From NCBI GenBank assembly GCA_001314545.1, contig LIHN01000022.1:1-64000 (forward strand): a stretch of DNA of 64,000 bases, given 5' to 3'. Origin of the DNA: Bacteroidetes bacterium HLUCCA01 (GTDB lineage: Bacteria > Bacteroidota > Rhodothermia > Balneolales > HLUCCA01). The stretch's first letter is position 1, and every line of letters begins with the position of its first letter. Both the position numbers and the translations under genes were made by a program. This document shows, piece after piece, positions 1 to 64,000 of this stretch. The notes under the pieces are model-generated. The model did no database searches and was not told where the DNA came from. It saw only the letters and a list, made by a program, of their open reading frames with translations.

Positions 1-124
1 CAATGGCTTTGTACGGGGATGGCAGGAAGGTTTGATTATCCTTCCAACGTGCGCCGTTATGATGTAAGTCGTTCACGGCTACCTGGCGCTCGGTAACCGC
101 AAACATGAAGTTTTGAAGGTTCAT
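1..124 (-). CDS. Unknown protein, N-terminal 41 residues only (cut by window edge)
   Basis: An open frame reads from an ATG at 124 to the window edge. The product begins MNLQNFMFAVTERQVAV and shows no signal peptide, membrane segment or domain that I recognise. The reason to call it is its leader: two nested dyads sit directly upstream of the ATG (125-176), and one arm recurs in front of radC at 1258. It shares the AT-rich island with the J-domain and RadC-like genes. The function cannot be stated from 41 residues. Confidence 0.45.
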   Translation of the reverse strand, partial: MNLQNFMFAVTERQVAVNDLHHNGARWKDNQTFLPSPYKAI

Positions 125-176
125 GGTATAAGAGATTTGGTGAGTATTAATGAGCAAGGCTCATTGTTCTTATACC
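125..176 (-). promoter_or_regulatory. Nested inverted repeats immediately upstream of the edge gene
   Basis: The outer arms GGTATAAGA (125-133) and TCTTATACC (168-176) are perfect complements. Inside them lies a perfect 7-bp hairpin, AATGAGC (149-155), AAG loop, GCTCATT (159-165). The inner edge of the outer dyad touches the ATG at 124, so a bound protein or the RNA fold would cover the start codon. The sequence GGTATAAGAAC recurs just before the radC start (1246-1256). An operator or a translational control element is inferred; the dyads themselves are seen directly. Confidence 0.45.
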
Positions 177-283
177 AGAAATGGAGGTTAATTAATACTG
201 CTAGAGCATATTGTACCATAGCCCTAGTTTAATTAGCACTCAAGTTAAGCAGAGATTAATACATCGCTTTAAATTTGAATATT

Positions 284-727
284 CTATTTAAAGTAATTGT
301 CGTAGATTAGCTTATATGAAATTGTTAATTCTGAACATAACTTGTTGGCTTCAATGAATTTAATTTCATCGTAAATAAATTTATCAGGATGATTTTTTTT
401 AATTTTTGCACGATAATATTTCTTCAACATTTCTTTGTCAAAGTCACCAAATATTCCAAGTAATTTCAACATCTCTAACTCGTTGGTGGCTAGATTATTA
501 AATTTAATAACAGTTGAAGATTTAAAATTTATGCCGTTGTGATTGTAATCAGTTTCAAATCGATCATAGTCAAGTTTCCAATCTTCGAAATTCCTGTAGT
601 ATTGTGTATTGAGTTTATTATTACGACCTAAGTACTTCTTTTTCTTAAGATATGTTGATAACAGCAAAGCTATAGTGACTGGGATAGCATTTATGAGGAC
701 TATAAGAATTAAAATCTCTATCCACAT
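284..727 (-). CDS. Membrane-anchored J-domain protein
   Basis: The 147-residue product has an N-terminal membrane segment (about residues 3-28, rich in I, L and V) followed by basic residues KKKKY. A charged linker leads to a C-terminal J-domain-like region whose helix II/loop reads KKYYRAKIKKNHPDK, including the HPD triad that stimulates DnaK/Hsp70 ATPase. A longer reading from 793 exists. I chose the ATG at 727 because the upstream gene stops at 731-729 and only one base separates the two (TAG C ATG), so they look translationally coupled. The J domain lies at the very C-terminus, unlike classical DnaJ. The role is inferred to be recruitment of Hsp70 to a membrane partner, possibly the upstream product. 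Confidence 0.6.
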   Translation of the reverse strand: MWIEILILIVLINAIPVTIALLLSTYLKKKKYLGRNNKLNTQYYRNFEDWKLDYDRFETDYNHNGINFKSSTVIKFNNLATNELEMLKLLGIFGDFDKEMLKKYYRAKIKKNHPDKFIYDEIKFIEANKLCSELTISYKLIYDNYFK

Positions 728-728
728 G

Positions 729-1142
729 CTACTCAATGATGTATAAAGAATATGGGAAGGTGCTTTTTTGTGTGCTTGAAAAGTATGGCTCAATCACTGA
801 GGATATTTTATTTTTGAATGCTTTATTTTTGCGATGTTCAATAAACATGAATATTAAAAGAGGAATAGCTCCCAGCAGAAATAAAAAAATTGGCAAAATA
901 CTATCTATTAAGAAGTTCTCACTATTTCTTGTTTCGAAATTGATTGCTGAATACTGATCTTCTTTTTGAACATTAAGTTCGCAAATGACAAATTTATTTT
1001 GAGATACTCTCACAATTTCTTTTTGATCTCGAATTTTCAGTTCAACATGTACATCGGTTATATTGCGTTTTATTATCTCACTAACAACGATATTGTTGAC
1101 TTGGTCTTTATCGAATTTCATTTGTCGAAAATTTTCATCCAT
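729..1142 (-). CDS. Small single-span membrane protein upstream of the J-domain gene
   Basis: The 137-residue product has a soluble N-terminal part of about 75 residues (mixed alpha/beta, many K, E, N), then one strong membrane segment around residues 79-101 (FLIDSILPIFLFLLGAIPLL), then a short basic tail. I do not recognise the family. It is the first gene of a two-gene unit with the J-domain protein and ends one base before that start codon. AT-rich composition matches the island, not the GC-rich core genome. A sensor or anchor partner for the J-domain protein is possible but only inferred from coupling. Confidence 0.5.
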   Translation of the reverse strand: MDENFRQMKFDKDQVNNIVVSEIIKRNITDVHVELKIRDQKEIVRVSQNKFVICELNVQKEDQYSAINFETRNSENFLIDSILPIFLFLLGAIPLLIFMFIEHRKNKAFKNKISSVIEPYFSSTQKSTFPYSLYIIE

Positions 1143-1236
1143 CTTTTAAATTAATACCTCTTTTAAATAGGGGTTACTATGTACTATTCAAAGTAAATGT
1201 AATAAATAAAAATGCATTTAGGGGGATTAATTTACT

Positions 1237-1256
1237 TTCTTATCGGGTATAAGAAC
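1237..1256 (+). promoter_or_regulatory. Dyad directly before the radC-like start codon
   Basis: TTCTTAT (1237-1243) and ATAAGAA (1249-1255) form a perfect 7-bp dyad with a 5-base spacer, ending two bases before the ATG at 1258. The stretch GGTATAAGAAC (1246-1256) equals the element upstream of the edge gene (minus strand, 166-176). A common operator is inferred from the same motif at two start sites. Confidence 0.4.
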
Positions 1257-1257
1257 C

Positions 1258-1740
1258 ATGGTAACCAACCTTAACCAATCCAAAATTACCATGGTAAAGC
1301 ACTTTTCTGAAATCAAAATGACCTATCGTACCGACAAACGGTATAAGGACCTTCCTACGATTCGGGAGCCTGAAGAAGCCGCTCGGCTTCTAAGACGACT
1401 CTGGGACAAGGGTACGCTAGAGCTTCGGGAGGAGTTCATGATACTCATCCTGAATGCGGCAAAGCTGTGTACCGGATGGTGTAAGATGAGCACCGGTGGA
1501 CAAACAGCCACGATTGTGGACCCTGCTGGAGTATTTCGTGTGGCGCTACAAACGAATGCCCACAGTATTATCATCGCACACAATCACCCTTCCAACAACT
1601 GCACAGCTTCACACGCTGATATCCAGTTAACCAAACGGATCCATGAGGCGGGCAGGGTGCTAGGTGTCCAGCTGGAGGATCATATCATCTTGTGTCCGGA
1701 TGGCAGTTATGTAAGCCTTCGCAGTAAAGGTCTGTTCTAG
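1258..1740 (+). CDS. RadC-like JAB/MPN domain protein (short form)
   Basis: The 160-residue protein carries the JAB1/MPN-type metal motif HNHPSNNCTASHAD (H108, H110, S118, D121), the H-x-H-x7-S-x2-D signature of the RadC family. Full-length RadC proteins are about 220 residues with an N-terminal helix-hairpin-helix region. Here that region is replaced by a short unrelated segment, as in the short RadC-like proteins common on Bacteroidota mobile elements. The biochemical role of RadC is unsettled; metal-dependent hydrolase activity is a family expectation. A second in-frame ATG at 1291 lies in a repeated ACCATGGTA (1256-1264 and 1288-1296), so the start is ambiguous. A terminator follows the stop closely. 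Confidence 0.8.
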   Translation: MVTNLNQSKITMVKHFSEIKMTYRTDKRYKDLPTIREPEEAARLLRRLWDKGTLELREEFMILILNAAKLCTGWCKMSTGGQTATIVDPAGVFRVALQTNAHSIIIAHNHPSNNCTASHADIQLTKRIHEAGRVLGVQLEDHIILCPDGSYVSLRSKGLF

Positions 1741-1743
1741 CAG

Positions 1744-1774
1744 ACCGGGGAGAGCCCGGTGGGTTCTCTTTTTT
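1744..1774 (+). terminator. Rho-independent terminator after the radC-like gene
   Basis: ACCGGG (1744-1749), loop GAGAG, CCCGGT (1755-1760) forms a perfect 6-bp GC stem. An overlapping alternative stem AGAGCCC/GGGTTCT ends right before a run of six T (1769-1774). It begins 3 bases after the stop codon. Confidence 0.65.
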
Positions 1775-1903
1775 ATCTCTATTTCCTTATTCCCAGGTAT
1801 GGAATCCGGGATCGTACGAACTACTCAACAAAGACTGGTGTTTCCCCCACATCGGATGTTATCTCTAAGGAGTTGAATTCCATCTAGTCTGATTTGACTC
1901 ACC

Positions 1904-1928
1904 AATACATCACAATTCGTGATGTATT
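1904..1928 (+). promoter_or_regulatory. 25-bp palindrome, likely operator of the Panacea-Fic operon
   Basis: Perfect 10-bp arms AATACATCAC (1904-1913) and GTGATGTATT (1919-1928) flank five bases AATTC. The palindrome sits about 100 bp upstream of the antitoxin start at 2025, with AT-rich sequence (TATTATAAGATAA) between them. Such dyads are the usual autoregulatory operator of toxin-antitoxin operons. Neither the Panacea nor the Fic protein shows an obvious DNA-binding domain, so the regulator is not identified. Confidence 0.55.
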
Positions 1929-2024
1929 AAATATGCTTAACTATCGTTATTATAAGATAAACACTACTACCTGTCTCGCATTAATGCTTCACTGACATAA
2001 TACAGAAGGGGGGAGCACCACGTC

Positions 2025-2615
2025 ATGGTATTCCAGAAAATCGATATTGCCAATTATATACTTGCACGACTTGAGGAGCCGGTTTCACCGATGAAACTGC
2101 AAAAGCTGCTCTACTATTGTTATGCCTGGCAATTGGTTGCCGGTGAACATCTTTTTGATGCCCGATTTAAGGCTTGGAAATTTGGTCCTGTTGACATTGA
2201 TATCTATCATGAATTCAAGTCCTTCGGTGCTCATTCGATTCCAAAACCCCCAGTTGTTGGGATCCCAAACTTGCCATTAATCAATTTGGTAGTTGATAGT
2301 TATGGCATTTTTTCTGCAGCTGAATTATCTAAGACAACACACGCTGAGGACCCTTGGAAGAAGTATTTACATACGAACAATTACATCTCTGACGAGGTGA
2401 TGATTCAGTTCTACAGCAAGCAACCGTTCCGAAATAACTTTCCAATTGGTAGCCAAGATGGCTTCTACCCACCCAAAATGGCAAGTCATTATATGTTCAC
2501 ATTTGATATGGAGGATGAGGATATCCCACAATTTGATAGTATCGAAGAATATGTAATGGAGCTTCAGGGATCAAATGATGATTTAACGCAATTCGTCAGT
2601 GAGCAAACAAGCTAA
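2025..2615 (+). CDS. Panacea (DUF4065, SocA/GepA-like) antitoxin
   Basis: The 196-residue protein opens with the Panacea fold signature: DIANYILARL, then SPMKLQKLLYYCYAWQLV (about residues 22-39), then FKAWKFGPVDIDIYHEFK. This domain (DUF4065) is known as a versatile antitoxin that neutralises many unrelated toxins by direct binding. It lies upstream of and overlaps the fic gene by 17 bp, the expected antitoxin-first order. A strong purine-rich ribosome site (AGGGGGGA, about 2006-2013) precedes the ATG. The C-terminal third (about 130-196) is acidic and not conserved in my memory of the family; it may be the toxin-specific part. Function is well supported by family and context. Confidence 0.85.
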   Translation: MVFQKIDIANYILARLEEPVSPMKLQKLLYYCYAWQLVAGEHLFDARFKAWKFGPVDIDIYHEFKSFGAHSIPKPPVVGIPNLPLINLVVDSYGIFSAAELSKTTHAEDPWKKYLHTNNYISDEVMIQFYSKQPFRNNFPIGSQDGFYPPKMASHYMFTFDMEDEDIPQFDSIEEYVMELQGSNDDLTQFVSEQTS

Positions 2616-3267
2616 ATTTGATAGCGAGGAAATCGAATCAATTCGAGATCTGCTCAAAGACTTTGCAGTTAGTGATAGTGTTAGCCCTGAAGATATCTAC
2701 AGAGAGGCCTGGAAGCGATATACCACCTTGGTGGATAGACTACCCTTTCTGAAGGGGAATCTGAGTGTGCAATTTCATGATATTCCCCGCCTCCTGCACC
2801 TATTTATCTATAGAAATCTATTCACTTTTGCGGGTGAATACAGGAAGAAATCCGATCCAGGTGGAGGTAACGTCGGATTTGGTGGAGTACCTTCCCAAAA
2901 ACATAAACAAGCTTTTCCAGCAAGTAATCCAGATAATATCGAGGAGGAAGTGATTGAGGCATTTGAGTTCCTCACGGCAGGATCTGATGAGGATTGCATT
3001 GATCGCGCTATACGGTTTTATCAGAAGTTTGTGCGAACGCATCCATTTTATGATGGTAATGGGCGTATTGCACGCCTAATTACCAATATGTATTTGCAAT
3101 CCTATGATAAGCAAATAGCATGGGGTGAGTTTGACAGCAAGAGTAAGTTTTTAAAGAAACTAAATCAATGCCATAAAAACCCGACTGATGAGAATTTCGG
3201 GTATTTGAAAAGAAAACTTGTGGTCATCGAAATAGGTGACGTAGATGAAGAGGGTGAGTCAGGTTAA
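2599..3267 (+). CDS. Fic/Doc family toxin (putative AMP-transferase)
   Basis: The 222-residue protein contains the complete Fic motif HPFYDGNGRIAR (residues 148-159), matching HxFx(D/E)GNGRxxR. The catalytic His, the phosphate-binding loop and the terminal Arg are all present, which favours true AMPylation over the altered chemistry of Doc. An upstream flap region (YRKKSDPGGGNVGFGG) precedes it. I see no inhibitory (S/T)xxxE(G/N) helix in the protein or in its neighbour, so control probably comes from the Panacea partner rather than a VbhA-type antitoxin. The start is GTG at 2599, inside the antitoxin gene, which would keep toxin synthesis coupled to and lower than antitoxin. The target (tRNA, gyrase, EF-Tu or other) is unknown. 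Confidence 0.85.
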   Translation: MSKQAKFDSEEIESIRDLLKDFAVSDSVSPEDIYREAWKRYTTLVDRLPFLKGNLSVQFHDIPRLLHLFIYRNLFTFAGEYRKKSDPGGGNVGFGGVPSQKHKQAFPASNPDNIEEEVIEAFEFLTAGSDEDCIDRAIRFYQKFVRTHPFYDGNGRIARLITNMYLQSYDKQIAWGEFDSKSKFLKKLNQCHKNPTDENFGYLKRKLVVIEIGDVDEEGESG

Positions 3268-3492
3268 ACGGTCTTTAACTTTTAGCTGAAAAATTGGGTA
3301 TAGAGGCGAGCTGAATTTTCCCCAAAAAAATTTAGTTTTCGTTTTTGCCTGGGTTTTCTAGGCTGACCTTTTAGTCAGTCGATTCCAGGTGGCCACCCCC
3401 ACCGGGCTATGGAACCTAAATCCTCAAGATTGGGTTTACCCCCCCCCTTGCCCCCTTCGACACGGAGGTGTGGTCGCGGGGGAGTACGTTTT

Positions 3493-3593
3493 CCACCTTT
3501 TTCCACCTCGAAATCCACCTTTTCGTGGTCCAAAATCACCTTCTAATCACCTCAAAATCGCCCCATACGCGCAACTAAGGCCGGAAAAGGTGA
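3493..3593 (+). repeat. Helically phased CCACCT/TCACCT hexamers
   Basis: CCACCT occurs at 3493, 3503 and 3515, and TCACCT at 3536 and 3547. The same hexamer is inverted (AGGTGA) at 3588-3593. Spacings are 10, 12, 21 and 11 bases, close to whole helical turns, so the sites face the same side of the DNA. AAATCACCTT (from 3533) and AAGGTGATTT (3587-3596) also form a 10-bp inverted repeat. This resembles an iteron or cooperative protein-binding array next to AT-rich DNA; the function is inferred. Confidence 0.4.
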
Positions 3594-4012
3594 TTTAGGG
3601 GTAAAAAAAGGTTGAAAAACATTCCTGCGTATATACCTTAGCACGTATACCCCTGTCCCCGTACTACTATATAATTACCACTAAAGTTTTCCAGTATTTT
3701 ATGGTTTTTCACCTTTATAGGCTCTAGGAGCTGGAACCTCACTCGAAGTAGACAGGACTTGACTCAGTAAACTTTCAATAATTCCCAAATTACCTGTACT
3801 ACTCATAGTGCCGAGATATTAGTCAGTATAATTCACACAAAATATGTGTGATCGGATTCAGCAGATGCCGTCGTAGTCGGCACAAAGTAATGTAAAAAAA
3901 AATCTGGTACCAATGGATTTTGTAACCCCACTGTAACCCCATTTTGAGAAAAGCGCTAAAAATGACCCGATAAATAGCTTAAAAATTACACTCGTAAGTC
4001 ATTGAAAATATT

Positions 4013-4043
4013 GAACCCCGACAGGGTTCAGCTGCCGGGGTTC
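4013..4043 (+). repeat. Inverted repeat at the island/core transition
   Basis: GAACCCCG (4013-4020) and CGGGGTTC (4036-4043) are perfect complements. An internal GGGTTC (4024-4029) can also pair with GAACCC (4013-4018), giving two competing stems. No T-run follows, so it is not a standard terminator. Confidence 0.4.
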
Positions 4044-4183
4044 GTTTCATCCAACCGACGGACACGGAGTCACTAGTTATGTCGTCGATTGTCTAAAATA
4101 TACACATTAATTTTCAGTTCCGTAACACGTAGTGGTCGCTAAACCACCACGACCGGGGCCCCGGTGATAGTCAGGGTTCATTA

Positions 4184-4278
4184 CTGCAGACCAGCAGGTG
4201 GGGCGGGTCACCCACAGAGAGAAGCCGCATCGTCAAAACATAATCTGAAACTGCAGCACCAGCAAATGGGCGGGGTCA
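4184..4278 (-). repeat. Degenerate duplication of the porin 3' end
   Basis: The sequence starting ACTGCAGACCAGCAGG at about 4183 resembles the one starting ACTGCAGCACCAGCAAA at about 4250, and both run on into a GGGCGGG-TCA core; the offset is 67 bases. The second copy lies inside the porin gene near its C-terminus, the first just beyond its stop codon (4233-4235). The match has several substitutions and a one-base indel, so it is only suggestive. Confidence 0.35.
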
Positions 4279-5357
4279 GCCGCGGAGGCAACATCCTTAT
4301 ACGTGTATCCGGCTGTGAGTTTTTGTCCCATGAAACCTGCCCCACGTGCCGCACTGAAACTGTACGTGAGACCGGCGGAGTAGAGTTGAGTGTACGAGCC
4401 TGCTATATCTACATCGGTGTTGAAGTTTTCGTAGACCAGGTCGAGTTCAAGGACAGGCTGAATGAGCCAGGCCCCTGTAACAGCTGCTCCCATGAAGGTC
4501 TGCTGGTAGTCTGAACCCGAGGGAAGGACTACCTCGTCATAGCGTACATGCACAACATCCAGCTTGAGGCGGAACGGCTGGGTACCCGCGATAGCACCCC
4601 AATACGCGTGTGCGGAGCTGGAAAAGAAACCCCGACCAACACCCGGTGCCAGCGGACTTACCGTCAATGGATTCTTCGACTGATTGTACCCGGCATAACC
4701 GCCAATTTCGCTGTTATCCAGTTGCTCGGGAAAGTACCGCACCATAGTACTGATGGCCATGCCTTTGTCGGCGGTGTTACCGGTGATGCTGGCATTATTG
4801 GCCTCATTACGGAAGTTGTTCTGATTATAGCCATTGGCCAGGAAGAGACGGTACTCAAGTCGCGGATTACGGTAGAGTATCTCAGCCCCGTAGTCGCGCG
4901 CGTCTGCACCAATCGTACCGCGGGCCCAGACGGCTGCAATGCCCGGACGATCAACCAGATCCATGTCTGTGTGCAGGGTAATGGCCATTACACGAGGGTG
5001 AGCACCCACAAAACGGCCAAATCGCAGCCAGGTTTTGTCGTTGAGCTTGTATTCTCCGCGAATGTCGATGAGGGCTGCTCCACCCCCGGCGCCCTCCCAT
5101 TGGGTGAAAAAGCGCATATTATCGCCATAGGTGACATAGGTTTTGAACCGAAATCGCCTCATTCCGAAGCCGAGCCGTTCGATGTCTTCTGCAGCGCCGG
5201 GTTCCACGGCGTACGAGAACCTCGGCTGGGCAGTAAATCCGAGTCGGAGCGAGACGTCTTTTCCGCCGACGGTTACAGTCTGGGGCTCCGACTGCGCCAC
5301 GGCAGAATCAGGCAATATTGTGATGAGCAGGGTGACAAAGAGAATGAGGTATTTCAT
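4233..5357 (-). CDS. Outer-membrane porin, phosphate-selective porin O/P-like
   Basis: The 374-residue product starts with a signal peptide (about residues 1-21, cleaved near AVAQS). The rest alternates polar and hydrophobic residues in beta-strand fashion and ends in phenylalanine (FQIMF), the usual terminal signature for BamA-dependent barrel insertion. Segments such as RRFRFKTYVTYGDNMRFFTQWE and YKLNDKTWLRFGRFVG match the OprO/OprP-like porin superfamily. It should form a general or anion-selective channel; substrate specificity cannot be read. It stands alone on the minus strand, with the island downstream and pntB upstream, separated by about 170 bases. Confidence 0.7.
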   Translation of the reverse strand: MKYLILFVTLLITILPDSAVAQSEPQTVTVGGKDVSLRLGFTAQPRFSYAVEPGAAEDIERLGFGMRRFRFKTYVTYGDNMRFFTQWEGAGGGAALIDIRGEYKLNDKTWLRFGRFVGAHPRVMAITLHTDMDLVDRPGIAAVWARGTIGADARDYGAEILYRNPRLEYRLFLANGYNQNNFRNEANNASITGNTADKGMAISTMVRYFPEQLDNSEIGGYAGYNQSKNPLTVSPLAPGVGRGFFSSSAHAYWGAIAGTQPFRLKLDVVHVRYDEVVLPSGSDYQQTFMGAAVTGAWLIQPVLELDLVYENFNTDVDIAGSYTQLYSAGLTYSFSAARGAGFMGQKLTAGYTYKDVASAADPAHLLVLQFQIMF

Positions 5358-5527
5358 AAAAACGATGATTAAGGGGCTGGCTTCAGCAGTAGTTTTCGGT
5401 TGTCATCGACCGAAAAATCGAGCCATATAGCCCCAAAATCAAGGTTTTTGCCTCAAGTGGATAAGATATGCGAACAACTGAGCAGAAAAGGTTGGTGAAG
5501 AAGCGCTTCCCGTTTTTTTTCGCTCCG

Positions 5528-6943
5528 TTAAAGTTCTTTGATAGCACCAACCAGGGTCTGCAGCGACTTCTTCGCATCGCCGAAAAACATGTAGGAATTA
5601 TCCAGGTAAAACAGGTCGTTGTCGATGCCGGCGAATCCGGTATTCATTGACCGCTTCAGAATGATGACGGTCTTGGCCTTGTCTACATTCAGTATGGGCA
5701 TACCGTAAATGGGCGAGGCAGGATTATTCCGGGCCTGCGGATTCACCACGTCATTGGCACCAATTACCAGCACCACATCGGTTTTTTCGAATTCGGGGTT
5801 GATATCGTCCATATCATACAGCTGGGGATAGGGTACGTTGGCTTCGGCCAGGAGTACGTTCATGTGTCCGGGCATCCGACCGGCAACCGGGTGAATACCG
5901 TATTTGACGTCCACGCCCTTGGCTTCCAGCAGACTGGCAACCTCGCGGATGGTATGCTGAGCCTGCGCAACGGCAAGTCCATAGCCCGGTACGATGACCA
6001 CGCGCTGGGCATAAGCCGTCATTACAGCTACATCATCGGCCATGGCCTCTTTGTAGTTCTTAGGACCGCCTTCACCCACAGCTGCCGCGCCGCCGTCGCC
6101 ACCAAAGGCGCCGAATAGCACGTTGGTCAGGGTTCGGTTCATGGCTTTACACATGATGTTGGTGAGGATGAGTCCGGAAGCCCCCACCAGCGCGCCGGCG
6201 ATGATGAGCAGACTGTTGCCTACTACAAACCCGGCCGCAGAGGCTGCAATCCCCGACAGGGAGTTCAGCAGGGAGATAACTACTGGCATATCCGCACCAC
6301 CGATGGGAATAACAAAAAGGATACCCAGCAACAAGGATATACCGAGCACAATCAGCAGGGGTACCAGGTAGGTCGGGTCAATTACGAAATACACCGACAG
6401 CCCCAGAATAACGACCATCAGCAGGGCATTCAGTGGTTTTTGACCGGGGAAGGTGATGGGATTCCCTGAAATTTTACCGCTGAGTTTGGCATAGGCAATC
6501 AGCGATCCGGTGAAGGTCACCGAACCGATGAAAATACTGATACACATGATGAAAAGATCGCTTCCCGGCAGGTTCACCTCGGCAATCCGCAGGTACTCAC
6601 CGGCGGCCACCAGGGCTGAGGCAGCGCCCCCGAATCCGTTGAAAACGGCCACCAGTTCCGGCATGGAGGTCATTTCAACGCGTTTGGCCAGCAGGGCGCC
6701 AATCGCGGTGCCCACAATAACACCGATGATGATGTACTCGAAGGATATGATTTCACGGTCGAATAATGTTACGATGACCCCGATGAACATGGCCAGGGAG
6801 GCCAGCTGATTGCCTGAACGGGCCGTTGCCGGCGAACCGAGTCGTTTCAGACCGATGATGAACATGGATGCAGTAATCAGGTAGACGATCTGTACAAAGG
6901 TGGGCAGGTACACTGCGATGGATTCCGGTAAAAAGGTACTCAT
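5528..6943 (-). CDS. pntB: Proton-translocating NAD(P) transhydrogenase subunit beta
   Basis: The 471-residue protein couples proton entry to hydride transfer from NADH to NADP+. About nine membrane segments fill residues 10-265. The NADP-binding domain III occupies about 300-471, with the fingerprints GYGLAVAQAQ, GRMPGHMNVLLAEANVPY, IGANDVVNP and KRSMNTGFAGIDN. The length matches the family. Its ATG overlaps the TGA of the upstream pntAB by one base, so translation is coupled. It is the last gene of a pntAA-pntAB-pntB operon on the minus strand. Confidence 0.97.
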   Translation of the reverse strand: MSTFLPESIAVYLPTFVQIVYLITASMFIIGLKRLGSPATARSGNQLASLAMFIGVIVTLFDREIISFEYIIIGVIVGTAIGALLAKRVEMTSMPELVAVFNGFGGAASALVAAGEYLRIAEVNLPGSDLFIMCISIFIGSVTFTGSLIAYAKLSGKISGNPITFPGQKPLNALLMVVILGLSVYFVIDPTYLVPLLIVLGISLLLGILFVIPIGGADMPVVISLLNSLSGIAASAAGFVVGNSLLIIAGALVGASGLILTNIMCKAMNRTLTNVLFGAFGGDGGAAAVGEGGPKNYKEAMADDVAVMTAYAQRVVIVPGYGLAVAQAQHTIREVASLLEAKGVDVKYGIHPVAGRMPGHMNVLLAEANVPYPQLYDMDDINPEFEKTDVVLVIGANDVVNPQARNNPASPIYGMPILNVDKAKTVIILKRSMNTGFAGIDNDLFYLDNSYMFFGDAKKSLQTLVGAIKEL

Positions 6944-7233
6944 CAGTTATCTCCATCTTTTTTCTTGAACATTTCCAGCATGCGGTCGGTCACCATGAAG
7001 CCGCCTACCACATTGATGGTGGCGAAAATGATGGCAGCCAGCCCGATCCAGGTGCCGATGGCTTCACCGCCCGATCCGGCCACAATAAGGGCTCCGATGA
7101 GCGTGATGCCGGAAATGGCATTCGCGCCCGACATCAGCGGGGTGTGCAGGGTGGTGGGTACTTTGGAGATCACCTCGAAACCGACGAAACACGCCAGTAC
7201 AAAGATGAAAATGTTGACAAGTAAGGGTTCCAT
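6943..7233 (-). CDS. pntAB: NAD(P) transhydrogenase subunit alpha, membrane part
   Basis: The 96-residue protein is the membrane portion of the alpha subunit, encoded separately as in Rhodospirillum and many Bacteroidota. It has three membrane helices and the conserved VPTTLHTPLMSGANAISGITLIGAL stretch (key residues P26, H30, P32, N38, G42). It overlaps pntB by one base. A gap of 139 bases separates it from pntAA, longer than expected for this operon; I see no gene there. Confidence 0.95.
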   Translation of the reverse strand: MEPLLVNIFIFVLACFVGFEVISKVPTTLHTPLMSGANAISGITLIGALIVAGSGGEAIGTWIGLAAIIFATINVVGGFMVTDRMLEMFKKKDGDN

Positions 7234-7372
7234 AGTTTTAAATGATCTGATTATCGGAAAGTTGATGCGGCCCGATGTGCCGGGGCCGGCGGATTATCAT
7301 GCGATGCTTGAGGAATGGGGTGGCGGCAGCTTACTGCCCGGTCAGACTACTCATTCCCGGCACGTACAATCC

Positions 7373-8512
7373 TTAGCCATCCAGCCCAAGAAGTCCGCGG
7401 ATTACCGGACTATGAATTTGGCCGTTGTGGGTTACGGTGGTCTCGTTGATCACCTGATCTTCAAAATCGAGGTTGATTCCTTCTTCACTCAACAGCAGCT
7501 GAAGCAGGGCAAACACATTGCGTGCGTACAACTGAGAAGCGTGTAATGACAGCTGCGAGGGCAGGTTGGTGGGACCCAGAATCTTCACATTGTGGGCCAC
7601 AACCACTTCGTCGGCTTGCGTGAGTTCGCAGTTACCTCCCTGCTCGGCAGCAAGGTCCACAATCACCGATCCGGCCGACATTTCCGCTACGGTTTCTTTG
7701 AATATCAGTTTAGGGGCCGGCTTACCTGGAATCAGCGCGGTTGTAATGACGATGTCGGAGGCAACCACATGCTTGTGCATGGCCTCTTTCTGCAGTTGTT
7801 TACTGGCCTCGGAGAGTTCCTTAGCATAGCCGCCCGTGGTCTCAGCGTTCTGGTCTTCCTCAGCGAGGGGGATGTCCACAAATTTGGCGCCCAGGCTTTC
7901 AACCTGTTCCTTCACAGCCGGTCGGACGTCGAAGGCTTCAACCACAGCCCCGAGCCTTCGTGCGGTGGCAATGGCCTGGAGTCCGGCCACACCGGCACCC
8001 ACAATGAGCACCTTGGCCGGGGCGATGGTTCCGGCAGCGGTCATCATCATGGGCAGGTATTTGCCCAGGTTATCAGCGCCCATGAGAACGGCTTTGTAAC
8101 CGGCGATGGAGCTCATTGAGGATAAGGCATCCATTTTCTGTGCCCGGGTGATACGGGGAACAGCTTCCATCCCGAGCGCGGTAATCTTCTGTTTATTCAG
8201 CAGGTCGAGGGTGTCCCGGTTCTGTGCTGCCCACAAAAAGCTGATAAGTATCGCGCCTTCTTTCATGGCAGCGATCTGCTGCGATTCAGGTTTTTGTACT
8301 TTCAGGACGATGTCGCTGCCGGTGATGGCGTCATCCACCATATTCACGCCGGCTGCCTGGTAGGCTTCATCGGTGAAGTGTGCGGCAAGACCGGCACCTT
8401 TTTCAACGCGGACTTCCGCTCCGAGTTTGATAATCTGGGCGGCGACGTCCGGATTCAGGGCAACCCGGTGTTCACCTTTTGCCGTCTCTTTGGGTACTCC
8501 TACAGTAATCAT
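7373..8512 (-). CDS. pntAA: NAD(P) transhydrogenase subunit alpha, NAD-binding part
   Basis: The soluble domain I binds NAD(H) and passes hydride to domain III of PntB. The protein has 379 residues from the ATG at 8512 (MITVGVPKET). I prefer this start to an in-frame ATG at 8602 because family members begin exactly here and a CAGAGG ribosome site precedes it. Diagnostic segments are RITRAQKMDALSSMSSIAGY, the Rossmann motif VLIVGAGVAGLQA and FDVRPAVKEQVESLGA. It is related to alanine dehydrogenase, but the three-gene context settles the assignment. The divergent APC permease shares the upstream region, which contains a 12-bp minisatellite. Confidence 0.96.
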   Translation of the reverse strand: MITVGVPKETAKGEHRVALNPDVAAQIIKLGAEVRVEKGAGLAAHFTDEAYQAAGVNMVDDAITGSDIVLKVQKPESQQIAAMKEGAILISFLWAAQNRDTLDLLNKQKITALGMEAVPRITRAQKMDALSSMSSIAGYKAVLMGADNLGKYLPMMMTAAGTIAPAKVLIVGAGVAGLQAIATARRLGAVVEAFDVRPAVKEQVESLGAKFVDIPLAEEDQNAETTGGYAKELSEASKQLQKEAMHKHVVASDIVITTALIPGKPAPKLIFKETVAEMSAGSVIVDLAAEQGGNCELTQADEVVVAHNVKILGPTNLPSQLSLHASQLYARNVFALLQLLLSEEGINLDFEDQVINETTVTHNGQIHSPVIRGLLGLDG

Positions 8513-8796
8513 GTTGACCTCTGGCAGTAAATGTTCGGTACGAGCGCAGACCGGCCGCTGGCGGGGTGGTCTGGCGGGATTGTAAACGGGGTGCTGGTGC
8601 ATGCTGAAAGGGTTCCGGCTGAGGGCTCAGACACGCGCCTGGCGGGCAGGCGGACCGGCACTTATTCTCACAACACACGCACTTGCATCCGTTTAACATA
8701 ATGCTTTTTATAAGGTTTGCCAAAGTCGTGGAAGCCCTTTTATTTCACTTTTTTTGTCAAACTTTACATTTAATCCCTGATATTTATCGCATCTTA

Positions 8797-8986
8797 GGCG
8801 CTCACGGCTGCGCTCACGGCTGCGCTCACGGCTGCGCTCACGGCTGCGCTCACGGCTGCGCTCACGGCTGCGCTCACGGCTGCGCTCACGGCTGCGGCTG
8901 CGCTCACGGCTGCGCTCACGGCTGCGCTCACGGCTGCGCTCACGGCTGCGCTCACGGCTGCGCTCACGGCTGCGCTCACGGCTGCA
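8797..8986. repeat. 12-bp minisatellite (unit GCTGCGCTCACG), about 15 copies
   Basis: CTCACGGCTGCG recurs about 15 times with almost no substitutions. The only irregularity is one 6-bp extra GCTGCG after the copy at 8885. The array lies in the 534-bp divergent region between pntAA (start 8512) and the APC permease (start 9047). Because the unit length is a multiple of three, open frames run through it on both strands (CAHG, RERS and AAVS repeats). I judge these to be artefacts. Confidence 0.95.
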
Positions 8987-9046
8987 ACGCACCTCGCCGT
9001 ACGGCATACTTCCAGAAACCCATTTCCGTCACTACACCCACACGCT

Positions 9047-10354
9047 ATGCAGACACCAGACACCGAACCCCTGAAGCGCCAGCTTACCACCACCGGAATC
9101 TGGGTGCTGGCCATCAACGGCTTCATCGGGGCCGGTATTTTCGGGTCACCCGCGGCCGTCGCCGGATATATGGGCCCTTACGGTGCGCTGCTCTTTCTGG
9201 GCTGCGGATTGCTCATGCTTACCGTCATCCTCAGCTTCGCCGAAATCTCCAGCTATTTCAAAAACACGGGCGGACCGGTTCAGTACACCCGACGTGTTTT
9301 TGGCCCATTTGTGGGGTTTCAGACGGGGTGGGCCTTCTACATCGCACGATTAACCGCATTTGCCGCCAACGTTAACCTGCTGGTCAGTACGATGGGGTTC
9401 TTTTTTGAGGAATTAACCGGAGGCGCTGCCCGTATCCTCACCCTGTTTGCCATCGTCGCTTTCCTGGCCTGGGTCAATGTACGGGGCGCAAAGGAAGCGA
9501 TGGCCTCAGTGGGTGTGTTAACCCTGCTCAAATTTATTCCTCTGATGGTGCTGGTACTCGGCGGGGTCTTGTATCTGAGTCCGGAGGCCGTGGGAATCGG
9601 CTCCGACCATCCGCTGCCGGATGCAACCACCTTCGGCGCTGCGGCGCTGCTCGTCATTTATGCTTTTGTAGGCTGGGAGGCCGCCGTCATCCCCGCCGGC
9701 GAATCGAAAAATCCGGTACGCGATATGCCCCGGGCTTTGATTTTAGCACTGATTACGGTTACGGTGCTCTACACCCTCATTCAGGCCGCCGGTTATGCCA
9801 TCCTGGGTGAAGGTCTGGCGCAGACCGAGCGACCCCTGGTTGAGGCTGCCAGCGCCATGCTCGGCACCACAGGAGCGGTGATACTCATGATCGGCGTGGT
9901 GGTATCAGTGGGAGGGAATGTTGCCAGCACCATGTTTACCACGCCCCGGCTCACCTACGCCATGGCGCGTGATGGTAAATTACCGGAATTCTTTGCCCGG
10001 GTTCATCCGATCTATAACACACCGGTCGGCTCGGTGGTATTTTTCTCCGTGCTTGTTTTCGTGTTGTCGGTCTACGGTTCATTTGTCTGGCTGGCCGCAC
10101 TCAGCGCCCTGGTCCGCATCCTGATCTACATGCTGTGCATCGCTGCCATTCCGTCGCTGCGCAAAAACGACACAAACACCGATGAACCCCGTTTCCGGCT
10201 TCCGGGCGGGTATACCATTCCGGCAATAGCAATGATAATCTGCGCCTGGTTACTGCTTTCTGTGAGCACGACCTCTATTCTGGCAACCCTTACTTTTCTG
10301 GGAATCGGGGCTTTGGTTTATGTATGGATGACCCGAACCGCCGCAGCAGGCTAA
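9047..10354 (+). CDS. APC-superfamily amino acid permease
   Basis: The 435-residue inner-membrane protein has about 12 hydrophobic segments. Its first helix carries the APC signature GFIGAGIFGSPAAVAGYMGP (G-x-G-I-F-G substrate loop). Helix 6-type sequence FVGWEAAVIPAGESKNP and the helix 8-type TPRLTYAMARDGKLP also match amino acid/polyamine/organocation transporters. The substrate cannot be deduced. It is divergent from pntAA across the 12-bp repeat array, and its 3' end overlaps the convergent lipoprotein gene by four bases. Confidence 0.85.
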   Translation: MQTPDTEPLKRQLTTTGIWVLAINGFIGAGIFGSPAAVAGYMGPYGALLFLGCGLLMLTVILSFAEISSYFKNTGGPVQYTRRVFGPFVGFQTGWAFYIARLTAFAANVNLLVSTMGFFFEELTGGAARILTLFAIVAFLAWVNVRGAKEAMASVGVLTLLKFIPLMVLVLGGVLYLSPEAVGIGSDHPLPDATTFGAAALLVIYAFVGWEAAVIPAGESKNPVRDMPRALILALITVTVLYTLIQAAGYAILGEGLAQTERPLVEAASAMLGTTGAVILMIGVVVSVGGNVASTMFTTPRLTYAMARDGKLPEFFARVHPIYNTPVGSVVFFSVLVFVLSVYGSFVWLAALSALVRILIYMLCIAAIPSLRKNDTNTDEPRFRLPGGYTIPAIAMIICAWLLLSVSTTSILATLTFLGIGALVYVWMTRTAAAG

Positions 10355-10995
10355 AGCGATGAAACCGGTGTTGCGGTGCCGGCATTTTCATCGCCTGTGC
10401 GGAAAAACAGAATAAAACGACCATCGTAAAGCATGGGTCGGGTCACGGTATTGAATCGCTGGGACCGAAGCTGGCGACGGATATAGTGCGGATAATTGGA
10501 GATATCATGGTCTTCCACCAGCTCCAGGGAGAACTCAGGTCGGTTGAGATAGCGCTCCTGATGGGCCTGAAGGTAGCTGATCCGGTTCAGGGATCGGAAC
10601 AGGGAATCGGCAACCTCCCGGGTGTCGGTCGCGAAAATACCCCCCTCGAATATAAACGGCTCTTCAAATTGAACCTTGATTTCCCTGCGGTGCCATCGGC
10701 CTTCCGGATTTCCACCATCCAGTGTCGAAAACCGCCAGGTCAGCAGGGAGTCAATCACCGTCTGGTCCCACTGCTCATTAACCCAGCCACTGACAATAAC
10801 CGCGTTGGACACGGAGCCGTCAGGCAGAATCTGCATCAAAACCGTGAGTTCGGCCTCCTCCGCCTCCGGATCTTCGTCGGGCATGGGGAATGAAGTTACA
10901 CGAATGGGTTGCTGGACTTCATTCTCTCCCGGAAGAGCCCTTCCGCAACCAATAAAAAACAAGCTAAGCAATACAAGTGTGGCGATGAGTCGCAT
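10351..10995 (-). CDS. Lipoprotein with TonB C-terminal-like domain
   Basis: From the ATG at 10995 the product has 214 residues, beginning MRLIATLVLLSLFFIGCG: a lipoprotein signal with lipobox FIGC. An ATG seven codons earlier would put charged residues before the signal and is less likely. The segment VLMQILPDGSVSNAVIVSG...WRFSTLDGG (about 50-95) has the spacing of a TonB C-terminal-like beta-alpha-beta domain, common in stand-alone Bacteroidota envelope proteins. The rest is not recognised. It converges on the APC permease gene with a four-base overlap. Confidence 0.55.
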   Translation of the reverse strand: MRLIATLVLLSLFFIGCGRALPGENEVQQPIRVTSFPMPDEDPEAEEAELTVLMQILPDGSVSNAVIVSGWVNEQWDQTVIDSLLTWRFSTLDGGNPEGRWHRREIKVQFEEPFIFEGGIFATDTREVADSLFRSLNRISYLQAHQERYLNRPEFSLELVEDHDISNYPHYIRRQLRSQRFNTVTRPMLYDGRFILFFRTGDENAGTATPVSSL

Positions 10996-11182
10996 ACGTC
11001 CTCCGAAAATTTGCATCTGGTAAATAAAGACACTGCTTCAATGTACCATTTGTATGGAAAATTCCCTAAAAAACCCGCTTTAACAACCCGGTCTAATATT
11101 TTACAAGGCAGCTCTTCAGTTTGAAAAACCGGCGTGTTCTGCTAACTTCATGCAGTCTAAACCTCACCAAGATCTGTATGCC

Positions 11183-12997
11183 ATGAACCTACCCCTTATC
11201 GACTGGCTTTCGGTCATCATCTACATCGTTGTCACCGTGGGCATTGCCGTCTATTACGCCCGACGGGCCGGCTCCAATACCACCGAATTCTTCCTTTCCG
11301 GCAGAAACATGAAATGGTACGTCATCGGTACATCGATGGTAGCCACTACGTTCGCGGCAGATACCCCGTTGCTGGTCACGGAAGTGGTGGCGGCCGACGG
11401 CATTGCCGGCAACTGGATCTGGTGGAACATGCTGTTCGGGGCCATGCTCACCGTGTTCTTCTTTGCCCGGTTATGGCGACGAAGCGGGGTGCTGACCGAT
11501 GTGGAATTTGTGGAGCTCCGTTACGGCGGCAAACCCGCGGCCTGGCTCCGCGGACTCAAGGCCCTTTATTTTGGGTTGCTGCTCAACGTTATCATTCTGG
11601 CCTGGGTTACCCTCGCGATGGAAACCATCATCGACGTTTTGTTTCCGGGCGTCACCGTTTTCGGCAGGGACGTGTTCTACCTGGGAAGCATTGAAATCAG
11701 TGCTCCGCTGATGATTGTCGGGTTCTTCATCGTATTTGTAGCGGTGTACTCCCTGATTTCCGGACTAATCGGGGTGGCCATAACCGACATGTTTCAGTTT
11801 GCCATCGCCATGACCGGGACCATCATTCTGGCGGTTTATGCCGTGAATTCACCGGAAATCGGAGGTATTGCCGGACTGAAAGCCGCGCTTCCGGCTGAGA
11901 CCTTTCGTTTTGTACCTACCATCGGTCAGGCGGCAGAAGGTATCGGTGTTCTTGGGTTGAGCGTGGCGTCCTTCACGGCCTACATCGGGGTTCAGTGGTG
12001 GTCGAGCTGGTATCCCGGCGCCGAACCCGGCGGCGGCGGTTATGTGGCCCAGCGGATGATGAGTGCCAAAGATGAAAAAAACGCCATGTTTGCCGCTCTT
12101 TGGTTTACCATCGCGCACTATTGCCTTCGACCATGGCCGTGGATTATGGTTGCCCTGGTATCCATGGTGCTCTATCCCGATCTGGCCGACTCCCGCGAAG
12201 GCTTCGTCATGGTCATGAAAGATGTGCTTCCGGCCGGACTCCTCGGGCTGCTTTTCGCTGCATTCATCGCCGCATTTACCTCTACCTTCGCCGCTCACCT
12301 GAACTGGGGTACATCCTACCTGATCAACGACTTCTGGCGACGCTTCATCCGTCCGGGCAAATCCGAAAAACACTATGTGCTGGTCTCCCGCGTAGTTACC
12401 TTTCTGCTGGCTGTAGTTGCCTTTCTGGTTACCACCCAGCTGGACTCCATCAAGCAGGCCTGGGGGCTGGTTATTACGGCCTCTGCCGGGCTCGGACTGG
12501 TACTCATTCTGCGCTGGTACTGGTGGAGGGTCAATGCCTGGAGTGAATTATCCGCCACCCTCGCACCCATCGCGATGGTCGTGCTGGTATTGCTCGGAGT
12601 GCCTGTTCCCGGAATAACCGAACCCTTCCCTGTGAATCTGTTCTCGGTGGCAGCTATTACAACCGTCATCTGGCTGCTTGCAACCTTCATGACCCGGCCA
12701 ACCGAAGCCGCCAAACTGGATGCCTTTTACCGGAGGGTCAGACCCGGCGGAGGCGGATGGAAACCCGTAGCGGCCCGAAATCCGGGAGTGCAGCCAGACA
12801 GTGCCCTGCTCCCCTTGTTTTTCGACTGGATTGCCGGGGTGGTACTGGTATACATGGTCCTTTTCGGCGTAGGACATCTGCTGCTGGCTAACTACCTCAA
12901 CGCTGTTGGGTGTCTTTTGCTGGCCACGGCTGCAGGGTACTACATTTATCGCGATCTGAATGTGCGAGGCTTCGATACACCGTTAGAGCAAGAGTAA
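11183..12997 (+). CDS. Sodium:solute symporter (SSS) family transporter
   Basis: The protein has 604 residues from the ATG at 11183 (MNLPLIDWLSVIIYIV); an in-frame ATG at 11150 adds 11 polar residues. About 13-14 membrane helices are visible. The SSS hallmarks are EFFLSGRNMKWYVIGTSMVATTFAADTPL near the N-terminus and FAAFIAAFTSTFAAHLNWGTSYLINDF in the middle, which together form the sodium and substrate pocket. Residues WWSSWYPGAEPGGGGYVAQRM suggest the sugar-transporter-like branch, but the substrate is not determined. No Shine-Dalgarno is evident at either start, as is usual in Bacteroidota. Confidence 0.88.
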   Translation: MNLPLIDWLSVIIYIVVTVGIAVYYARRAGSNTTEFFLSGRNMKWYVIGTSMVATTFAADTPLLVTEVVAADGIAGNWIWWNMLFGAMLTVFFFARLWRRSGVLTDVEFVELRYGGKPAAWLRGLKALYFGLLLNVIILAWVTLAMETIIDVLFPGVTVFGRDVFYLGSIEISAPLMIVGFFIVFVAVYSLISGLIGVAITDMFQFAIAMTGTIILAVYAVNSPEIGGIAGLKAALPAETFRFVPTIGQAAEGIGVLGLSVASFTAYIGVQWWSSWYPGAEPGGGGYVAQRMMSAKDEKNAMFAALWFTIAHYCLRPWPWIMVALVSMVLYPDLADSREGFVMVMKDVLPAGLLGLLFAAFIAAFTSTFAAHLNWGTSYLINDFWRRFIRPGKSEKHYVLVSRVVTFLLAVVAFLVTTQLDSIKQAWGLVITASAGLGLVLILRWYWWRVNAWSELSATLAPIAMVVLVLLGVPVPGITEPFPVNLFSVAAITTVIWLLATFMTRPTEAAKLDAFYRRVRPGGGGWKPVAARNPGVQPDSALLPLFFDWIAGVVLVYMVLFGVGHLLLANYLNAVGCLLLATAAGYYIYRDLNVRGFDTPLEQE

Positions 12998-13142
12998 ATA
13001 ACTGCGTATATTGGAGGTCCGCCGGGAAATGCGGATGAACTGCTTCGGATACAATAAACTACATAGTTACGTGCAGGGGAATGCAGTCCGCAGTTGTGGC
13101 CTGGTGCGTGACTTTATCAGGGTATAACACCATCTCGTTTCG

Positions 13143-16100
13143 GTGAAATCGAATAATATCTCCATCATACTTTATTTCAGAGACCAGCGCGAACTGGCTG
13201 AACAGACGCTTACCGCCCTGTTTGAGAACATGCGCGTACCGTTTGAGCTGTATGTGGTAGACGATGCCTCCGGCGATGGCACCCCTGAGACCATCCGGTC
13301 GGTCATTGAGTTCTATGCCCACGACGAGACCTATTTTTTCGAAAATCCAACGGCTCGCGGACGTGCCCTGAGCGTACAGGATATTCTGCCTCAGTGTACC
13401 GCTTCGGTAATCTGGATGCCCGTTGGGTTTACTACCCTCGATGGAGAAGGACTTCGGGTTGCACTGGATCAACTGCGCCGTTCAGACGCACTCTTTGCAG
13501 TTTCGGGCGCCATTACCTGGCCGGAATCCATCAATGAATGGGCGCAACTGACTTCACCCTCGTACGATCTGGACCGGTCCGGACTACCCGATGACAACCA
13601 GATTCTGATCAGGCTCAAGGCTATGCCGCCGGCAGCCTATTTTGTAAATCCCTACCTGAGCAGCTGGCTTGCCCTGGAATGGATGGTGCGGCAAGCCTGG
13701 GAGAAAGCTCCGGTAGCCCGCTATCAGTCGCGTGAGCGTTCCCGTCAGGAGCTGATCATTGAGGTCTCTCAGTTTGTGTACCCGATTGACGACCGACGCC
13801 TGCCCTATGCGCGTGAAGCCGTGCTGGAAATTCAGGCTTCGATGCGGCGAAGCGGGGTGTATGAGCTGGTAGCTGCTTCCGATGCCGTACTGCAGGGTTC
13901 TTCAGAACAGAAAGGCAGCGATACAGGGGCACAAGCAGGTCAGGTAGGGGGAACAGGACGTACGCCCGATGGAGATGACGGCAACACGCTGAGCAGCACA
14001 CAACGCTTCGACCCGCTGCCTGCGGATACTCCCTCTATAACAGATTTGCCGGGCACCACACCGGACGATGCGCGGCCATCGACCGCGACGAAGAAAGACT
14101 TTACCAAGTACACGGCCGCTTTTGTTGAGATTGTGGATGAAGAGCCTGAGCTACAGCAGGGCGAGCCATCTGACCGTGGTAAGCAGACCAAAACCAAACC
14201 GGAACAAATCCTTAAACCGCCTTCGGAGCGACTCACCCCGGAGCAGGCCCGGATTCAGGCTGCCGGTGGGAAGAAAAAGGCAGAAACCCATGTTTTACAT
14301 CCGTTTGGCCGCCGAACAGGCAATACAATTGATCCCGGGAATTCATCGGTTGCCGCTTCGCTGAAATCCCGCCTGGAGCATTTAATCGGGGAAGGCGATT
14401 TCCCCATAGCGCTCAGAGAAATCAGTGAGGCCGTGCAGGCCCATCCCGGTGATGCCGATCTGGTGCGGATCAAAATTAAAATTCTGGAACGCATGCGCCG
14501 TTATGTGGAGGCCGCTGAGCTTAAGCATAAGCTCAAGCTCGGGGTCACGGAGTTCAAGGTGCGCCGTGAAAAAATTATGGTTGTTGATCCGGGCGATGAC
14601 ACCGGCGTGTATGCTGCCCCCGATCCGGATCAGGAGGATGCGAAATTTCCGAGCAGACCGGTTACGCAACCTGCACCGGAGGCAGGTAAGACGGCTGCCA
14701 CTGGAGACGATACCGCTACCAGCATGACCGATTCATACACTCAGCAGGCAAGCGATGCATCCGCGGCGGGAGCTGATGGTGCCGTCCATGATGCAACGGC
14801 CGATACCAGTGCACCTGCACAAAAGGCCACTGCCTCTGCTGACTCTGAATCGGGTCGTCTGACCGGCGAAAACTCACAGCATTCGAATGATTCAGAAATG
14901 GATTTGACCGGTCAAAATTTGCAGCCTTCGGATGATTCAGAAATGGAGCAGCCGGGCAGGGAAGAGGCGCACGCTTCCGGCGGCAGCACCGAGCCTCATG
15001 ATGAAACTCCATCGGATTCCGACCCGGCCGCTGCTGCAGATTCAGCCTCTTCTGCTGCCGTAAGCGACCCCTCGGATGCAGGCAGTCATAAGGCTTCCCC
15101 CGCCGGGGGCCTGCAATCCCGCCCGGTACGTGTTTCCGAGCCGGGGAAAACCCGGATCTCGGTAGTTATTCCCACCGCAGGTGACGGGAAAAAACTACTG
15201 GAGTCGGCGCTCATCGCCCTGTCCCGCCACGCCATGCAGCCCGACCGCGAGCTGATTGTCGTTGATAATGCCAGCCTCGATGAAACCTACCGCTACCTCG
15301 GGCAGCTTCAAAAAGACCGGTTCATGAACATCCGGGTGATTACCAACACGGAGAACAAGGGTTTTGCAGCCTCGGTGAATCAGGGGATGGATGCCGCACG
15401 CGGAGAATATGTTTTCGTCATGCACACGGATGTTATCATGCACGCCGATGTGCCCGGATTACTGGCCGATTTGATGGATATTTTCGATGATACCGATGTA
15501 ATGGGGCCGGTCAGCGGTGTTTCCTTTAACCCGGAACAACGCATGCATCAGCCCGAGTCTGATCCCGAGTCACTGCGCTATGCCGATTATGCCGACAGTT
15601 TCGCCATGCTCATACGTCGTGGTTGTCCTGCCCGCTTCGATGAGCGCTTTGAGCTGGGGTACTTTGAAGATGTAGATTTCTGCCAGCAGCTACGCAATGC
15701 AGGCCGGAAAATTGCCATTGCCCGGGGAATCGGGGTAGATCACCGGGGAGGAGCAACAGCCGCAGTGCTGGGACTGGAACCCAACGGCAGGCAGTACTGG
15801 AAAAATGCATCGCAATTCAATGAAAAGTGGGATTCGGTACCCTCGATGCCCTTCTTTGACGACAGTGCATCGCCCATTTTTCAGCTCATTACTATTTCGG
15901 AGACGATTAACCCGTACTTCCCGGAGCAGGAGTTACTTCAGCGCGCCCAGCGACTGCTGACCAGTGAAACCCGCCATGAAATGGTGCAGACGGCCCATGC
16001 CCGCAACGATTTATATGCCCTTATCCGGCTGATGATGGTTCTGGATATACGCGACGTTCTGCGTCAGCTCGAACAGCAGCTGGAACAGCACGATCTGGAT

Positions 16101-16436
16101 GAGCAACTGCGCTATGAGCTCATCGATTTCTACTACCGAAAGCATATATACTCCCGCGGTGAGATGTATCTGCATGAAATGCCTGAACTTCGGCGTCACT
16201 TTGACTTCAAGCTGCTCCAGCTGCGTATCCTGATGGGGGATAAAAAACTGGAGGAGGCGGCAGTGCTGCTCAACAAACTCATGGACGAACGTCCGGCCCA
16301 CCCGGAACTCTACAAGATTACCGCCGACCTGCACAAGCTGGCCGGAAACCGTAAGGAAGCGGCACATTTTTACATGCTGGCCCATCAGGCTAATCCGTTT
16401 GTTTATAATCCGCGCAGGGATTTGATGGTCAGTTGA
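13143..16436 (+). CDS. Giant double glycosyltransferase-2 protein with TPR-like tail
   Basis: The 1097-residue protein starts with GTG at 13143. An N-terminal GT2-like domain (about 3-240) has the nucleotide motif LYVVDDASGDGTPET, but I find no DxD metal motif there. A low-complexity linker (about 250-665) rich in D, S, T, A and P encloses a short TPR-like piece (about 400-465). The second GT2 domain (about 668-890) has LIVVDNASLDETYRY, NKGFAASVNQGMDAARGEYV, HTDV in the DxD position and GYFEDVDFCQQLRNAG as catalytic region. The C-terminus (about 920-1097) is helical and TPR-like. It probably transfers sugars to a surface polymer or protein. No polysaccharide cluster surrounds it. Confidence 0.75.
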   Translation: MKSNNISIILYFRDQRELAEQTLTALFENMRVPFELYVVDDASGDGTPETIRSVIEFYAHDETYFFENPTARGRALSVQDILPQCTASVIWMPVGFTTLDGEGLRVALDQLRRSDALFAVSGAITWPESINEWAQLTSPSYDLDRSGLPDDNQILIRLKAMPPAAYFVNPYLSSWLALEWMVRQAWEKAPVARYQSRERSRQELIIEVSQFVYPIDDRRLPYAREAVLEIQASMRRSGVYELVAASDAVLQGSSEQKGSDTGAQAGQVGGTGRTPDGDDGNTLSSTQRFDPLPADTPSITDLPGTTPDDARPSTATKKDFTKYTAAFVEIVDEEPELQQGEPSDRGKQTKTKPEQILKPPSERLTPEQARIQAAGGKKKAETHVLHPFGRRTGNTIDPGNSSVAASLKSRLEHLIGEGDFPIALREISEAVQAHPGDADLVRIKIKILERMRRYVEAAELKHKLKLGVTEFKVRREKIMVVDPGDDTGVYAAPDPDQEDAKFPSRPVTQPAPEAGKTAATGDDTATSMTDSYTQQASDASAAGADGAVHDATADTSAPAQKATASADSESGRLTGENSQHSNDSEMDLTGQNLQPSDDSEMEQPGREEAHASGGSTEPHDETPSDSDPAAAADSASSAAVSDPSDAGSHKASPAGGLQSRPVRVSEPGKTRISVVIPTAGDGKKLLESALIALSRHAMQPDRELIVVDNASLDETYRYLGQLQKDRFMNIRVITNTENKGFAASVNQGMDAARGEYVFVMHTDVIMHADVPGLLADLMDIFDDTDVMGPVSGVSFNPEQRMHQPESDPESLRYADYADSFAMLIRRGCPARFDERFELGYFEDVDFCQQLRNAGRKIAIARGIGVDHRGGATAAVLGLEPNGRQYWKNASQFNEKWDSVPSMPFFDDSASPIFQLITISETINPYFPEQELLQRAQRLLTSETRHEMVQTAHARNDLYALIRLMMVLDIRDVLRQLEQQLEQHDLDEQLRYELIDFYYRKHIYSRGEMYLHEMPELRRHFDFKLLQLRILMGDKKLEEAAVLLNKLMDERPAHPELYKITADLHKLAGNRKEAAHFYMLAHQANPFVYNPRRDLMVS

Positions 16437-16560
16437 ACCCGGCAGGTTCAACGCGGTGGCTGCAGTGAGATAATCCGTACCGGATCCGTCGACCGGTTAC
16501 CTGCACAGCGTGCTGCGGAGGCTTTTCAGGCGCAGGCGCTTACCGTGCAGCCAGGGCCGG

Positions 16561-16950
16561 TCACTTTTCCATATCCGACAGCAGAATTTTCAGGGCATCA
16601 GCCGATATCTGAATCTCACGAACGGAGAAGGCCAGGGACACAATCAGCAGCAATAAACTGACGCCCATCGTTACGTTGGCCACGATGTTATACCCGGCAA
16701 AAATAGCAAACATACAAACCACGCTGAGCAGCAGACTGATAATGCCATACAGCTGCATGTCTTTGATCAGCCGGACGCGGTGCCGGAGGTTCTGGATTTG
16801 ACCGAGGGTCTGAGGCTGAGGGTTCTCCATGTACCGACTATGAAGCTGTCTGATCAGGTTGGCGATGGTCAGAAAACGATTGGTGTAGGCCAGCAGCAGC
16901 AAGGAGATAGCCGGAAACAACAGGGCCGGGGTAGAAATAGTCAGCGTCAT
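16561..16950 (-). CDS. DUF2721 family membrane protein
   Basis: The protein has 129 residues from the ATG at 16950 (MTLTISTPALLFPAIS); a start at 16983 would add 11 residues without family support. The pattern is a hydrophobic helix, a basic cytosolic stretch (NRFLTIANLIRQLHSRYMENPQPQTLGQIQNLRHRVRLIK) and two further helices. This is the DUF2721 arrangement, whose function is unknown. It is divergent from the metalloprotease lipoprotein gene. Confidence 0.7.
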   Translation of the reverse strand: MTLTISTPALLFPAISLLLLAYTNRFLTIANLIRQLHSRYMENPQPQTLGQIQNLRHRVRLIKDMQLYGIISLLLSVVCMFAIFAGYNIVANVTMGVSLLLLIVSLAFSVREIQISADALKILLSDMEK

Positions 16951-17093
16951 GGACGTGGAGGTAAAAAAATGTAGAGTTACCAATAAGCAGGACGTAATTT
17001 ACCTATATTTTCAGCGGAAATCCGTCCATTTGCTGGCACAGCTCGTGCGGGGGGTTTCTGTGAATTGCAATTACTATCTAAACGAACGATTAC

Positions 17094-19616
17094 ATGAATT
17101 TTTCACTTCGATCCCTGGCGCTGTTGATGGTATCTGTGTCCATGCTGAGTGGTTGTGCTATGTTTGGCAAATCAACTTCCCAGGATGACGCACCTGCCGT
17201 ACGCGCAAATTCCGGCCCGTCGGCCATGGCCCGCAGGCCCGGCGGCAACGGCCCCGCTGAAATCAAGAAATTCAGCGATGTCATCAAGTCCTCAGCTGAA
17301 ACCGATGAAGGTCTTTTCACCGTGTACAAGCAAGAGGATAAATACTACTATGAAATCCCTGACAGCCTGCTGGGTCGTGAAATGCTGATGCTTTCCCGCA
17401 TCGCACGAACGGCCGATGGGATTGGCTACGGGGGTGAGGTGCTCAATAACCAGACCCTTCGCTGGGAACGGCGCGACAAGCAGATTCTGCTGCGTGTGGT
17501 CTCCTTCAACAACATCGCCGACGAGAATCTCCCGGTTGCAGAAGCAGTTCGCAACTCCAATTTTGAGCCCATCATCATGGCGTTCAACATCGAAGCCCTG
17601 AATGCTGACAGCAGTGGTACGGTGATCGACGTAACCAGCCTGTTCTCCACCGATGTTCCCACACTCGGACTGCAGCAAAACCGCAGAACGTCATTTCAGG
17701 TACGCCGACTGGATACATCGCGGTCGTTCATCGAAGGTATCCGCAGTTTTCCCGAGAACATCGAAGTGCGCAAACTGATGACCTACGATGCCGGCCGGCC
17801 GCCCTCGAATTCGTCTACCGGCGCCATTACCCTGGAAATTAACCACTCTATGGTGCTGCTTCCCGAGGTCCCCATGCAAACCCGTGAGCTGGACGATCGT
17901 GTGAGCTATTTCGCCATGAACCAGGTCGATTTTGGCAGCGAAGTACATCGCGCCGACCGTGTGAATAACATTGTGCGATGGAGGCTGGAGCCCAAGGATC
18001 CGGAAGCCTATGAGCGATGGAGACGCGGCGAAGGTGAGCCTGTAGAGCCCGTGAAACCAATTATTTTTTACATCGACCCGGCTACACCGGAGAAGTACCG
18101 CGAGTGGCTGGCGATGGGGGTTGACGACTGGCAGGTAGCCTTTGAGGCCGCCGGTTTCAAGAACGCTATCTATGCCAAAATGCCTCCAACTCCCGAGGAA
18201 GATCCTGATTTCAATCCGGAGGATGCCCGGTACACCATGATCCGGTATTTCGCCTCACCCATTCAGAATGCCTATGGTCCGCATGTGCGGGATCCACGGT
18301 CCGGCGAAATCCTGACGACCTCCATCGGATGGTATCACAATGTGATGAACCTGCTGCGTAACTGGTATTTCATCCAGACCGCCGCTGCCAATCCGGAAGC
18401 CCGTAAGGTAGACATGGATGATGATGTGATGGGTGAACTCGTGCGGTTTGTCTCAGCCCATGAAGTTGGACATACCCTGGGTCTTCCCCATAACTTCGGT
18501 TCCAGCTACGCCTATTCTGTTGATTCGCTGCGCTCGCCCACGTTTACCGCCAACCATGGAACGGCACCGTCTATTATGGACTATGCCCGGTTTAACTATG
18601 TGGCCCAGCCGGGCGATGGTGTGACCAATTTCATGCCGCGTGTAGGTGAGTACGATATCTGGAGTATTCAGTGGGGATATACCTGGTTTGGTGATGCGCC
18701 CAAGGAAGAGCAGGAAGAAATTCTGAACGACTGGATTGTAGAGCGGGCGGATGATCCGCGCTTTTTCTTCGGACGGCAGACATCCTCCCGTATTGATCCG
18801 CGTTCCCAGAATGAGGACCTCGGCGATGATGCTATGCGTGCCAGCTACTACGGGTTGAAGAACCTGGAAGTAATCACCAATAACCTGGTCGACTGGGTAG
18901 CCGAAGATGGTGAGGATTTTGACCAGCTGGAAGAGCTCTACGGTCAGGTTATCGGCCAGTGGGCACGCTACATGGGGCACGTTGCTTCCAATATTGGCGG
19001 GGTATATGAAGACTATAAAACCTTCGACCAGGAGGGAGCCGTTTATACGCCCGTTGACCGTGAAACAGCACGCCGCGCCCTGGCCTTCCTCAACGAGCAT
19101 GCCTTCAGCTCGCCAACATGGGTGGTAAATCCCGAGATTCTGGACCGTGTAAACCAGGCTTCTTTTGTGGAAACACTCCGTGGGCAGCAGGTGAATGTGC
19201 TGACCAATATAACCAATCCACAGCGACTGGCCCGCTTGATTGAGTACGAGCGCCGGGCTACAGGTACGTATTCTGCTTTCGAGTTTATGGATGAACTCAG
19301 AGCCGGAATTTTCAGTGAGCTGCGCAGGAATCAGGCGGTGGACGTTCACCGACGAAATCTGCAGCGTGCTTACGTAGAACGGATGGAGTCGTTGATGACG
19401 GAGGAATTGCCGAATATTCCGGCCGCTTTCCGCGCCTTCCTGGGTTTCACCCCGGTAAATGTAAGCCAAAGCGATATCCGACCGATAGCCCGTGAGCAGC
19501 TGGAGTCGCTCAAGAACGAGGTGGCTCGTGCCAAAATCCGCACCAGTGATCGCGCTACGCGGGTTCATCTGAATGACCTGGAGCGACGGATTGATGCGAT
19601 TCTTGATCCACGTTGA
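17094..19616 (+). CDS. Zinc-dependent metalloprotease lipoprotein (DUF5117/DUF4953 family)
   Basis: The 840-residue protein has a lipoprotein signal (MNFSLRSLALLMVSVSMLSGC, lipobox LSGC). It carries the metzincin zinc site HEVGHTLGLPH (residues 456-466, HExxHxxGxxH) and a Met-turn PSIMDYARFNY about 30 residues later. The N-terminal part (TVYKQEDKYYYEIPDSLLGREMLMLSRI) and the length match the Bacteroidota secreted metalloproteases annotated with DUF5117, DUF5118 and DUF4953. It is probably anchored in the outer membrane or periplasm and degrades extracellular or envelope proteins. A shared terminator follows. Confidence 0.88.
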   Translation: MNFSLRSLALLMVSVSMLSGCAMFGKSTSQDDAPAVRANSGPSAMARRPGGNGPAEIKKFSDVIKSSAETDEGLFTVYKQEDKYYYEIPDSLLGREMLMLSRIARTADGIGYGGEVLNNQTLRWERRDKQILLRVVSFNNIADENLPVAEAVRNSNFEPIIMAFNIEALNADSSGTVIDVTSLFSTDVPTLGLQQNRRTSFQVRRLDTSRSFIEGIRSFPENIEVRKLMTYDAGRPPSNSSTGAITLEINHSMVLLPEVPMQTRELDDRVSYFAMNQVDFGSEVHRADRVNNIVRWRLEPKDPEAYERWRRGEGEPVEPVKPIIFYIDPATPEKYREWLAMGVDDWQVAFEAAGFKNAIYAKMPPTPEEDPDFNPEDARYTMIRYFASPIQNAYGPHVRDPRSGEILTTSIGWYHNVMNLLRNWYFIQTAAANPEARKVDMDDDVMGELVRFVSAHEVGHTLGLPHNFGSSYAYSVDSLRSPTFTANHGTAPSIMDYARFNYVAQPGDGVTNFMPRVGEYDIWSIQWGYTWFGDAPKEEQEEILNDWIVERADDPRFFFGRQTSSRIDPRSQNEDLGDDAMRASYYGLKNLEVITNNLVDWVAEDGEDFDQLEELYGQVIGQWARYMGHVASNIGGVYEDYKTFDQEGAVYTPVDRETARRALAFLNEHAFSSPTWVVNPEILDRVNQASFVETLRGQQVNVLTNITNPQRLARLIEYERRATGTYSAFEFMDELRAGIFSELRRNQAVDVHRRNLQRAYVERMESLMTEELPNIPAAFRAFLGFTPVNVSQSDIRPIAREQLESLKNEVARAKIRTSDRATRVHLNDLERRIDAILDPR

Positions 19617-19660
19617 CCACGGATGAAAAAAAAGAGGCTTTAATGTGCCTGACAAATACA

Positions 19661-19694
19661 AAAAAGGCCGCTGCATCTGCAGTGGCCTTTTTTG
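19661..19694. terminator. Bidirectional rho-independent terminator
   Basis: GGCCGCTGCA (19666-19675) and TGCAGTGGCC (19678-19687) pair over 10 bp with one G-T wobble. A-run and T-run flanks make it work in both directions. It separates the metalloprotease gene (plus) from the pilin-like operon (minus). Confidence 0.85.
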
Positions 19695-19752
19695 TTTACC
19701 GTATGTTGATTCTGCTAAAGGAGCGGGTGTACAGGGACATATAGGGTAAGCT

Positions 19753-21075
19753 TTAGCGCCAGTTCCGCACGAATTTATTTCGGGATCCGCCGCCCGGTCC
19801 GCGCATTTCAGGAAAGGCATCGTCAAAAGCAGTAGTGTAGAAAACACGGGTATTCCCGCCTGCGGTGAACCGGTCGGCTACGATAGCACCACGGACCCGA
19901 CCCGAACCTTTCAGTTCAACATGCGCATTGGGAGCAAAGATGATCCTGGAATTGGCTTCCGCGTTTCCGAAGATTTCTACGGAGCTACCACCGGTCATAA
20001 TATTGCCCTGAATTCCACCGGAACCCCCGATGCCAATGTTGGCCGTTTCGGCATAAATACCACCGCGATAGCTGGTACTTCCGGTAAATTTGAGTTCACC
20101 AGTTCCTTTGTAGTACACAAATGTGGTTTCGGGGTCCCTGGTGGCATTCACCGTACTGCTACCAGCCACATCGAAGAAATCTTCCACATAAAAGGTTACG
20201 TGCCCGTCACCAATGATGCGAACATGCCCTTGTTTTATATCCAGACGACCAACATGAATGATGCGGTCTTCACTACCCACGTTTATAGTCAGTTGACGGT
20301 TTCCCTGAACACGTATTTCGGGAATAAAGACGTTCTCATAGTCAGCCGGGTCAATAGTTCGCCCGCCACCACTGCTGGTGACGATGGAACCAACTACCGG
20401 TGAACCGACCGGAAAATCCGGGAATTGTGGAAGTGTGTAATTTTCTTCTCTGGGCAGATTTCGCACACCCAGGCCAATATTTGTGCCGCTTGTGTTGCTG
20501 TTGATAACAGTGAACCCTTCAACGGCTCCGGGTCCTATGGATAGGCTGCTATCTATACGAGCCGACCATCCAAGCCGTACCGCTCCGGCATCCGTTGCAT
20601 TGGTGGCTACGTGGCCGCCAACGATGCGGGCACTACCGTCAAGAGTGAATCGTGCACCGCTGAATACAGCTCTGGTAACATCCGGTTCCCAGGTGTCATC
20701 ACCCATACCGATTTCAATTTCGGTAGTGTACTCACGCGTATTAAACCGTCCCACCGAAAGAACCCGCAGCAGGGTATCAGCCTGATTGATAATTTCATAA
20801 CGATATGCGCCCTGCATTTGCGGCCAGTCACTGAATCCACCATCAGCAGGTATTCTGATGGTGGCATTTTCGCCGGGAGTGAAGGTGGCTTCCTCGTCCA
20901 GTACATTCTGAATGGCTACAAATGCGGCACTCTGGGCGATGTTGCGCGCCTGCGAAGTACTGTGGTTTCGTGTAAGTTCAACTTCTGAAGCAAAAAAGAC
21001 GTTTCGAAGTCCCTGCCCGTAGGTCATCAGGGAAAAGGTCAGCGCCAGAACGATAAAAATTGCGTATCTGCCCAT
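19753..21075 (-). CDS. PilX-like surface protein with beta-helical repeats
   Basis: The 440-residue protein starts with one hydrophobic segment (about 4-20). A helical stretch follows (TRNHSTSQARNIAQSAAFVAIQNVLDE) with the layout of a PilX or minor pilin N-terminus. From about residue 130 the sequence is rich in short glycine-punctuated strands (SARIVGGHVATNA, GNIMTGGSSVEIFGNAEAN, GSGRVRGAIVADRF), typical of right-handed beta-helix proteins. It is the last gene of a three-gene unit, three bases after the previous stop. It is likely displayed on the cell surface or at the tip of a pilus-like fibre; this is inferred from architecture. Confidence 0.55.
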   Translation of the reverse strand: MGRYAIFIVLALTFSLMTYGQGLRNVFFASEVELTRNHSTSQARNIAQSAAFVAIQNVLDEEATFTPGENATIRIPADGGFSDWPQMQGAYRYEIINQADTLLRVLSVGRFNTREYTTEIEIGMGDDTWEPDVTRAVFSGARFTLDGSARIVGGHVATNATDAGAVRLGWSARIDSSLSIGPGAVEGFTVINSNTSGTNIGLGVRNLPREENYTLPQFPDFPVGSPVVGSIVTSSGGGRTIDPADYENVFIPEIRVQGNRQLTINVGSEDRIIHVGRLDIKQGHVRIIGDGHVTFYVEDFFDVAGSSTVNATRDPETTFVYYKGTGELKFTGSTSYRGGIYAETANIGIGGSGGIQGNIMTGGSSVEIFGNAEANSRIIFAPNAHVELKGSGRVRGAIVADRFTAGGNTRVFYTTAFDDAFPEMRGPGGGSRNKFVRNWR

Positions 21076-21078
21076 GGT

Positions 21079-21573
21079 TTATAAATCCAGGTTTCGTAAG
21101 TAAAAATCGCGTGATGCTATGGCCCGGAACCGGGGCGCGCCCGTTCCTACGCCGTCCCGTGCCAGACTTTCGGACGTTATCTGAACGGTCACCATGAACG
21201 GACCGGTACCATCCAGCTGAAACAGGTTGAAACGCAGGTCGGTAACTTTTGCCGGTATGAGCGTGGTATCGGCCAGCGATGTAGTCATATTGGTTCGAAT
21301 CAAGGCCAGGTCGCGGTCAAGGCGAAGCATTCGAACGGTGTCCTGGTTGACATCGGCGTAGGTAAGGGTGCTATCCGTTGACGCGATCATCGTCTGGACC
21401 TCACGCAATTCCTCCTGCACTACCAGCAAGGCCGTGTTTGCCAGTTGCTGTACATTCTGTGTCAGCAGCGATTCGCTGCTGGATTCCATCATCATGCGAT
21501 TCATGCTCAGTATGAGCAGCAGCAGTATGCCTATGACGATTGGGGGTAATATGAGGTCCAGCTGTACACTCAT
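21079..21573 (-). CDS. Pilin-like protein with N-terminal membrane helix
   Basis: The 164-residue product begins MSVQLDLILPPIVIGILLLLIL, a single hydrophobic helix. An amphipathic helix (SSSESLLTQNVQQLANTALLVVQEEL) and a strand-rich domain follow. This is the general shape of type IV pilins and pseudopilins, but there is no clear prepilin peptidase site with Glu at position +5. It overlaps the upstream gene by four bases (ATGA) and lies three bases before the next gene. I do not recognise a named family. Confidence 0.5.
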   Translation of the reverse strand: MSVQLDLILPPIVIGILLLLILSMNRMMMESSSESLLTQNVQQLANTALLVVQEELREVQTMIASTDSTLTYADVNQDTVRMLRLDRDLALIRTNMTTSLADTTLIPAKVTDLRFNLFQLDGTGPFMVTVQITSESLARDGVGTGAPRFRAIASRDFYLRNLDL

Positions 21574-21995
21574 GGCGCCACCGGACGTAGAAGTGTGACC
21601 ATGAGTGATACCTGTTCATCTGTGGTACCGTCGTTCAGCAGGCTGAAAACACGTATGGTGGCGGTACGACCAACAGCCCCGTGAATTTGTGCTGATTCAG
21701 CATCCAGCTCTACGGTTGCCACCAGGCTGTCTCCAATTACTGACAAGGTTTCCAGCCGGCGCGTACTGAGGTTTTCGTTGTCGAGATGACCGAAATTGAT
21801 GTCCAGGTCGTCATAAAACTGCCCCTGGGCATACAGCATCTCTGCAACCGACTGTGCGTAGTTGATAGCGTCTGAAGTGCGTTGCTTGTCAACAGATTCG
21901 CTCACCGAAGCCACATAGAGCCGGTTTACGTTCACCGCAGTGTACATAAACAAAGACAGGGCGGCCATGGCCAGTAGTGCTTGTCCGGTGGACAT
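21570..21995 (-). CDS. Pilin-like protein, first gene of a three-gene unit
   Basis: The 141-residue product has an N-terminal hydrophobic segment (GQALLAMAALSLFMYTAVNV) and then a helix (ESVDKQRTSDAINYAQSVAEMLYAQ). A strand-rich C-terminal part ends RTATIRVFSLLNDGTTDEQVSLMVTLLRP. The layout mirrors its two downstream neighbours, with which it is tightly packed. All three could be minor pilins assembled by a secretion or pilus ATPase encoded elsewhere, as none is present in the window. Confidence 0.5.
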   Translation of the reverse strand: MSTGQALLAMAALSLFMYTAVNVNRLYVASVSESVDKQRTSDAINYAQSVAEMLYAQGQFYDDLDINFGHLDNENLSTRRLETLSVIGDSLVATVELDAESAQIHGAVGRTATIRVFSLLNDGTTDEQVSLMVTLLRPVAP

Positions 21996-22336
21996 AGATG
22001 CTGAGGTTGTTAAAGGGTTTTACCGGGATACCCTCCGCGGGAGGATGTAAGCGCCGCAAGCGACACGTGACAGTAATTCGTGACGACCGTTCCGGCCAAC
22101 CGCGAACCAGTGTATTTGTATATTATCGGCTAAAACTTAAATACTATAGTTAGATTTGCTAAAAATATAGCCCAATCAACAGGTAAAACAGTGAAAATAT
22201 TGGAGTACTCTAACAATGAGAGCGGACTAAGCCTCGTGGGAGCAGTATCAATTCACAGGCGCAATTCGGGCTGTAACAGTGCTACTGTTTGTATAGTCGG
22301 ATTTTGACGGGTCGGTGGTACACTGTCTGGGAATGA

Positions 22337-22426
22337 GCCGGTCTCGAGTTGCTGAAACAAATAAGGGGATGATTATGGTTAATCATCCGGGACACCGATA
22401 TGCCGGTCTCGAGTCATAGAAACAAA
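22337..22426. repeat. Direct repeat-hairpin-direct repeat element
   Basis: GCCGGTCTCGAGT, four variable bases, then GAAACAAA occurs at 22337-22361 and again at 22402-22426, 65 bases apart. Between them is a perfect 9-bp hairpin GGATGATTA (22367-22375), TGGT loop, TAATCATCC (22380-22388). Only two copies are present, so this is not a CRISPR array. It may be a protein-binding site or a small mobile repeat. Confidence 0.6.
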
Positions 22427-22456
22427 AAAAGGCCGGTGCAGGAGCAACGGCCTTTT
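22427..22456 (-). terminator. Terminator of the MFS sugar transporter gene
   Basis: AAAAGGCCG (22427-22435) pairs with CGGCCTTTT (22448-22456). Read on the minus strand the stem is followed by a run of seven T, as required after the gene that stops at 22483. Confidence 0.8.
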
Positions 22457-22482
22457 GGTTATGGATCAGTTTAATGATGGAC

Positions 22483-24222
22483 TTAACCATCAACGTCATT
22501 CACAAAAAGAACCAGGACGGCGGCAAGCAACCAGCTGGCACCACCCAGAATCAGGGCAAAGATGGCTTCTCCGCCGAAAATGGAACCCACAATGAATCCG
22601 AGTATGGATGCGGCCAGAATTTGCGGAAGTACGATGAAGAAATTGAAGATCCCCATGTAAACACCCATTTTGTTACTGGGCAGGGACCCCGCCAGAATGG
22701 CATAGGGCATGGAAAGTATACTGGCCCAGGCCAGACCTACACCAACCATGGCCACCAGAATCATCATAGGACTGGACATAAAGTAGATGGAGACCAGACT
22801 CAATGCTCCGATTGTCAATGAAATAGCATGGGTGGTTTTGCGATTGGTATATCCGGCAATTACAGGCAGCAGAAAAGCGACCAGTGCAGCAAAACCGTTG
22901 TAAATTCCGAAGGATACCCCCACCCAGTCGGCTCCGGCATTGTACTCTTGCTCAATACGCTCCAGGCTCCTTCGTACACCGGGTGTAAGCTGAACGCGAC
23001 CTTCCTCCAGGAAGAAGTTAACCAGCCGCATGTTGGCCGTTACACTGGATGCACCGGCGTCCAGCTGCTGTTGAAAAGTATTCAGATCTTCCCGGATCCG
23101 GGGCAGTCGATCGAACCATTCGGCTTCGGTCTGCCCGGCCAGCGACTCCGTAGCCAGGCTCAGTTCGGCTACCTCCGGTGCACCCATTTCCATATCGTAA
23201 ATGTGGGTTGTAACTGCGGAAGTGGTGTAAATCCACATCGCAAAAAGTGCAAACCAGGAGAAAAACTGGACTACAGACAATTGTTTCATGGTCCTGGGCA
23301 TCATGTACAGATCGTCAAATACTATAGTTAGCCCATTTTTACCGCCTTTTTTCTGGATGAGACCGGTGATAATGAGGATAAGTCCGACCAAACCTATACC
23401 CACCGTCAAAATGTAAAGCTCCTGTTCCAGCGAGGCTGCGTACACGATGGCCGAAAAGACCGCACCGACAATAGTCAGTATCGGGCCGTGTACCATCTTG
23501 GGTTTAGCCATTTCCTGCGCCGGCAACTCCGGTCGCTCAAATTTTTCGTGCAGTCCCAGTTCCTTGGCCTCGTACTCCTCGAATTCCTTGAGCTCCTCGG
23601 GACTATACTCTTTTGTCTTGAAAATAGTCCACATCACCGCTGCAAAGAAAATAGCTCCCCCGAAATAAAACGAGAATTTCACCGAATCCGGAATCATGCC
23701 TTCAGGAGCGGTATTGGAGATATTGAACCAGTTGGTCATCATCCAGGGCAGGAAAGAGCCGATGAACGCTGCCACGCCAATGAAAAACGACTGCATGGCA
23801 AAGCCTTTGGTGCGCTGCTCGGAGGGCAGCATGTCACCCACAAAGGCACGGAAGGGTTCCATGGTAACGTTGATTGATGCATCCAGAATCCAGAGCATCC
23901 CTGCCGCCATCCACAGGTAGGGGGAGTTGGGCATGATAAAGAGCGCAGCCGATGCCAGAATCGCTCCAACCAGGAAAAAAGGCCGGCGTCTGCCAAAGCT
24001 ATTCCAGGTATTGTCGCTGAGATACCCGATAATAGGCTGAACAATCAGTCCGGTAACCGGCGCGGCTATCCATAGAATCGGAATTTGGGATACGTCCGCT
24101 CCAAGTGTTTCGAAAATCCGGCTGACATTGGCGTTTTGCAAAGCGAAACCGAACTGAATACCGAGGAAGCCGAAACTCATGTTCCAGATTTGGAAAAATG
24201 AGAGCTGTGGTTTCTTTTTCAT
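22483..24222 (-). CDS. MFS sugar transporter, SLC45/GPH type
   Basis: The 579-residue protein has about 12 membrane helices. It carries the SLC45-like N-terminal signature FGFLGIQFGFALQNANVSRIFETLG, the loop GYLSDNTWNSFGRRRPFFLVG (charged D...GRRRP motif) and MEPFRAFVGDMLPSEQRTKG. This group moves sucrose, maltose or related disaccharides with protons. The central cytosolic loop (about 190-260, charged) and a long non-membrane segment (about 360-430) make it larger than typical. The LacI-type operator 38 bases upstream of the start supports carbohydrate-responsive control. No glycoside hydrolase is adjacent. Confidence 0.82.
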   Translation of the reverse strand: MKKKPQLSFFQIWNMSFGFLGIQFGFALQNANVSRIFETLGADVSQIPILWIAAPVTGLIVQPIIGYLSDNTWNSFGRRRPFFLVGAILASAALFIMPNSPYLWMAAGMLWILDASINVTMEPFRAFVGDMLPSEQRTKGFAMQSFFIGVAAFIGSFLPWMMTNWFNISNTAPEGMIPDSVKFSFYFGGAIFFAAVMWTIFKTKEYSPEELKEFEEYEAKELGLHEKFERPELPAQEMAKPKMVHGPILTIVGAVFSAIVYAASLEQELYILTVGIGLVGLILIITGLIQKKGGKNGLTIVFDDLYMMPRTMKQLSVVQFFSWFALFAMWIYTTSAVTTHIYDMEMGAPEVAELSLATESLAGQTEAEWFDRLPRIREDLNTFQQQLDAGASSVTANMRLVNFFLEEGRVQLTPGVRRSLERIEQEYNAGADWVGVSFGIYNGFAALVAFLLPVIAGYTNRKTTHAISLTIGALSLVSIYFMSSPMMILVAMVGVGLAWASILSMPYAILAGSLPSNKMGVYMGIFNFFIVLPQILAASILGFIVGSIFGGEAIFALILGGASWLLAAVLVLFVNDVDG

Positions 24223-24259
24223 GGCGAATAGGTGCGTGTTTGGTAGTAACTGGGAATGC

Positions 24260-24271
24260 GTAAGCGCTTAC
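24260..24271. promoter_or_regulatory. LacI/GalR-type operator
   Basis: GTAAGCGCTTAC is a perfect 12-bp palindrome with the central CG step typical of LacI-family operators. It lies 38 bases upstream of the MFS transporter start codon at 24222, overlapping the expected promoter. The cognate repressor is not in the window. Confidence 0.7.
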
Positions 24272-24495
24272 ATTTTCCAAGATATTCAAATAAGCGGTGA
24301 AACCGAAATCAAGATCGGTCAATCTGATGCGCAAAAAATGTTAATTAGATTTAGTCTAAATAGATGTGGCTATTCCCGGAGGTCTTACGTATTTTTAGGT
24401 TATGTCGAAAATAAAGACAGGCCAGTCCGAATATACTATTTGACCGACCGGGCGATGGCCTTTCCCTCATATGTATTATTAAAATGTAGTGATTT

Positions 24496-25221
24496 ATGGC
24501 ACCTGTAAAACACCTTGCCACCCTGTTACTCGTAATGAGTTTACCCACAGCAGTATGGGCGCAGATAAGCCCCATAAGACCCGGTTTTTCCAGTGGGTCT
24601 GAAGTAGTTGCACCCGGTGAAGTTGAACTTGGCATTTCCTATGAGTTTCAGGAAAATGCGTCAAGCCTTAATCGTATTCCGGTAACCTCGGTTCGTGCTG
24701 GCGTAACGAAGGGTATGGAAGTTTTTGTAGACTGGAACGGACTTCAGAAATGCCGGCATCGCGGTAAGTCTCAGTATGAACTGCCGGCTTTGGGAGCAAA
24801 ATCACAGCTGGTAACCCAACCCGCCTACGGGCTGTCCCTGATTGCTGCCGTAGCAGCGGAAAACGATGGCGGACTCATACGCATGAACCCGTTCGCGGGC
24901 CTGAATGTTGACGCCGCTTTCACCAGTGCCGTGTCGGTTTTCGCAGCGCTCCAGTTGAGCGCAGCAACAGCACCGGCCGGAACAGACTGGGAATGGAATG
25001 CTATGGCCGGCGTATCATGGGAGCTCACAGAGCGAGTGTCCCTCACCGGTGAATGGTATAACGGATACCAGCTGTATACCGGTGAAGACTATTTCGTGAA
25101 TCAGGCCTCCGCAGCCTTCGCGATCTTGCCCGGAATGGCCCTTGAGTCGTATGTAGGCTGGTCGCCCAACAAAAATATACCCCTGTTTGGTGGGATGGGG
25201 GCATCCATATCGTTGTTCTGA
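24496..25221 (+). CDS. Putative outer-membrane beta-barrel protein
   Basis: The 241-residue product begins with a signal peptide (about 1-22, cleaved near VWAQI). The mature part opens RPGFSSGSEVVAPGEVELGISYEF, characteristic of small transporter-like barrels related to the phenol-degradation MetA family. It alternates strands to a terminal phenylalanine (GASISLF). It is likely an outer-membrane channel or structural barrel; the substrate is unknown. It is divergent from the MFS transporter. A 13-bp palindrome ATTTAG-T-CTAAAT lies in the shared upstream region (24349-24361). Confidence 0.6.
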   Translation: MAPVKHLATLLLVMSLPTAVWAQISPIRPGFSSGSEVVAPGEVELGISYEFQENASSLNRIPVTSVRAGVTKGMEVFVDWNGLQKCRHRGKSQYELPALGAKSQLVTQPAYGLSLIAAVAAENDGGLIRMNPFAGLNVDAAFTSAVSVFAALQLSAATAPAGTDWEWNAMAGVSWELTERVSLTGEWYNGYQLYTGEDYFVNQASAAFAILPGMALESYVGWSPNKNIPLFGGMGASISLF

Positions 25222-25358
25222 CAGTGGATTGGGGCTGGTTTACGACTAACCCATGCTCTGCTAACCTCGCTGGCATTTCACCGGGAGCAGATATTGCGCG
25301 TGTAAACATGTATCTTTGAACAAAAGAACAACCCTACACGCACTCTTGTCCACGCTGC

Positions 25359-27125
25359 ATGAACTCCTTCACCAATAAAGACGTCGCCGCACTCCTGGAA
25401 GAAATCGGTATCCTGCTCCGGCTCGACGGAGCCAACGACTTCAAGGCCATCGCCTTTGACCGGGCCGCGCGCACCCTGGAAAGCCTGGACAGCCCTATTG
25501 CATCGCTGGTTGAATCCAACGAAGTAACCCAAATCAAGGGAATTGGCAAGTCTATAGCCGAGGATATCCACGCCTTGTTTGAGACCGGCGAAATTCCCGC
25601 CCTCGTCAATCTTCGCAACAAAGTGCCCGGGGAGCTGGTCCGCTGGCTGGACATATCCGGTATGGGACCTAAAAAAGTGTATAAAATCCACAAGGAACTG
25701 GGTATAACCACGCTGGATGAACTTAAATCGCGCTGTGAAGACGGTTCTGTGGCGGCTTTGTCTGGCATGGGGGCCAAATCCGCCGAAAAGATTTTGAAGT
25801 CGATCAGCTGGATGGAGCAATTTGCAGAACGATGCCGGCTGGACGAGGCCCGCAGCATCGCAGACCGCATGATTAACCTGCTCCGGGACCAGCAGGGTGT
25901 TCAGGAAATTTCCGTAGCCGGTTCGTTCAGAAGAAGCCTGGAAACCATTGGCGACATCGATATTCTCATCGGCGCAGAGGCCGACGATGCCCCTGCGCTG
26001 TTCGATCGTTTCACTGCTGATGAAAGCGTGATTGAGGTCCTGGGGAAAGGCGATACCAAAAGCTCGGTGCGTACCCGCGAAGGCCTGCAGGTCGACCTGC
26101 GTATCGTACGCGAAAAACAGTTTCCGGCCGCACTGTTGTATTTTACCGGGAGCAAAGAACACAATGTGGCCCTCAGGCAGCGTGCCCGCGATCGCGGACT
26201 CGCCCTGAACGAGTACGGACTGTTCAAACTGGATGCCGATGGGAACACCGATTTTGACCAGCCGGTAGAATACGGCTCCGAGGCCGATATTTACTCCCGG
26301 CTGGATATGAACTGGGTTCCGCCCGAATTACGCGAAGACCGGGGGGAAGTAGCCTGGTTTTCTGAGCATCCTCACGCGGATCTGGTAGAACTAGCTGATA
26401 TCAAAGGCGTACTCCACGCCCACTCCACCTGGAGTGACGGACGCTATAGCATCGAAGAAATGGCGCAGGCCTGTCTGAAGCGGGGATATGAGTACCTGGG
26501 GCTGACAGACCATTCCCGAACCGCGGCCTATGCCGGAGGACTTGACGCACAAAGGGTGCAGCAGCAGTGGAAGGAAATCGATGCCCTGAACAACAAATTT
26601 GCTGCTGAAGGAACACGCTTCCGCATTTTTAAAGGCATCGAAAGTGATATTCTGGCCGATGGATCGCTGGATTACGAGGAAGGCCTGCTCAAGGGATTCG
26701 ATTTCATCATCGCCAGTGTCCACTTCTCACTGGATATGCCGGCCGATAAAATGCAGGACCGGCTCACGCGCGCCGTTGAAAATCCGTATACCACCTTACT
26801 GGGACATCCCACCGGCCGGCTCCTGCTCAAACGCGACGGCAGTAAGGTCGATCTGAATCCCGTCATTGAACGCGCCGCCGCCGCCGGTACCGCCATTGAA
26901 ATCAACGCCAATCCCTGGAGGCTCGACCTCGACTGGCGCTATGGAAACAAAGCCCGTCAGGTGGGGTTGAAAACCGCTGTCTGCCCGGATGCGCACAGTA
27001 CGGAAGGTATCGATGATATGGAATACGGTGTGCGTATTGCCCGAAAGGCACGTTTCGAAGCCGGACGCGTGCTGAATACACTTGCGATTGAGGAACTTGA
27101 GGCGCACTTTCAATCCAGGCGTTAA
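25359..27125 (+). CDS. polX: DNA polymerase X with PHP exonuclease domain
   Basis: The 588-residue bacterial PolX fills short gaps in DNA during repair and proofreads with its PHP domain. The 8-kDa/HhH region covers about 1-160 (two helix-hairpin-helix motifs: VTQIKGIGKSIAEDI and LSGMGAKSAEKIL). The polymerase palm contains GSFRRSLETIGDIDIL (catalytic Asp pair near 201-203) and a third Asp in LQVDLRIV. The PHP domain (about 345-588) shows HAHSTWSDGRYSIEE, TDHSRTAAYAGG, GIESDIL and CPDAHS metal ligands. The length fits the family. A TATCTTTG element (25311-25318) may be its -7 box. The oxidoreductase gene starts four bases after the stop. Confidence 0.94.
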   Translation: MNSFTNKDVAALLEEIGILLRLDGANDFKAIAFDRAARTLESLDSPIASLVESNEVTQIKGIGKSIAEDIHALFETGEIPALVNLRNKVPGELVRWLDISGMGPKKVYKIHKELGITTLDELKSRCEDGSVAALSGMGAKSAEKILKSISWMEQFAERCRLDEARSIADRMINLLRDQQGVQEISVAGSFRRSLETIGDIDILIGAEADDAPALFDRFTADESVIEVLGKGDTKSSVRTREGLQVDLRIVREKQFPAALLYFTGSKEHNVALRQRARDRGLALNEYGLFKLDADGNTDFDQPVEYGSEADIYSRLDMNWVPPELREDRGEVAWFSEHPHADLVELADIKGVLHAHSTWSDGRYSIEEMAQACLKRGYEYLGLTDHSRTAAYAGGLDAQRVQQQWKEIDALNNKFAAEGTRFRIFKGIESDILADGSLDYEEGLLKGFDFIIASVHFSLDMPADKMQDRLTRAVENPYTTLLGHPTGRLLLKRDGSKVDLNPVIERAAAAGTAIEINANPWRLDLDWRYGNKARQVGLKTAVCPDAHSTEGIDDMEYGVRIARKARFEAGRVLNTLAIEELEAHFQSRR

Positions 27126-27129
27126 CCCT

Positions 27130-28248
27130 ATGCAGTTTAAAAACACGTCCCAGCGAAGCTGGTGGGAGAAAGACACCCTGGCCCGACCGTATAACCTCAT
27201 CGTTGTGGGATCCGGCATTACCGGATTGAGCAGCGCGCTTTTTTTCAAGCGGTCCCGCCCGGGGGCACGGGTCCTGGTAGTTGACCGTGGCTTCTGGCCC
27301 ACCGGCGCAACAGCCCGCAACGCGGGGTTCGCCTGTTTTGGTTCAGCCGGGGAACTCGTTGACGACCTCGCTGCAGAATCGGAACAGGCTGTCCGCGACC
27401 GGCTGGTCATGCGCCTGGAAGGCCTGGAGCTGCTTCGTACTGAGCTTGGAGAGCAGGAAATCGGGTACCAGATGACCGGCGGATACGAAATCTTTGATGA
27501 CACAGCCGATCCGCACTACCGCGAAAGCCTCGCGCAGATGAAACGTTTCAGCGGATGGGTGCAGGACCTAACCGGTGTGCCCGACAGTTACGAACATCGC
27601 ACCATCAACGGATACCCTGCCATATTTAATCGCCTGGAAGGATACATCCATAGCGGCAACATGCTTCGTCGTTTACTGGATAAGACCACATCCACCGGGG
27701 TTGAGGTCCGCTGGAACACCCCGGTACAGTCGGTCTCCAATGCCGGGATAACCCTGCAGGATGGATTGTTTCTCCAGGCTGATCAGGTGCTGCTGGCAAC
27801 CAATGGCTTCACCCGGCTGCTGGATCAACATTCGACGGTTCAACCTGCCCGGGGGTACATTATGGTCACCAGACCTCTTCAGAATCTGCCATGGCACGGA
27901 TCCTGTCATTACAACAGAGGGTATGTGTACTTCCGGGATCTGGGCAATCGCCTTCTGATAGGCGGTGCGCGCGATGTGGCCAAAGACCAGGAGCAGCAGT
28001 ACACCAACGAAATCAATCCCGAAATCAAGCAGTGGCTCACTGATTTTGTGGACCGTAAGCTTCACATCGACAAGGATTGGCAGATTGATACGGAGTGGAC
28101 CGGTATCATGGGGTTTTCATCCACCAAAACGCCGGAGTGTCGTAAATCGTCAGACGGGGTCTATATTGCGGCGGGCCTGGGCGGAATGGGAGTGGCTCTG
28201 GGGATGAAACTGGCCCGTCAGGCGGTAGAACTCCTTGAAAAATCCTAG
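27130..28248 (+). CDS. FAD-dependent amino acid/amine oxidase (DAO family)
   Basis: The 372-residue protein from the ATG at 27130 has the dinucleotide motif IVVGSGITGLSSALFFKR near residue 22. It also has the DAO-family hallmarks TGATARNAGFACFG, QPARGYIMVTRPL, YVYFRDLGNRLLIGGARD and a C-terminal IAAGLGGMGVALGMKLA. It should oxidise a primary or secondary amine with FAD and oxygen; the substrate is unknown. A TTG start at 27082 would overlap polX and lacks family support. It follows polX by four bases and is probably cotranscribed. Confidence 0.82.
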   Translation: MQFKNTSQRSWWEKDTLARPYNLIVVGSGITGLSSALFFKRSRPGARVLVVDRGFWPTGATARNAGFACFGSAGELVDDLAAESEQAVRDRLVMRLEGLELLRTELGEQEIGYQMTGGYEIFDDTADPHYRESLAQMKRFSGWVQDLTGVPDSYEHRTINGYPAIFNRLEGYIHSGNMLRRLLDKTTSTGVEVRWNTPVQSVSNAGITLQDGLFLQADQVLLATNGFTRLLDQHSTVQPARGYIMVTRPLQNLPWHGSCHYNRGYVYFRDLGNRLLIGGARDVAKDQEQQYTNEINPEIKQWLTDFVDRKLHIDKDWQIDTEWTGIMGFSSTKTPECRKSSDGVYIAAGLGGMGVALGMKLARQAVELLEKS

Positions 28249-28486
28249 TTCTCTCCTCATTTTACCGCAATTTCAATAAACTATATTCGTTATGTTCAAC
28301 GAAGCGGTTACCGGTACGTCAAACGTGCTGTATAATCCTGCTTCCTGACCGGTGATCCATTCATACCCGGTGAATACGCCTGCTCTGCCGTTGAGGTCTC
28401 TTCCCTGAGAACGTACTCGACCGGAATGAAACATCGTCAGCCAAACGGAAGTCCTCTTCCGACCCGATTTAACCAGCTAAAATTCC

Positions 28487-29191
28487 ATGAAAAAAGTTCT
28501 ATACCAATTCGGTTTTATTCTGCTGCTTTCAGCCGCGTCAATTCAGGCCCAGAATCTGCCCGGTCTGGAGGTCAACCAACATGTAATCAGTTACGTCCCG
28601 ACCGTCAATCAGATGTTTGACGATAATGTCATTATTCAGGGGACACCGTTTGTGCATAATCAATGGAATACCGGCTCGGTAGTCACCAGCTCCGGCAACG
28701 AAATTGCGGATGTGCAGATGAAGTTCGAGGGGTTCAGTAACTTGCTGGTGATTATCTACAATAACGATTCCCTCGCCGTACGACCTGAAATGGTGCAGGA
28801 GTTTGCCTACATGCATAACGGGGAGGAATATCGTTTCCGCAACACCTACATCGCCCCGGAAGTTGAGGTCTTGCGGAATTACTACATCCGCGTACTCCAT
28901 GAAAATGAACAGGGGTGGTCGCTTTTTGCCGATATGGGTAAACGTTTTCAGCGCGCCGAACCGCCCGGACCCTACGAGGTAGAGCGTAAGGAAAATGCGT
29001 TTCTGGATAACACCCGGTTTCTGGTGCGATCACCGCAGGGCGAATGGTCGGAGCTCAGAGCTTCACGTAGGGCCGTTACCCGACTTTTCGGTGACAAGGG
29101 ACGGGATGTGCGAAGTTTTGCACGGTCTGAAAATCTGAGTTTCAATCAGCCCGGCGACCTTGCCCGCATGTTTGAGTTCGTTAATCGTTAA
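28487..29191 (+). CDS. Secreted protein of unknown function
   Basis: The 234-residue product has a clear signal peptide (MKKVLYQFGFILLLSAASIQAQ). The mature part is strand-rich with no membrane segment and no family I recognise; motifs such as NQWNTGSVVTSSGNEIADVQMKFEG do not point to a known fold for me. It is probably periplasmic or secreted. About 240 bases of gene-free DNA precede it and the mce repeat array follows it. Confidence 0.6.
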   Translation: MKKVLYQFGFILLLSAASIQAQNLPGLEVNQHVISYVPTVNQMFDDNVIIQGTPFVHNQWNTGSVVTSSGNEIADVQMKFEGFSNLLVIIYNNDSLAVRPEMVQEFAYMHNGEEYRFRNTYIAPEVEVLRNYYIRVLHENEQGWSLFADMGKRFQRAEPPGPYEVERKENAFLDNTRFLVRSPQGEWSELRASRRAVTRLFGDKGRDVRSFARSENLSFNQPGDLARMFEFVNR

Positions 29192-29250
29192 CCGGTAATC
29201 TGCACCTGAACACGGATCCGGGTTAAGGTCTGGACAGGATCCGCTTTCCC

Positions 29251-29426
29251 GGTGAGGTATGCAGATCACGGATCGGGATTATGGGCCTGGCATTTGCAAA
29301 CTGGAACTATTCTGCCGGTGAGGTATGGCAGATCACGGATCGGGATTATGGGCCTGGCATTTGCAAACTGGAACTATCCTGCCCGGTGAGGTATGCAGAT
29401 CACGGATCGGGATTATGGGCCTGGCA
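29251..29426. repeat. Three tandem copies of the mce 3' end
   Basis: Units start at 29251, 29317 and 29385. A 27-bp core beginning TCACGGATCGGG is identical at 29266-29292, 29333-29359 and 29400-29426, an exact 67-bp period. The rightmost copy contains the last codons and stop of the mce gene (QAHNPDP-stop). The other two are non-coding copies beyond its stop, each carrying about 40 bases of the downstream spacer. Confidence 0.95.
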
Positions 29427-29813
29427 CAACTCCATAAGCACTCCGCCGGCATCTTTAGGATGAACAAACACGATCAGCTTATTGTCGGCTCCCTTCTTCG
29501 GGAAATCATTCAGAAGCCTGTACCCCTCGCCGGTGAGTCGCAGCATTTCAGCGTGGATGTCATCCACCTCATAGGCGATGTGATGCAGCCCTTCCCCGCG
29601 TTTTTCAATAAACCGGGTAATCACCGATTCAGGACCGGTTGCACCCAGAAGTTCCAGTTTAGTTTCTCCCTGTCGGAAAAAGGCGGTTTCAACCTGTTCG
29701 CTTTCCACACGTTCCCGCTTGTAGCAACGACTGCCCAATAACTGTTCATAGCGCAAAACGGCTTCTTCCAGATTGGCTACGGCAATACCAACATGATCCA
29801 GGTGTTTTAGCAT
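29400..29813 (-). CDS. mce: Methylmalonyl-CoA epimerase
   Basis: The enzyme interconverts (2R)- and (2S)-methylmalonyl-CoA between propionyl-CoA carboxylase and methylmalonyl-CoA mutase. The 137 residues match the family length. The glyoxalase-fold metal ligands appear as H7 (LDHVGIAV), the LELLGA segment, GLHHIAYEVDD (H77/H78) and E129 (GVLMELCQ). The C-terminus AHNPDP and stop lie inside the 67-bp tandem repeat. No mutase is adjacent. Confidence 0.93.
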   Translation of the reverse strand: MLKHLDHVGIAVANLEEAVLRYEQLLGSRCYKRERVESEQVETAFFRQGETKLELLGATGPESVITRFIEKRGEGLHHIAYEVDDIHAEMLRLTGEGYRLLNDFPKKGADNKLIVFVHPKDAGGVLMELCQAHNPDP

Positions 29814-29967
29814 GGTGTTTCCCTCATCGTATCAGGCATGGGTTCAGCGTATCTAATCCTCATTCAAGCTACCCATTCTGTGACTGCCGGGCAACGGGGT
29901 ATGTTTCGTTAACCCCGGAGCCATCTGAAGCCGGGCCTTTATTAACCTGCAGCGCATGGATCAACCC

Positions 29968-30103
29968 CGGAGCCGTCTGCGGACGGGTCTCCATCGGAGC
30001 TGTCTGCGGAACCAGCGCTGCCTACAGGTCAGTCTTTATCAACGCTGCCTGAGGACCGGTTTTCGTCGGAGCCGTCTGCGGACGGGCCTCCATCGGAGCT
30101 GTC
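29968..30103. repeat. Duplicated scpB 3' end
   Basis: A 37-bp sequence containing GGAGCCGTCTGCGGACGGG lies at 29968-30004 (beyond the scpB stop) and at 30067-30103 (inside scpB, coding for DSSDGGPSADGSD) with one mismatch. CGCTGCCT also recurs nearby (about 30016 and 30043). AACCCCGGAGCC recurs at 29911 and 29963. Confidence 0.85.
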
Positions 30104-30742
30104 ATGTCCCGGCTCCGGCCCCAGCTGCGCACGCAGCTCAAGGAGCAGCTGGCGGTGCTCAGCCATATCGTCATCCTTGAGGATCTCCTCAATCTCGCGC
30201 GGCTTGGGCAGTTCGTCTACTGAGGTCATGCCAAAATGGAGCAAAAACGTCTCGGAGGTTTTGTACAGCAGCGGTTTGCCCGGAGAATCCCTCCGACCGG
30301 CCACATCCACCAGCTTTTTCTCCATGAGTGTGCGCACAATGTAGGAGGAATCGACCCCCCGGATCTGCTCGATTTCCGGCTTGGTTATGGGTTGCTTGTA
30401 GGCGATTATGGCCAGGGTTTCAATGGCCGACTGCGACAGCTTTCGGGCAACGTTTTCGTGCTGTATGAACTGAAGCCAGGGATGGTAGGGCTCCCGTGTG
30501 GCGAAGGTATATCCCCGACCCCGGTGTATAATCTGAAAACTGCGACCCTGCGCTGCGTACTCACTGTTAAGCTGGTAAATAATACCGGCGATTTCGGTTG
30601 GGGAAATTTCGAGCGTTTCATCTTCCCGAAGCAGGGCCTTTACCAGATCTTCTGCCTTCAACGGTTCGGGCGAGGCGAACAGCATGGCTTCCACTACCGA
30701 TGGCAGTGTGATCTGTCCGTCAGAATGTTCATCATTTTCCAT
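30029..30742 (-). CDS. scpB: Segregation and condensation protein B
   Basis: ScpB pairs with ScpA and Smc to condense chromosomes. The protein has 237 residues from the ATG at 30742 (MENDEHSDG). The winged-helix signatures LPSVVEAMLFASPEPL, RGRGYTFATREPY, SQSAIETLAIIAYKQPITKPEIEQIRGVDSS and the C-terminal TSVDELPKPREIEEI match the family. The tail after about residue 205 is low-complexity (D, S, G) and is built from the repeat that continues past the stop codon. The start overlaps the upstream membrane-protein gene by 11 bases. The partner smc lies 8 kb away. Confidence 0.93.
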   Translation of the reverse strand: MENDEHSDGQITLPSVVEAMLFASPEPLKAEDLVKALLREDETLEISPTEIAGIIYQLNSEYAAQGRSFQIIHRGRGYTFATREPYHPWLQFIQHENVARKLSQSAIETLAIIAYKQPITKPEIEQIRGVDSSYIVRTLMEKKLVDVAGRRDSPGKPLLYKTSETFLLHFGMTSVDELPKPREIEEILKDDDMAEHRQLLLELRAQLGPEPGHDSSDGGPSADGSDENRSSGSVDKD

Positions 30743-31154
30743 CGCGTTGCTTTTCTTGTGCTTTGCGGATGTGTTCTTCCCGCATCCGGTGACCATACTG
30801 AATTCCAAAATAGGCTCCCAGCAGGGAACCGATAAACAGGGTGGATGTGAAAATTACCTGCTCCTGCACCAGGGCAAACTCTTCTTTGAGTTCGATGAAA
30901 AACAGGGCCGGAGCCAGGATTATCGGTGCCATGAGATACGGCAGCCAGAAAGTCTGAAGTGTTTTGCGGATATAGCGCCGGGCTACCGACCAGGTAACGC
31001 TCAGGTACACGGCACCATAGGCTACTGTCACCGCAGTACCGGCCCAGCCGGGAGTTTGTGCGAAAGGTATAAAGAGTCCGGTAAAGATGTAGACGATCAC
31101 GCCAATGGTGAACGAGGCCGTGATGTAGGCAATGATACGGGGATAGTTGGGCAT
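30732..31154 (-). CDS. Four-helix integral membrane protein of unknown function
   Basis: The 140-residue product has four hydrophobic helices (about 7-30, 36-58, 69-87 and 101-120) with a basic C-terminus (RMREEHIRKAQEKQ). I do not recognise a named family. It is translationally coupled to scpB by an 11-base overlap, but coupling alone does not assign a role in segregation. Confidence 0.55.
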   Translation of the reverse strand: MPNYPRIIAYITASFTIGVIVYIFTGLFIPFAQTPGWAGTAVTVAYGAVYLSVTWSVARRYIRKTLQTFWLPYLMAPIILAPALFFIELKEEFALVQEQVIFTSTLFIGSLLGAYFGIQYGHRMREEHIRKAQEKQRDGK

Positions 31155-31309
31155 GTGTAAAATTTCAGAATACGAATGAATGGCGAAAGATACGGGTTTT
31201 GTACAGGAAGTTTCAGCTATCGGCTGTGCACAACTACCCGCACAGATCAGGCATCTGCATGTGTGACGGTCTGATCATAGTAAGCTGTGACCGGACTGCT
31301 GATAAGCCG

Positions 31310-32686
31310 TCATCGGGCGGCGGTAGGGGCTACCTGGTCAGGATTTCCAAGCCACTCGATAGGATCCATGTTACTGTCCGGACCGCTTCGGCGCACAATA
31401 AAATACAGGGTACTGCCACGGGCTGAATTTCTCACACCCGACCTGCCCAGCACGTCTCCGGCCCGCACGAAAGAGCTAACCGGTACCCGGATTTCACTGA
31501 AATTACTGTACACCGTAAAATAGGATTCACCATGCCTGACAATGATCATATCCCCGAATTCACCGACCCCCCGATGAATGGCCGAAATAAAACCGTCATG
31601 TACAACCCGGACCGGACTTCCTTCTTCGGCGGAGATTTCAATTCCGGGACTTGGAATCCGTGTCCGGTACACGGGGTGTACGCTAAATCCATACGACTGT
31701 GTAACGACTCCGTTAACCGGCCAGGGCAGAGACCCCTTACTACGTACAAAGTCCATCTCAATGCGGGCATACTCTTCCCGTGAAGGTTCCGCGGTGCTGC
31801 GTGTGACCGGTTCAGAGTAACGGGCAACAGCCCGGGCACGCTCTGCATCGTCCTGAATCTGTTGGGCCTCGGCCAACCTGCGAAGTCGTTCAGCCTCAAG
31901 CTGCCGGATGCGCTCCTCCTCCTCACGCTGTACACGCTCCAATTCTGCGATAGTATTATCCAGAACCTGGTTCAGATTCTCTACAGACCGTCGGGTATCC
32001 TCCAGCTTGGCCTGTGTCTGTTGCCGATTTTCCTGCAGGCGGGCAATATTCCGGTTTTGTCGCTGGCGGGTTTCGTTAAGCCCCTCCCGTGCTGTGCGGG
32101 TCTCGTCAAGATTCCGTTGAACTTCCTCGTTGGCAGCCAGAAGTTCCTCTTCTTTGACGCGCAGCTCTTCCTGCTTCTGCTCGATAGCCAGAGCCTGCCG
32201 GGTTCGTTGCTCTTCAAATCGGCGCAGATAGAATGACCGAATCATCATCTGATTGAAGGAGCCGGAGGTGAACAGGTAAGCCAGTTCCGGAACTCTGCCA
32301 TGTTTGTACAGATAGGCAACGCTCTCACGGTAGGTTTCTATGAGTCGTTCGAGCTCGGCCCTGGCTGCGGCCATTTCCCGTTGAATCAATGAAATTTCCT
32401 CGCCAATCTGCCGTCCCTGGCTCTGCAGATTCCGGATTACTGCATCACGAAGGGCGATTTCCCGTTCCAATCGTTCAAACTCCTGATACAGGGTTTCATA
32501 TTCCGACTCTGTCTGTCGGATTTCCTGTTCGTACTGCAGGATCAGTTGCTGCAGCGACTGAATTTGGGTATTGGTCTGATTTTGGCGCTCCCGTAATTCC
32601 CCCCGGATACGCTCGAAATCCTGAGACTGCACGTTTTGATGCAGCAGCAAAATAAGCAACAGACTTAAAAAATAGCGCGGGTTCAT
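31310..32686 (-). CDS. EnvC-like coiled-coil protein with degenerate LytM (M23) domain
   Basis: The 458-residue secreted protein has a signal peptide (residues 1-21), then a long coiled coil (about 22-300, rich in Q, E, R). A C-terminal M23-type domain follows (about 325-450): WPVNGVVTQSYGFSVHP, GSPVRVVHDGFISAIHRG, MIIVRHGESYFTVYSN, GDVLGRSG. The catalytic H-x3-D is absent (the usual H-x-G-x-D position reads SPGIEI), and the H-x-H site is LYFIV. This is the pattern of EnvC-type activators of amidases, which do not cut peptidoglycan themselves. It overlaps the DUF4292 gene by four bases. Confidence 0.85.
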   Translation of the reverse strand: MNPRYFLSLLLILLLHQNVQSQDFERIRGELRERQNQTNTQIQSLQQLILQYEQEIRQTESEYETLYQEFERLEREIALRDAVIRNLQSQGRQIGEEISLIQREMAAARAELERLIETYRESVAYLYKHGRVPELAYLFTSGSFNQMMIRSFYLRRFEEQRTRQALAIEQKQEELRVKEEELLAANEEVQRNLDETRTAREGLNETRQRQNRNIARLQENRQQTQAKLEDTRRSVENLNQVLDNTIAELERVQREEEERIRQLEAERLRRLAEAQQIQDDAERARAVARYSEPVTRSTAEPSREEYARIEMDFVRSKGSLPWPVNGVVTQSYGFSVHPVYRTRIPSPGIEISAEEGSPVRVVHDGFISAIHRGVGEFGDMIIVRHGESYFTVYSNFSEIRVPVSSFVRAGDVLGRSGVRNSARGSTLYFIVRRSGPDSNMDPIEWLGNPDQVAPTAAR

Positions 32687-33474
32687 GGGAAAACGGTGGT
32701 GTTGGGTGGAATTCCGGGATCCAGGTTGAGTCCTGCGGGATTTACCTGATAGTCCTGCACAGTAAGGTATATGGCTGACTGACGGTCATTACTGAGTATC
32801 TGAATATTGCGGGGTAATTCATACCCATTTACTGTTATGCTGTCTGCAAAAAGGTAGGTGGAAAATGCGGTTGGGTTGCTCAGATGATATTCCACCCGTG
32901 TCAGATTGCCGTCGGATTTTCGAAAAACCATACGTGAGCGGTCTTCAAAGGTAATCATCCAGCTGTCCTCGCTTTCAAGCAGTGTCCGGGGACGGAGGTT
33001 TTCAAAATCCGGACTCAGTACATTCAGCATATTTACTGCGTAAAAGCCGTTATCGAGCAGTACATCCTGATTGGCGGTGCTCACCCGCTGGACGTAGTTT
33101 TCAATACGGTTATACAGGGTGACAGAATCCGGTTCTACCAACAGCCTGCCGGCTTCAATCCCCAGACTGTTTCGGAAAATGAGCAAGCTCCGCTGCCGGT
33201 CGCTGGTGAATACGATGGTCGACCGCTCCGTACTCCCCGGCATACTAACCTGAACCCGTCCTCTGCCTGAAAGACCATCAAGGTCCGGGTTATTCCGGCG
33301 CAACTGCTCCAGAACCTCAGCCGGATTGCGGTTACTGGCGCTGAAAGTTTCGTTACTTTCTTCAATCGTTACCACACGGGGTGAACAACCGACAGCCAGT
33401 ACCACGGTCATCAGCAGGGCTACATACCGGATTGCAGCGGGTTTCGGGTGCCGTATGACGGCCAAGGTGTTCAT
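32683..33474 (-). CDS. DUF4292 lipoprotein
   Basis: The 263-residue product has a lipoprotein signal ending LAVGC. The segments DLDGLSGRGRVQVSMPG, IVFTSDRQRSLLIFRNSLGIEAGRLLVEPDSVTLYNR and VEYHLSNPTAF match DUF4292, a LolA/LolB-like fold found in Bacteroidota envelopes. It may help carry lipoproteins across the periplasm, which is inferred from fold similarity. Downstream is the EnvC-like gene and upstream the TPR lipoprotein, the usual order in this phylum. Confidence 0.8.
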   Translation of the reverse strand: MNTLAVIRHPKPAAIRYVALLMTVVLAVGCSPRVVTIEESNETFSASNRNPAEVLEQLRRNNPDLDGLSGRGRVQVSMPGSTERSTIVFTSDRQRSLLIFRNSLGIEAGRLLVEPDSVTLYNRIENYVQRVSTANQDVLLDNGFYAVNMLNVLSPDFENLRPRTLLESEDSWMITFEDRSRMVFRKSDGNLTRVEYHLSNPTAFSTYLFADSITVNGYELPRNIQILSNDRQSAIYLTVQDYQVNPAGLNLDPGIPPNTTVFP

Positions 33475-33494
33475 GGTAGTTTTTATTCGGTGAG

Positions 33495-35228
33495 TTATAA
33501 GCGTTCCAGCAGGTATTCACGTGCTTCGTCCTGTTCCAGGGCACGTTGCCACCAAATCCTGGCCGACTCCTGGTTACCAAGTTTATCGTACACATCCCCC
33601 ATATGCTCCAAAATGGTAGCACTGTTGTCGCCCCCGTTTTGTATGGCCTCACTGATATGCTCATAGGCTTTCTGGTAGTTGCCTTTCTGAAAATAAATCC
33701 AGCCCAGCGTATCCTGGTAGGAAGCGTTTTCGGGTTCAATAGCCACAGCCCGCATGGCCATTTCATAGGCCTGTTCTATATTTTCATTACGGACGGACAT
33801 GAAATAGGCGTAATTGTTCAGGGCTGTGGAGTTGTCCGGATCCAGATCGATGGCCTGTTCATAGGCTTCTACGGCCTGAGGCCAGTTGTCAGCTCCCTGA
33901 TGGGTATCGCCCAGAACGCCCCAGACAACAGATTTGAAATCGGCACGTGCCGGAGTTTCGGTGGCCATCGTGAGCCATATCACGGCATTTTCATGGTCCT
34001 CATTCATAGAGTAGGCCACACCTGTGAAAAAACGGATGAAGGGATCTTCCGGCGACCAATACTCGGCATCTTCCGAAATTCCGATCAGTTCATCGAACAT
34101 ACTCTCATTATAATAAAGCTGGGTCAGTTGCTGCCAGGCCGCCTGGTTTTCCGGCATAAGCCGTACTGTTTCTTCCAGATGGGGTATCGCCGCCTGATTA
34201 TTACGCATCATCAGGTAAAAGTCGGCTGCCAGAGCCTGCGCTTCACCGTTTTCAGCATAGGTCTGAACATAGGCATCGATGATGGAGGCCGTACTTTCGC
34301 TGAGCAGCTCATTGGAGGGATCGCGCATATACTGCGATATCATGAACTGCAGCAGCTCGTTTTTAAGCTGCTCACCTACGAGGGGATCTTCCACAATCTC
34401 CCGGATGAATCGCGCGGCTTCATCCCACCGTCCTTGCTGAATGTAGACATCGGCGAGTGAAACCTTGATTTCACCGGATTCCACCCCATTCTCCACGGCA
34501 GTTTCAAAGACGGCAAGTGCCCCGTCAAGATCACCTTCTTCCAGGTAAATACTTCCAAGCAGCTGAATGATCTGCTCGTTGTCCCGCTCAAGTTCCAGCG
34601 CCTGTTCCAGCGCCTGAATACCGGTTTCGGGGTCGTCATTCATGGTGGCGTTCCGGTACATCTGAAACAGCAGCTGTACATCAGGACCGGTAACGGTCAT
34701 GATATGCTCCAGAACTTCAATGGAGCGGGTGTAATCACCAACTTCCGACAGGGTTCCGGCCAGGATTACCAGCAGATCAACATCATTGGGAAAATATCCT
34801 GCCGCCGTTTCCAGTACCTCAACGGCACTGCCTGATTGTCCGTCGCGCAGGAAAATTTCAGCCAATTTGATATGATACCACTTGTTGGATGGCTCAATGT
34901 CAATAGCTTCCTGCGCATAAAATACGGCATTGGTGTAGTCCATGAGTACCATATAGGCATCGGCCAGGGCAAAGTTTACCCCGGCGTCATCCGGTACCAG
35001 AATATATGCCATGGTCAGATGGTCCAGAGCTTCGTTGAAATCCTGCATTTCAAAGGCTGTAATACCTTCGATGTAATATGCTTTAGCCTGCGCCAGATCT
35101 TCGGCTGAATACTCAGGAATTTCCCGCGTAGAAACCGGAATAGCAGCATTGTCGCGCGATGCATTGCGGGATGAACTGCATGCCAGGGTTCCTATTACGA
35201 GTACGAGCGGTAAAAAATAACGAAGCAT
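33495..35228 (-). CDS. TPR-repeat lipoprotein
   Basis: The 577-residue product begins MLRYFLPLVLVIGTLACSSS, a lipoprotein signal with lipobox TLAC. An ATG 16 codons upstream lacks support. About twelve tetratricopeptide repeats fill the rest, recognisable by LAQAKAYYIEG, GVNFALADAYMVLMDYTNAVFYAQEAIDIEPSN, VEAYEQAIDLDPDNSTALNNYAYF and NASYQDTLGWIYFQKGNYQKAYEHISEAI. Such scaffolds organise protein complexes at the outer membrane. It is the first gene of a three-gene operon with DUF4292 and the EnvC-like protein. Confidence 0.85.
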   Translation of the reverse strand: MLRYFLPLVLVIGTLACSSSRNASRDNAAIPVSTREIPEYSAEDLAQAKAYYIEGITAFEMQDFNEALDHLTMAYILVPDDAGVNFALADAYMVLMDYTNAVFYAQEAIDIEPSNKWYHIKLAEIFLRDGQSGSAVEVLETAAGYFPNDVDLLVILAGTLSEVGDYTRSIEVLEHIMTVTGPDVQLLFQMYRNATMNDDPETGIQALEQALELERDNEQIIQLLGSIYLEEGDLDGALAVFETAVENGVESGEIKVSLADVYIQQGRWDEAARFIREIVEDPLVGEQLKNELLQFMISQYMRDPSNELLSESTASIIDAYVQTYAENGEAQALAADFYLMMRNNQAAIPHLEETVRLMPENQAAWQQLTQLYYNESMFDELIGISEDAEYWSPEDPFIRFFTGVAYSMNEDHENAVIWLTMATETPARADFKSVVWGVLGDTHQGADNWPQAVEAYEQAIDLDPDNSTALNNYAYFMSVRNENIEQAYEMAMRAVAIEPENASYQDTLGWIYFQKGNYQKAYEHISEAIQNGGDNSATILEHMGDVYDKLGNQESARIWWQRALEQDEAREYLLERL

Positions 35229-35410
35229 GAAAACACGTTTGATGTGGAGATTGTCCCGGGTGCCGGACATGGGCACTCAGGCAAGGTTGCCGGATAAAAG
35301 CAAGACTAACACGGCAAATTACAAAATTAACGTTAGAATGCGCACTTTAGCGCCCCGATTACCCATTTACTTCCTTTGAAAATGCATGAATCAGACCTAT
35401 TTTGCGGTAT

Positions 35411-35698
35411 ATGAGACAACCGGTATCCATAGGTGAGGCCCTGAAGAAATTCATTGACAAGTACCCGCATCGCCGGCAGCTAAAGCGTGGTATGATTATG
35501 TCACTTTGGGGTCCTATGGTGGGCAGTACTATCGCGGTTCAATGCCGCGACCTGCATTTCGAGGGCAGCCGGCTGGTGGTACACGTGGGGAACCCCGGCT
35601 GGAGGCAGGAATTACACATGCAGCGCTATTCCATTATGAAACGCCTTAACGCCGAGGTCAAGGAAGACATCATCAGCGAAATTATTGTCAGAGCCTGA
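35411..35698 (+). CDS. DUF721 (DciA-like) protein
   Basis: The 95-residue product from the ATG at 35411 carries the DUF721 core: ISIGEALKKFIDKY-type start, VWG-like LWGPMVG, then LVVHVGNPGWRQELHMQRYSIMKRLNAEVKEDIISEI. Some DUF721 proteins (DciA) load the replicative helicase, but short forms like this are less well studied. The stop codon TGA is followed directly by the ATG of the YbbR-like gene. Confidence 0.78.
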   Translation: MRQPVSIGEALKKFIDKYPHRRQLKRGMIMSLWGPMVGSTIAVQCRDLHFEGSRLVVHVGNPGWRQELHMQRYSIMKRLNAEVKEDIISEIIVRA

Positions 35699-36724
35699 AT
35701 GAAACCTGTACGCCAGCTATTGACCCAACTGACCGACTGGATCGGCTCCCGTGCCTGGCCGAGGCTCATTATTACGGCCAGAGACGACGAACAGGCCCCG
35801 ATTTCCAAGCGGGAGTCTATTCTGGTTTTTGCCGTTGCCTACGTCATTGCCGTAATATCCTGGCTGATGGTCAACCTCGACCGTGAATTTAACCTGGAAA
35901 TGGAGCTGCCGGTGCGCACGGTATCCATCGCCCCTGACAAAGCCCTGGTTTCATCGATTCCGACTTCGGTTACCGTCGGAATGAGCGGTCAGGGCTGGAA
36001 ACTGCTCAGTGTGTACAACAACCCTCCTGAAATCCCCCTCGATCTGGAGGATACACAGGTCAATATGTTCGAGCAGGTTCGCTCCCAGTTTTTGTCCGCC
36101 CAGGATGTCAATATTACCAAAGTTCAGCCCTCCATCCTCAATGTCAATCTGGATGAACGCATTGAACGCCGCGTACCCGTTGACCTTCGCATGGATTTGA
36201 CCCTCCGCCGGCAGTATGCTATGATCGGCGAGGTAGCCGTTACCCCCGACTCGGTTGATGTTACCGGGGCTCGCTCTCGTGTGGAGGGAATATCCCTGTG
36301 GCCAACACAGCTGGTTGAGCTGGAGGAAGTTCGTGAGCCTATTGATATGCAGGTAACCCTGGAACCCCCATCCCCTGTGGTTGAGGTCAGCCACAGCAAT
36401 GTACGTGTGCAGGCGCAAATATCAGAGTTTACGGAAGGTGAGCTCCGGGTGCCGGTGACCATAGCCGGCTTGCCGCCCGGTCGGAAAGTGACGTTCATGC
36501 CATCGACGGTGACCGTACGCTACTCCATTCCCATCGAAGAGTATGCACAGTCGCAGGAAGACATTCCCTTTAGTGTCTACGTGCCGTACAACCGCATCCG
36601 GCAGGATTCTACAGGTCTGGTTACTGTGATTACTGAAATAACGCCTTCAGGACTTAATGTGCGGCTTCGAGCTACCCAGCCCCGTTCAGTCGGCTATTTC
36701 GTGGTACTGGAAGAAGAAGAATAA
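35699..36724 (+). CDS. YbbR/CdaR-like membrane-anchored protein
   Basis: The 341-residue protein has one N-terminal membrane segment (about 41-60: ILVFAVAYVIAVISWLMVNL). It is followed by tandem YbbR-like beta domains (VRTVSIAPDKALVSSIPTSVTVGMSGQGW; VPVDLRMDLTLRRQYAMIGEVAVTPDSVDVTGARSRV). In Firmicutes CdaR regulates the diadenylate cyclase CdaA. Here no cdaA is adjacent, so the partner is unknown. It is directly coupled to the DUF721 gene. Confidence 0.75.
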   Translation: MKPVRQLLTQLTDWIGSRAWPRLIITARDDEQAPISKRESILVFAVAYVIAVISWLMVNLDREFNLEMELPVRTVSIAPDKALVSSIPTSVTVGMSGQGWKLLSVYNNPPEIPLDLEDTQVNMFEQVRSQFLSAQDVNITKVQPSILNVNLDERIERRVPVDLRMDLTLRRQYAMIGEVAVTPDSVDVTGARSRVEGISLWPTQLVELEEVREPIDMQVTLEPPSPVVEVSHSNVRVQAQISEFTEGELRVPVTIAGLPPGRKVTFMPSTVTVRYSIPIEEYAQSQEDIPFSVYVPYNRIRQDSTGLVTVITEITPSGLNVRLRATQPRSVGYFVVLEEEE

Positions 36725-36849
36725 CCTTCGCGTTGCTGCTGTTTTTCGGCACGGACTAAAGCAGGAATGACCCTATTGATCAGCCATGAGTGAGTCCGGA
36801 CCGACCGCCCACTTCTTCGTATTGATGCCACCAGGATGTATCCGCCCTA

Positions 36850-38085
36850 TTAGTCTGCCTCGGTGTATTCCGCCATGGCTTCTTCCACCGACCGTGTTCC
36901 GCCAACGAACCCGTTCAATTTCAGGATGACTTCGTCTACCAGTGCGTCCGGACAACTGGCACCGGAGGTAATAGCCACGGTAAGGGGTCGGGGATGCGCA
37001 GGAAGCCAGTCGGATGTATTTTCCACAACCTTTTCCCACTGATTGAAATGCCGGATTTGCTCCGGCGAGTCCATTTCAGCGGCATCGCGGATATGATAGG
37101 TGGGGAACTTGCCCTCCAGCAATTCCACAATATGCATGGTATTCGACGAATTATATCCTCCCACTACAATGGCCAGATCGGCGTCTTCGGCCAGCAGCCC
37201 CATGGTTGCACCCTGGTTTTCGTTGGTGGCATAGCACAGGGTGTCCGAGGTATCGGCAAAATGTTTTTCGATATCGGCCTCGCCAAATCGCTCAACAGCC
37301 GCTTCACGTAGAATTTCCATCACTTCCCGGGTTTCGCTGGCCAGCATGGTCGTCTGGTTAATCACTCCGAAACGTTGCAGGTCACGTACGGGATCGAATC
37401 CGGGGGTAGACTTATGCCCGAATACGTCCTGAAATTCAGCAACAGGTCGCCTGCCGGTCATGATATCTGCCAGGATGCGGGTTTCAGCGGGATTGTACAC
37501 CACCACAACGGGACTGTCCTGAGCGGCATGCGAGAACGTAGCCCGGGTTTCCTCGTGCTGATATTTGCCGTGTATAACCAGACTGTGCCCTTTTTTGCCC
37601 AATTTTGCACCACGATTCCAGACCTTCTCCACAAACGGGCAGGTGGTGTCGTACTGGTAGGGATTGATACCCACGGCTTCCAGCCGGCGCTGCATTTCAA
37701 CGGTAGTACCGAAAGCGGGCACAATGACAATGTCATCGGGTGTAAGCGAATCAACCGGGATGATTTCCGTACCGTCCGTTTCAAATAAAAACTTCACTCC
37801 GCGACGCAGCAGATCCTCGTTGACTGTGGGATTATGAATCATTTCACTGAGCAGGAAAATGCGCTTGCCTTCGTTTTGTTCAACGGCACGGTAGGCAATA
37901 TCGATGGCATTCTGAACCCCGTAGCAAAACCCGAAATGCCGCGGAATCAAATAGCGGACGGACCCGAAATCCAGCACCGAGGGCGTCAGGTCTTTCTTGC
38001 GGGGATCCAGTATCTGCCGCGATTCCTTCACCGTGCGGATGATGGGCGACTGATACATTAGCGGGATGTCGAATTGTTTGGGCAT
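36850..38085 (-). CDS. ispH: 4-hydroxy-3-methylbut-2-enyl diphosphate reductase
   Basis: This enzyme is the last step of the MEP isoprenoid pathway, making IPP and DMAPP with a [4Fe-4S] cluster. The 411 residues include the three cluster cysteines (FGFCYGV, DTTCPFVEKVW, SGASCPDALV), the substrate segment GKYQHEETRATFSH and VGGYNSSNTMHI. The protein is longer than the 310-residue E. coli form, as in cyanobacterial and many Bacteroidota-type enzymes. It stands alone between the YbbR-like gene and smc. Confidence 0.95.
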   Translation of the reverse strand: MPKQFDIPLMYQSPIIRTVKESRQILDPRKKDLTPSVLDFGSVRYLIPRHFGFCYGVQNAIDIAYRAVEQNEGKRIFLLSEMIHNPTVNEDLLRRGVKFLFETDGTEIIPVDSLTPDDIVIVPAFGTTVEMQRRLEAVGINPYQYDTTCPFVEKVWNRGAKLGKKGHSLVIHGKYQHEETRATFSHAAQDSPVVVVYNPAETRILADIMTGRRPVAEFQDVFGHKSTPGFDPVRDLQRFGVINQTTMLASETREVMEILREAAVERFGEADIEKHFADTSDTLCYATNENQGATMGLLAEDADLAIVVGGYNSSNTMHIVELLEGKFPTYHIRDAAEMDSPEQIRHFNQWEKVVENTSDWLPAHPRPLTVAITSGASCPDALVDEVILKLNGFVGGTRSVEEAMAEYTEAD

Positions 38086-38267
38086 CGTTGTTCGTGGTGT
38101 GTGCGGGAGTTGGTGTGGGGCTGGGCTGCGTCTTGCAGCAGCTACCCGGCCCGGATGCTAACCGTTTGTACGGCACTATCATGAACCGTTATTCAGCGGA
38201 TTGCGTTCAAACTCGTATACGTTATGAGCTGTGCGGATTGGATGTACATCGGAACCGAACCTTGTGT

Positions 38268-41200
38268 TTAAACCGGAGCGTCTTCCATCTTCACGGCTAC
38301 CAGTTTGCTGACCCCGGTCTCGGGCATGGTCACGCCATAGAGCACTTCCGATTTCTCCATGGTGTTTTTGTTATGCGTAATGATGATGAACTGGGTGTCT
38401 TTGCTGAACTTTTTGATCATCGTGGTAAACCGCCCCACATTGGCATCGTCCAGCGGAGCATCCACCTCATCCAGAATACAAAACGGCGAGGGTTTGACCA
38501 GATAAATGGCAAACAGCAGGGCAATAGCGGTCAGTGTTTTCTCCCCGCCGGAGAGCTGTTCAATATTGCTGGGACGTTTGCCCCGGGGATTGGCTACGAT
38601 ATGAATTTTACGGTCGAGGGGGTCTTCGGCGTTGTCATCCAGAATAAGGTCGCAATGATCGTTCTCATCAAAAAGGGTGTGGAACACGGTCCGGAAATTG
38701 GTACGGATTTCATCGAAGGTTTCCGTGAAACGCTTGTTCGCTGTATCGTTGATTTCGGCGATGGTCTGACGCAGCTTGGTTTCCGCCTCGTTGAGATCAT
38801 GCATCTGCGATTCAAACGTATCCAGTCGGGTCTTCTCTTCTTCGTATTCCTCAATGGCCAGCTTGTTGACCTCTCCGATGTTCTTTAACCGCTCCCGCAG
38901 CATTTTGATGGTTTCCTTCACCGCGGCAGGTTCGGTGTCCTCAGGCATAGGTTCGTCAACCTGCTCCATAAGCAGGCCGTAGGTTTCCCAGACATGATCT
39001 GCGATGGACTTAAGCTGCATGTCAAACCGCTCCCGGGCCATGCTCAGATGGTGCACCAGATCCGTGTTGATCTCGCGTTTCCGGCGTACCTCGCGCAGCT
39101 CTTCTTCGGTTTCATTGATTCGGCCCCGCTGCCGGGCTGCACGCTCTTCGGCCTCATTCAGAGCCTGGTCGGCTTCAGTTTTGTTACGGCGCAGTTCTTC
39201 CAGCGCAACGCTGAGTGAGGCAATCTGCTCCTTGTAGCTGAGAATCCGGTCTTTGGCTTCACGGGCGCTGGTTGCTCTGGACTCCAGGCGTTTTTTAATA
39301 CCTGCGATGCCGGCGTTGGAACGCTCCACATCAATGCGCAGGTTATCGACCGTGTTGCGGGCCTGCTGTTCCTCCAGCCGGGTTTCAGCCTGCCGTGACT
39401 GCAGCCGCTGCAGGTTGTCTTCCTTCTGCCGGAGGTCGGCCCGGAGACGATGCTGTGTATCCAGAACCTGCTCGAGTTTGTCTTCCAGAGCTACCGCTTC
39501 GGGTTCGAGTTCCTCCAGCTCGCTTTGGGTAGCGGTGCTGGCTTCCAGGATTCGTTTTTTACGTTCCTGTACCTCGACAATATTTTTTTCATACACGTGT
39601 TTTCGTGCCTGAAACTGGTTTCGCTCGTTTTCCAGCCTGCGATGCTGCTGTCCGGCTTCGCGAACCCGGTTCGATAATGCTTCAACGGGAATCTGACTGC
39701 GTGTATGACTGACTCCGGCCAGTTCCTCACCCAGGGCCTCTTGCTGCACTTCCAGGGAGTCAACCTGCTGTGTCAGTCGCTCAATACGGTCTTTGAGCCC
39801 CACACGCAGTCCCTCGTTTTTATGGGTACTCCCACCTTTGATGAAACGGCTGGCGGAGACCACTTCACCCTGGCGGGTAACGCCCGCTCCGCCGGTTTCC
39901 CGGACGCCCTGAACGGCCTGTTGTACGGTCTCATACACCCTTACTTCCCCCAGTAACAGATTCCGCAAGGGTTCGAATTTCGGCGCACACCGAACCTCCC
40001 ATGCCAGGCTGCCATCGGCGGCTGCAATATCCGAGCCCGACAACAATTCCATCGCAATAATGGTCACCTTGCCTTTCTGTTGCTGCCGAAGCATCCCAAA
40101 CGCTTTTTCAGCGTCACCCAGGCTATCCATTACCACAAAATTTACCGCATCACCCAGTACAGCTTCCAGGGCTACCGAAAGGTCCTCCGGAGCAGAAAAC
40201 AGCTCAGAAAGCAGGTCGAACCGGGTGAATTCCCGCAGGTGCTGACGCAGGAACCGTACGGCTGAGGGGAAGGCCTCATCGGAGTCGGCGATACCCTGCA
40301 GCAGGGTTATTTCGGCACGAAGTGCTTCATGGCGTGATCGCAGCTCCCGCTGGCGGTCTTTGAGCTGGTTTTCCTGGTCGGTAAGTCGTTCACGTTCCCT
40401 GAGCGCTTCCTCGTAACGGGCCTCGGCCAGCGCGTGCGCCTCGAGCGACTGTTCAAGATCGAAGCGAAGGCGATCTTCTTCCCGGGTGAACTGCTCCACA
40501 TCAGCCAGCTGCCCCTGAAGCTGCCGGTCGATTCGCTGCATATCTTCCTGGTAACCCTCCAGCTTGCTTTCAAAGCGTACCCGTTTATTCTGCAGGGCCT
40601 GAAGCGCTGCGTTGCTGTCACGGTACTGTAGATTGACCTGCTCGAGCTGCTGCCGGATAGAGGCAACCTCTTCACGGGCTTCGGTTACCCCTTCACCGGC
40701 GGCTTCCATTTTCGCTACAGCCTGTTCCAGGTCGACCGCGGCGCGGGTAATCTGGTTTTCCGATCGGGTTATCTGCTGGCGGAATTCTTTTATTTCTTCC
40801 TCGCTTATGATAACGTCACGCTCATACTGATCAATGACGTTCTGCTCAGCCGTAATTTTTTCCTGGTCGATGGTAACTGTAGTCTCTGCATCACGAATTT
40901 CGCCGGCAATGCGGCCTGCATTGCGCATGGCCTCGGCCTGCTCGGTTTCCCGTTGTGCGAGGGTGTCACGGGCAGTGAGCAGCTGGGTTTCCAGGGTATC
41001 CAGCGTGCGGGTGAGCTCTTCTTTTTCTTTGTCGGCGTTGACAATACGTTCCATCAGCGGACCCAGCTCGGCCTGGATGGTCCGGTATTCATGCCCGGCC
41101 AGGGCCTTGTCCAGTTTGTGCAGATCTTCTTCGTATTGTTTTGCCCGCTGGGCCCGGCCTGCCTGAATCTGCAGCGACTTTACCTTTTTTCGGATCTCCA

Positions 41201-41786
41201 CCAGGATGTCTTCGATGCGGAGCATGTCCGTACGCGTTTCCTCCAGCTTGCGCATGGTCTGCTTGCGTTTCTCTTTGTACTTGGTGACTCCGGCGGCTTC
41301 TTCGAAGAGTTTTCTGCGGTCGTTGTTTTTATCGGCCAGAATTTCTTCCACCATTTTCAGCTCAATGACGGAGTAGGCGTTGGATCCCATGCCGGTATCC
41401 ATAAACAATTCCACAATATCTTTCAGGCGGCATGGTACACGGTTGAGCAGGTATTCGCTCTCGCCGGATCGGTACAGTCGGCGTGTGATGGTTATATCCC
41501 GGAATTCGGAAGGAAGGATCCCTTTGTTGTTTTCAATGGTGATGGAAACCTCGGCAAGTCCCTGTGCTTTTTTGGTGGCCGTACCGTTGAAAATAACGTT
41601 GGTCATGGCGCTGGATCGCAGCAGAGACGGTCGTTGTTCGCCCAGGGCCCAGCGCAGCGCGTCTACAATGTTGGACTTCCCGCATCCGTTAGGACCCACA
41701 ATAGCCGTAATCCCGCTGCCGAAAGACACCGTGGTCTTCTGCGCGAAGCTCTTGAAACCGTGTAATTCAAGTTCAGCGAGATACAA
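38268..41786 (-). CDS. smc: Chromosome segregation SMC protein
   Basis: Smc forms the ring ATPase of bacterial condensin with ScpA and ScpB. The 1172 residues show the Walker A site GPNGCGKSNIVDALRW (about 32-47) and a first coiled coil. The hinge is about 510-650 (LSVALEAVLGDAVNFVV, GAGVTRQGEVVSASRFIKGG). A second coiled coil leads to the ABC signature LSGGEKTLTAIALLFAIYL, followed by Walker B FCILDEVDAPLDDANV. The length fits. It lies downstream of frr on the same strand with a 125-base gap. Confidence 0.97.
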   Translation of the reverse strand: MYLAELELHGFKSFAQKTTVSFGSGITAIVGPNGCGKSNIVDALRWALGEQRPSLLRSSAMTNVIFNGTATKKAQGLAEVSITIENNKGILPSEFRDITITRRLYRSGESEYLLNRVPCRLKDIVELFMDTGMGSNAYSVIELKMVEEILADKNNDRRKLFEEAAGVTKYKEKRKQTMRKLEETRTDMLRIEDILVEIRKKVKSLQIQAGRAQRAKQYEEDLHKLDKALAGHEYRTIQAELGPLMERIVNADKEKEELTRTLDTLETQLLTARDTLAQRETEQAEAMRNAGRIAGEIRDAETTVTIDQEKITAEQNVIDQYERDVIISEEEIKEFRQQITRSENQITRAAVDLEQAVAKMEAAGEGVTEAREEVASIRQQLEQVNLQYRDSNAALQALQNKRVRFESKLEGYQEDMQRIDRQLQGQLADVEQFTREEDRLRFDLEQSLEAHALAEARYEEALRERERLTDQENQLKDRQRELRSRHEALRAEITLLQGIADSDEAFPSAVRFLRQHLREFTRFDLLSELFSAPEDLSVALEAVLGDAVNFVVMDSLGDAEKAFGMLRQQQKGKVTIIAMELLSGSDIAAADGSLAWEVRCAPKFEPLRNLLLGEVRVYETVQQAVQGVRETGGAGVTRQGEVVSASRFIKGGSTHKNEGLRVGLKDRIERLTQQVDSLEVQQEALGEELAGVSHTRSQIPVEALSNRVREAGQQHRRLENERNQFQARKHVYEKNIVEVQERKKRILEASTATQSELEELEPEAVALEDKLEQVLDTQHRLRADLRQKEDNLQRLQSRQAETRLEEQQARNTVDNLRIDVERSNAGIAGIKKRLESRATSAREAKDRILSYKEQIASLSVALEELRRNKTEADQALNEAEERAARQRGRINETEEELREVRRKREINTDLVHHLSMARERFDMQLKSIADHVWETYGLLMEQVDEPMPEDTEPAAVKETIKMLRERLKNIGEVNKLAIEEYEEEKTRLDTFESQMHDLNEAETKLRQTIAEINDTANKRFTETFDEIRTNFRTVFHTLFDENDHCDLILDDNAEDPLDRKIHIVANPRGKRPSNIEQLSGGEKTLTAIALLFAIYLVKPSPFCILDEVDAPLDDANVGRFTTMIKKFSKDTQFIIITHNKNTMEKSEVLYGVTMPETGVSKLVAVKMEDAPV

Positions 41787-41911
41787 GGGTAGCGGGTATT
41801 TCGGAGTTGATGGCCCGGGACAGCCGAATCGCCGGGCCGGCTGGAGAAAGAGCGGGGCAGGAAGCCGGCATCGGTATAGTCCCGACGTTCCGCTTCCTGG
41901 TGTTAATGCGA

Positions 41912-42478
41912 CTAAACGGTGAGGATATCCTGCTCTTTATGCTTGAGGGCCTCGTCTACGGCTGCGATGTGCTTGTCGGTATGCTTCTGGATAATTTCTT
42001 CGCCTTCAAACCGGGAGTCTTCGGGCAGGGAATCGTCCTTTACTTTCTTTTTGATGGCATCATTGGCGTTGCGACGGGAGTTGCGGATACTGACGCGGGC
42101 TTTTTCGGCAACATCGCGGGTAACCTTAACCAGTTCCTGCCGACGTTCTTCCGAAAGGATTGGCAGAGGAATACGGATCACGTTTCCGTCGTTGGAAGGA
42201 TTCAGCCCCAGTCCGGAAGAAAGAATACCTTTCTCAATGAGGGGGATGGTAGATTTATCCCAGGGCTGGACAACCAGCAGCCGGGCTTCCGGAGCGGTGA
42301 TGGATGCCATTTGTGTGAGCGGGGTGGAGGTGCCGTAGTAATCCAGTCGGATACCTTCCAGCAGGGCCGGACTGGCTTTTCCGGCACGGATATGGGAAAA
42401 TTCCCGTTTCAGGAATTCAACGGCCTCATCCATTTCCATTTCAGCCGTTTCAATAATGTCGTTTAGTTCTTCTACCAT
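41912..42478 (-). CDS. frr: Ribosome recycling factor
   Basis: RRF splits post-termination ribosomes together with EF-G. The protein has 188 residues from the ATG at 42478 (MVEELNDIIETAEMEM); an ATG six codons upstream adds a non-conserved start. Signatures are EFSHIRAGKASPALLEGIRLDYYG, TPLTQMASITAPEARLLVVQPWD and PLPILSEERRQELVKVTRDVAEKARVSIRNSRRNAN. It sits between smc and pyrH in the classical pyrH-frr order. Confidence 0.97.
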   Translation of the reverse strand: MVEELNDIIETAEMEMDEAVEFLKREFSHIRAGKASPALLEGIRLDYYGTSTPLTQMASITAPEARLLVVQPWDKSTIPLIEKGILSSGLGLNPSNDGNVIRIPLPILSEERRQELVKVTRDVAEKARVSIRNSRRNANDAIKKKVKDDSLPEDSRFEGEEIIQKHTDKHIAAVDEALKHKEQDILTV

Positions 42479-42647
42479 AGTCGTTGGGTAATTCACATCC
42501 GGTTAATCAGCCGGAAATCATCTCCGGCTGCTGTTCAATTAATCAATTTACACAATACCGCAGACATCAAAAAGTTTTACCGGGATCCGTCGGCGTATCA
42601 GCCCGGACCGCTAAGCTACAGGCCAGTTTGATCTGCCGGAAATCTGC

Positions 42648-42792
42648 CGGGATGTCAGCACGCATGGGGTGGTCGACTGCCTACCAGGTAATCGGGATGC
42701 CAGCAGATACCGGGGGGGGTGCTAATGCCAGGTAAACGGGATGCCAGCAGATATCGGGAGGTTGGCAGCCTACCAGGTAACCAGGGTGCCAA
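42648..42792. repeat. Tandem duplications of the pyrH 3' end, about 44-bp period
   Basis: A unit containing CCAGGTAANCGGGATGCCAGC recurs three times: GGTAA lies at 42687, 42731 and 42776. A partial fourth copy CGGGATGTCAGCA is near 42650. The copy at 42768-42792 holds the pyrH stop codon (42770-42772) and the codons for TLVTW. The others are non-coding duplicates downstream of it. Confidence 0.8.
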
Positions 42793-43480
42793 CGGTTTCC
42801 TTCAGTGCCACTTTCATAAGGTTGCCCGGCTTGTTCATATCAAAGACGATGATAGGGGTAGCGTTATCCCGGCAGAGGGTGAATGCAGTCAGGTCCATGA
42901 CCGAAAGTCGTCTTTTGAGCACCTCGTCACCGGTTATGGTATCAAACTTAATGGCATCGGCGTGTTTTTCCGGGTCCTTGTCATAGATACCGTCAACCCG
43001 GGTTCCTTTCAGGATGACATCGGCTTCAATTTCGATAGCGCGCAGCGATGCGGCGGTGTCGGTTGTGAAGTAGGGGTTACCGGTACCGGCTCCGAAAATA
43101 ACTACGCGACCTTTTTCCAGGTGACGGATGGCCCGGCGGCGGATGAACGGTTCGGCAACCTGTTCCATATGAATGGCCGACTGCAGGCGGGTGTGTACTC
43201 CTTTTTGTTCAAGGGCGTCTTGCAAGGCCATGGAATTAATCAGCGTGGCCATCATTCCCATGTAGTCGGCCTGAACGCGATCCATACCCTGGGTAGCGCC
43301 TTTAACACCACGGAAGATGTTGCCTCCGCCTATTACGATGGCAATTTCTATGCCTTTTTCGGCAACGGCCTTGATTTCATCGGCGTACTGTTTGAGGATG
43401 TTGCCATCAATGCCATGACCTTGTTCGCCGAGCAGGGCTTCGCCGCTGAGTTTGAGAAGTAATCGTTTATAGGTTGCCAT
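42770..43480 (-). CDS. pyrH: UMP kinase
   Basis: PyrH phosphorylates UMP to UDP in pyrimidine nucleotide synthesis. The protein has 236 residues from the ATG at 43480 ([16 protein letters not shown]); an in-frame ATG at 43570 would add a tail and overlap the tsf terminator. Signatures are [54 protein letters not shown] and [17 protein letters not shown]. The C-terminal codons lie in a 44-bp repeat. The usual frr neighbour follows. Confidence 0.97.
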
Positions 43481-43572
43481 AACGGATGAATTGGGGTTGA
43501 AGCGGATGGATAAAGGGTGCTGTGCCGGATAAAGTACGCAGATGCACACTGAATCCGGAAAAAAGCGCAAAA

Positions 43573-43596
43573 AAAAGGCTACCGAAGTAGCCTTTT
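43573..43596 (-). terminator. Terminator after tsf with UUCG loop
   Basis: AAAAGGCTAC (43573-43582) and GTAGCCTTTT (43587-43596) pair perfectly. The loop reads TTCG on the minus strand, an extra-stable tetraloop, and the stem is followed by eight T. It ends the rpsB-tsf unit before pyrH. Confidence 0.88.
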
Positions 43597-43615
43597 AAAA
43601 GTGCATCAATGCGAA

Positions 43616-44440
43616 TCAGGCACCAAGTTGGATGCGACTGAAGGACACAGCGACGGGTGCGTTGTTGTTATTCAGGTAATCACGAACGGAAACGCTGCCG
43701 TCTTTGACGAATTTCTGCTCAAGCAGTACGCGTTCTTCGTAGAAACGGCGGATTTTGCCGTGTGCGGCTTTTTCAGCGATTTCAACGGGTTTTCCTTCGT
43801 TGATGAGCTGCTCTTTGGCAATTTCGAGTTCCTTGTCCAGAATGCTGGCGTCCACTTCTTCCTTGGTGACGGCAATCGGGCTCATGGCTGCAATCTGCAT
43901 GGCCACATCCTTGCCGATTTCAGCGTCTACCTCGCCGGCAAACTCGGCCAGTACGGCCAGCTGGTTGCCCGGGTGGATGTAGGAGACTACGGCACCATCG
44001 GTTTTGATCAGGGAGATACTCGGGATGTCAATTTTCTCGCCAATTTTGCCCACCATGTCTTTGAGGTGCTCAGAGACTTCACGACCGTCAATTTTCAGGG
44101 CCTTGAAGGTGTCGATGTCACTGACTTCCTCGTCAAAAGCCAGCTGGGCGAATTTGGTGGCATCTGCGATGAAATCTTCATTACGGGCAACGAAGTCGGT
44201 TTCGCAGGCCAGAGCCAGTGCTACGGCTTTCTTCTGGTCATCTGAAATAAGGGTGACCACGGTGCCCTGATTGGCTTCACGGTCGGCACGGGCTTCAGAT
44301 ACTTTCTGACCTTTTTTGCGCAGGAATTCAACGGCTGCGTCGAAGTCGCCATTGGCTTCTGCCAGGGCTTTCTTACAGTCCATCATTCCGGCACCGGTCA
44401 TGTCACGGAGTTTTTTTACGTCAGCTGCAGAAATACTCAT
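43616..44440 (-). CDS. tsf: Elongation factor Ts
   Basis: EF-Ts exchanges GDP for GTP on EF-Tu. The 274 residues begin MSISAADVKKLRDMTGAGMMDCKKALAEANGD-like, with the UBA-type N-terminal domain. The core signatures are LACETDFVARNEDF and the dimerisation region MVGKIGEKIDIPS. It follows rpsB by about 95 bases, the universal order, and ends at a strong terminator. Confidence 0.97.
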   Translation of the reverse strand: MSISAADVKKLRDMTGAGMMDCKKALAEANGDFDAAVEFLRKKGQKVSEARADREANQGTVVTLISDDQKKAVALALACETDFVARNEDFIADATKFAQLAFDEEVSDIDTFKALKIDGREVSEHLKDMVGKIGEKIDIPSISLIKTDGAVVSYIHPGNQLAVLAEFAGEVDAEIGKDVAMQIAAMSPIAVTKEEVDASILDKELEIAKEQLINEGKPVEIAEKAAHGKIRRFYEERVLLEQKFVKDGSVSVRDYLNNNNAPVAVSFSRIQLGA

Positions 44441-44535
44441 GATAAATTCAGATCGATTAATGATTGCTTTGAAATGTTGAGTTACACAAAAACCGGCTGA
44501 CTGGAAGACCAGCAGCCGGCAGTTTGTATGAATAC

Positions 44536-45384
44536 TTAGTCAGCTTTCCGCGGTGTGCGGGCAGCACCACCGGCAGCACCTTTACGGCGTCTGCGGCGTG
44601 GGGAGGAATCGCCTCCCTCTTCATCAGACTCGCCCGACTCCTCGGCCGATTTTTTCTCCATTGCTTCCATGACGGCCTGCTCTTCCTCGTATTCTTCACG
44701 GGCAGCAGCGCCTTCAATGACTGCATCTGCAACGTTGGACGTAATCAGATGGATAGCTTTGGCGGCATCATCGTTGGCAGGGATGATATAATCCGGGATA
44801 TCCGGGTCACAGTTGGTGTCAACCATGGCAAAAATGGGAATATTCAGTTTCATCGCCTCGTTGATGGCAATGTCTTCCTTGACAATATCCACTACGAAAA
44901 TAGCGCCGGGCAGCCGGGACATATTCGAAATACCACCCATAACCTTTTCGAGTTTTTCATACTCGCGGTCGAGCATCAGGCGCTCTTTCTTGGTGATGTT
45001 CTCATACGTACCGTCGGTGCGCATCTTGTTGATCTCTTCCATACGGGCAATACTCTTGCGTACGGTCGAGAAGTTGGTGAGCATACCACCCAGCCAGCGG
45101 TGGGTAACGTAGGGCATTCCGCAACGGGAGGCCTCGTTTTTGATAATTTCCTGAGCCTGTTTTTTGGTTCCGATGAAAAGAATTTTTTTGCCGGAACGGG
45201 CTACTTTTTCAATGGCATCGATCGTTTCCTGCAGGGCTGCATGGGTTTTTTTCAGATCAATGATGTGGATGCCGTTGCGCTGCATGAAGATGAATTCTTT
45301 CATCTTCGGATTCCAGCGACGGGTAAGGTGGCCGAAATGCGCACCAGCCTTGAGCAATTCTTCTATACTTGCTGCTTGAGCCAT
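44536..45384 (-). CDS. rpsB: 30S ribosomal protein S2
   Basis: The protein has 282 residues from the ATG at 45384 ([19 protein letters not shown]); family alignment favours this over an ATG 18 codons upstream. It shows [17 protein letters not shown], the S2 signature [16 protein letters not shown], and [20 protein letters not shown]. The C-terminus is an extended acidic-then-basic tail (about 235-282: [21 protein letters not shown]... [11 protein letters not shown]), longer than E. coli S2 and typical of the phylum. Confidence 0.97.
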
Positions 45385-45569
45385 GATATCAATAAATTGT
45401 GAGTTGATTCCGCTACCCCGATCGTTCATACTGCCCATTCCGGCGAACTGGCCGAAACACTCAGGTTAGTACGTCACGGAGTATGTGAGATATAGTGAGG
45501 TGCATCGTAGATGTTGCAGGTCCGGCCGGTTTGACCCGGCCGGCAGCAGACAAAGGATGCGGAAACGTA

Positions 45570-45956
45570 TTAACGTTTCGAGAATTGGAAGCGTTTACGG
45601 GCTTTAGGACGTCCATACTTCTTACGCTCAACCATGCGGTCGTCACGTGTAAGAAGATCATCGTGCTTGAGTTTACCGTGGTTCTCACCGTCAAACTTGT
45701 CCAGCGCGCGGGCAATACCAAGCTGAACTGCGCCAGCCTGACCGGTGTAACCACCGCCACGAACCGTAACCACAATGTCAAACTTACCTTCAGTTTCGGT
45801 AACTGTCAGCGGTTGCATTACGACGTTCTGATGTGAGAGAAGCGGGAAATAATCAGTGAAAGTACGATTGTTAATCTTGATTTCACCTTTGCCCGGCTTG
45901 ATGTAAACTCGAGCCGTAGACGTCTTTCTTCTGCCGATTGCGTTTGTCTGTGCCAT
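45570..45956 (-). CDS. rpsI: 30S ribosomal protein S9
   Basis: The 128 residues match S9: GRRKTSTARVYIKPGKGEIKINNR near the N-terminus, GGGYTGQAGAVQLGIARALDKF, and the basic tail DRMVERKKYGRPKARKRFQFSKR that reaches the P-site tRNA. It lies seven bases after rplM in the classical rplM-rpsI operon. A GC-rich hairpin (CCGGCCGG arms, 45522-45529 and 45536-45543) without a T-run follows. Confidence 0.98.
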   Translation of the reverse strand: MAQTNAIGRRKTSTARVYIKPGKGEIKINNRTFTDYFPLLSHQNVVMQPLTVTETEGKFDIVVTVRGGGYTGQAGAVQLGIARALDKFDGENHGKLKHDDLLTRDDRMVERKKYGRPKARKRFQFSKR

Positions 45957-45963
45957 CAGTTAT

Positions 45964-46407
45964 TCAGAAAGTTACGGTTTCGGGTTGTTGTGCAGCGTGC
46001 GGATGCACAGGTCCTGCATAGACGCGCAGGTTGCGCAGTAATTGCCGACCGAGTGTATTCTTGGGAAGCATTCCTTTTACTGCCATCGTCAGCAGACGGG
46101 TAGGTTGTTTTTCAAGGATTTCCACAGGAGTAGTAAGCTTTACACCACCCGGATAACCGGTATGGCGGAAATACTCTTTATCAGTCATCTTTTTGCCGGA
46201 AAGTGTAACCTTCTCGGCATTAATCACAATTACGTTGTCACCAGCATCCATATGCGGAGTAAACTCGGGCTTGTTTTTGCCACGGAGAATAGCCGCAATC
46301 TTTGTTGCAATTCGCCCTAAGGGCTGGCCTTCGGCATCAATAACTACCCATTTCTTATCGATAGTCGATGGCTTTGCGTTGTATGTTTTGAAGCTGTTAG
46401 TATCCAC
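45964..46407 (-). CDS. rplM: 50S ribosomal protein L13
   Basis: The 147 residues include the L13 signatures WVVIDAEGQPLGRIATKIA, LRGKNKPEFTPHMDAGDNVIVINAEKV, YFRHTGYPGG and AVKGMLPKNTLGRQLLRNLRVYAG. It is the first gene of the rplM-rpsI unit, with a well-formed promoter 36-67 bases upstream of the start codon. Confidence 0.98.
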   Translation of the reverse strand: MDTNSFKTYNAKPSTIDKKWVVIDAEGQPLGRIATKIAAILRGKNKPEFTPHMDAGDNVIVINAEKVTLSGKKMTDKEYFRHTGYPGGVKLTTPVEILEKQPTRLLTMAVKGMLPKNTLGRQLLRNLRVYAGPVHPHAAQQPETVTF

Positions 46408-46442
46408 GGGATAATAAATTTTGTGATTTTACGTGAAGTCGA

Positions 46443-46474
46443 GAAATATACGGCAAAAAATCCCCTACTGCAAA
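46443..46474 (-). promoter_or_regulatory. Bacteroidota-type promoter of rplM-rpsI
   Basis: On the minus strand TTTG (46474-46471) is followed after 20 bases by TATATTTC (46450-46443), a close match to TTTG-N19/20-TAnnTTTG. The predicted start of transcription leaves about a 30-base leader before the rplM ATG at 46407. Confidence 0.6.
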
Positions 46475-46707
46475 CCAGTAAATCAGGATAAACATGGTTG
46501 CCGCTGCCAAACCTCTCCGCCGCCGATGCGTTTCCCCGCCTGCCCTACCCGTTATGGCTGCCTGGAGGGTGCACAGTATTCTGCTACCGGACCCTCATGC
46601 AATCTGGTGAACGGGCCGGGCTCCTGACCCGAAGTGCCGGTACGGCTGTTGTTTGCGTCCCCCAAGGCTTCCTGTTGTCAAAAAAAATGTAAATCGGTCC
46701 GGCTGAA

Positions 46708-46738
46708 TTTGCCTTCGGAACTTATGTCTATATATTGA
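46708..46738 (+). promoter_or_regulatory. Candidate promoter of the superoxide dismutase gene
   Basis: TTTG (46708-46711), 19 bases, then TATATTGA (46731-46738) approximates the Bacteroidota sigma-70-type consensus. It would give a leader of roughly 40 bases before the ATG at 46785. The remaining 46475-46707 holds nothing I recognise. Confidence 0.45.
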
Positions 46739-46784
46739 CACTTATTAAGCTGTTCCCCATCAACACACCAAAATCTACATTCCT

Positions 46785-47510
46785 ATGAACCGACGAGAAT
46801 ACTTGAAAAAAACCATGGGCGGTGCTGCGCTGCTCGGAGCCGCCGGACTATTTAACCCCGCCAGTGCGGAGTCCCTCTATGAAATCAAGCTCACCGATGA
46901 GCTGGGACGCTACACCCTGGCTGATCTGCCCTACGCACCAGACGCCCTGGAGCCCCACATTGACGCCCAGACCATGCAGCTGCATCATGGTCGGCACCAT
47001 CAGGGCTATGTAAACGGGATTAATAACGCCCTGGACAAACTGGCTGAAGCGCGGGAGTCCGGCGACTACAGCCTCGTAAAGCATTGGTCGCGCGAAATCA
47101 GCTTTCATGGAGGCGGTCACTACCTGCATACCCTTTTCTGGACGGTCATGTCACCCAACGGCGGCGGCGAGCCCACAAACCAGACCCTGCGCCAACACAT
47201 CGACCGCAGCTTCGGCTCCTTCGAAAAGTTCCGTGCCCATTTCCTGGCGGCATCCAACGCCGTTGAAGGCAGCGGGTGGGGTGTTCTGGCCTGGGAACCT
47301 GTTGGTCAGCGACTCATCATCCATCAGGTTGAACGTCAGTCTGACCTTTCAACCTGGTCCAACATTCCCCTGCTGATGGTCGACGTCTGGGAGCACGCCT
47401 ACTACCTGCGCTATCAGAATCGCCGGGGTGAATATACCCAGGCCTTTATGAATGTAGTTGACTGGGATGAGGTGGCAAGACGGCTGGATGCCGCATTGCG
47501 TTTCGGGTAA
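46785..47510 (+). CDS. Tat-exported Fe/Mn superoxide dismutase
   Basis: The 241-residue enzyme starts with a twin-arginine signal, MNRREYLKKTMGGAALLGAAGLF, cleaved near PASAES, so it acts in the periplasm. The mature part has the SOD metal ligands in MQLHHGRHHQGYV, HGGGHYLHTLFW and DVWEHAYYLRYQNRRGEY, and the stretch GSGWGVLAW. Most bacterial Fe/Mn SODs are cytosolic; an exported form suggests defence against external superoxide. The metal (Fe, Mn or cambialistic) cannot be decided by eye. Confidence 0.92.
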   Translation: MNRREYLKKTMGGAALLGAAGLFNPASAESLYEIKLTDELGRYTLADLPYAPDALEPHIDAQTMQLHHGRHHQGYVNGINNALDKLAEARESGDYSLVKHWSREISFHGGGHYLHTLFWTVMSPNGGGEPTNQTLRQHIDRSFGSFEKFRAHFLAASNAVEGSGWGVLAWEPVGQRLIIHQVERQSDLSTWSNIPLLMVDVWEHAYYLRYQNRRGEYTQAFMNVVDWDEVARRLDAALRFG

Positions 47511-47576
47511 TTTTACGGCAATATCGTTATCTTCACGCTGTAAACAATCTACACCGAAACACCATTACCTATATTT

Positions 47577-50279
47577 ATGAGTAAGAATCTCTTAGGCACC
47601 CGGAAGACGTTCGATACGCCTTCCGGCAAGGCCTATTATTACAGTCTTTCCGAGCTGGAGAAAAAAGGCTACGGAACCATGAGCAAACTCCCCTTCTCCA
47701 TCAAGGTATTGCTGGAGGCGGTGTTGCGGGAGGTTGACAATTACGTGGTTACCGAGGAAGACGTTAAGAAACTGGCATCCTACAATGCGAAAAGTCCGGC
47801 CGATGAGGAGATCCCTTTCAAGCCTGCCCGGGTAGTACTTCAGGATTTTACCGGCGTACCGGCCGTAGTTGATCTGGCGGCACTGCGCCACGCCATGGCC
47901 AAAATGGGGGGAGATCCCAAGAAAATCAATCCGAATGTGCCCGTCGACCTGGTCATTGACCACTCCGTTCAGGTAGATACCTTCGGACAGGAGTTCGCGT
48001 TCATGCACAACGCCAAAATAGAGTTTGAACGTAACCGTGAGCGCTACGAATTCCTGCGATGGGGTCAGAAAGCCTTTACCAACTTCGGTGTTGTTCCGCC
48101 CGCCCGCGGAATCGTTCACCAGGTGAACCTGGAATACCTCGCCAAAGGGGTATGGAGCCGCAAGGAAGACGACCTCGATGTAGTCTATCCTGATTCACTT
48201 GTCGGTACCGACTCCCACACCACCATGATCAACGGTTTGGGTATTCTGGGCTGGGGCGTGGGCGGAATTGAAGCAGAAGCCGTCATGCTGGGCCAGCCTA
48301 TCTACATGCTTATTCCCGAGGTTATCGGATTCAAGGTAACCGGCAAATTACGCGAAGGGGTAACGGCCACCGACCTCACCCTTACCGTTACCCAGATGCT
48401 GCGCAAAAAAGGCGTGGTAGGCAAATTTGTTGAGTTCTTTGGTGAAGGCCTGGCCAATATGGGACTGGCCGATCGTGCTACCATCGCCAACATGGCTCCG
48501 GAATACGGCGCAACCTGCGGATTCTTCCCGATTGACGAGGAATCCCTGCGTTACATGCGTCGCACCGGTCGGGACGAAAACCTGGTTAAAACCGTCGAGG
48601 AGTACTGCAAGCTGCAGGGACTCTTCCGCACAGCCGACACCCCTGATCCGGAATTCGCCGATGTGCTGCATCTGGATTTGAACACGGTGGAACCCTCCCT
48701 GGCCGGACCGAAACGTCCGCAGGACCGTGTGGCTTTGGCTAATATGAAAGATTCCTTCAACAAAGCGCTGGTAACCCAGGAGCCCACGCAGGGTTTTGCC
48801 CTTACCCAGGAGAAGCTTGCCAGCAAAGGTATCTATCAGAACGGCACCACCGTTGAAATGAAACACGGGGATGTGGTCATTGCAGCCATCACCAGCTGTA
48901 CCAACACCTCAAACCCGTCCGTCATGCTGGGTGCCGGAATTGTGGCCAAGAAAGCTGTTGAAAAAGGCCTGACCGTCAAGCCGTATGTGAAAACATCCCT
49001 GGCTCCGGGTTCGCGCGTAGTAACCGATTACCTGGCTGAATCTGATCTGACCCAGTACCTGGATGCGCTCGGGTTTAACCTCGTTGGATATGGGTGTACA
49101 ACCTGTATCGGTAATTCCGGGCCGCTGCCTGAAGCTGTAGACAAAGCCATTGCCGAGGGTGACCTCATTGTGGCCGGCGTACTTTCGGGTAACCGGAACT
49201 TCGAAGGGCGTATTCATCCGAATGTGAAAGCCAATTACCTGGCCTCGCCGCCGCTGGTGGTAGCGTATGCCCTGGCCGGCACGGTTGACATCGACCTGGT
49301 TAACGATCCCATCGGTAAAGGTAAAGACGGTGAGGATGTGTACCTCAAAGACATCTGGCCAACCCAGGAAGAAATTGAGGCCCACCTCGACAATGCGGTC
49401 CGACCGGACCTGTTCCATAAAAACTACGATGGTATTGCCGATTCGAATGAAGAATGGAATGCCATTCCGATCACCGGCGGGGAGCTGTTCGACTGGAAAG
49501 GGGATTCAACCTACATTCAGCTGCCTCCGTTTTTTGAAAATATGGATGCTGAGCCAGCCCCGATTCAGTCTATTAAAGACGCCCGGGTATTGGTTAAGGT
49601 GGGCGATTCGATTACCACTGATCATATTTCACCGGCGGGTAATATTAAGCGTGAGTCGCCGGCTGGTCAATACCTGGTGGATAACGGTGTTGATGAAATC
49701 GATTTCAATTCCTACGGAAGCCGACGGGGCAATGACCGGGTGATGACCCGCGGAACGTTTGCCAATGTCCGCATCAAGAATCAGCTGGCTCCGGGTACCG
49801 AGGGCGGGTATACCACGCACTTCCCGACGGGTAAGGTGACCAGTATTTACGAAGCTTCCATGCAGTATCAGCAGGAGGGGACTCCGCTGGTGGTGCTGGC
49901 CGGAAAGGAATACGGAACCGGATCATCGCGCGACTGGGCGGCTAAAGGTACCAATCTTTTGGGCGTTAAGGCCGTGATAGCCGAATCGTTTGAGCGTATT
50001 CACCGAAGCAACCTGGTGGGCATGGGTGTGCTGCCCTTGCAGTATCAGGATGGGGAGTCGGCCGAAACGCTGGGACTGGACGGAACCGAACATTTCAGTA
50101 TTGCGGTTACCGATGATACGAAGCCAAAACAGCTGATTGATGTTGTGGCTCGTAAGGCGGATGGAACCGAGAAGAAATTTTCCGTTAAGAGTCGTATTGA
50201 CACCCAGGTGGAGATTGATTATTATCGGAATGGCGGTATTCTTCAGACCGTCCTCAGAAGTTTTCTGAGCGAGAAATAA
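47577..50279 (+). CDS. acnA: Aconitate hydratase A
   Basis: This enzyme isomerises citrate to isocitrate in the TCA cycle. The 900 residues match AcnA/IRP length. The [4Fe-4S] cysteines appear in [17 protein letters not shown] and [15 protein letters not shown]. Other marks are [35 protein letters not shown] and the swivel-domain [15 protein letters not shown] terminator follows about 130 bases downstream. Confidence 0.97.
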
Positions 50280-50410
50280 TCCCACATAATCGTGTTTGAA
50301 ATCCTGCCGGAAGGTGTTCGCGGAAGGGCTTCGGCCCCATGAGGTTCAAACCACCAGCCGATTTCAGACGTAACAATTAATGAAGACGTAAGGCTTCACT
50401 ACTTGCACTC

Positions 50411-50447
50411 AAGCCTCCGGTGTTTTTGCATCGGGGGCTTTTTTTTG
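50411..50447 (+). terminator. Terminator after acnA
   Basis: AAGCCTCCGGTG (50411-50422) pairs, with wobbles, with CATCGGGGGCTT (50429-50440), followed by T8. The intervening 50280-50410 shows nothing else. Confidence 0.7.
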
Positions 50448-50533
50448 CTCGGTGATTGCCGGTGAAAAGCAGTCCGGGTAGTAAATTTGTGCCGCGCGAT
50501 GTGGTTCATCCCAAGGGGGCTGGTGACGTATAA

Positions 50534-50573
50534 AAAAATGGCGTACAGGTTGTCTTTCCTGTACGCCATTTTT
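50534..50573 (-). terminator. Terminator of the M3 peptidase gene
   Basis: AAAAATGGCGTACAGG (50534-50549) and CCTGTACGCCATTTTT (50558-50573) are perfect complements with an 8-base loop. On the minus strand the stem ends in a T-rich run, suiting the gene that stops at 50659. Confidence 0.85.
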
Positions 50574-50658
50574 ATTAATCAGATTTCAACCCGGTATCTC
50601 GGTCTCCGGGAGTGGGTGTACAACCCGGTTGAGTCCCCGGGCTGTGACGACCAGATCG

Positions 50659-52851
50659 TTACAGACCGGCTTCGGTCTCCGGAGCTACCAGTCCGCGGCG
50701 ACGAAGCAGCGCATCTACGGTAGGCTCCTGGCCCCGGAAGTTCTTGTAAATCTCCATCGGCTCCATACTTCCCCCGCGAGAGAGCACGGTGTCACGGTAG
50801 CGAAGTCCCACATCGAGACTCAGTCCGCCTTGCTCCTGCACATAGGCATACGCGTCGGCTGCCAGGATTTCACTCCAGATATAGGCATAGTAATTGGCCG
50901 AATATCCGCCCGGCCATACATGATTGAAAATGGTAGTGGTGTAACGGGGAGGAACAAAGTCCCAGTCTACACCGAATTTACCAAGTGCTTCAGCCTCAAA
51001 AGCCTGAACATCGGCAGGAATGTTATCCGGCGTGAGCATGTGCCACTCCAGATCAAGCAGGGAGGCAGCAACGTATTCGAAGGTATCGAAACCTTGATTG
51101 AATGCCTGGGCCGCAATCACCCGATCCAGCAACTCACGGGGCAGCAGTTCTCCGGTCTGATAGTGACGGGCATAGTTGGAAAGCACTTCGGGATGTACCG
51201 CCCAGTCTTCTTCAAAGGTAGATGGGAATTCCACAAAGTCACGGGGTGTGGCCGTGCCGGCAACCGATGGGTAATATACATCCGAGAACATGCCGTGAAC
51301 GCCATGGCCCATTTCGTGGAAGAGCGTAACCACATTGTCAAAACTGACCAGGGTCGGATCCCCATCGGCAGGAGGAGGAATATTCAGCACGTTTACAACC
51401 ACCGGCTTGGTGCCATTCATGCCCGACTGTCCCACGTAGGAGCTCATCCAGGCGCCGCCCCGCTTGGAGTCACGGGCGTAGAAGTCGCCATAGAACAGGG
51501 CAATCTGCTCACCATTGTGGTCAAGTACGTCCCATACGCGCACACTTTCATGATACACGGGCAGGTCAAAGCGCTCCTCAAAGGTGATACCGTACAGCCG
51601 GTTCATGGTGTAGAAGACACCGTTATCAAGGACGCTGTTCAGCTCAAAGTAGGGTTTAACCTCATCTTCATCAATGTCATAGAGTTTCTGTCGGACCTTC
51701 TCGGCGTAGTATTCCCAGTCCCAGGGCATAAGTTCATGGTCGTGACCCATTTCAGCGATCATCTCGCGGATTTGTCCGGCCTCACGCTCGGTGTTCACTT
51801 TGATGGCCGGAACCATACCGGTGAGCATGTCCAGCACAGCGTCGGGTGTACCGGCCATGTTGGGCTCGATGGCAAACTCGGCGAAGTTGTTGTATCCCAT
51901 AATCTGGGCACGTTCGGCGCGCAGGGCAGCGATTTCCAGCACGATGGGGCGAACATCGATGGCACCGTCGACCCCGAGTCCGCGGTTAACCGAAGCTTCG
52001 AAAACACGCTGGCGCATCTCGCGGTTGTCCAGGGAGGTGAGGATGGGTTGCCGGGTAGTGTTGGTGATATTGAGCAGGTATTGACCTTCCTCGCCGCGAT
52101 TGCGGGCGGCTTCTGCGGCAGCGGCAATCTGCCCGTCGCTCATGCCTTCAAGCAGGGCAACATCGTCAACCAGAACGGCGCTCTCACGGGTAATGGCCAG
52201 CTGCGAGGAGCTCCATTCGGTGCTCAGCGCCGACATCCGCTCGTTGATTTCACGGATGCGGGTTTGCTGCTCATCGGTGAGCAGGGCGCCGGCGCGTACA
52301 AAGTTACGGTAGTAGCGTTTCAGGAGCATTTCCTGCTCGGTGTTCAGTCCGAGGTTTTCTATGTTGTCATGAAGGGTCCTGAACCGGTTGAACAGCGCAG
52401 GATTCAGGTAGATATTGTCGTTATGGGCCGATAGCATGGGCGAAACCTCACGCTGGATAGCCTGAATATCCTCGTTGGTGTGAGCTGAGGTCATGTTGAA
52501 GAAGACCCGTGATACGCGACCGAGTAGCTCGCCGGTGTGCTCCATCGCTTCCACGGTGTTCACGAAGGTAGGCGCTGCGGAGTTTTCGGCAATGGCCTGG
52601 ATTTCAGCCGCGGCCCGGTTGATACCTTCTTTGAATGCAGGAAGATAGTGTCCGGTTTGAATGGCTGCAAAGTCGGGCGCCTGCATGGAAAGTGTGCTCG
52701 GCGCATAGAAGGGATTGGATTCGTTGAATTCGTCGGTATGCATAACAGTTGCTGGGGCTGTTGCTGGGTTTGCAGACGGGTTAGCGTAGGCAAACGCGGA
52801 ACCGGCCAGGGCACCGGTCAGCAGGGCAGCGGTAAGGAGTGATCGTTTCAT
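50659..52851 (-). CDS. dcp: M3 family peptidyl-dipeptidase (Dcp-like)
   Basis: The 730-residue zinc peptidase removes dipeptides from C-termini. A signal peptide (about 1-22, MKRSLLTAALLTGALAGSAFA) places it in the periplasm or as an exported protein. The zinc site is FHEMGHGVHGMFSDVYYP (HExxH near residue 513) with the downstream Glu in VEFPSTFEEDW. Other M3 marks are GGAWMSSYVGQSG and YYAYIWSEILAADAY. A TAGCTTTG element on the minus strand (52899-52906) may be its -7 box. A long open frame on the opposite strand is a shadow of this gene. Confidence 0.93.
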   Translation of the reverse strand: MKRSLLTAALLTGALAGSAFAYANPSANPATAPATVMHTDEFNESNPFYAPSTLSMQAPDFAAIQTGHYLPAFKEGINRAAAEIQAIAENSAAPTFVNTVEAMEHTGELLGRVSRVFFNMTSAHTNEDIQAIQREVSPMLSAHNDNIYLNPALFNRFRTLHDNIENLGLNTEQEMLLKRYYRNFVRAGALLTDEQQTRIREINERMSALSTEWSSSQLAITRESAVLVDDVALLEGMSDGQIAAAAEAARNRGEEGQYLLNITNTTRQPILTSLDNREMRQRVFEASVNRGLGVDGAIDVRPIVLEIAALRAERAQIMGYNNFAEFAIEPNMAGTPDAVLDMLTGMVPAIKVNTEREAGQIREMIAEMGHDHELMPWDWEYYAEKVRQKLYDIDEDEVKPYFELNSVLDNGVFYTMNRLYGITFEERFDLPVYHESVRVWDVLDHNGEQIALFYGDFYARDSKRGGAWMSSYVGQSGMNGTKPVVVNVLNIPPPADGDPTLVSFDNVVTLFHEMGHGVHGMFSDVYYPSVAGTATPRDFVEFPSTFEEDWAVHPEVLSNYARHYQTGELLPRELLDRVIAAQAFNQGFDTFEYVAASLLDLEWHMLTPDNIPADVQAFEAEALGKFGVDWDFVPPRYTTTIFNHVWPGGYSANYYAYIWSEILAADAYAYVQEQGGLSLDVGLRYRDTVLSRGGSMEPMEIYKNFRGQEPTVDALLRRRGLVAPETEAGL

Positions 52852-53053
52852 ATGTACATTATTTGGTTGATCTGGACCTGATAAGGTTTCGCATGGTGCA
52901 AAGCTACGTAAATTCGCTCAGATACACCCTCGGTTTGCGCAGGCAATTTCGGGCCTGACAGGACATGCCGATTTGCGGTCGGATTGCCGGTTGTGGCTGA
53001 TGCAGCAAGGCCGCAGGCCTGCTTCCCGGGGTACAGGATTCTACGTCGCCGCC

Positions 53054-54517
53054 TCAGCGCATGGTAAATCTCCGGGCCACAGCCCGGCGCAGCGGAGCGC
53101 TCATGAGGAGTTTTACCGCGGCACCCAGCAGGTGGTGGTGTCGACCCGGGAGCCCCATGGTTGTATTGAAATGGGCTCTCCTGCCGTATTTGCGTGCCGC
53201 ACTACGACCGAGGTGTTGGTAGGTTTGCAGCGACGCCTCCCGAAGCAACGCACCCGTATCCGTTTTTACCGCAAGATCGGCCAGCGACCGGATCATACCC
53301 CATTCAAAATTCATCCCCTGTCCGCCAATCGGGCTGATAACATGAGCGGCATCACCGATGAGCACCACCCGTCCGTGATACAGCGAAGTAGCCGTGTACC
53401 GGTGTGCCCTGAACTCGCTGTACATCTGTGCCAGGCCCGGTTCCAGCGTGTATCCGGTTCTGTGCCCGATAGTCCGGCAAAGTGCGGCGATGGCCGCCTC
53501 CTTGCCCGGATGCTCCAGGCCGGGTTTGGCGGTACCCGCCTCCCGCCCGATACCGGTGGTACCCGCCTCCCGCCCGATACCGGTGGTATCAGGCACGCGC
53601 ATCGAGTCCGCTGAAGCGCCGCTTTCAGGCCCTGTAGCGTGCAATTGGTGCCAGCGTCCGTTGCGGTCGTTATCATCACGTACCCTGGCGCCGGGTTTCA
53701 GATTGATGACCCAGCGGCGCAGGTTGCCGGGCAGGGGAAAGGACTCCACCAGTCCATCCGGGGTTAAATAGATTACGGCCTCCGCACCAAACGGGGTGTT
53801 ATCCGGAAAGTCGCCCATGCAAAAGGGGTATGGGTAGGTGAAACCCGACCATTCAACGGGTATCATGCCACGCAGCCCGGAATACATCCCGTCCGCAGCC
53901 AGCAGGTACCGCGCATTGAAAACCCGCGAAGAACCGCTATCTCCGCAACGGGTTTCAACCGAAATTCCATCGACCTGTTCACGGAATCCGATGACGGTCT
54001 GCCGCCTGAGAACGAGGTCTTCAGGCAGATTGGCTTCCAGCAGGGCTTCGGTGCGATGTTGAGGCAGCGTCAAAATGAGATCGGTTCCCACACCGGAGCC
54101 CAGTTCAAGCCGGTACGACCGACCCGCCCGCATCGTTTTCCCACCATCGGGCTGCTCCCTGTTGAAATCGCCATCTTCAACTGAGCGATGCTTCCCGGCC
54201 GCCTTGTTCCCATCCTTCGGTGGCTTACCGGTACACGGTGCTCCCCCGCGCATGACCATGGCACGGCCCGTGGTTACATGAATGCCTTCGCTGAGGAAAG
54301 ATTCTAGTAAGCCCAGCTCCCGGAGCAGCTCCAGAGATGGAGGGTGAATGCCGATAGAGCGGGAGTGGGTGGAAGGCTCGGCCCGGCGCTCCAGAACGCG
54401 TACACGAAACCCGTTCCGGATGAGTATGTTGGCTGCATAGAGTCCGGCTGCACCGGCCCCGGCAATCAGAAAATCGCAATCGACCGGCAATGGAGCTGCT
54501 TTCCGGGGTGTAGCCAT
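53054..54517 (-). CDS. FAD-dependent hydroxylase of the type III polyketide operon
   Basis: The 487-residue flavoprotein monooxygenase resembles PHBH/UbiH. It has GAGAAGLYAA (G20, G22, G25), the DG motif LAADGMYSGLRG (about 205-216) and GDAAHVISPIGGQGMNFEWGM (388-408). Two low-complexity insertions (about 95-132 and 285-340) interrupt the fold; the second contains an exact 27-bp tandem repeat (TTGIGREAG twice). It lies three bases after the methyltransferase gene. It probably hydroxylates the aromatic ring made by the type III PKS, as SrsC does for phenolic lipids in Streptomyces; the role is inferred from context. Confidence 0.82.
   Translation of the reverse strand: MATPRKAAPLPVDCDFLIAGAGAAGLYAANILIRNGFRVRVLERRAEPSTHSRSIGIHPPSLELLRELGLLESFLSEGIHVTTGRAMVMRGGAPCTGKPPKDGNKAAGKHRSVEDGDFNREQPDGGKTMRAGRSYRLELGSGVGTDLILTLPQHRTEALLEANLPEDLVLRRQTVIGFREQVDGISVETRCGDSGSSRVFNARYLLAADGMYSGLRGMIPVEWSGFTYPYPFCMGDFPDNTPFGAEAVIYLTPDGLVESFPLPGNLRRWVINLKPGARVRDDNDRNGRWHQLHATGPESGASADSMRVPDTTGIGREAGTTGIGREAGTAKPGLEHPGKEAAIAALCRTIGHRTGYTLEPGLAQMYSEFRAHRYTATSLYHGRVVLIGDAAHVISPIGGQGMNFEWGMIRSLADLAVKTDTGALLREASLQTYQHLGRSAARKYGRRAHFNTTMGLPGRHHHLLGAAVKLLMSAPLRRAVARRFTMR
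53531..53584. repeat. In-frame 27-bp tandem duplication in the FAD hydroxylase
   Basis: The unit beginning GGTACCCGCCTCCCGC occupies 53531-53557 and exactly again 53558-53584, with a partial third start GGTATC. It encodes TTGIGREAG twice within a low-complexity loop and keeps the reading frame. Confidence 0.95.
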
Positions 54518-54520
54518 ACT

Positions 54521-55249
54521 TCAGACGGTGTGGGGTTCGTAACGCACAACCTGCCTGAAGGGCCAGACCGGAATTACCTGCCAGGTACCTGCGGCCGTGC
54601 CACATCGTTGTGTGAGGTGCATGAGCTCTTCCGGGGTGTAGCTGCGACGGATGGAGCGCATGCCGTCAATGCTCAGAAAGCTGTACCAGCGCACAGGCAG
54701 CGTGGCCAGTCCGTACGCGGCCCAGGATACCGGACTTCGCCGGAGATCGTTCATCAGGGCCGCACCGCGTGTTACAGTTTCAATATCGTTGAAAAGGGCG
54801 AGGTTTTCTTCGTCGCTGAGATGGTGCATCAAATGATTGGAAATCACCAGATCAAAGTGCTTGCCCTGCAGGGCGAGATCGTGCAGGTAGCATTGTTCAA
54901 AGGCGGCATCAACCGGCAGGGGACGGGCCAGTACCATGGATGCTGCAACGGGGTTCGGGTCGATGCCGGTGATGTGCAGGCTGAAGCCGAGTCGTGCGGC
55001 GTGCTCACGCACCGTTACGGCATTGTCCAGCAATCCACACCCAATATCCAGCAGGGTGAGCGAGCGATTACCGCCGTTTCGTTCTGCAACACGAAGCAGC
55101 AGCTCCCGCGTGATAATTCGCTTCCAGGATGCCACCAGCCGGTTCACGGTGCCGAACTGCCGGTACGTGCGCTGCAGCCTGACCGGATCACAATCGGGAT
55201 CGTCCATGAGTTCACGCAGCAGGGTATTGCGGGTTCTGAAGTCAAGCAT
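54521..55249 (-). CDS. Class I SAM-dependent methyltransferase of the polyketide operon
   Basis: The 242-residue protein has motif I LTLLDIGCGLLDNAV (about 64-78), an acidic post-I residue in HITGIDPNP and motif IV FDLVISNHLMHHLSDEE. The C-terminal part (RWYSFLSIDGMRSIRRSYTPEELMHL) matches small-molecule methyltransferases. It lies nine bases after the type III PKS gene and three before the FAD hydroxylase, so it probably methylates the polyketide ring. Substrate and position are not known. Confidence 0.82.
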   Translation of the reverse strand: MLDFRTRNTLLRELMDDPDCDPVRLQRTYRQFGTVNRLVASWKRIITRELLLRVAERNGGNRSLTLLDIGCGLLDNAVTVREHAARLGFSLHITGIDPNPVAASMVLARPLPVDAAFEQCYLHDLALQGKHFDLVISNHLMHHLSDEENLALFNDIETVTRGAALMNDLRRSPVSWAAYGLATLPVRWYSFLSIDGMRSIRRSYTPEELMHLTQRCGTAAGTWQVIPVWPFRQVVRYEPHTV

Positions 55250-55258
55250 ACCGGTTCG

Positions 55259-56578
55259 TTACGGCAGGTAGGTCATCAGGCCGGTTTCAACGGTGAGTCC
55301 AGGACCGAAAGCCATGGCCAGTACCCGTTGTTCGCCGGCGTCACTTTCACGCAGCCGATCCATGACGTCTCGCAGTACAAATAACACGGTTGCACTGCTC
55401 ATATTGCCGTAATCCCGTAAAATCTTCCGCGATGAAGCGACCTGGGTTTCGTTCAGGCCGAGGGCGTCCTGTACCTTATCTACAATGGCGCGACCACCCG
55501 GATGAACCGCCCAGATGGAAATGTCTTCGGGTGTGAGGCCGTATCCTTTCCAGACCGGAGCCAGCACGCTGTCCAGGTTCCCCTCAATGATGTCCGGTAT
55601 ATAGGAGGAGAGCACCATGTCGAAACCGTGATCTCCGATGGTCCACGCCATATCTTCGGCGCCGTTGGGGGTGACCAGAGCGTGGAGCTGGTCGACCTGC
55701 AGGGCGCCTTGCAGGGGCGGGGTGTCGCTGCCGGTGACCAGGGCGGCGGCACAGCCGTCGGCGAAGACTGTGGTGCTCAGCAGGGAATCGGTATCCGATT
55801 CAAATTTCAGGTGGAGGGTACACAGCTCCGCGGCTACAATCAGCACCACGGCAGAAGGGTCATTGCCCGTGATACTATCGGCCATACGCAGGGCCGGCAG
55901 CGCAGCGTAGCACCCCATAAATCCGATATGCAGGCGTTGGGTAGCCGGCGAGAGTCCCAGGGCGTTGACAATGTCAAGGTCGGGACCGGGCGCGTAGAAA
56001 CCGGTACACGATACAGTAATCACATGGGTGACCGATGCAGGCTGCAGGTCGGGTCGCTCCTCAAAGATGCCGCGGGCCGTGGCAATGAAGAGTTTGCGGG
56101 CTTCACGGGTATACAGGGCATTGCGCTCGCCGGTAGTGGGCACGCGCATGGTGCCGTCAGGCTGTATACGGAACAGCGGCTCATCGTCACCTACAAGCTG
56201 CTCGTCCGGAGGGGCGGATACCCCGCCGGCTACCGTTGTCGTGTCAAAGTTTCGATCACCCCGCGCGGTAGTCTGTCCGGTAGGGGTGGCAGGATGCTGC
56301 CCTGAAGCGCCGCTGGACTGGGCGTTGCCTGGTACAGTTCCGGTGTTCCCCTCTACGGCAGCGGGCGCTGCTCCGGCTCCATCACCGTCCGGCTCCCCGT
56401 GAAACTCCCGCAGTACGCTGTGCCGTTTTTCAATGCCCGATTGTGTGTAAATACGGTGCAGAATCATACTTGTCAGCCGGTCGCCGGGGAACTGGCGTTT
56501 CATGAACTCACGTACATACTGCTGATCATAATAATTTTCGGGAACGCGGGTAGAGATGTGCTGGATGTAGGCGGGCAT
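55259..56578 (-). CDS. Type III polyketide synthase
   Basis: The 439-residue chalcone/stilbene synthase-type enzyme builds polyketides from CoA starters and malonyl-CoA. The catalytic triad is visible: C223 in HIGFMGCYAALPA, H359 in WAVHPGGRAIVDKV and N392 in DYGNMSSATVLFVL. The CoA-loop AFGPGLTVETGL is near the C-terminus. A low-complexity insertion of about 75 residues (61-135, rich in G, A, P, T) falls between the conserved IEKRHSV and the later LFRIQPDG, making it longer than the usual 350-390. It leads the operon; products are probably alkylpyrones or alkylresorcinols. Confidence 0.9.
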   Translation of the reverse strand: MPAYIQHISTRVPENYYDQQYVREFMKRQFPGDRLTSMILHRIYTQSGIEKRHSVLREFHGEPDGDGAGAAPAAVEGNTGTVPGNAQSSGASGQHPATPTGQTTARGDRNFDTTTVAGGVSAPPDEQLVGDDEPLFRIQPDGTMRVPTTGERNALYTREARKLFIATARGIFEERPDLQPASVTHVITVSCTGFYAPGPDLDIVNALGLSPATQRLHIGFMGCYAALPALRMADSITGNDPSAVVLIVAAELCTLHLKFESDTDSLLSTTVFADGCAAALVTGSDTPPLQGALQVDQLHALVTPNGAEDMAWTIGDHGFDMVLSSYIPDIIEGNLDSVLAPVWKGYGLTPEDISIWAVHPGGRAIVDKVQDALGLNETQVASSRKILRDYGNMSSATVLFVLRDVMDRLRESDAGEQRVLAMAFGPGLTVETGLMTYLP

Positions 56579-56812
56579 GCTGGAGTTTGGCGTAATGAAC
56601 GGTTGATTTTAAACAGCAACGTACGGACTTCTGCACTACGTTCCCAACACCCCGATTCTCACCCGGCAGCAGCCGGCACGGTGCGCAGGATTTTCTGTGG
56701 CGCAGGGCGGTCATTCTCACGCACCTGTACCGCTGCCGGAAAGCCTTCATTGACGCAATACCCGTTGAATCCCCCTCGCATCTTCCGCACAATTATGCCT
56801 ATATTTGAGGCT

Positions 56813-57565
56813 ATGAAAATTGCGCTTATTTCCGATGTACACGGCAATCTGGTGGCACTCCAGGCCGTGCTCAAAAAGGCCGATGCCCTCAGCCCGGATG
56901 CCATTGTGTGCATGGGCGACCTGGTAGGGTATGGTCCGCAGCCGAACGAGGTAATTGACATCATCCGCCAGCGGAATATCCCGTGCGTGGAGGGGAACCA
57001 CGATGCAGCCATCACCGGCAGAATGCCCCTGGGTTTTTTCCGTGAGCCGAACCAAACGCTGCTGAAATGGACCATGGATCATCTGACCGAAGAAAATACC
57101 CGCTATCTCAAGGGGTTGCCGCTGACCTGGACCTCCGCCGGACTGCGCGATGCCGGTTATCCGGGTTTTGAGGGGGTTGACGACCACCTGTTTATGATCG
57201 TGCATGCCTCGCCCGACCGACCGGAGCGATGGAGCTACCTGAATTCGGCCGTGCTGTGCAGAAAAGCTCTGGAGCACATTCCGCACACCTTTTGCTTTGT
57301 AGGGCACACGCACATTCCCGGCGTGGTAGCCAATGAACTGGGTGTATTTGGCATGGAGCCGGGTTTCCGTTATGTTGTGAATCCCGGAGCCGTAGGGCAG
57401 TCGCGCGATTCCGATCAGCGCGCCAGCTTTATCCTGCTGGATACCGATGCTTTTACCTTTACCATCCATCGGGTAGATTACACCATCGACCGTACCCTGG
57501 CCGCATTTGACGCGCAGGGCTTTGACATGAGCACGCGAAAGCGGCTTCTGCACGTTAACATCTGA
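56813..57565 (+). CDS. Calcineurin-like metallophosphoesterase
   Basis: The 250-residue protein from the ATG at 56813 carries the phosphoesterase metal motifs in order: SDVHGN (8-13), GDLVGYGPQPNEV, GNHD, and GHTHIPG, ending with NPGAVGQSRD. These assign it to the YfcE/serine-threonine phosphatase-like branch. The open frame extends upstream to 56399, but conservation begins at 56813. TATATTTG sits just before the start (56800-56807). It is divergent from the polyketide operon. The substrate is unknown. Confidence 0.85.
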   Translation: MKIALISDVHGNLVALQAVLKKADALSPDAIVCMGDLVGYGPQPNEVIDIIRQRNIPCVEGNHDAAITGRMPLGFFREPNQTLLKWTMDHLTEENTRYLKGLPLTWTSAGLRDAGYPGFEGVDDHLFMIVHASPDRPERWSYLNSAVLCRKALEHIPHTFCFVGHTHIPGVVANELGVFGMEPGFRYVVNPGAVGQSRDSDQRASFILLDTDAFTFTIHRVDYTIDRTLAAFDAQGFDMSTRKRLLHVNI

Positions 57566-57626
57566 GTCGGACGGGTTCCGCTGGTACCTGTCCGGGTTTC
57601 TCCCTGCAACCCTAGATTACATTATC

Positions 57627-58067
57627 ATGCACATCCTGGTTCTGAACGGTCCCAACCTGAATATGCTGGAGCACCGAGACCCTGCCCGGTATGGACATAC
57701 CTCCCTGCCTGACATTGCCTCCATGCTGCATCGTGAATTTGATACTGTGACGACCGAATTTTTCCAGAGTAATCACGAAGGGGAGTTGGTTGAGCGAATC
57801 CATCAGGTTGTGCACGAGGGAGGCGTTGACGGAATGCTGGTCAATTTCGGCGGATTAACCCATACATCGGTGGTACTCCGCGATGCACTGGCGATGGTGA
57901 AGGTGCCGAAAGTGGAGGTGCACCTATCCAACATCCATGCCCGGGAGCCGTTTCGTCACGCTTCGCTGACCGGTGGCGTGTGCGATGGCATCATTGCCGG
58001 TTTTTCGGCGAACAGCTACCGCTACGGAATGCAAGCCTTGCTGGACCTCATCAACGGGCGATCCTGA
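57627..58067 (+). CDS. aroQ: Type II 3-dehydroquinate dehydratase
   Basis: This enzyme is the third step of the shikimate pathway. The 146 residues fit the family. Motifs are ILVLNGPNLNMLEHRDPARYGHTSL (with the active Tyr region), FFQSNHEGELVERIHQ, LTHTSVVLRDAL and KVEVHLSNIHAREPFRHAS (catalytic His and Arg). The usual INPGA before the THTS motif reads VNFGG here, a small deviation. It lies 61 bases after the phosphoesterase gene. Confidence 0.94.
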   Translation: MHILVLNGPNLNMLEHRDPARYGHTSLPDIASMLHREFDTVTTEFFQSNHEGELVERIHQVVHEGGVDGMLVNFGGLTHTSVVLRDALAMVKVPKVEVHLSNIHAREPFRHASLTGGVCDGIIAGFSANSYRYGMQALLDLINGRS

Positions 58068-58192
58068 TATGTGTCGGCTGACCGATGGCGGCACCAGGAT
58101 TGAAGCACCCTCGTTTCATCGGTGCGGCGAGGGTCAACCTGCGCTGCTCCCAAACCCGGCCTTTCAAACGGTAACCTGATAACCCACAGTCT

Positions 58193-59662
58193 GTGTCCCG
58201 GCTAAAAGAACTTTTTTCGGATACCGCGATTTACGGACTGAGCAGTGTGGTAGCCCGGTTTCTGGGATATCTGCTGGTGCCGTTTTACACCTCCTACTTT
58301 CTGCCGGGCGAGTACGGTATCATCGGACTTATTTATTCGGGAATCGGGTTTCTGAACGTGTTGTTCACCTTCGGGATGGAGTCGTCCTATATTCGCTACG
58401 CCACCGAGCGGAAAGGCTCGGAGGATGTATTCCGCACCCTGCAGTCGGCCATCCTGCTGGTGGGTACCCTGCTGGCGGTACTCATGATGCTGGGATCGGA
58501 AGCATTGCAGCCGCTGATGAGCCTGACCCGTCCCGATGCCGATACCCTGTACCTGCTGCTGATCGGCATTCTGTGGTTTGACGCGCTGAGTGTGGTTCCC
58601 TTCGCCGAACTCCGGCTCATTCGCAAAGCCTGGCTGTATGCCGGGGTCCGGCTGGCGAATGTCATCGTGAATTTATCGTTGAATTTCTGGCTGGTTGCAG
58701 GACTTGGCTGGGGGATTGAGGCCGTACTGTGGAGTAATATTGTTGCTTCAGTGCTTACCACCCTGGTCCTGGGAGTGCTCACCCGCAAGCAGTTATCCGG
58801 CCGCTTTGATACGTCTCTGCTGAAAACAGCGCTGCTGTTCGGACTGCCCTACGTGCCCAACGGTCTCGGGTATGCGGTCAACGAATTCCTCGACCGATTC
58901 TACCTGAATGCCATGAATCCGGACGATATCCAGCGTATCTATCAGACCGATTATACGGCCGAAGACATAACCGGTATTTATAATGCCACGTACAAACTGG
59001 CCATATTTATGACGCTGGGTGTACAGATGTTCCGCATGGCCTGGCAACCTTTTTTCATGAAATACGCGGCGGCTCAGGACAACCGAACCCTGTTTGCCGG
59101 GGTGTTCGACTGGTTCAATGTGATTGCCGGGGCCATTTTTCTGAGTATCGGGCTTTTCGCGGCGGAAATCGCCGGTTTCGCTATTCCCTTCACCGGCGGA
59201 GCCACCCTCATCGATAGCCGGTACTGGGACGGACTGCCCATTGTGCCCTTCCTGCTGGCAGCCTACTGGTTTCAGGGATGGTTTGTGAACTTCTCGGCCG
59301 GGATATTCATCAAAGACCAGACCTCCAAACTGCCGGCCATCACCCTGATTGGGGCAAGCATTACGATCCTGGCCAATATCTGGATGGTACCTGCCTTCGG
59401 GATGACCGGTCCGGCCATGGTCAAAATTCTGGCCTACGCAACAATGAGTCTGCTGCTGCTGCATTACGCCCGACGCGCCATGCCGGTCGATTATCGCGTG
59501 GGTACGGCCCTGGTCATGATGGGCGTTGCGGGGCTGCTGGTGTGGCTGGGCACGGGATCGCCCCTGGAATGGATGCACGGCGCGGGCGTCCGGACATTGT
59601 TACTCAGTTGTGGATTACTTTTTGTATTTTTCTTCGGAAAGCCGCGTAAAGGACTCGGATAG
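58193..59662 (+). CDS. Wzx-type polysaccharide flippase
   Basis: The 489-residue membrane protein starts with GTG at 58193 (MSRLKELFSDTAIYGLSSVVARFLGYLLVPFYT). That start and 12-14 hydrophobic helices identify the MOP/PST exporter superfamily, which flips lipid-linked sugar units. Motifs such as FLPGEYGIIGLIYSG and FGLPYVPNGLGYAVNEFLDRF are typical. No glycosyltransferase or polymerase is adjacent, so its cargo is unknown. Confidence 0.86.
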   Translation: MSRLKELFSDTAIYGLSSVVARFLGYLLVPFYTSYFLPGEYGIIGLIYSGIGFLNVLFTFGMESSYIRYATERKGSEDVFRTLQSAILLVGTLLAVLMMLGSEALQPLMSLTRPDADTLYLLLIGILWFDALSVVPFAELRLIRKAWLYAGVRLANVIVNLSLNFWLVAGLGWGIEAVLWSNIVASVLTTLVLGVLTRKQLSGRFDTSLLKTALLFGLPYVPNGLGYAVNEFLDRFYLNAMNPDDIQRIYQTDYTAEDITGIYNATYKLAIFMTLGVQMFRMAWQPFFMKYAAAQDNRTLFAGVFDWFNVIAGAIFLSIGLFAAEIAGFAIPFTGGATLIDSRYWDGLPIVPFLLAAYWFQGWFVNFSAGIFIKDQTSKLPAITLIGASITILANIWMVPAFGMTGPAMVKILAYATMSLLLLHYARRAMPVDYRVGTALVMMGVAGLLVWLGTGSPLEWMHGAGVRTLLLSCGLLFVFFFGKPRKGLG

Positions 59663-59723
59663 TTAGTTGGGTCCCGACGGCGATATCGAGGAATCTTATA
59701 TTATTATTTTTAAAGAAAGTACG

Positions 59724-60542
59724 ATGAGCACATCCCATCAGCGCGTCAGTGTATTTGTGGACGCGGTCAATGTAACACTCAACGGCGGCTTCGGGCTTCG
59801 CTATGATATTCTCCGGAAATTTGCATCACGGGGCGGATGTGCTCCCTGCCGGCTGAATGTGTACCTGGCTGTGGACCGTGATCGCATGCGTGAAGATGCA
59901 GCCTACAAGCAAAAAACAGCCCGCTTTTCCGAGGTCATGCGTGATTTTGAATACAAAGTCATTGAGAAAAACCTCCAAAAATACACCGACCCGGAAACCG
60001 AGTCGGTGGTGACAAAAAACACCGTTGATATTGACATGACGGTAGATATGCTCACCCAGACCGTCGGGTGCGACCGCATCGTACTGCTCAGCAGTGACGG
60101 CGGACTGGTTCCGGTAGTGCAGGCACTTCAGGCCCGTGGTCAACGCGTGGAATTGATTGGATTTGATAATGTTGCCCAGGCGCTGAAGCGCGAGGTGGAT
60201 CTGTTTATCTCGGGCTACAGTATTCCGGGCTTGCTGCCCATCAAGTCGCCCTACGAGTGGGGAACGGTCGGCTCACGGGTTCGTGGGATGTGTTACGATT
60301 TCTCGCACAGTGACGGCTACGGCTTCATGCGCTATCTCAACAAAATTGAGGACCGGCTCTGGATTACCGACTCACGGGCTGATGAATCGCCTTTCCGCAC
60401 GGTTTTTGCCCATGTATCGCAGTTCGAGGCCGACTTTGACACCAGTTTTCTGCCGAGCAGAGACCTGATTTTTGAATTTACCCTGATCAAGAATGACAAG
60501 GGGCTGGTGGCTGAGGAAGTGGTCCTGATATCAGCGCCCTGA
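59724..60542 (+). CDS. NYN nuclease-like domain fused to a cold-shock-like domain
   Basis: The 272-residue protein from the ATG at 59724 (MSTSHQRVSVFVDAVN) has an N-terminal NYN/PIN-like fold. Its acidic residues are in FVDAVN (D13, N16), KNTVDIDMTVDML (D102, D104, D108) and LLSSDGGLVPVV (D125), the pattern of LabA/NYN ribonucleases. The C-terminal part (about 186-270) reads like an S1/cold-shock OB fold: HSDGYGFMRYL, VFAHVSQF, LIFEFTLIKNDKGLVAEEVV. The combination suggests an RNA-binding nuclease, an inference from domains. An in-frame start at 59667 exists but lacks support; AAAGAAAG precedes the chosen ATG. Confidence 0.78.
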   Translation: MSTSHQRVSVFVDAVNVTLNGGFGLRYDILRKFASRGGCAPCRLNVYLAVDRDRMREDAAYKQKTARFSEVMRDFEYKVIEKNLQKYTDPETESVVTKNTVDIDMTVDMLTQTVGCDRIVLLSSDGGLVPVVQALQARGQRVELIGFDNVAQALKREVDLFISGYSIPGLLPIKSPYEWGTVGSRVRGMCYDFSHSDGYGFMRYLNKIEDRLWITDSRADESPFRTVFAHVSQFEADFDTSFLPSRDLIFEFTLIKNDKGLVAEEVVLISAP

Positions 60543-60674
60543 CCCCGGAATGGTGAACCGCCGCCGATTAGTAGAATTTGGGAAGCGACCGCAGGTTCGC
60601 AGCGGCACGGGCGGCAACGGCCCAGCGGTAGTAATGAGAACCGGCCTGTGAGAAGGATATTTTGCCCAATAAAA

Positions 60675-60702
60675 AACCCCGATATCTTGTAATACCGGGG
60701 TT
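60675..60702 (-). terminator. Terminator of secG
   Basis: AACCCCG (60675-60681) pairs with CGGGGTT (60696-60702) around a 14-base loop. On the minus strand the stem is followed by T6, 40 bases after the secG stop. Confidence 0.75.
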
Positions 60703-60740
60703 AAACTGTTTGCTGCTGCCTGTGAGTCCGTGTTACCGGA

Positions 60741-61097
60741 TTAATTTTCGTTTTCGGCAGGCTGCTGTGGAATTGCAGCCGGTGACTCGGTTGACTGCTG
60801 GAAGTCGTTACTGGCCGGCATTTCCAAACCACGCTGCTGAACCGCTGATTGCGTTCCTGTAGAGCGGTCGATGAAGAAGTTGGCAACCAGACACAGCACC
60901 AGAAATGCACCGCCCATAGCAGAGGTCGCCTTCGACAGAAAATCTGCAGTACGTCGTTGTCCCACCATTCCGGTGGCACCCGCTGCGTTACCGGCCAGAC
61001 CGCCGGAAAGCCCGGAACCCTGCCCGCTCTGCATCAGAATGGCGATGGTCATGAAAATCGCAATTAACGTAATCAGAATAACGATGAACGTGTACAT
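60741..61097 (-). CDS. secG: Preprotein translocase subunit SecG
   Basis: SecG is the small third subunit of the SecYEG channel. The 118 residues show a first helix (FIVILITLIAIFMTIAILMQSG), the conserved cytosolic loop QSGQGSGLSGGLAGNAAGATGMVGQRRTADFLSKAT, and a second helix (GGAFLVLCLVANFFI). A polar Q/P/E-rich tail (about 85-118) is common in this phylum. It is flanked by its own promoter and terminator. Confidence 0.95.
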   Translation of the reverse strand: MYTFIVILITLIAIFMTIAILMQSGQGSGLSGGLAGNAAGATGMVGQRRTADFLSKATSAMGGAFLVLCLVANFFIDRSTGTQSAVQQRGLEMPASNDFQQSTESPAAIPQQPAENEN

Positions 61098-61130
61098 AGT
61101 ATCAAAAAGTCGGTTTTAGTTACAAGTTGG

Positions 61131-61161
61131 TAAAGATAGATACTAATCCTTTTCTTAGCAA
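61131..61161 (-). promoter_or_regulatory. Promoter of secG
   Basis: On the minus strand TTGC (61161-61158), 19 bases, then TATCTTTA (61138-61131) fits the Bacteroidota consensus. The predicted leader before the secG ATG at 61097 is about 27 bases. Confidence 0.5.
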
Positions 61162-61220
61162 TTGATTTCTTGCCCTGCAGCCATCCCCTCGGCAATCGAT
61201 GCGATAGGCCTAAAAAAGAT

Positions 61221-61251
61221 ATTGAATTACCGGTAACTCGCGTTATTATTC
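61221..61251 (+). promoter_or_regulatory. Candidate promoter of the lipoprotein gene at 61286
   Basis: ATTG (61221-61224), 19 bases, then TATTATTC (61244-61251) is a partial match to the same consensus and lies 35 bases before the ATG. Confidence 0.3.
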
Positions 61252-61285
61252 CATCGAACCACCGTCTCACCTTATCTGAAACGCT

Positions 61286-62449
61286 ATGAAACGTTCGTAT
61301 CAAACACCGTTACTCCTTCTTTTACTGGTCAGTTTTCTGGCAGCCGGCTGCAACACGCCACGTCGTGCACTCAATCAGGGCGACTATGAGCGGGCCGTTC
61401 GGCTTTCGGTAGACAAGCTTCGCAGCAGCCCGAACAACAAGAAGGCCGCCGAGGTTCTGGAACGTGCCTGGCCGCTGGCCGTTGATCTGCATGTGAACCG
61501 CATCAATGTATTTCAGCAGAGTAACGATCCGTTTCGTTACGAGCCGGTGGTAGCTTCTTACGAGCAGCTGAATGCCATGACCGAGCGTGTACAGCGGTGC
61601 CCCCGATGCCTGGAACTGGTCCCGGCCGGCCGACTCTACATCGATGAAATCAATGACAGCAGGCAGCGCGCTGCCGAGGCCCGCTACGAGGCGGGCATGG
61701 CCTCGCTGAGTCCGACGAACCGGGAGCGATCCCGTGAAGCGTACGACCATTTCATGGTGGTGGAGCGTATGGTGCCCGACTTTCGTGATACCCGTGAGCG
61801 TATGGAGGAGGCGTTGAGCTATGCCACCTTGCATGTAGTGGTACACGTACCCCCGATTCAGTCGCGCAGCCTGTCGGTCAGTCATGAGTTTTTTCATAAC
61901 AAGGTACTTGAGTACCTGCAGACCAGCCGGCGTATGAATGAGTACGTACGTTTCTATTTTCCCGATGAAGCTCAGGCTGAGGGCATTGACCGGCCCGACC
62001 ATGAAGTTATGCTGGAATTCGATGAGTTTGCCATCGGGCAAACCCGCATCGAAAGCAATACCTCGGTGGTTCAGAGTGAAGACAGTGTTAAAGTGGGCGA
62101 GGTGACCCTGGAGTCCGGGGAAAAGCTGGATGTATTCAATACTGTGCAGGCTGAATATACCCTCCATCGCAAAACCCTGGTTTCCAACGGGGTGATGGAC
62201 CTGCGGGTGGTGGATGCCTGGACCGGTCGGGTGATATTGCAGGAAAAAATTCCGTCCGAATTTGTCTGGGTGAACGAATGGGCGAATTTCAACGGTGACG
62301 AGCGTGCCCTGACCGAAGATCAGGCCCGACTTGCCGGACTGCGTGAGGCACCGGCGCCCCCGCCTCAGGACCTGTTTGTGGCCTTTACCGGACCCATTTA
62401 CGACCAGGTAACCGATCGGCTCCGCAGGTTGTACGCCGGTTACCGGTAA
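61286..62449 (+). CDS. Lipoprotein of unknown function with TPR-like N-terminus
   Basis: The 387-residue product begins with a lipoprotein signal (MKRSYQTPLLLLLLVSFLAAGC, lipobox LAAGC). Residues 25-170 are helical and TPR-like (LNQGDYERAVRLSVDKLRSSPNNKKAAEVLERAWPLA). Two cysteines in RCPRCLELVP could form a disulphide or bind metal. The C-terminal half is strand-rich and unassigned. It is probably anchored to the periplasmic face of a membrane. It is divergent from secG. Confidence 0.6.
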   Translation: MKRSYQTPLLLLLLVSFLAAGCNTPRRALNQGDYERAVRLSVDKLRSSPNNKKAAEVLERAWPLAVDLHVNRINVFQQSNDPFRYEPVVASYEQLNAMTERVQRCPRCLELVPAGRLYIDEINDSRQRAAEARYEAGMASLSPTNRERSREAYDHFMVVERMVPDFRDTRERMEEALSYATLHVVVHVPPIQSRSLSVSHEFFHNKVLEYLQTSRRMNEYVRFYFPDEAQAEGIDRPDHEVMLEFDEFAIGQTRIESNTSVVQSEDSVKVGEVTLESGEKLDVFNTVQAEYTLHRKTLVSNGVMDLRVVDAWTGRVILQEKIPSEFVWVNEWANFNGDERALTEDQARLAGLREAPAPPPQDLFVAFTGPIYDQVTDRLRRLYAGYR

Positions 62450-62648
62450 GGTCCACAGTTTCCTGGTTGTGCACTGCGCCCGATGGCCCTGCGCGCTGGT
62501 ATGGGCCCCAGTCTTTACCACCAGCCGGGCAGGGGCGGCTCCCTCGTACCCCACCCCGTTTCCGCTGCTTGAAAAGGGGCTTTGTGCCCGACCTTTACTA
62601 CCAGCGCGGGCTGCTTAACCCGTATTCACTTTCGATGATTCAGAAACC

Positions 62649-63548
62649 GTGAAACCACCTGACATTCAGATTACCAAGGCAACCGGAGAGCGCGATACCT
62701 ACGACCGTGAGAAGTTGCGCGGATCGTTGCTTCGGTCCGGGGCAAAGGAACATGACGCCGAACGGGTCATCGATGAGGTAGAGTCGCAGCTGCGTGACGG
62801 GATGTCGACCCGGAAAATCTACCGGCGTGCATTTCAGGCGCTTCGACGGGATTCGGTATTTGCCGCCTCCCGCTATCAGCTCAAGCAGGCCGTCATGGAG
62901 TTGGGCCCCTCCGGATACCCGTTTGAGCGATTCATCGGGGCGGTGATGGAGAGCATGGGTTATCAGACCAGTGTTGGCCGGATTGTCAGCGGACGATGTG
63001 TAACCCATGAGCTGGATGTGATTGGTCGGAAAAACGGTGAAATAGCCCTGGTAGAATGCAAATTCCGAAATCAGGCGGGTTCTAAAACCGACGTAAGGGT
63101 GCCCCTGTACTTTCATGCCCGCTTTCTGGATGTGGCCGAAGCCTGGAAGCAGGACCAGGGCAGAACCTGGCGTGAGATGGGCCTCGATCTGCCCGGCTAT
63201 CTCCCTGGCAAGGGGGAGGAACCGGTCTTTAAGCCCTGGATCATCACCAACGCGAAGTTCACCGAAGACGCCGTCCGTTACAGCCAATGCGCCGGCATAT
63301 CCCTGATGGGCTGGGATTATCCCGGGCATCGTACGCTGCTCACGGTCATTGAAGAGGCACAGCTCATGCCGTTAACGTTACTGCAAAAGCTATCCCGCCG
63401 CGACAAGACAATCCTGCTGGAGGAGGGGGTTACCACCTGCCGCGAACTCTACCAAAACGAAATCATTATGGAGAAGGTCGGCATCGATCGTAGTCGACGA
63501 AGGCAGACGATGAAGGAGCTGGAAGGCGTGCTGGGACTGGTGCGCTGA
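62649..63548 (+). CDS. ATP-cone domain fused to a Mrr-like restriction endonuclease fold
   Basis: The 299-residue protein starts with GTG at 62649. An ATP-cone (about 5-88: QITKATGERDTYDREKLRGSLLRSG) is the regulatory nucleotide sensor known from ribonucleotide reductase and NrdR. A PD-(D/E)xK nuclease core follows, with D123 (HELDVIGRKNG) and E136-x-K138 (IALVECKFR). The C-terminus (about 240-299: LLEEGVTTCRELYQN) resembles a helix-hairpin-helix DNA-binding tail. The domains suggest a nucleotide-gated DNase; this is an inference. No methyltransferase is adjacent, so it is not a classical restriction system. Confidence 0.78.
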   Translation: MKPPDIQITKATGERDTYDREKLRGSLLRSGAKEHDAERVIDEVESQLRDGMSTRKIYRRAFQALRRDSVFAASRYQLKQAVMELGPSGYPFERFIGAVMESMGYQTSVGRIVSGRCVTHELDVIGRKNGEIALVECKFRNQAGSKTDVRVPLYFHARFLDVAEAWKQDQGRTWREMGLDLPGYLPGKGEEPVFKPWIITNAKFTEDAVRYSQCAGISLMGWDYPGHRTLLTVIEEAQLMPLTLLQKLSRRDKTILLEEGVTTCRELYQNEIIMEKVGIDRSRRRQTMKELEGVLGLVR

Positions 63549-63640
63549 CGTGTGCACGGGTGGTTTTCAGTCTCCGGGTGGTTTTCAGTACCCGGGTGAA
63601 GAAGGGAATATGCTCAAGGCGGTTAAGACAGTGGTACAGA

Positions 63641-63760
63641 CTGCGGGAGCCGGGGCTAGGTAGGGCCGGTTCCCCGGGGACGATGCAGACAGCGGATCAG
63701 GCTGCGGGAGCCGGGAGCGGATTGGGCTGGCCCCCTCAGGGATGAATGCGAGACAGACGC
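63641..63760. repeat. Degenerate duplication of the 3' end of the edge SDR gene
   Basis: CTGCGGGAGCCGGG occurs at 63641 and 63702, a 61-bp offset. The flanks also align: GGGCCGGTTCCCC with GGGCTGGCCCCCT, and GACGATGCAGACAGC with GATGAATGCGAGACAG. The right copy contains the stop codon (63736-63738) and last codons of the SDR gene. A further direct repeat GGGTGGTTTTCAGT lies between 63549 and 63600. Confidence 0.55.
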
Positions 63761-64000
63761 AGTCCGATAAGCGTTTCCAGCGCAGAGGAATCTATTTCTT
63801 TTCCGCCCCGGGTATCGGTTTCATCAAATTCCGGCAACGATAGACCCGCATTCCCGGCCGCAGCCGTGTAGTAGGCTTTTCGCGAGGGGTGCGCTGCGGC
63901 GCAGACATTGAACACGCCTCCGGTTATATGCTGGTCAACCAAAGCTGAAAAAACGCTGATGAGGTCCTCCAGGTGCACCAGATTAACCGGAGCATCCGGC
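63736..64000 (-). CDS. NAD-dependent epimerase/dehydratase (SDR), C-terminal part only
   Basis: The open frame runs off the right edge; only the C-terminal 87 residues are visible. The segment PVNLVHLEDLISVFSALVDQHITGGVFNVC is the typical substrate-binding region of extended SDR proteins related to YeeZ-type epimerases, followed by HPSRKAYYTAAA. The Rossmann domain lies outside the window, so cofactor and substrate cannot be judged. The last codons lie in a degenerate repeat. Confidence 0.7.
   Translation of the reverse strand, partial: PDAPVNLVHLEDLISVFSALVDQHITGGVFNVCAAAHPSRKAYYTAAAGNAGLSLPEFDETDTRGGKEIDSSALETLIGLRLSRIHP

Follow-up and report, generated by a model that had tools for sequence, protein, structure and literature searches.

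Organization of the Panacea-Fic locus

How is a Fic enzyme with an intact AMPylase-type motif restrained when neither the enzyme nor the protein encoded directly ahead of it carries a recognizable inhibitory helix? This question is raised by a gene pair of Bacteroidetes bacterium HLUCCA01 (genome size 3.37 Mb), located at the start of the contig designated here C5, whose first 64,000 nucleotides were analyzed and are referred to as the window. The pair consists of the following genes:

2025 to 2615, plus strand: gene of a putative PanA-type antitoxin, 196 amino acids, with a Panacea/SocA-like domain (PF13274, E 8.3e-14; model pLDDT 88.9)
2599 to 3267, plus strand: gene of a putative Fic toxin, 222 amino acids, GTG start (PF02661, E 1.6e-14; model pLDDT 76.2)

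An earlier note, made from the nucleotide sequence alone, had described a Panacea (DUF4065) gene overlapping a Fic gene that starts with GTG and encodes the full catalytic motif, and all of this was borne out. The PF13274 match exceeded the curated cut-off, residues 25-72 being aligned with positions 1-49 of the 113 in the model, and the two open reading frames (ORFs), which lie in different frames, share 17 nt. The catalytic motif of the Fic protein, HPFYDGNGRIAR, is complete from His148 to Arg159 and corresponds to the Fic AMPylase motif HxFx(D/E)GNGRxxR; its His, Asn, Gly and both Arg residues are invariant across 14 sequences, while the first Gly is replaced by Ala in some relatives. The motif belongs to the AMP-transferring type. 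The predicted structure of the Fic protein is of moderate confidence, with its least reliable parts at the two termini and near residues 40-60, and the alignments used for structure prediction, which comprised the window proteins and the set of related loci only, were of shallower depth. Its best matches among solved structures were EcFicT with EcFicA (the top one), FICD, NmFic and VbhT with VbhA. As for the Panacea protein, it did not qualify as a member of the type VI SocAB systems (60.5 bits against the SocA equivalog NF047745, with a cut-off of 190). A fused PanA-Fic chain, in which AGCT is read as one four-base word joining the two frames, was rejected as a construct that is not a product of this DNA, frameshifting being unsupported.

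Two further features precede the pair, the first of them a neighbor that does not belong to it:

1258 to 1740, plus strand: gene of a RadC-like JAB protein, an island neighbor (PF04002, E 7.6e-34)
1904 to 1928, no strand assigned: perfect inverted repeat AATACATCAC-AATTC-GTGATGTATT (10-5-10), 97 nt upstream of the Panacea start

The repeat lies between a terminator-like stem (1747-1771) downstream of the RadC-like gene and the antitoxin gene, and had been proposed in the earlier note to be a strong palindromic operator. The repeat itself is exact, and a perfect 10-nt arm was reached just twice in 1000 dinucleotide-shuffled versions of the intergenic region 1741-2024 (284 nt), but its reading as an operator fared less well, as the repeat recurs upstream in none of the 15 relatives, and we rejected it as a family-wide operator. 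No other copies within 3 mismatches were found in the window, and one site with 3 mismatches is present elsewhere in the genome. Since domain profile searches recognized no DNA-binding domain in either the Panacea or the Fic protein, in agreement with the earlier note, we do not call the repeat an operator; it may be a local one.

Conservation and distribution of the pair

Fic homologs were collected from GTDB contigs, viral contigs and genomes of the phylum (394) and of the order (129), those that exceeded 150 bits with the subfamily model being taken as the subfamily of the window protein; the remaining Fic ORFs fell below this value, and the two groups were well separated. A Panacea ORF was located directly upstream of all 15 distinct subfamily Fic ORFs and, at the locus examined, next to none of the 126 distinct more distant ones, although the latter were gathered with catalytic-motif patterns, are enriched in class II enzymes and include related sequences, so that these counts do not represent independent events. 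Because Panacea adjoins every subfamily Fic gene and none of the others, the pairing is beyond chance. The two-gene neighborhood, a hallmark of PanAT systems, is thus kept across genomes in 15/15 members, and in every pair the genes either overlap by 4 to 23 nt or are separated by a 2-nt gap.

Subfamily members occur in Balneolales, where the genome studied belongs to a family other than that of most relatives and one relative is a Balneola MAG, in another family of the phylum (L010), in metagenome-assembled genomes (MAGs) labelled Desulfopila (L018, Desulfobacterota) and Calditrichia (L019, Calditrichota), and on a viral contig (L097). Within the order the distribution is patchy (11 of 129 genomes). 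On the viral contig the pair adjoins terminase and portal genes (5566-8717), that is, it travels on a phage; searches of plasmids and phage records at E 1e-5 retrieved no Fic homologs, and an initial scan of viral contigs with alignment A1 of Panacea gave no confirmed relative. In the Desulfopila MAG, genes of an AbiEi/AbiEii type IV toxin-antitoxin system (L018, 1740-3165) are situated upstream of the pair. The genome that carries the window has five more Fic-domain genes (contigs C17, C8 and C11), one of them in a frame of Doc size (131 amino acids).

Search for an inhibitory helix

Fic enzymes are classed by the source of their inhibitory helix. With the helix motif (S/T)xxxE(G/N) sought 100-170 residues before the catalytic His, 117 of the 126 other Fic proteins possessed it in place (about 11 of 126 being expected from shuffling), versus none of the 15 subfamily members, one of which (L016) is a broken gene with the N-terminus missing from the ORF counted. 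No C-terminal copy of the motif was detected in the subfamily either (0/15), and consequently its enzymes show neither the N-terminal nor the C-terminal helix of their own that characterizes classes II and III. The helix in trans that defines class I was not recognized either: the motif is absent from both window proteins and from 13 of the 15 other subfamily antitoxins, while the matches in the remaining two (L148 and L018) occupy different, unconserved positions. With 0/15 Fic proteins against 117/126, and no conserved site in the antitoxins, the absence of a visible helix stated in the earlier note for the two window proteins applies to the whole family. Its further statement, that inhibition must work differently, was too strong, as a helix without a recognizable motif could fill the same place.

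Such a helix, with a diverged motif and belonging to the antitoxin or to the N-terminus of the Fic protein, might enter the usual inhibitory site, which would make the pair a class I system in disguise. Two near-misses, TFDMED (PanA residues 159-164) and SEEIES (Fic residues 9-14), prompt this idea, along with the long helix at the antitoxin end and the presence, among the nearest folds, of Fic proteins whose structures were determined together with class I antitoxins; besides, Glu11 of the Fic protein is conserved in 13 of 14 sequences and precedes the catalytic His by 137 residues. However, the Ser/Thr and Glu positions of both near-misses are not conserved, and we rejected them as inhibitory motifs; in addition, alignment A8, which is weak in this region, places Ser29 and not Glu11 opposite the inhibitory Glu residues found in 14 distant Fic proteins. 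We regard a disguised class I system as unlikely, bearing in mind that it would overlap with restraint by the antitoxin tail, considered below, if the helix in question were the C-terminal one of the antitoxin.

C-terminal module of the antitoxin

Comparison within the subfamily and the predicted secondary structure delimit one more feature of the antitoxin gene:

2421 to 2612, plus strand: C-terminal module (approximately amino acids 133-196 of the antitoxin), a candidate Fic-neutralizing element

Among 112 distinct Panacea ORFs, the module was present in all 16 of the subfamily, which reach the end of the Panacea model (positions 196-202), and in none of the other 96, which stop at position 145 or earlier. 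As this model derives from the subfamily, subfamily members were bound to fit best, and the informative point is that the others, taken from viral contigs whatever their partner genes, match the core and end there. The sole carrier of the module lacking a Fic partner is an orphan antitoxin of genome G112. In the AlphaFold2 model of PanA, a high-confidence core up to about residue 130 is followed by an extended, less certain stretch and a long helix at residues 173-195, the lowest certainty falling at about residues 141-180 (block pLDDT 60-84). Predicted viral proteins of 147-157 amino acids are similar to the core in fold, and no match of the Panacea protein to solved structures was found by sequence or fold.

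For the PanA antitoxin of Corynebacterium doosanense, C-terminal helices were shown to bind a Doc-like toxin at its active site and to suffice for its neutralization, even when fused to SUMO (PMC10440598). Because of this analogy, we propose that the tail of the subfamily antitoxins (about residues 133-196) restrains the Fic protein, probably substituting for the missing inhibitory helix. The Panacea core could instead block the Fic protein, as in the B. choladocola pair, the module serving for stability, dimerization or another role. Direct neutralization by a Panacea core is documented (PMC10440598), and core residues are highly conserved in the subfamily too, but the same conservation is seen in Panacea proteins without a Fic partner, whereas it is the C-terminal module that tracks with Fic, and neutralization by the core therefore appears rather improbable.

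Decay of the pair and its putative island setting

Decay of the pair was seen in one direction. In genome G442 the Fic frame is broken by a TAA codon after residue 54 and the antitoxin is intact; in genome G112 the antitoxin stands alone, with no detectable Fic remnant; and no Fic protein without Panacea was seen among the subfamily members found. Loss of Fic with retention of the antitoxin, observed here in two genomes and thus in few cases, is what a toxic role of Fic would predict. Downstream of the orphan antitoxin gene (L148, 1474-2076) a two-gene ParE-like module was recognized by eye.

In the window, the G+C content is 29-46% up to about 4 kb and 50-58% past this point. An undisturbed site is represented by genome G380 of the same genus, where a conserved element of 110 nt is contiguous with the genes of a porin and an aminotransferase. 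In the genome studied, the porin side ends in this element at window positions 4005-4114, and the aminotransferase side is found on contig C1. The repeats at the boundary are as follows:

4005 to 4071, no strand assigned: putative attR repeat of the island, 67 nt (second copy at C1 11725-11791, minus strand, 98.5% identical)
3906 to 3945, no strand assigned: direct repeat of 40 nt, immediately within the island end (found unchanged at C1 11582-11621, next to an integrase gene)

On contig C1 the copy of the element is followed by a gene of a tyrosine integrase with an arm-binding domain (L370, 10307-11557) and by the genes of the Shango system SngA, SngB and SngC (L370, 4256-10051; E 1.9e-88, 7e-185 and 2.9e-263, respectively). 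Shango is an anti-phage system for which protection of Pseudomonas aeruginosa has been demonstrated (PMC10250203). A distance of 738 nt separates the end of the Panacea-Fic pair from the putative attR. The simplest reading of this arrangement is one integrated island with its two ends on two contigs, and a fragment of an IS110-type transposase gene at the end of contig C1 (L370, 3-821) is the likely reason for the assembly break inside it.

The 4005-4114 element (minus strand) is 95% identical in G380 and 83-84% identical in G450 and G448, and was found in no other of the 129 genomes of the order. It is structured on the minus strand (RNA fold z-score -5.5), and Rfam, tRNA and tmRNA searches gave no match; possibly, it is a new RNA gene serving as an integration site. 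Two other observations concern the window. Inside the island, a 169-aa ORF on the minus strand (284-793) gave a weak C-terminal match to the DnaJ domain, below the cut-off. Positions 8683-9375, between transhydrogenase and transporter genes, contain a long in-phase short tandem repeat that is open in several frames (HGCAHGCA / RERSRERS).

Fic proteins are not toxic in every case, and the locus might encode a modification enzyme that is regulated by Panacea and serves housekeeping or signalling, but the patchy occurrence, the position beside an island end and, in one relative, among phage genes, the asymmetric decay and the published Panacea pattern make this very unlikely.

Proposed mode of action and relation to known systems

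Considering the above, we favor, with moderate confidence, a two-gene type II toxin-antitoxin module at the end of an island, in which the Panacea tail restrains a helix-less AMPylase-type Fic toxin. The Panacea protein would be translated first from the common transcript and would bind the Fic protein, an AMPylase-type enzyme without an inhibitory helix of its own; the subfamily-specific C-terminal module would cover or distort the Fic active site, and the Panacea core would hold this module and may sense a trigger. As the pair is located at the end of a putative island together with an integrase and Shango, it may stabilize the island or act in phage defense. A bolder version, with the helix lost and replaced by a dedicated module on a Panacea sensor, so that the pair would represent a separate mode of Fic control triggered by phages in mobile defense islands, seems possible but doubtful to us.

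PanA-PanT systems, including the PanA-Fic/Doc pair of C. doosanense, whose proteins form a stable complex, were described by Kurata et al. (2022; PMC8832971), who reported 32 Fic/Doc-like Panacea partners, one of them tested, and the subfamily considered here may be among the 32. Panacea-Fic/Doc pairs being already known, the kind of system is not new. Like the C. doosanense pair, the present one combines a Panacea antitoxin extended C-terminally past the core with a toxin of the Fic/Doc family; however, the toxin of C. doosanense resembles the kinase Doc, with which its active-site residues are conserved, whereas here the motif is of the AMPylase type (HPFYDxNGRxxR). Panacea antitoxins with a Phd-C element carry helices at the C-terminus, related to those of Phd, that occupy the active site of the toxin; the C-terminal module seen here includes a long helix, which may or may not be akin to Phd-C. 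With the class I systems VbhT-VbhA and EcFicT-EcFicA the pair shares an AMPylase-type Fic protein encoded beside a partner gene and, in the case of EcFicT, the best fold match, but its partner is a Panacea protein without a recognizable (S/T)xxxE(G/N) helix. The Fic fold and catalytic motif are also shared with SoFic-type class II enzymes, including the anti-phage protein Sofic (PMC12249575), as is reflected in a weak PADLOC SoFic match (E 2e-11); unlike this Fic subfamily, those enzymes bear the inhibitory helix in their own N-terminus.

On the level of sequence, the subfamily appears to be set apart by the combination of an AMPylase-type motif, the lack of a recognizable inhibitory helix in either partner and an antitoxin tail that tracks with Fic. 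A helix-less subfamily braked by a Panacea tail would extend the classification of Fic enzymes by their inhibitory helix, and would add an AMPylase-type case to the idea of exchangeable neutralizing elements on Panacea antitoxins.
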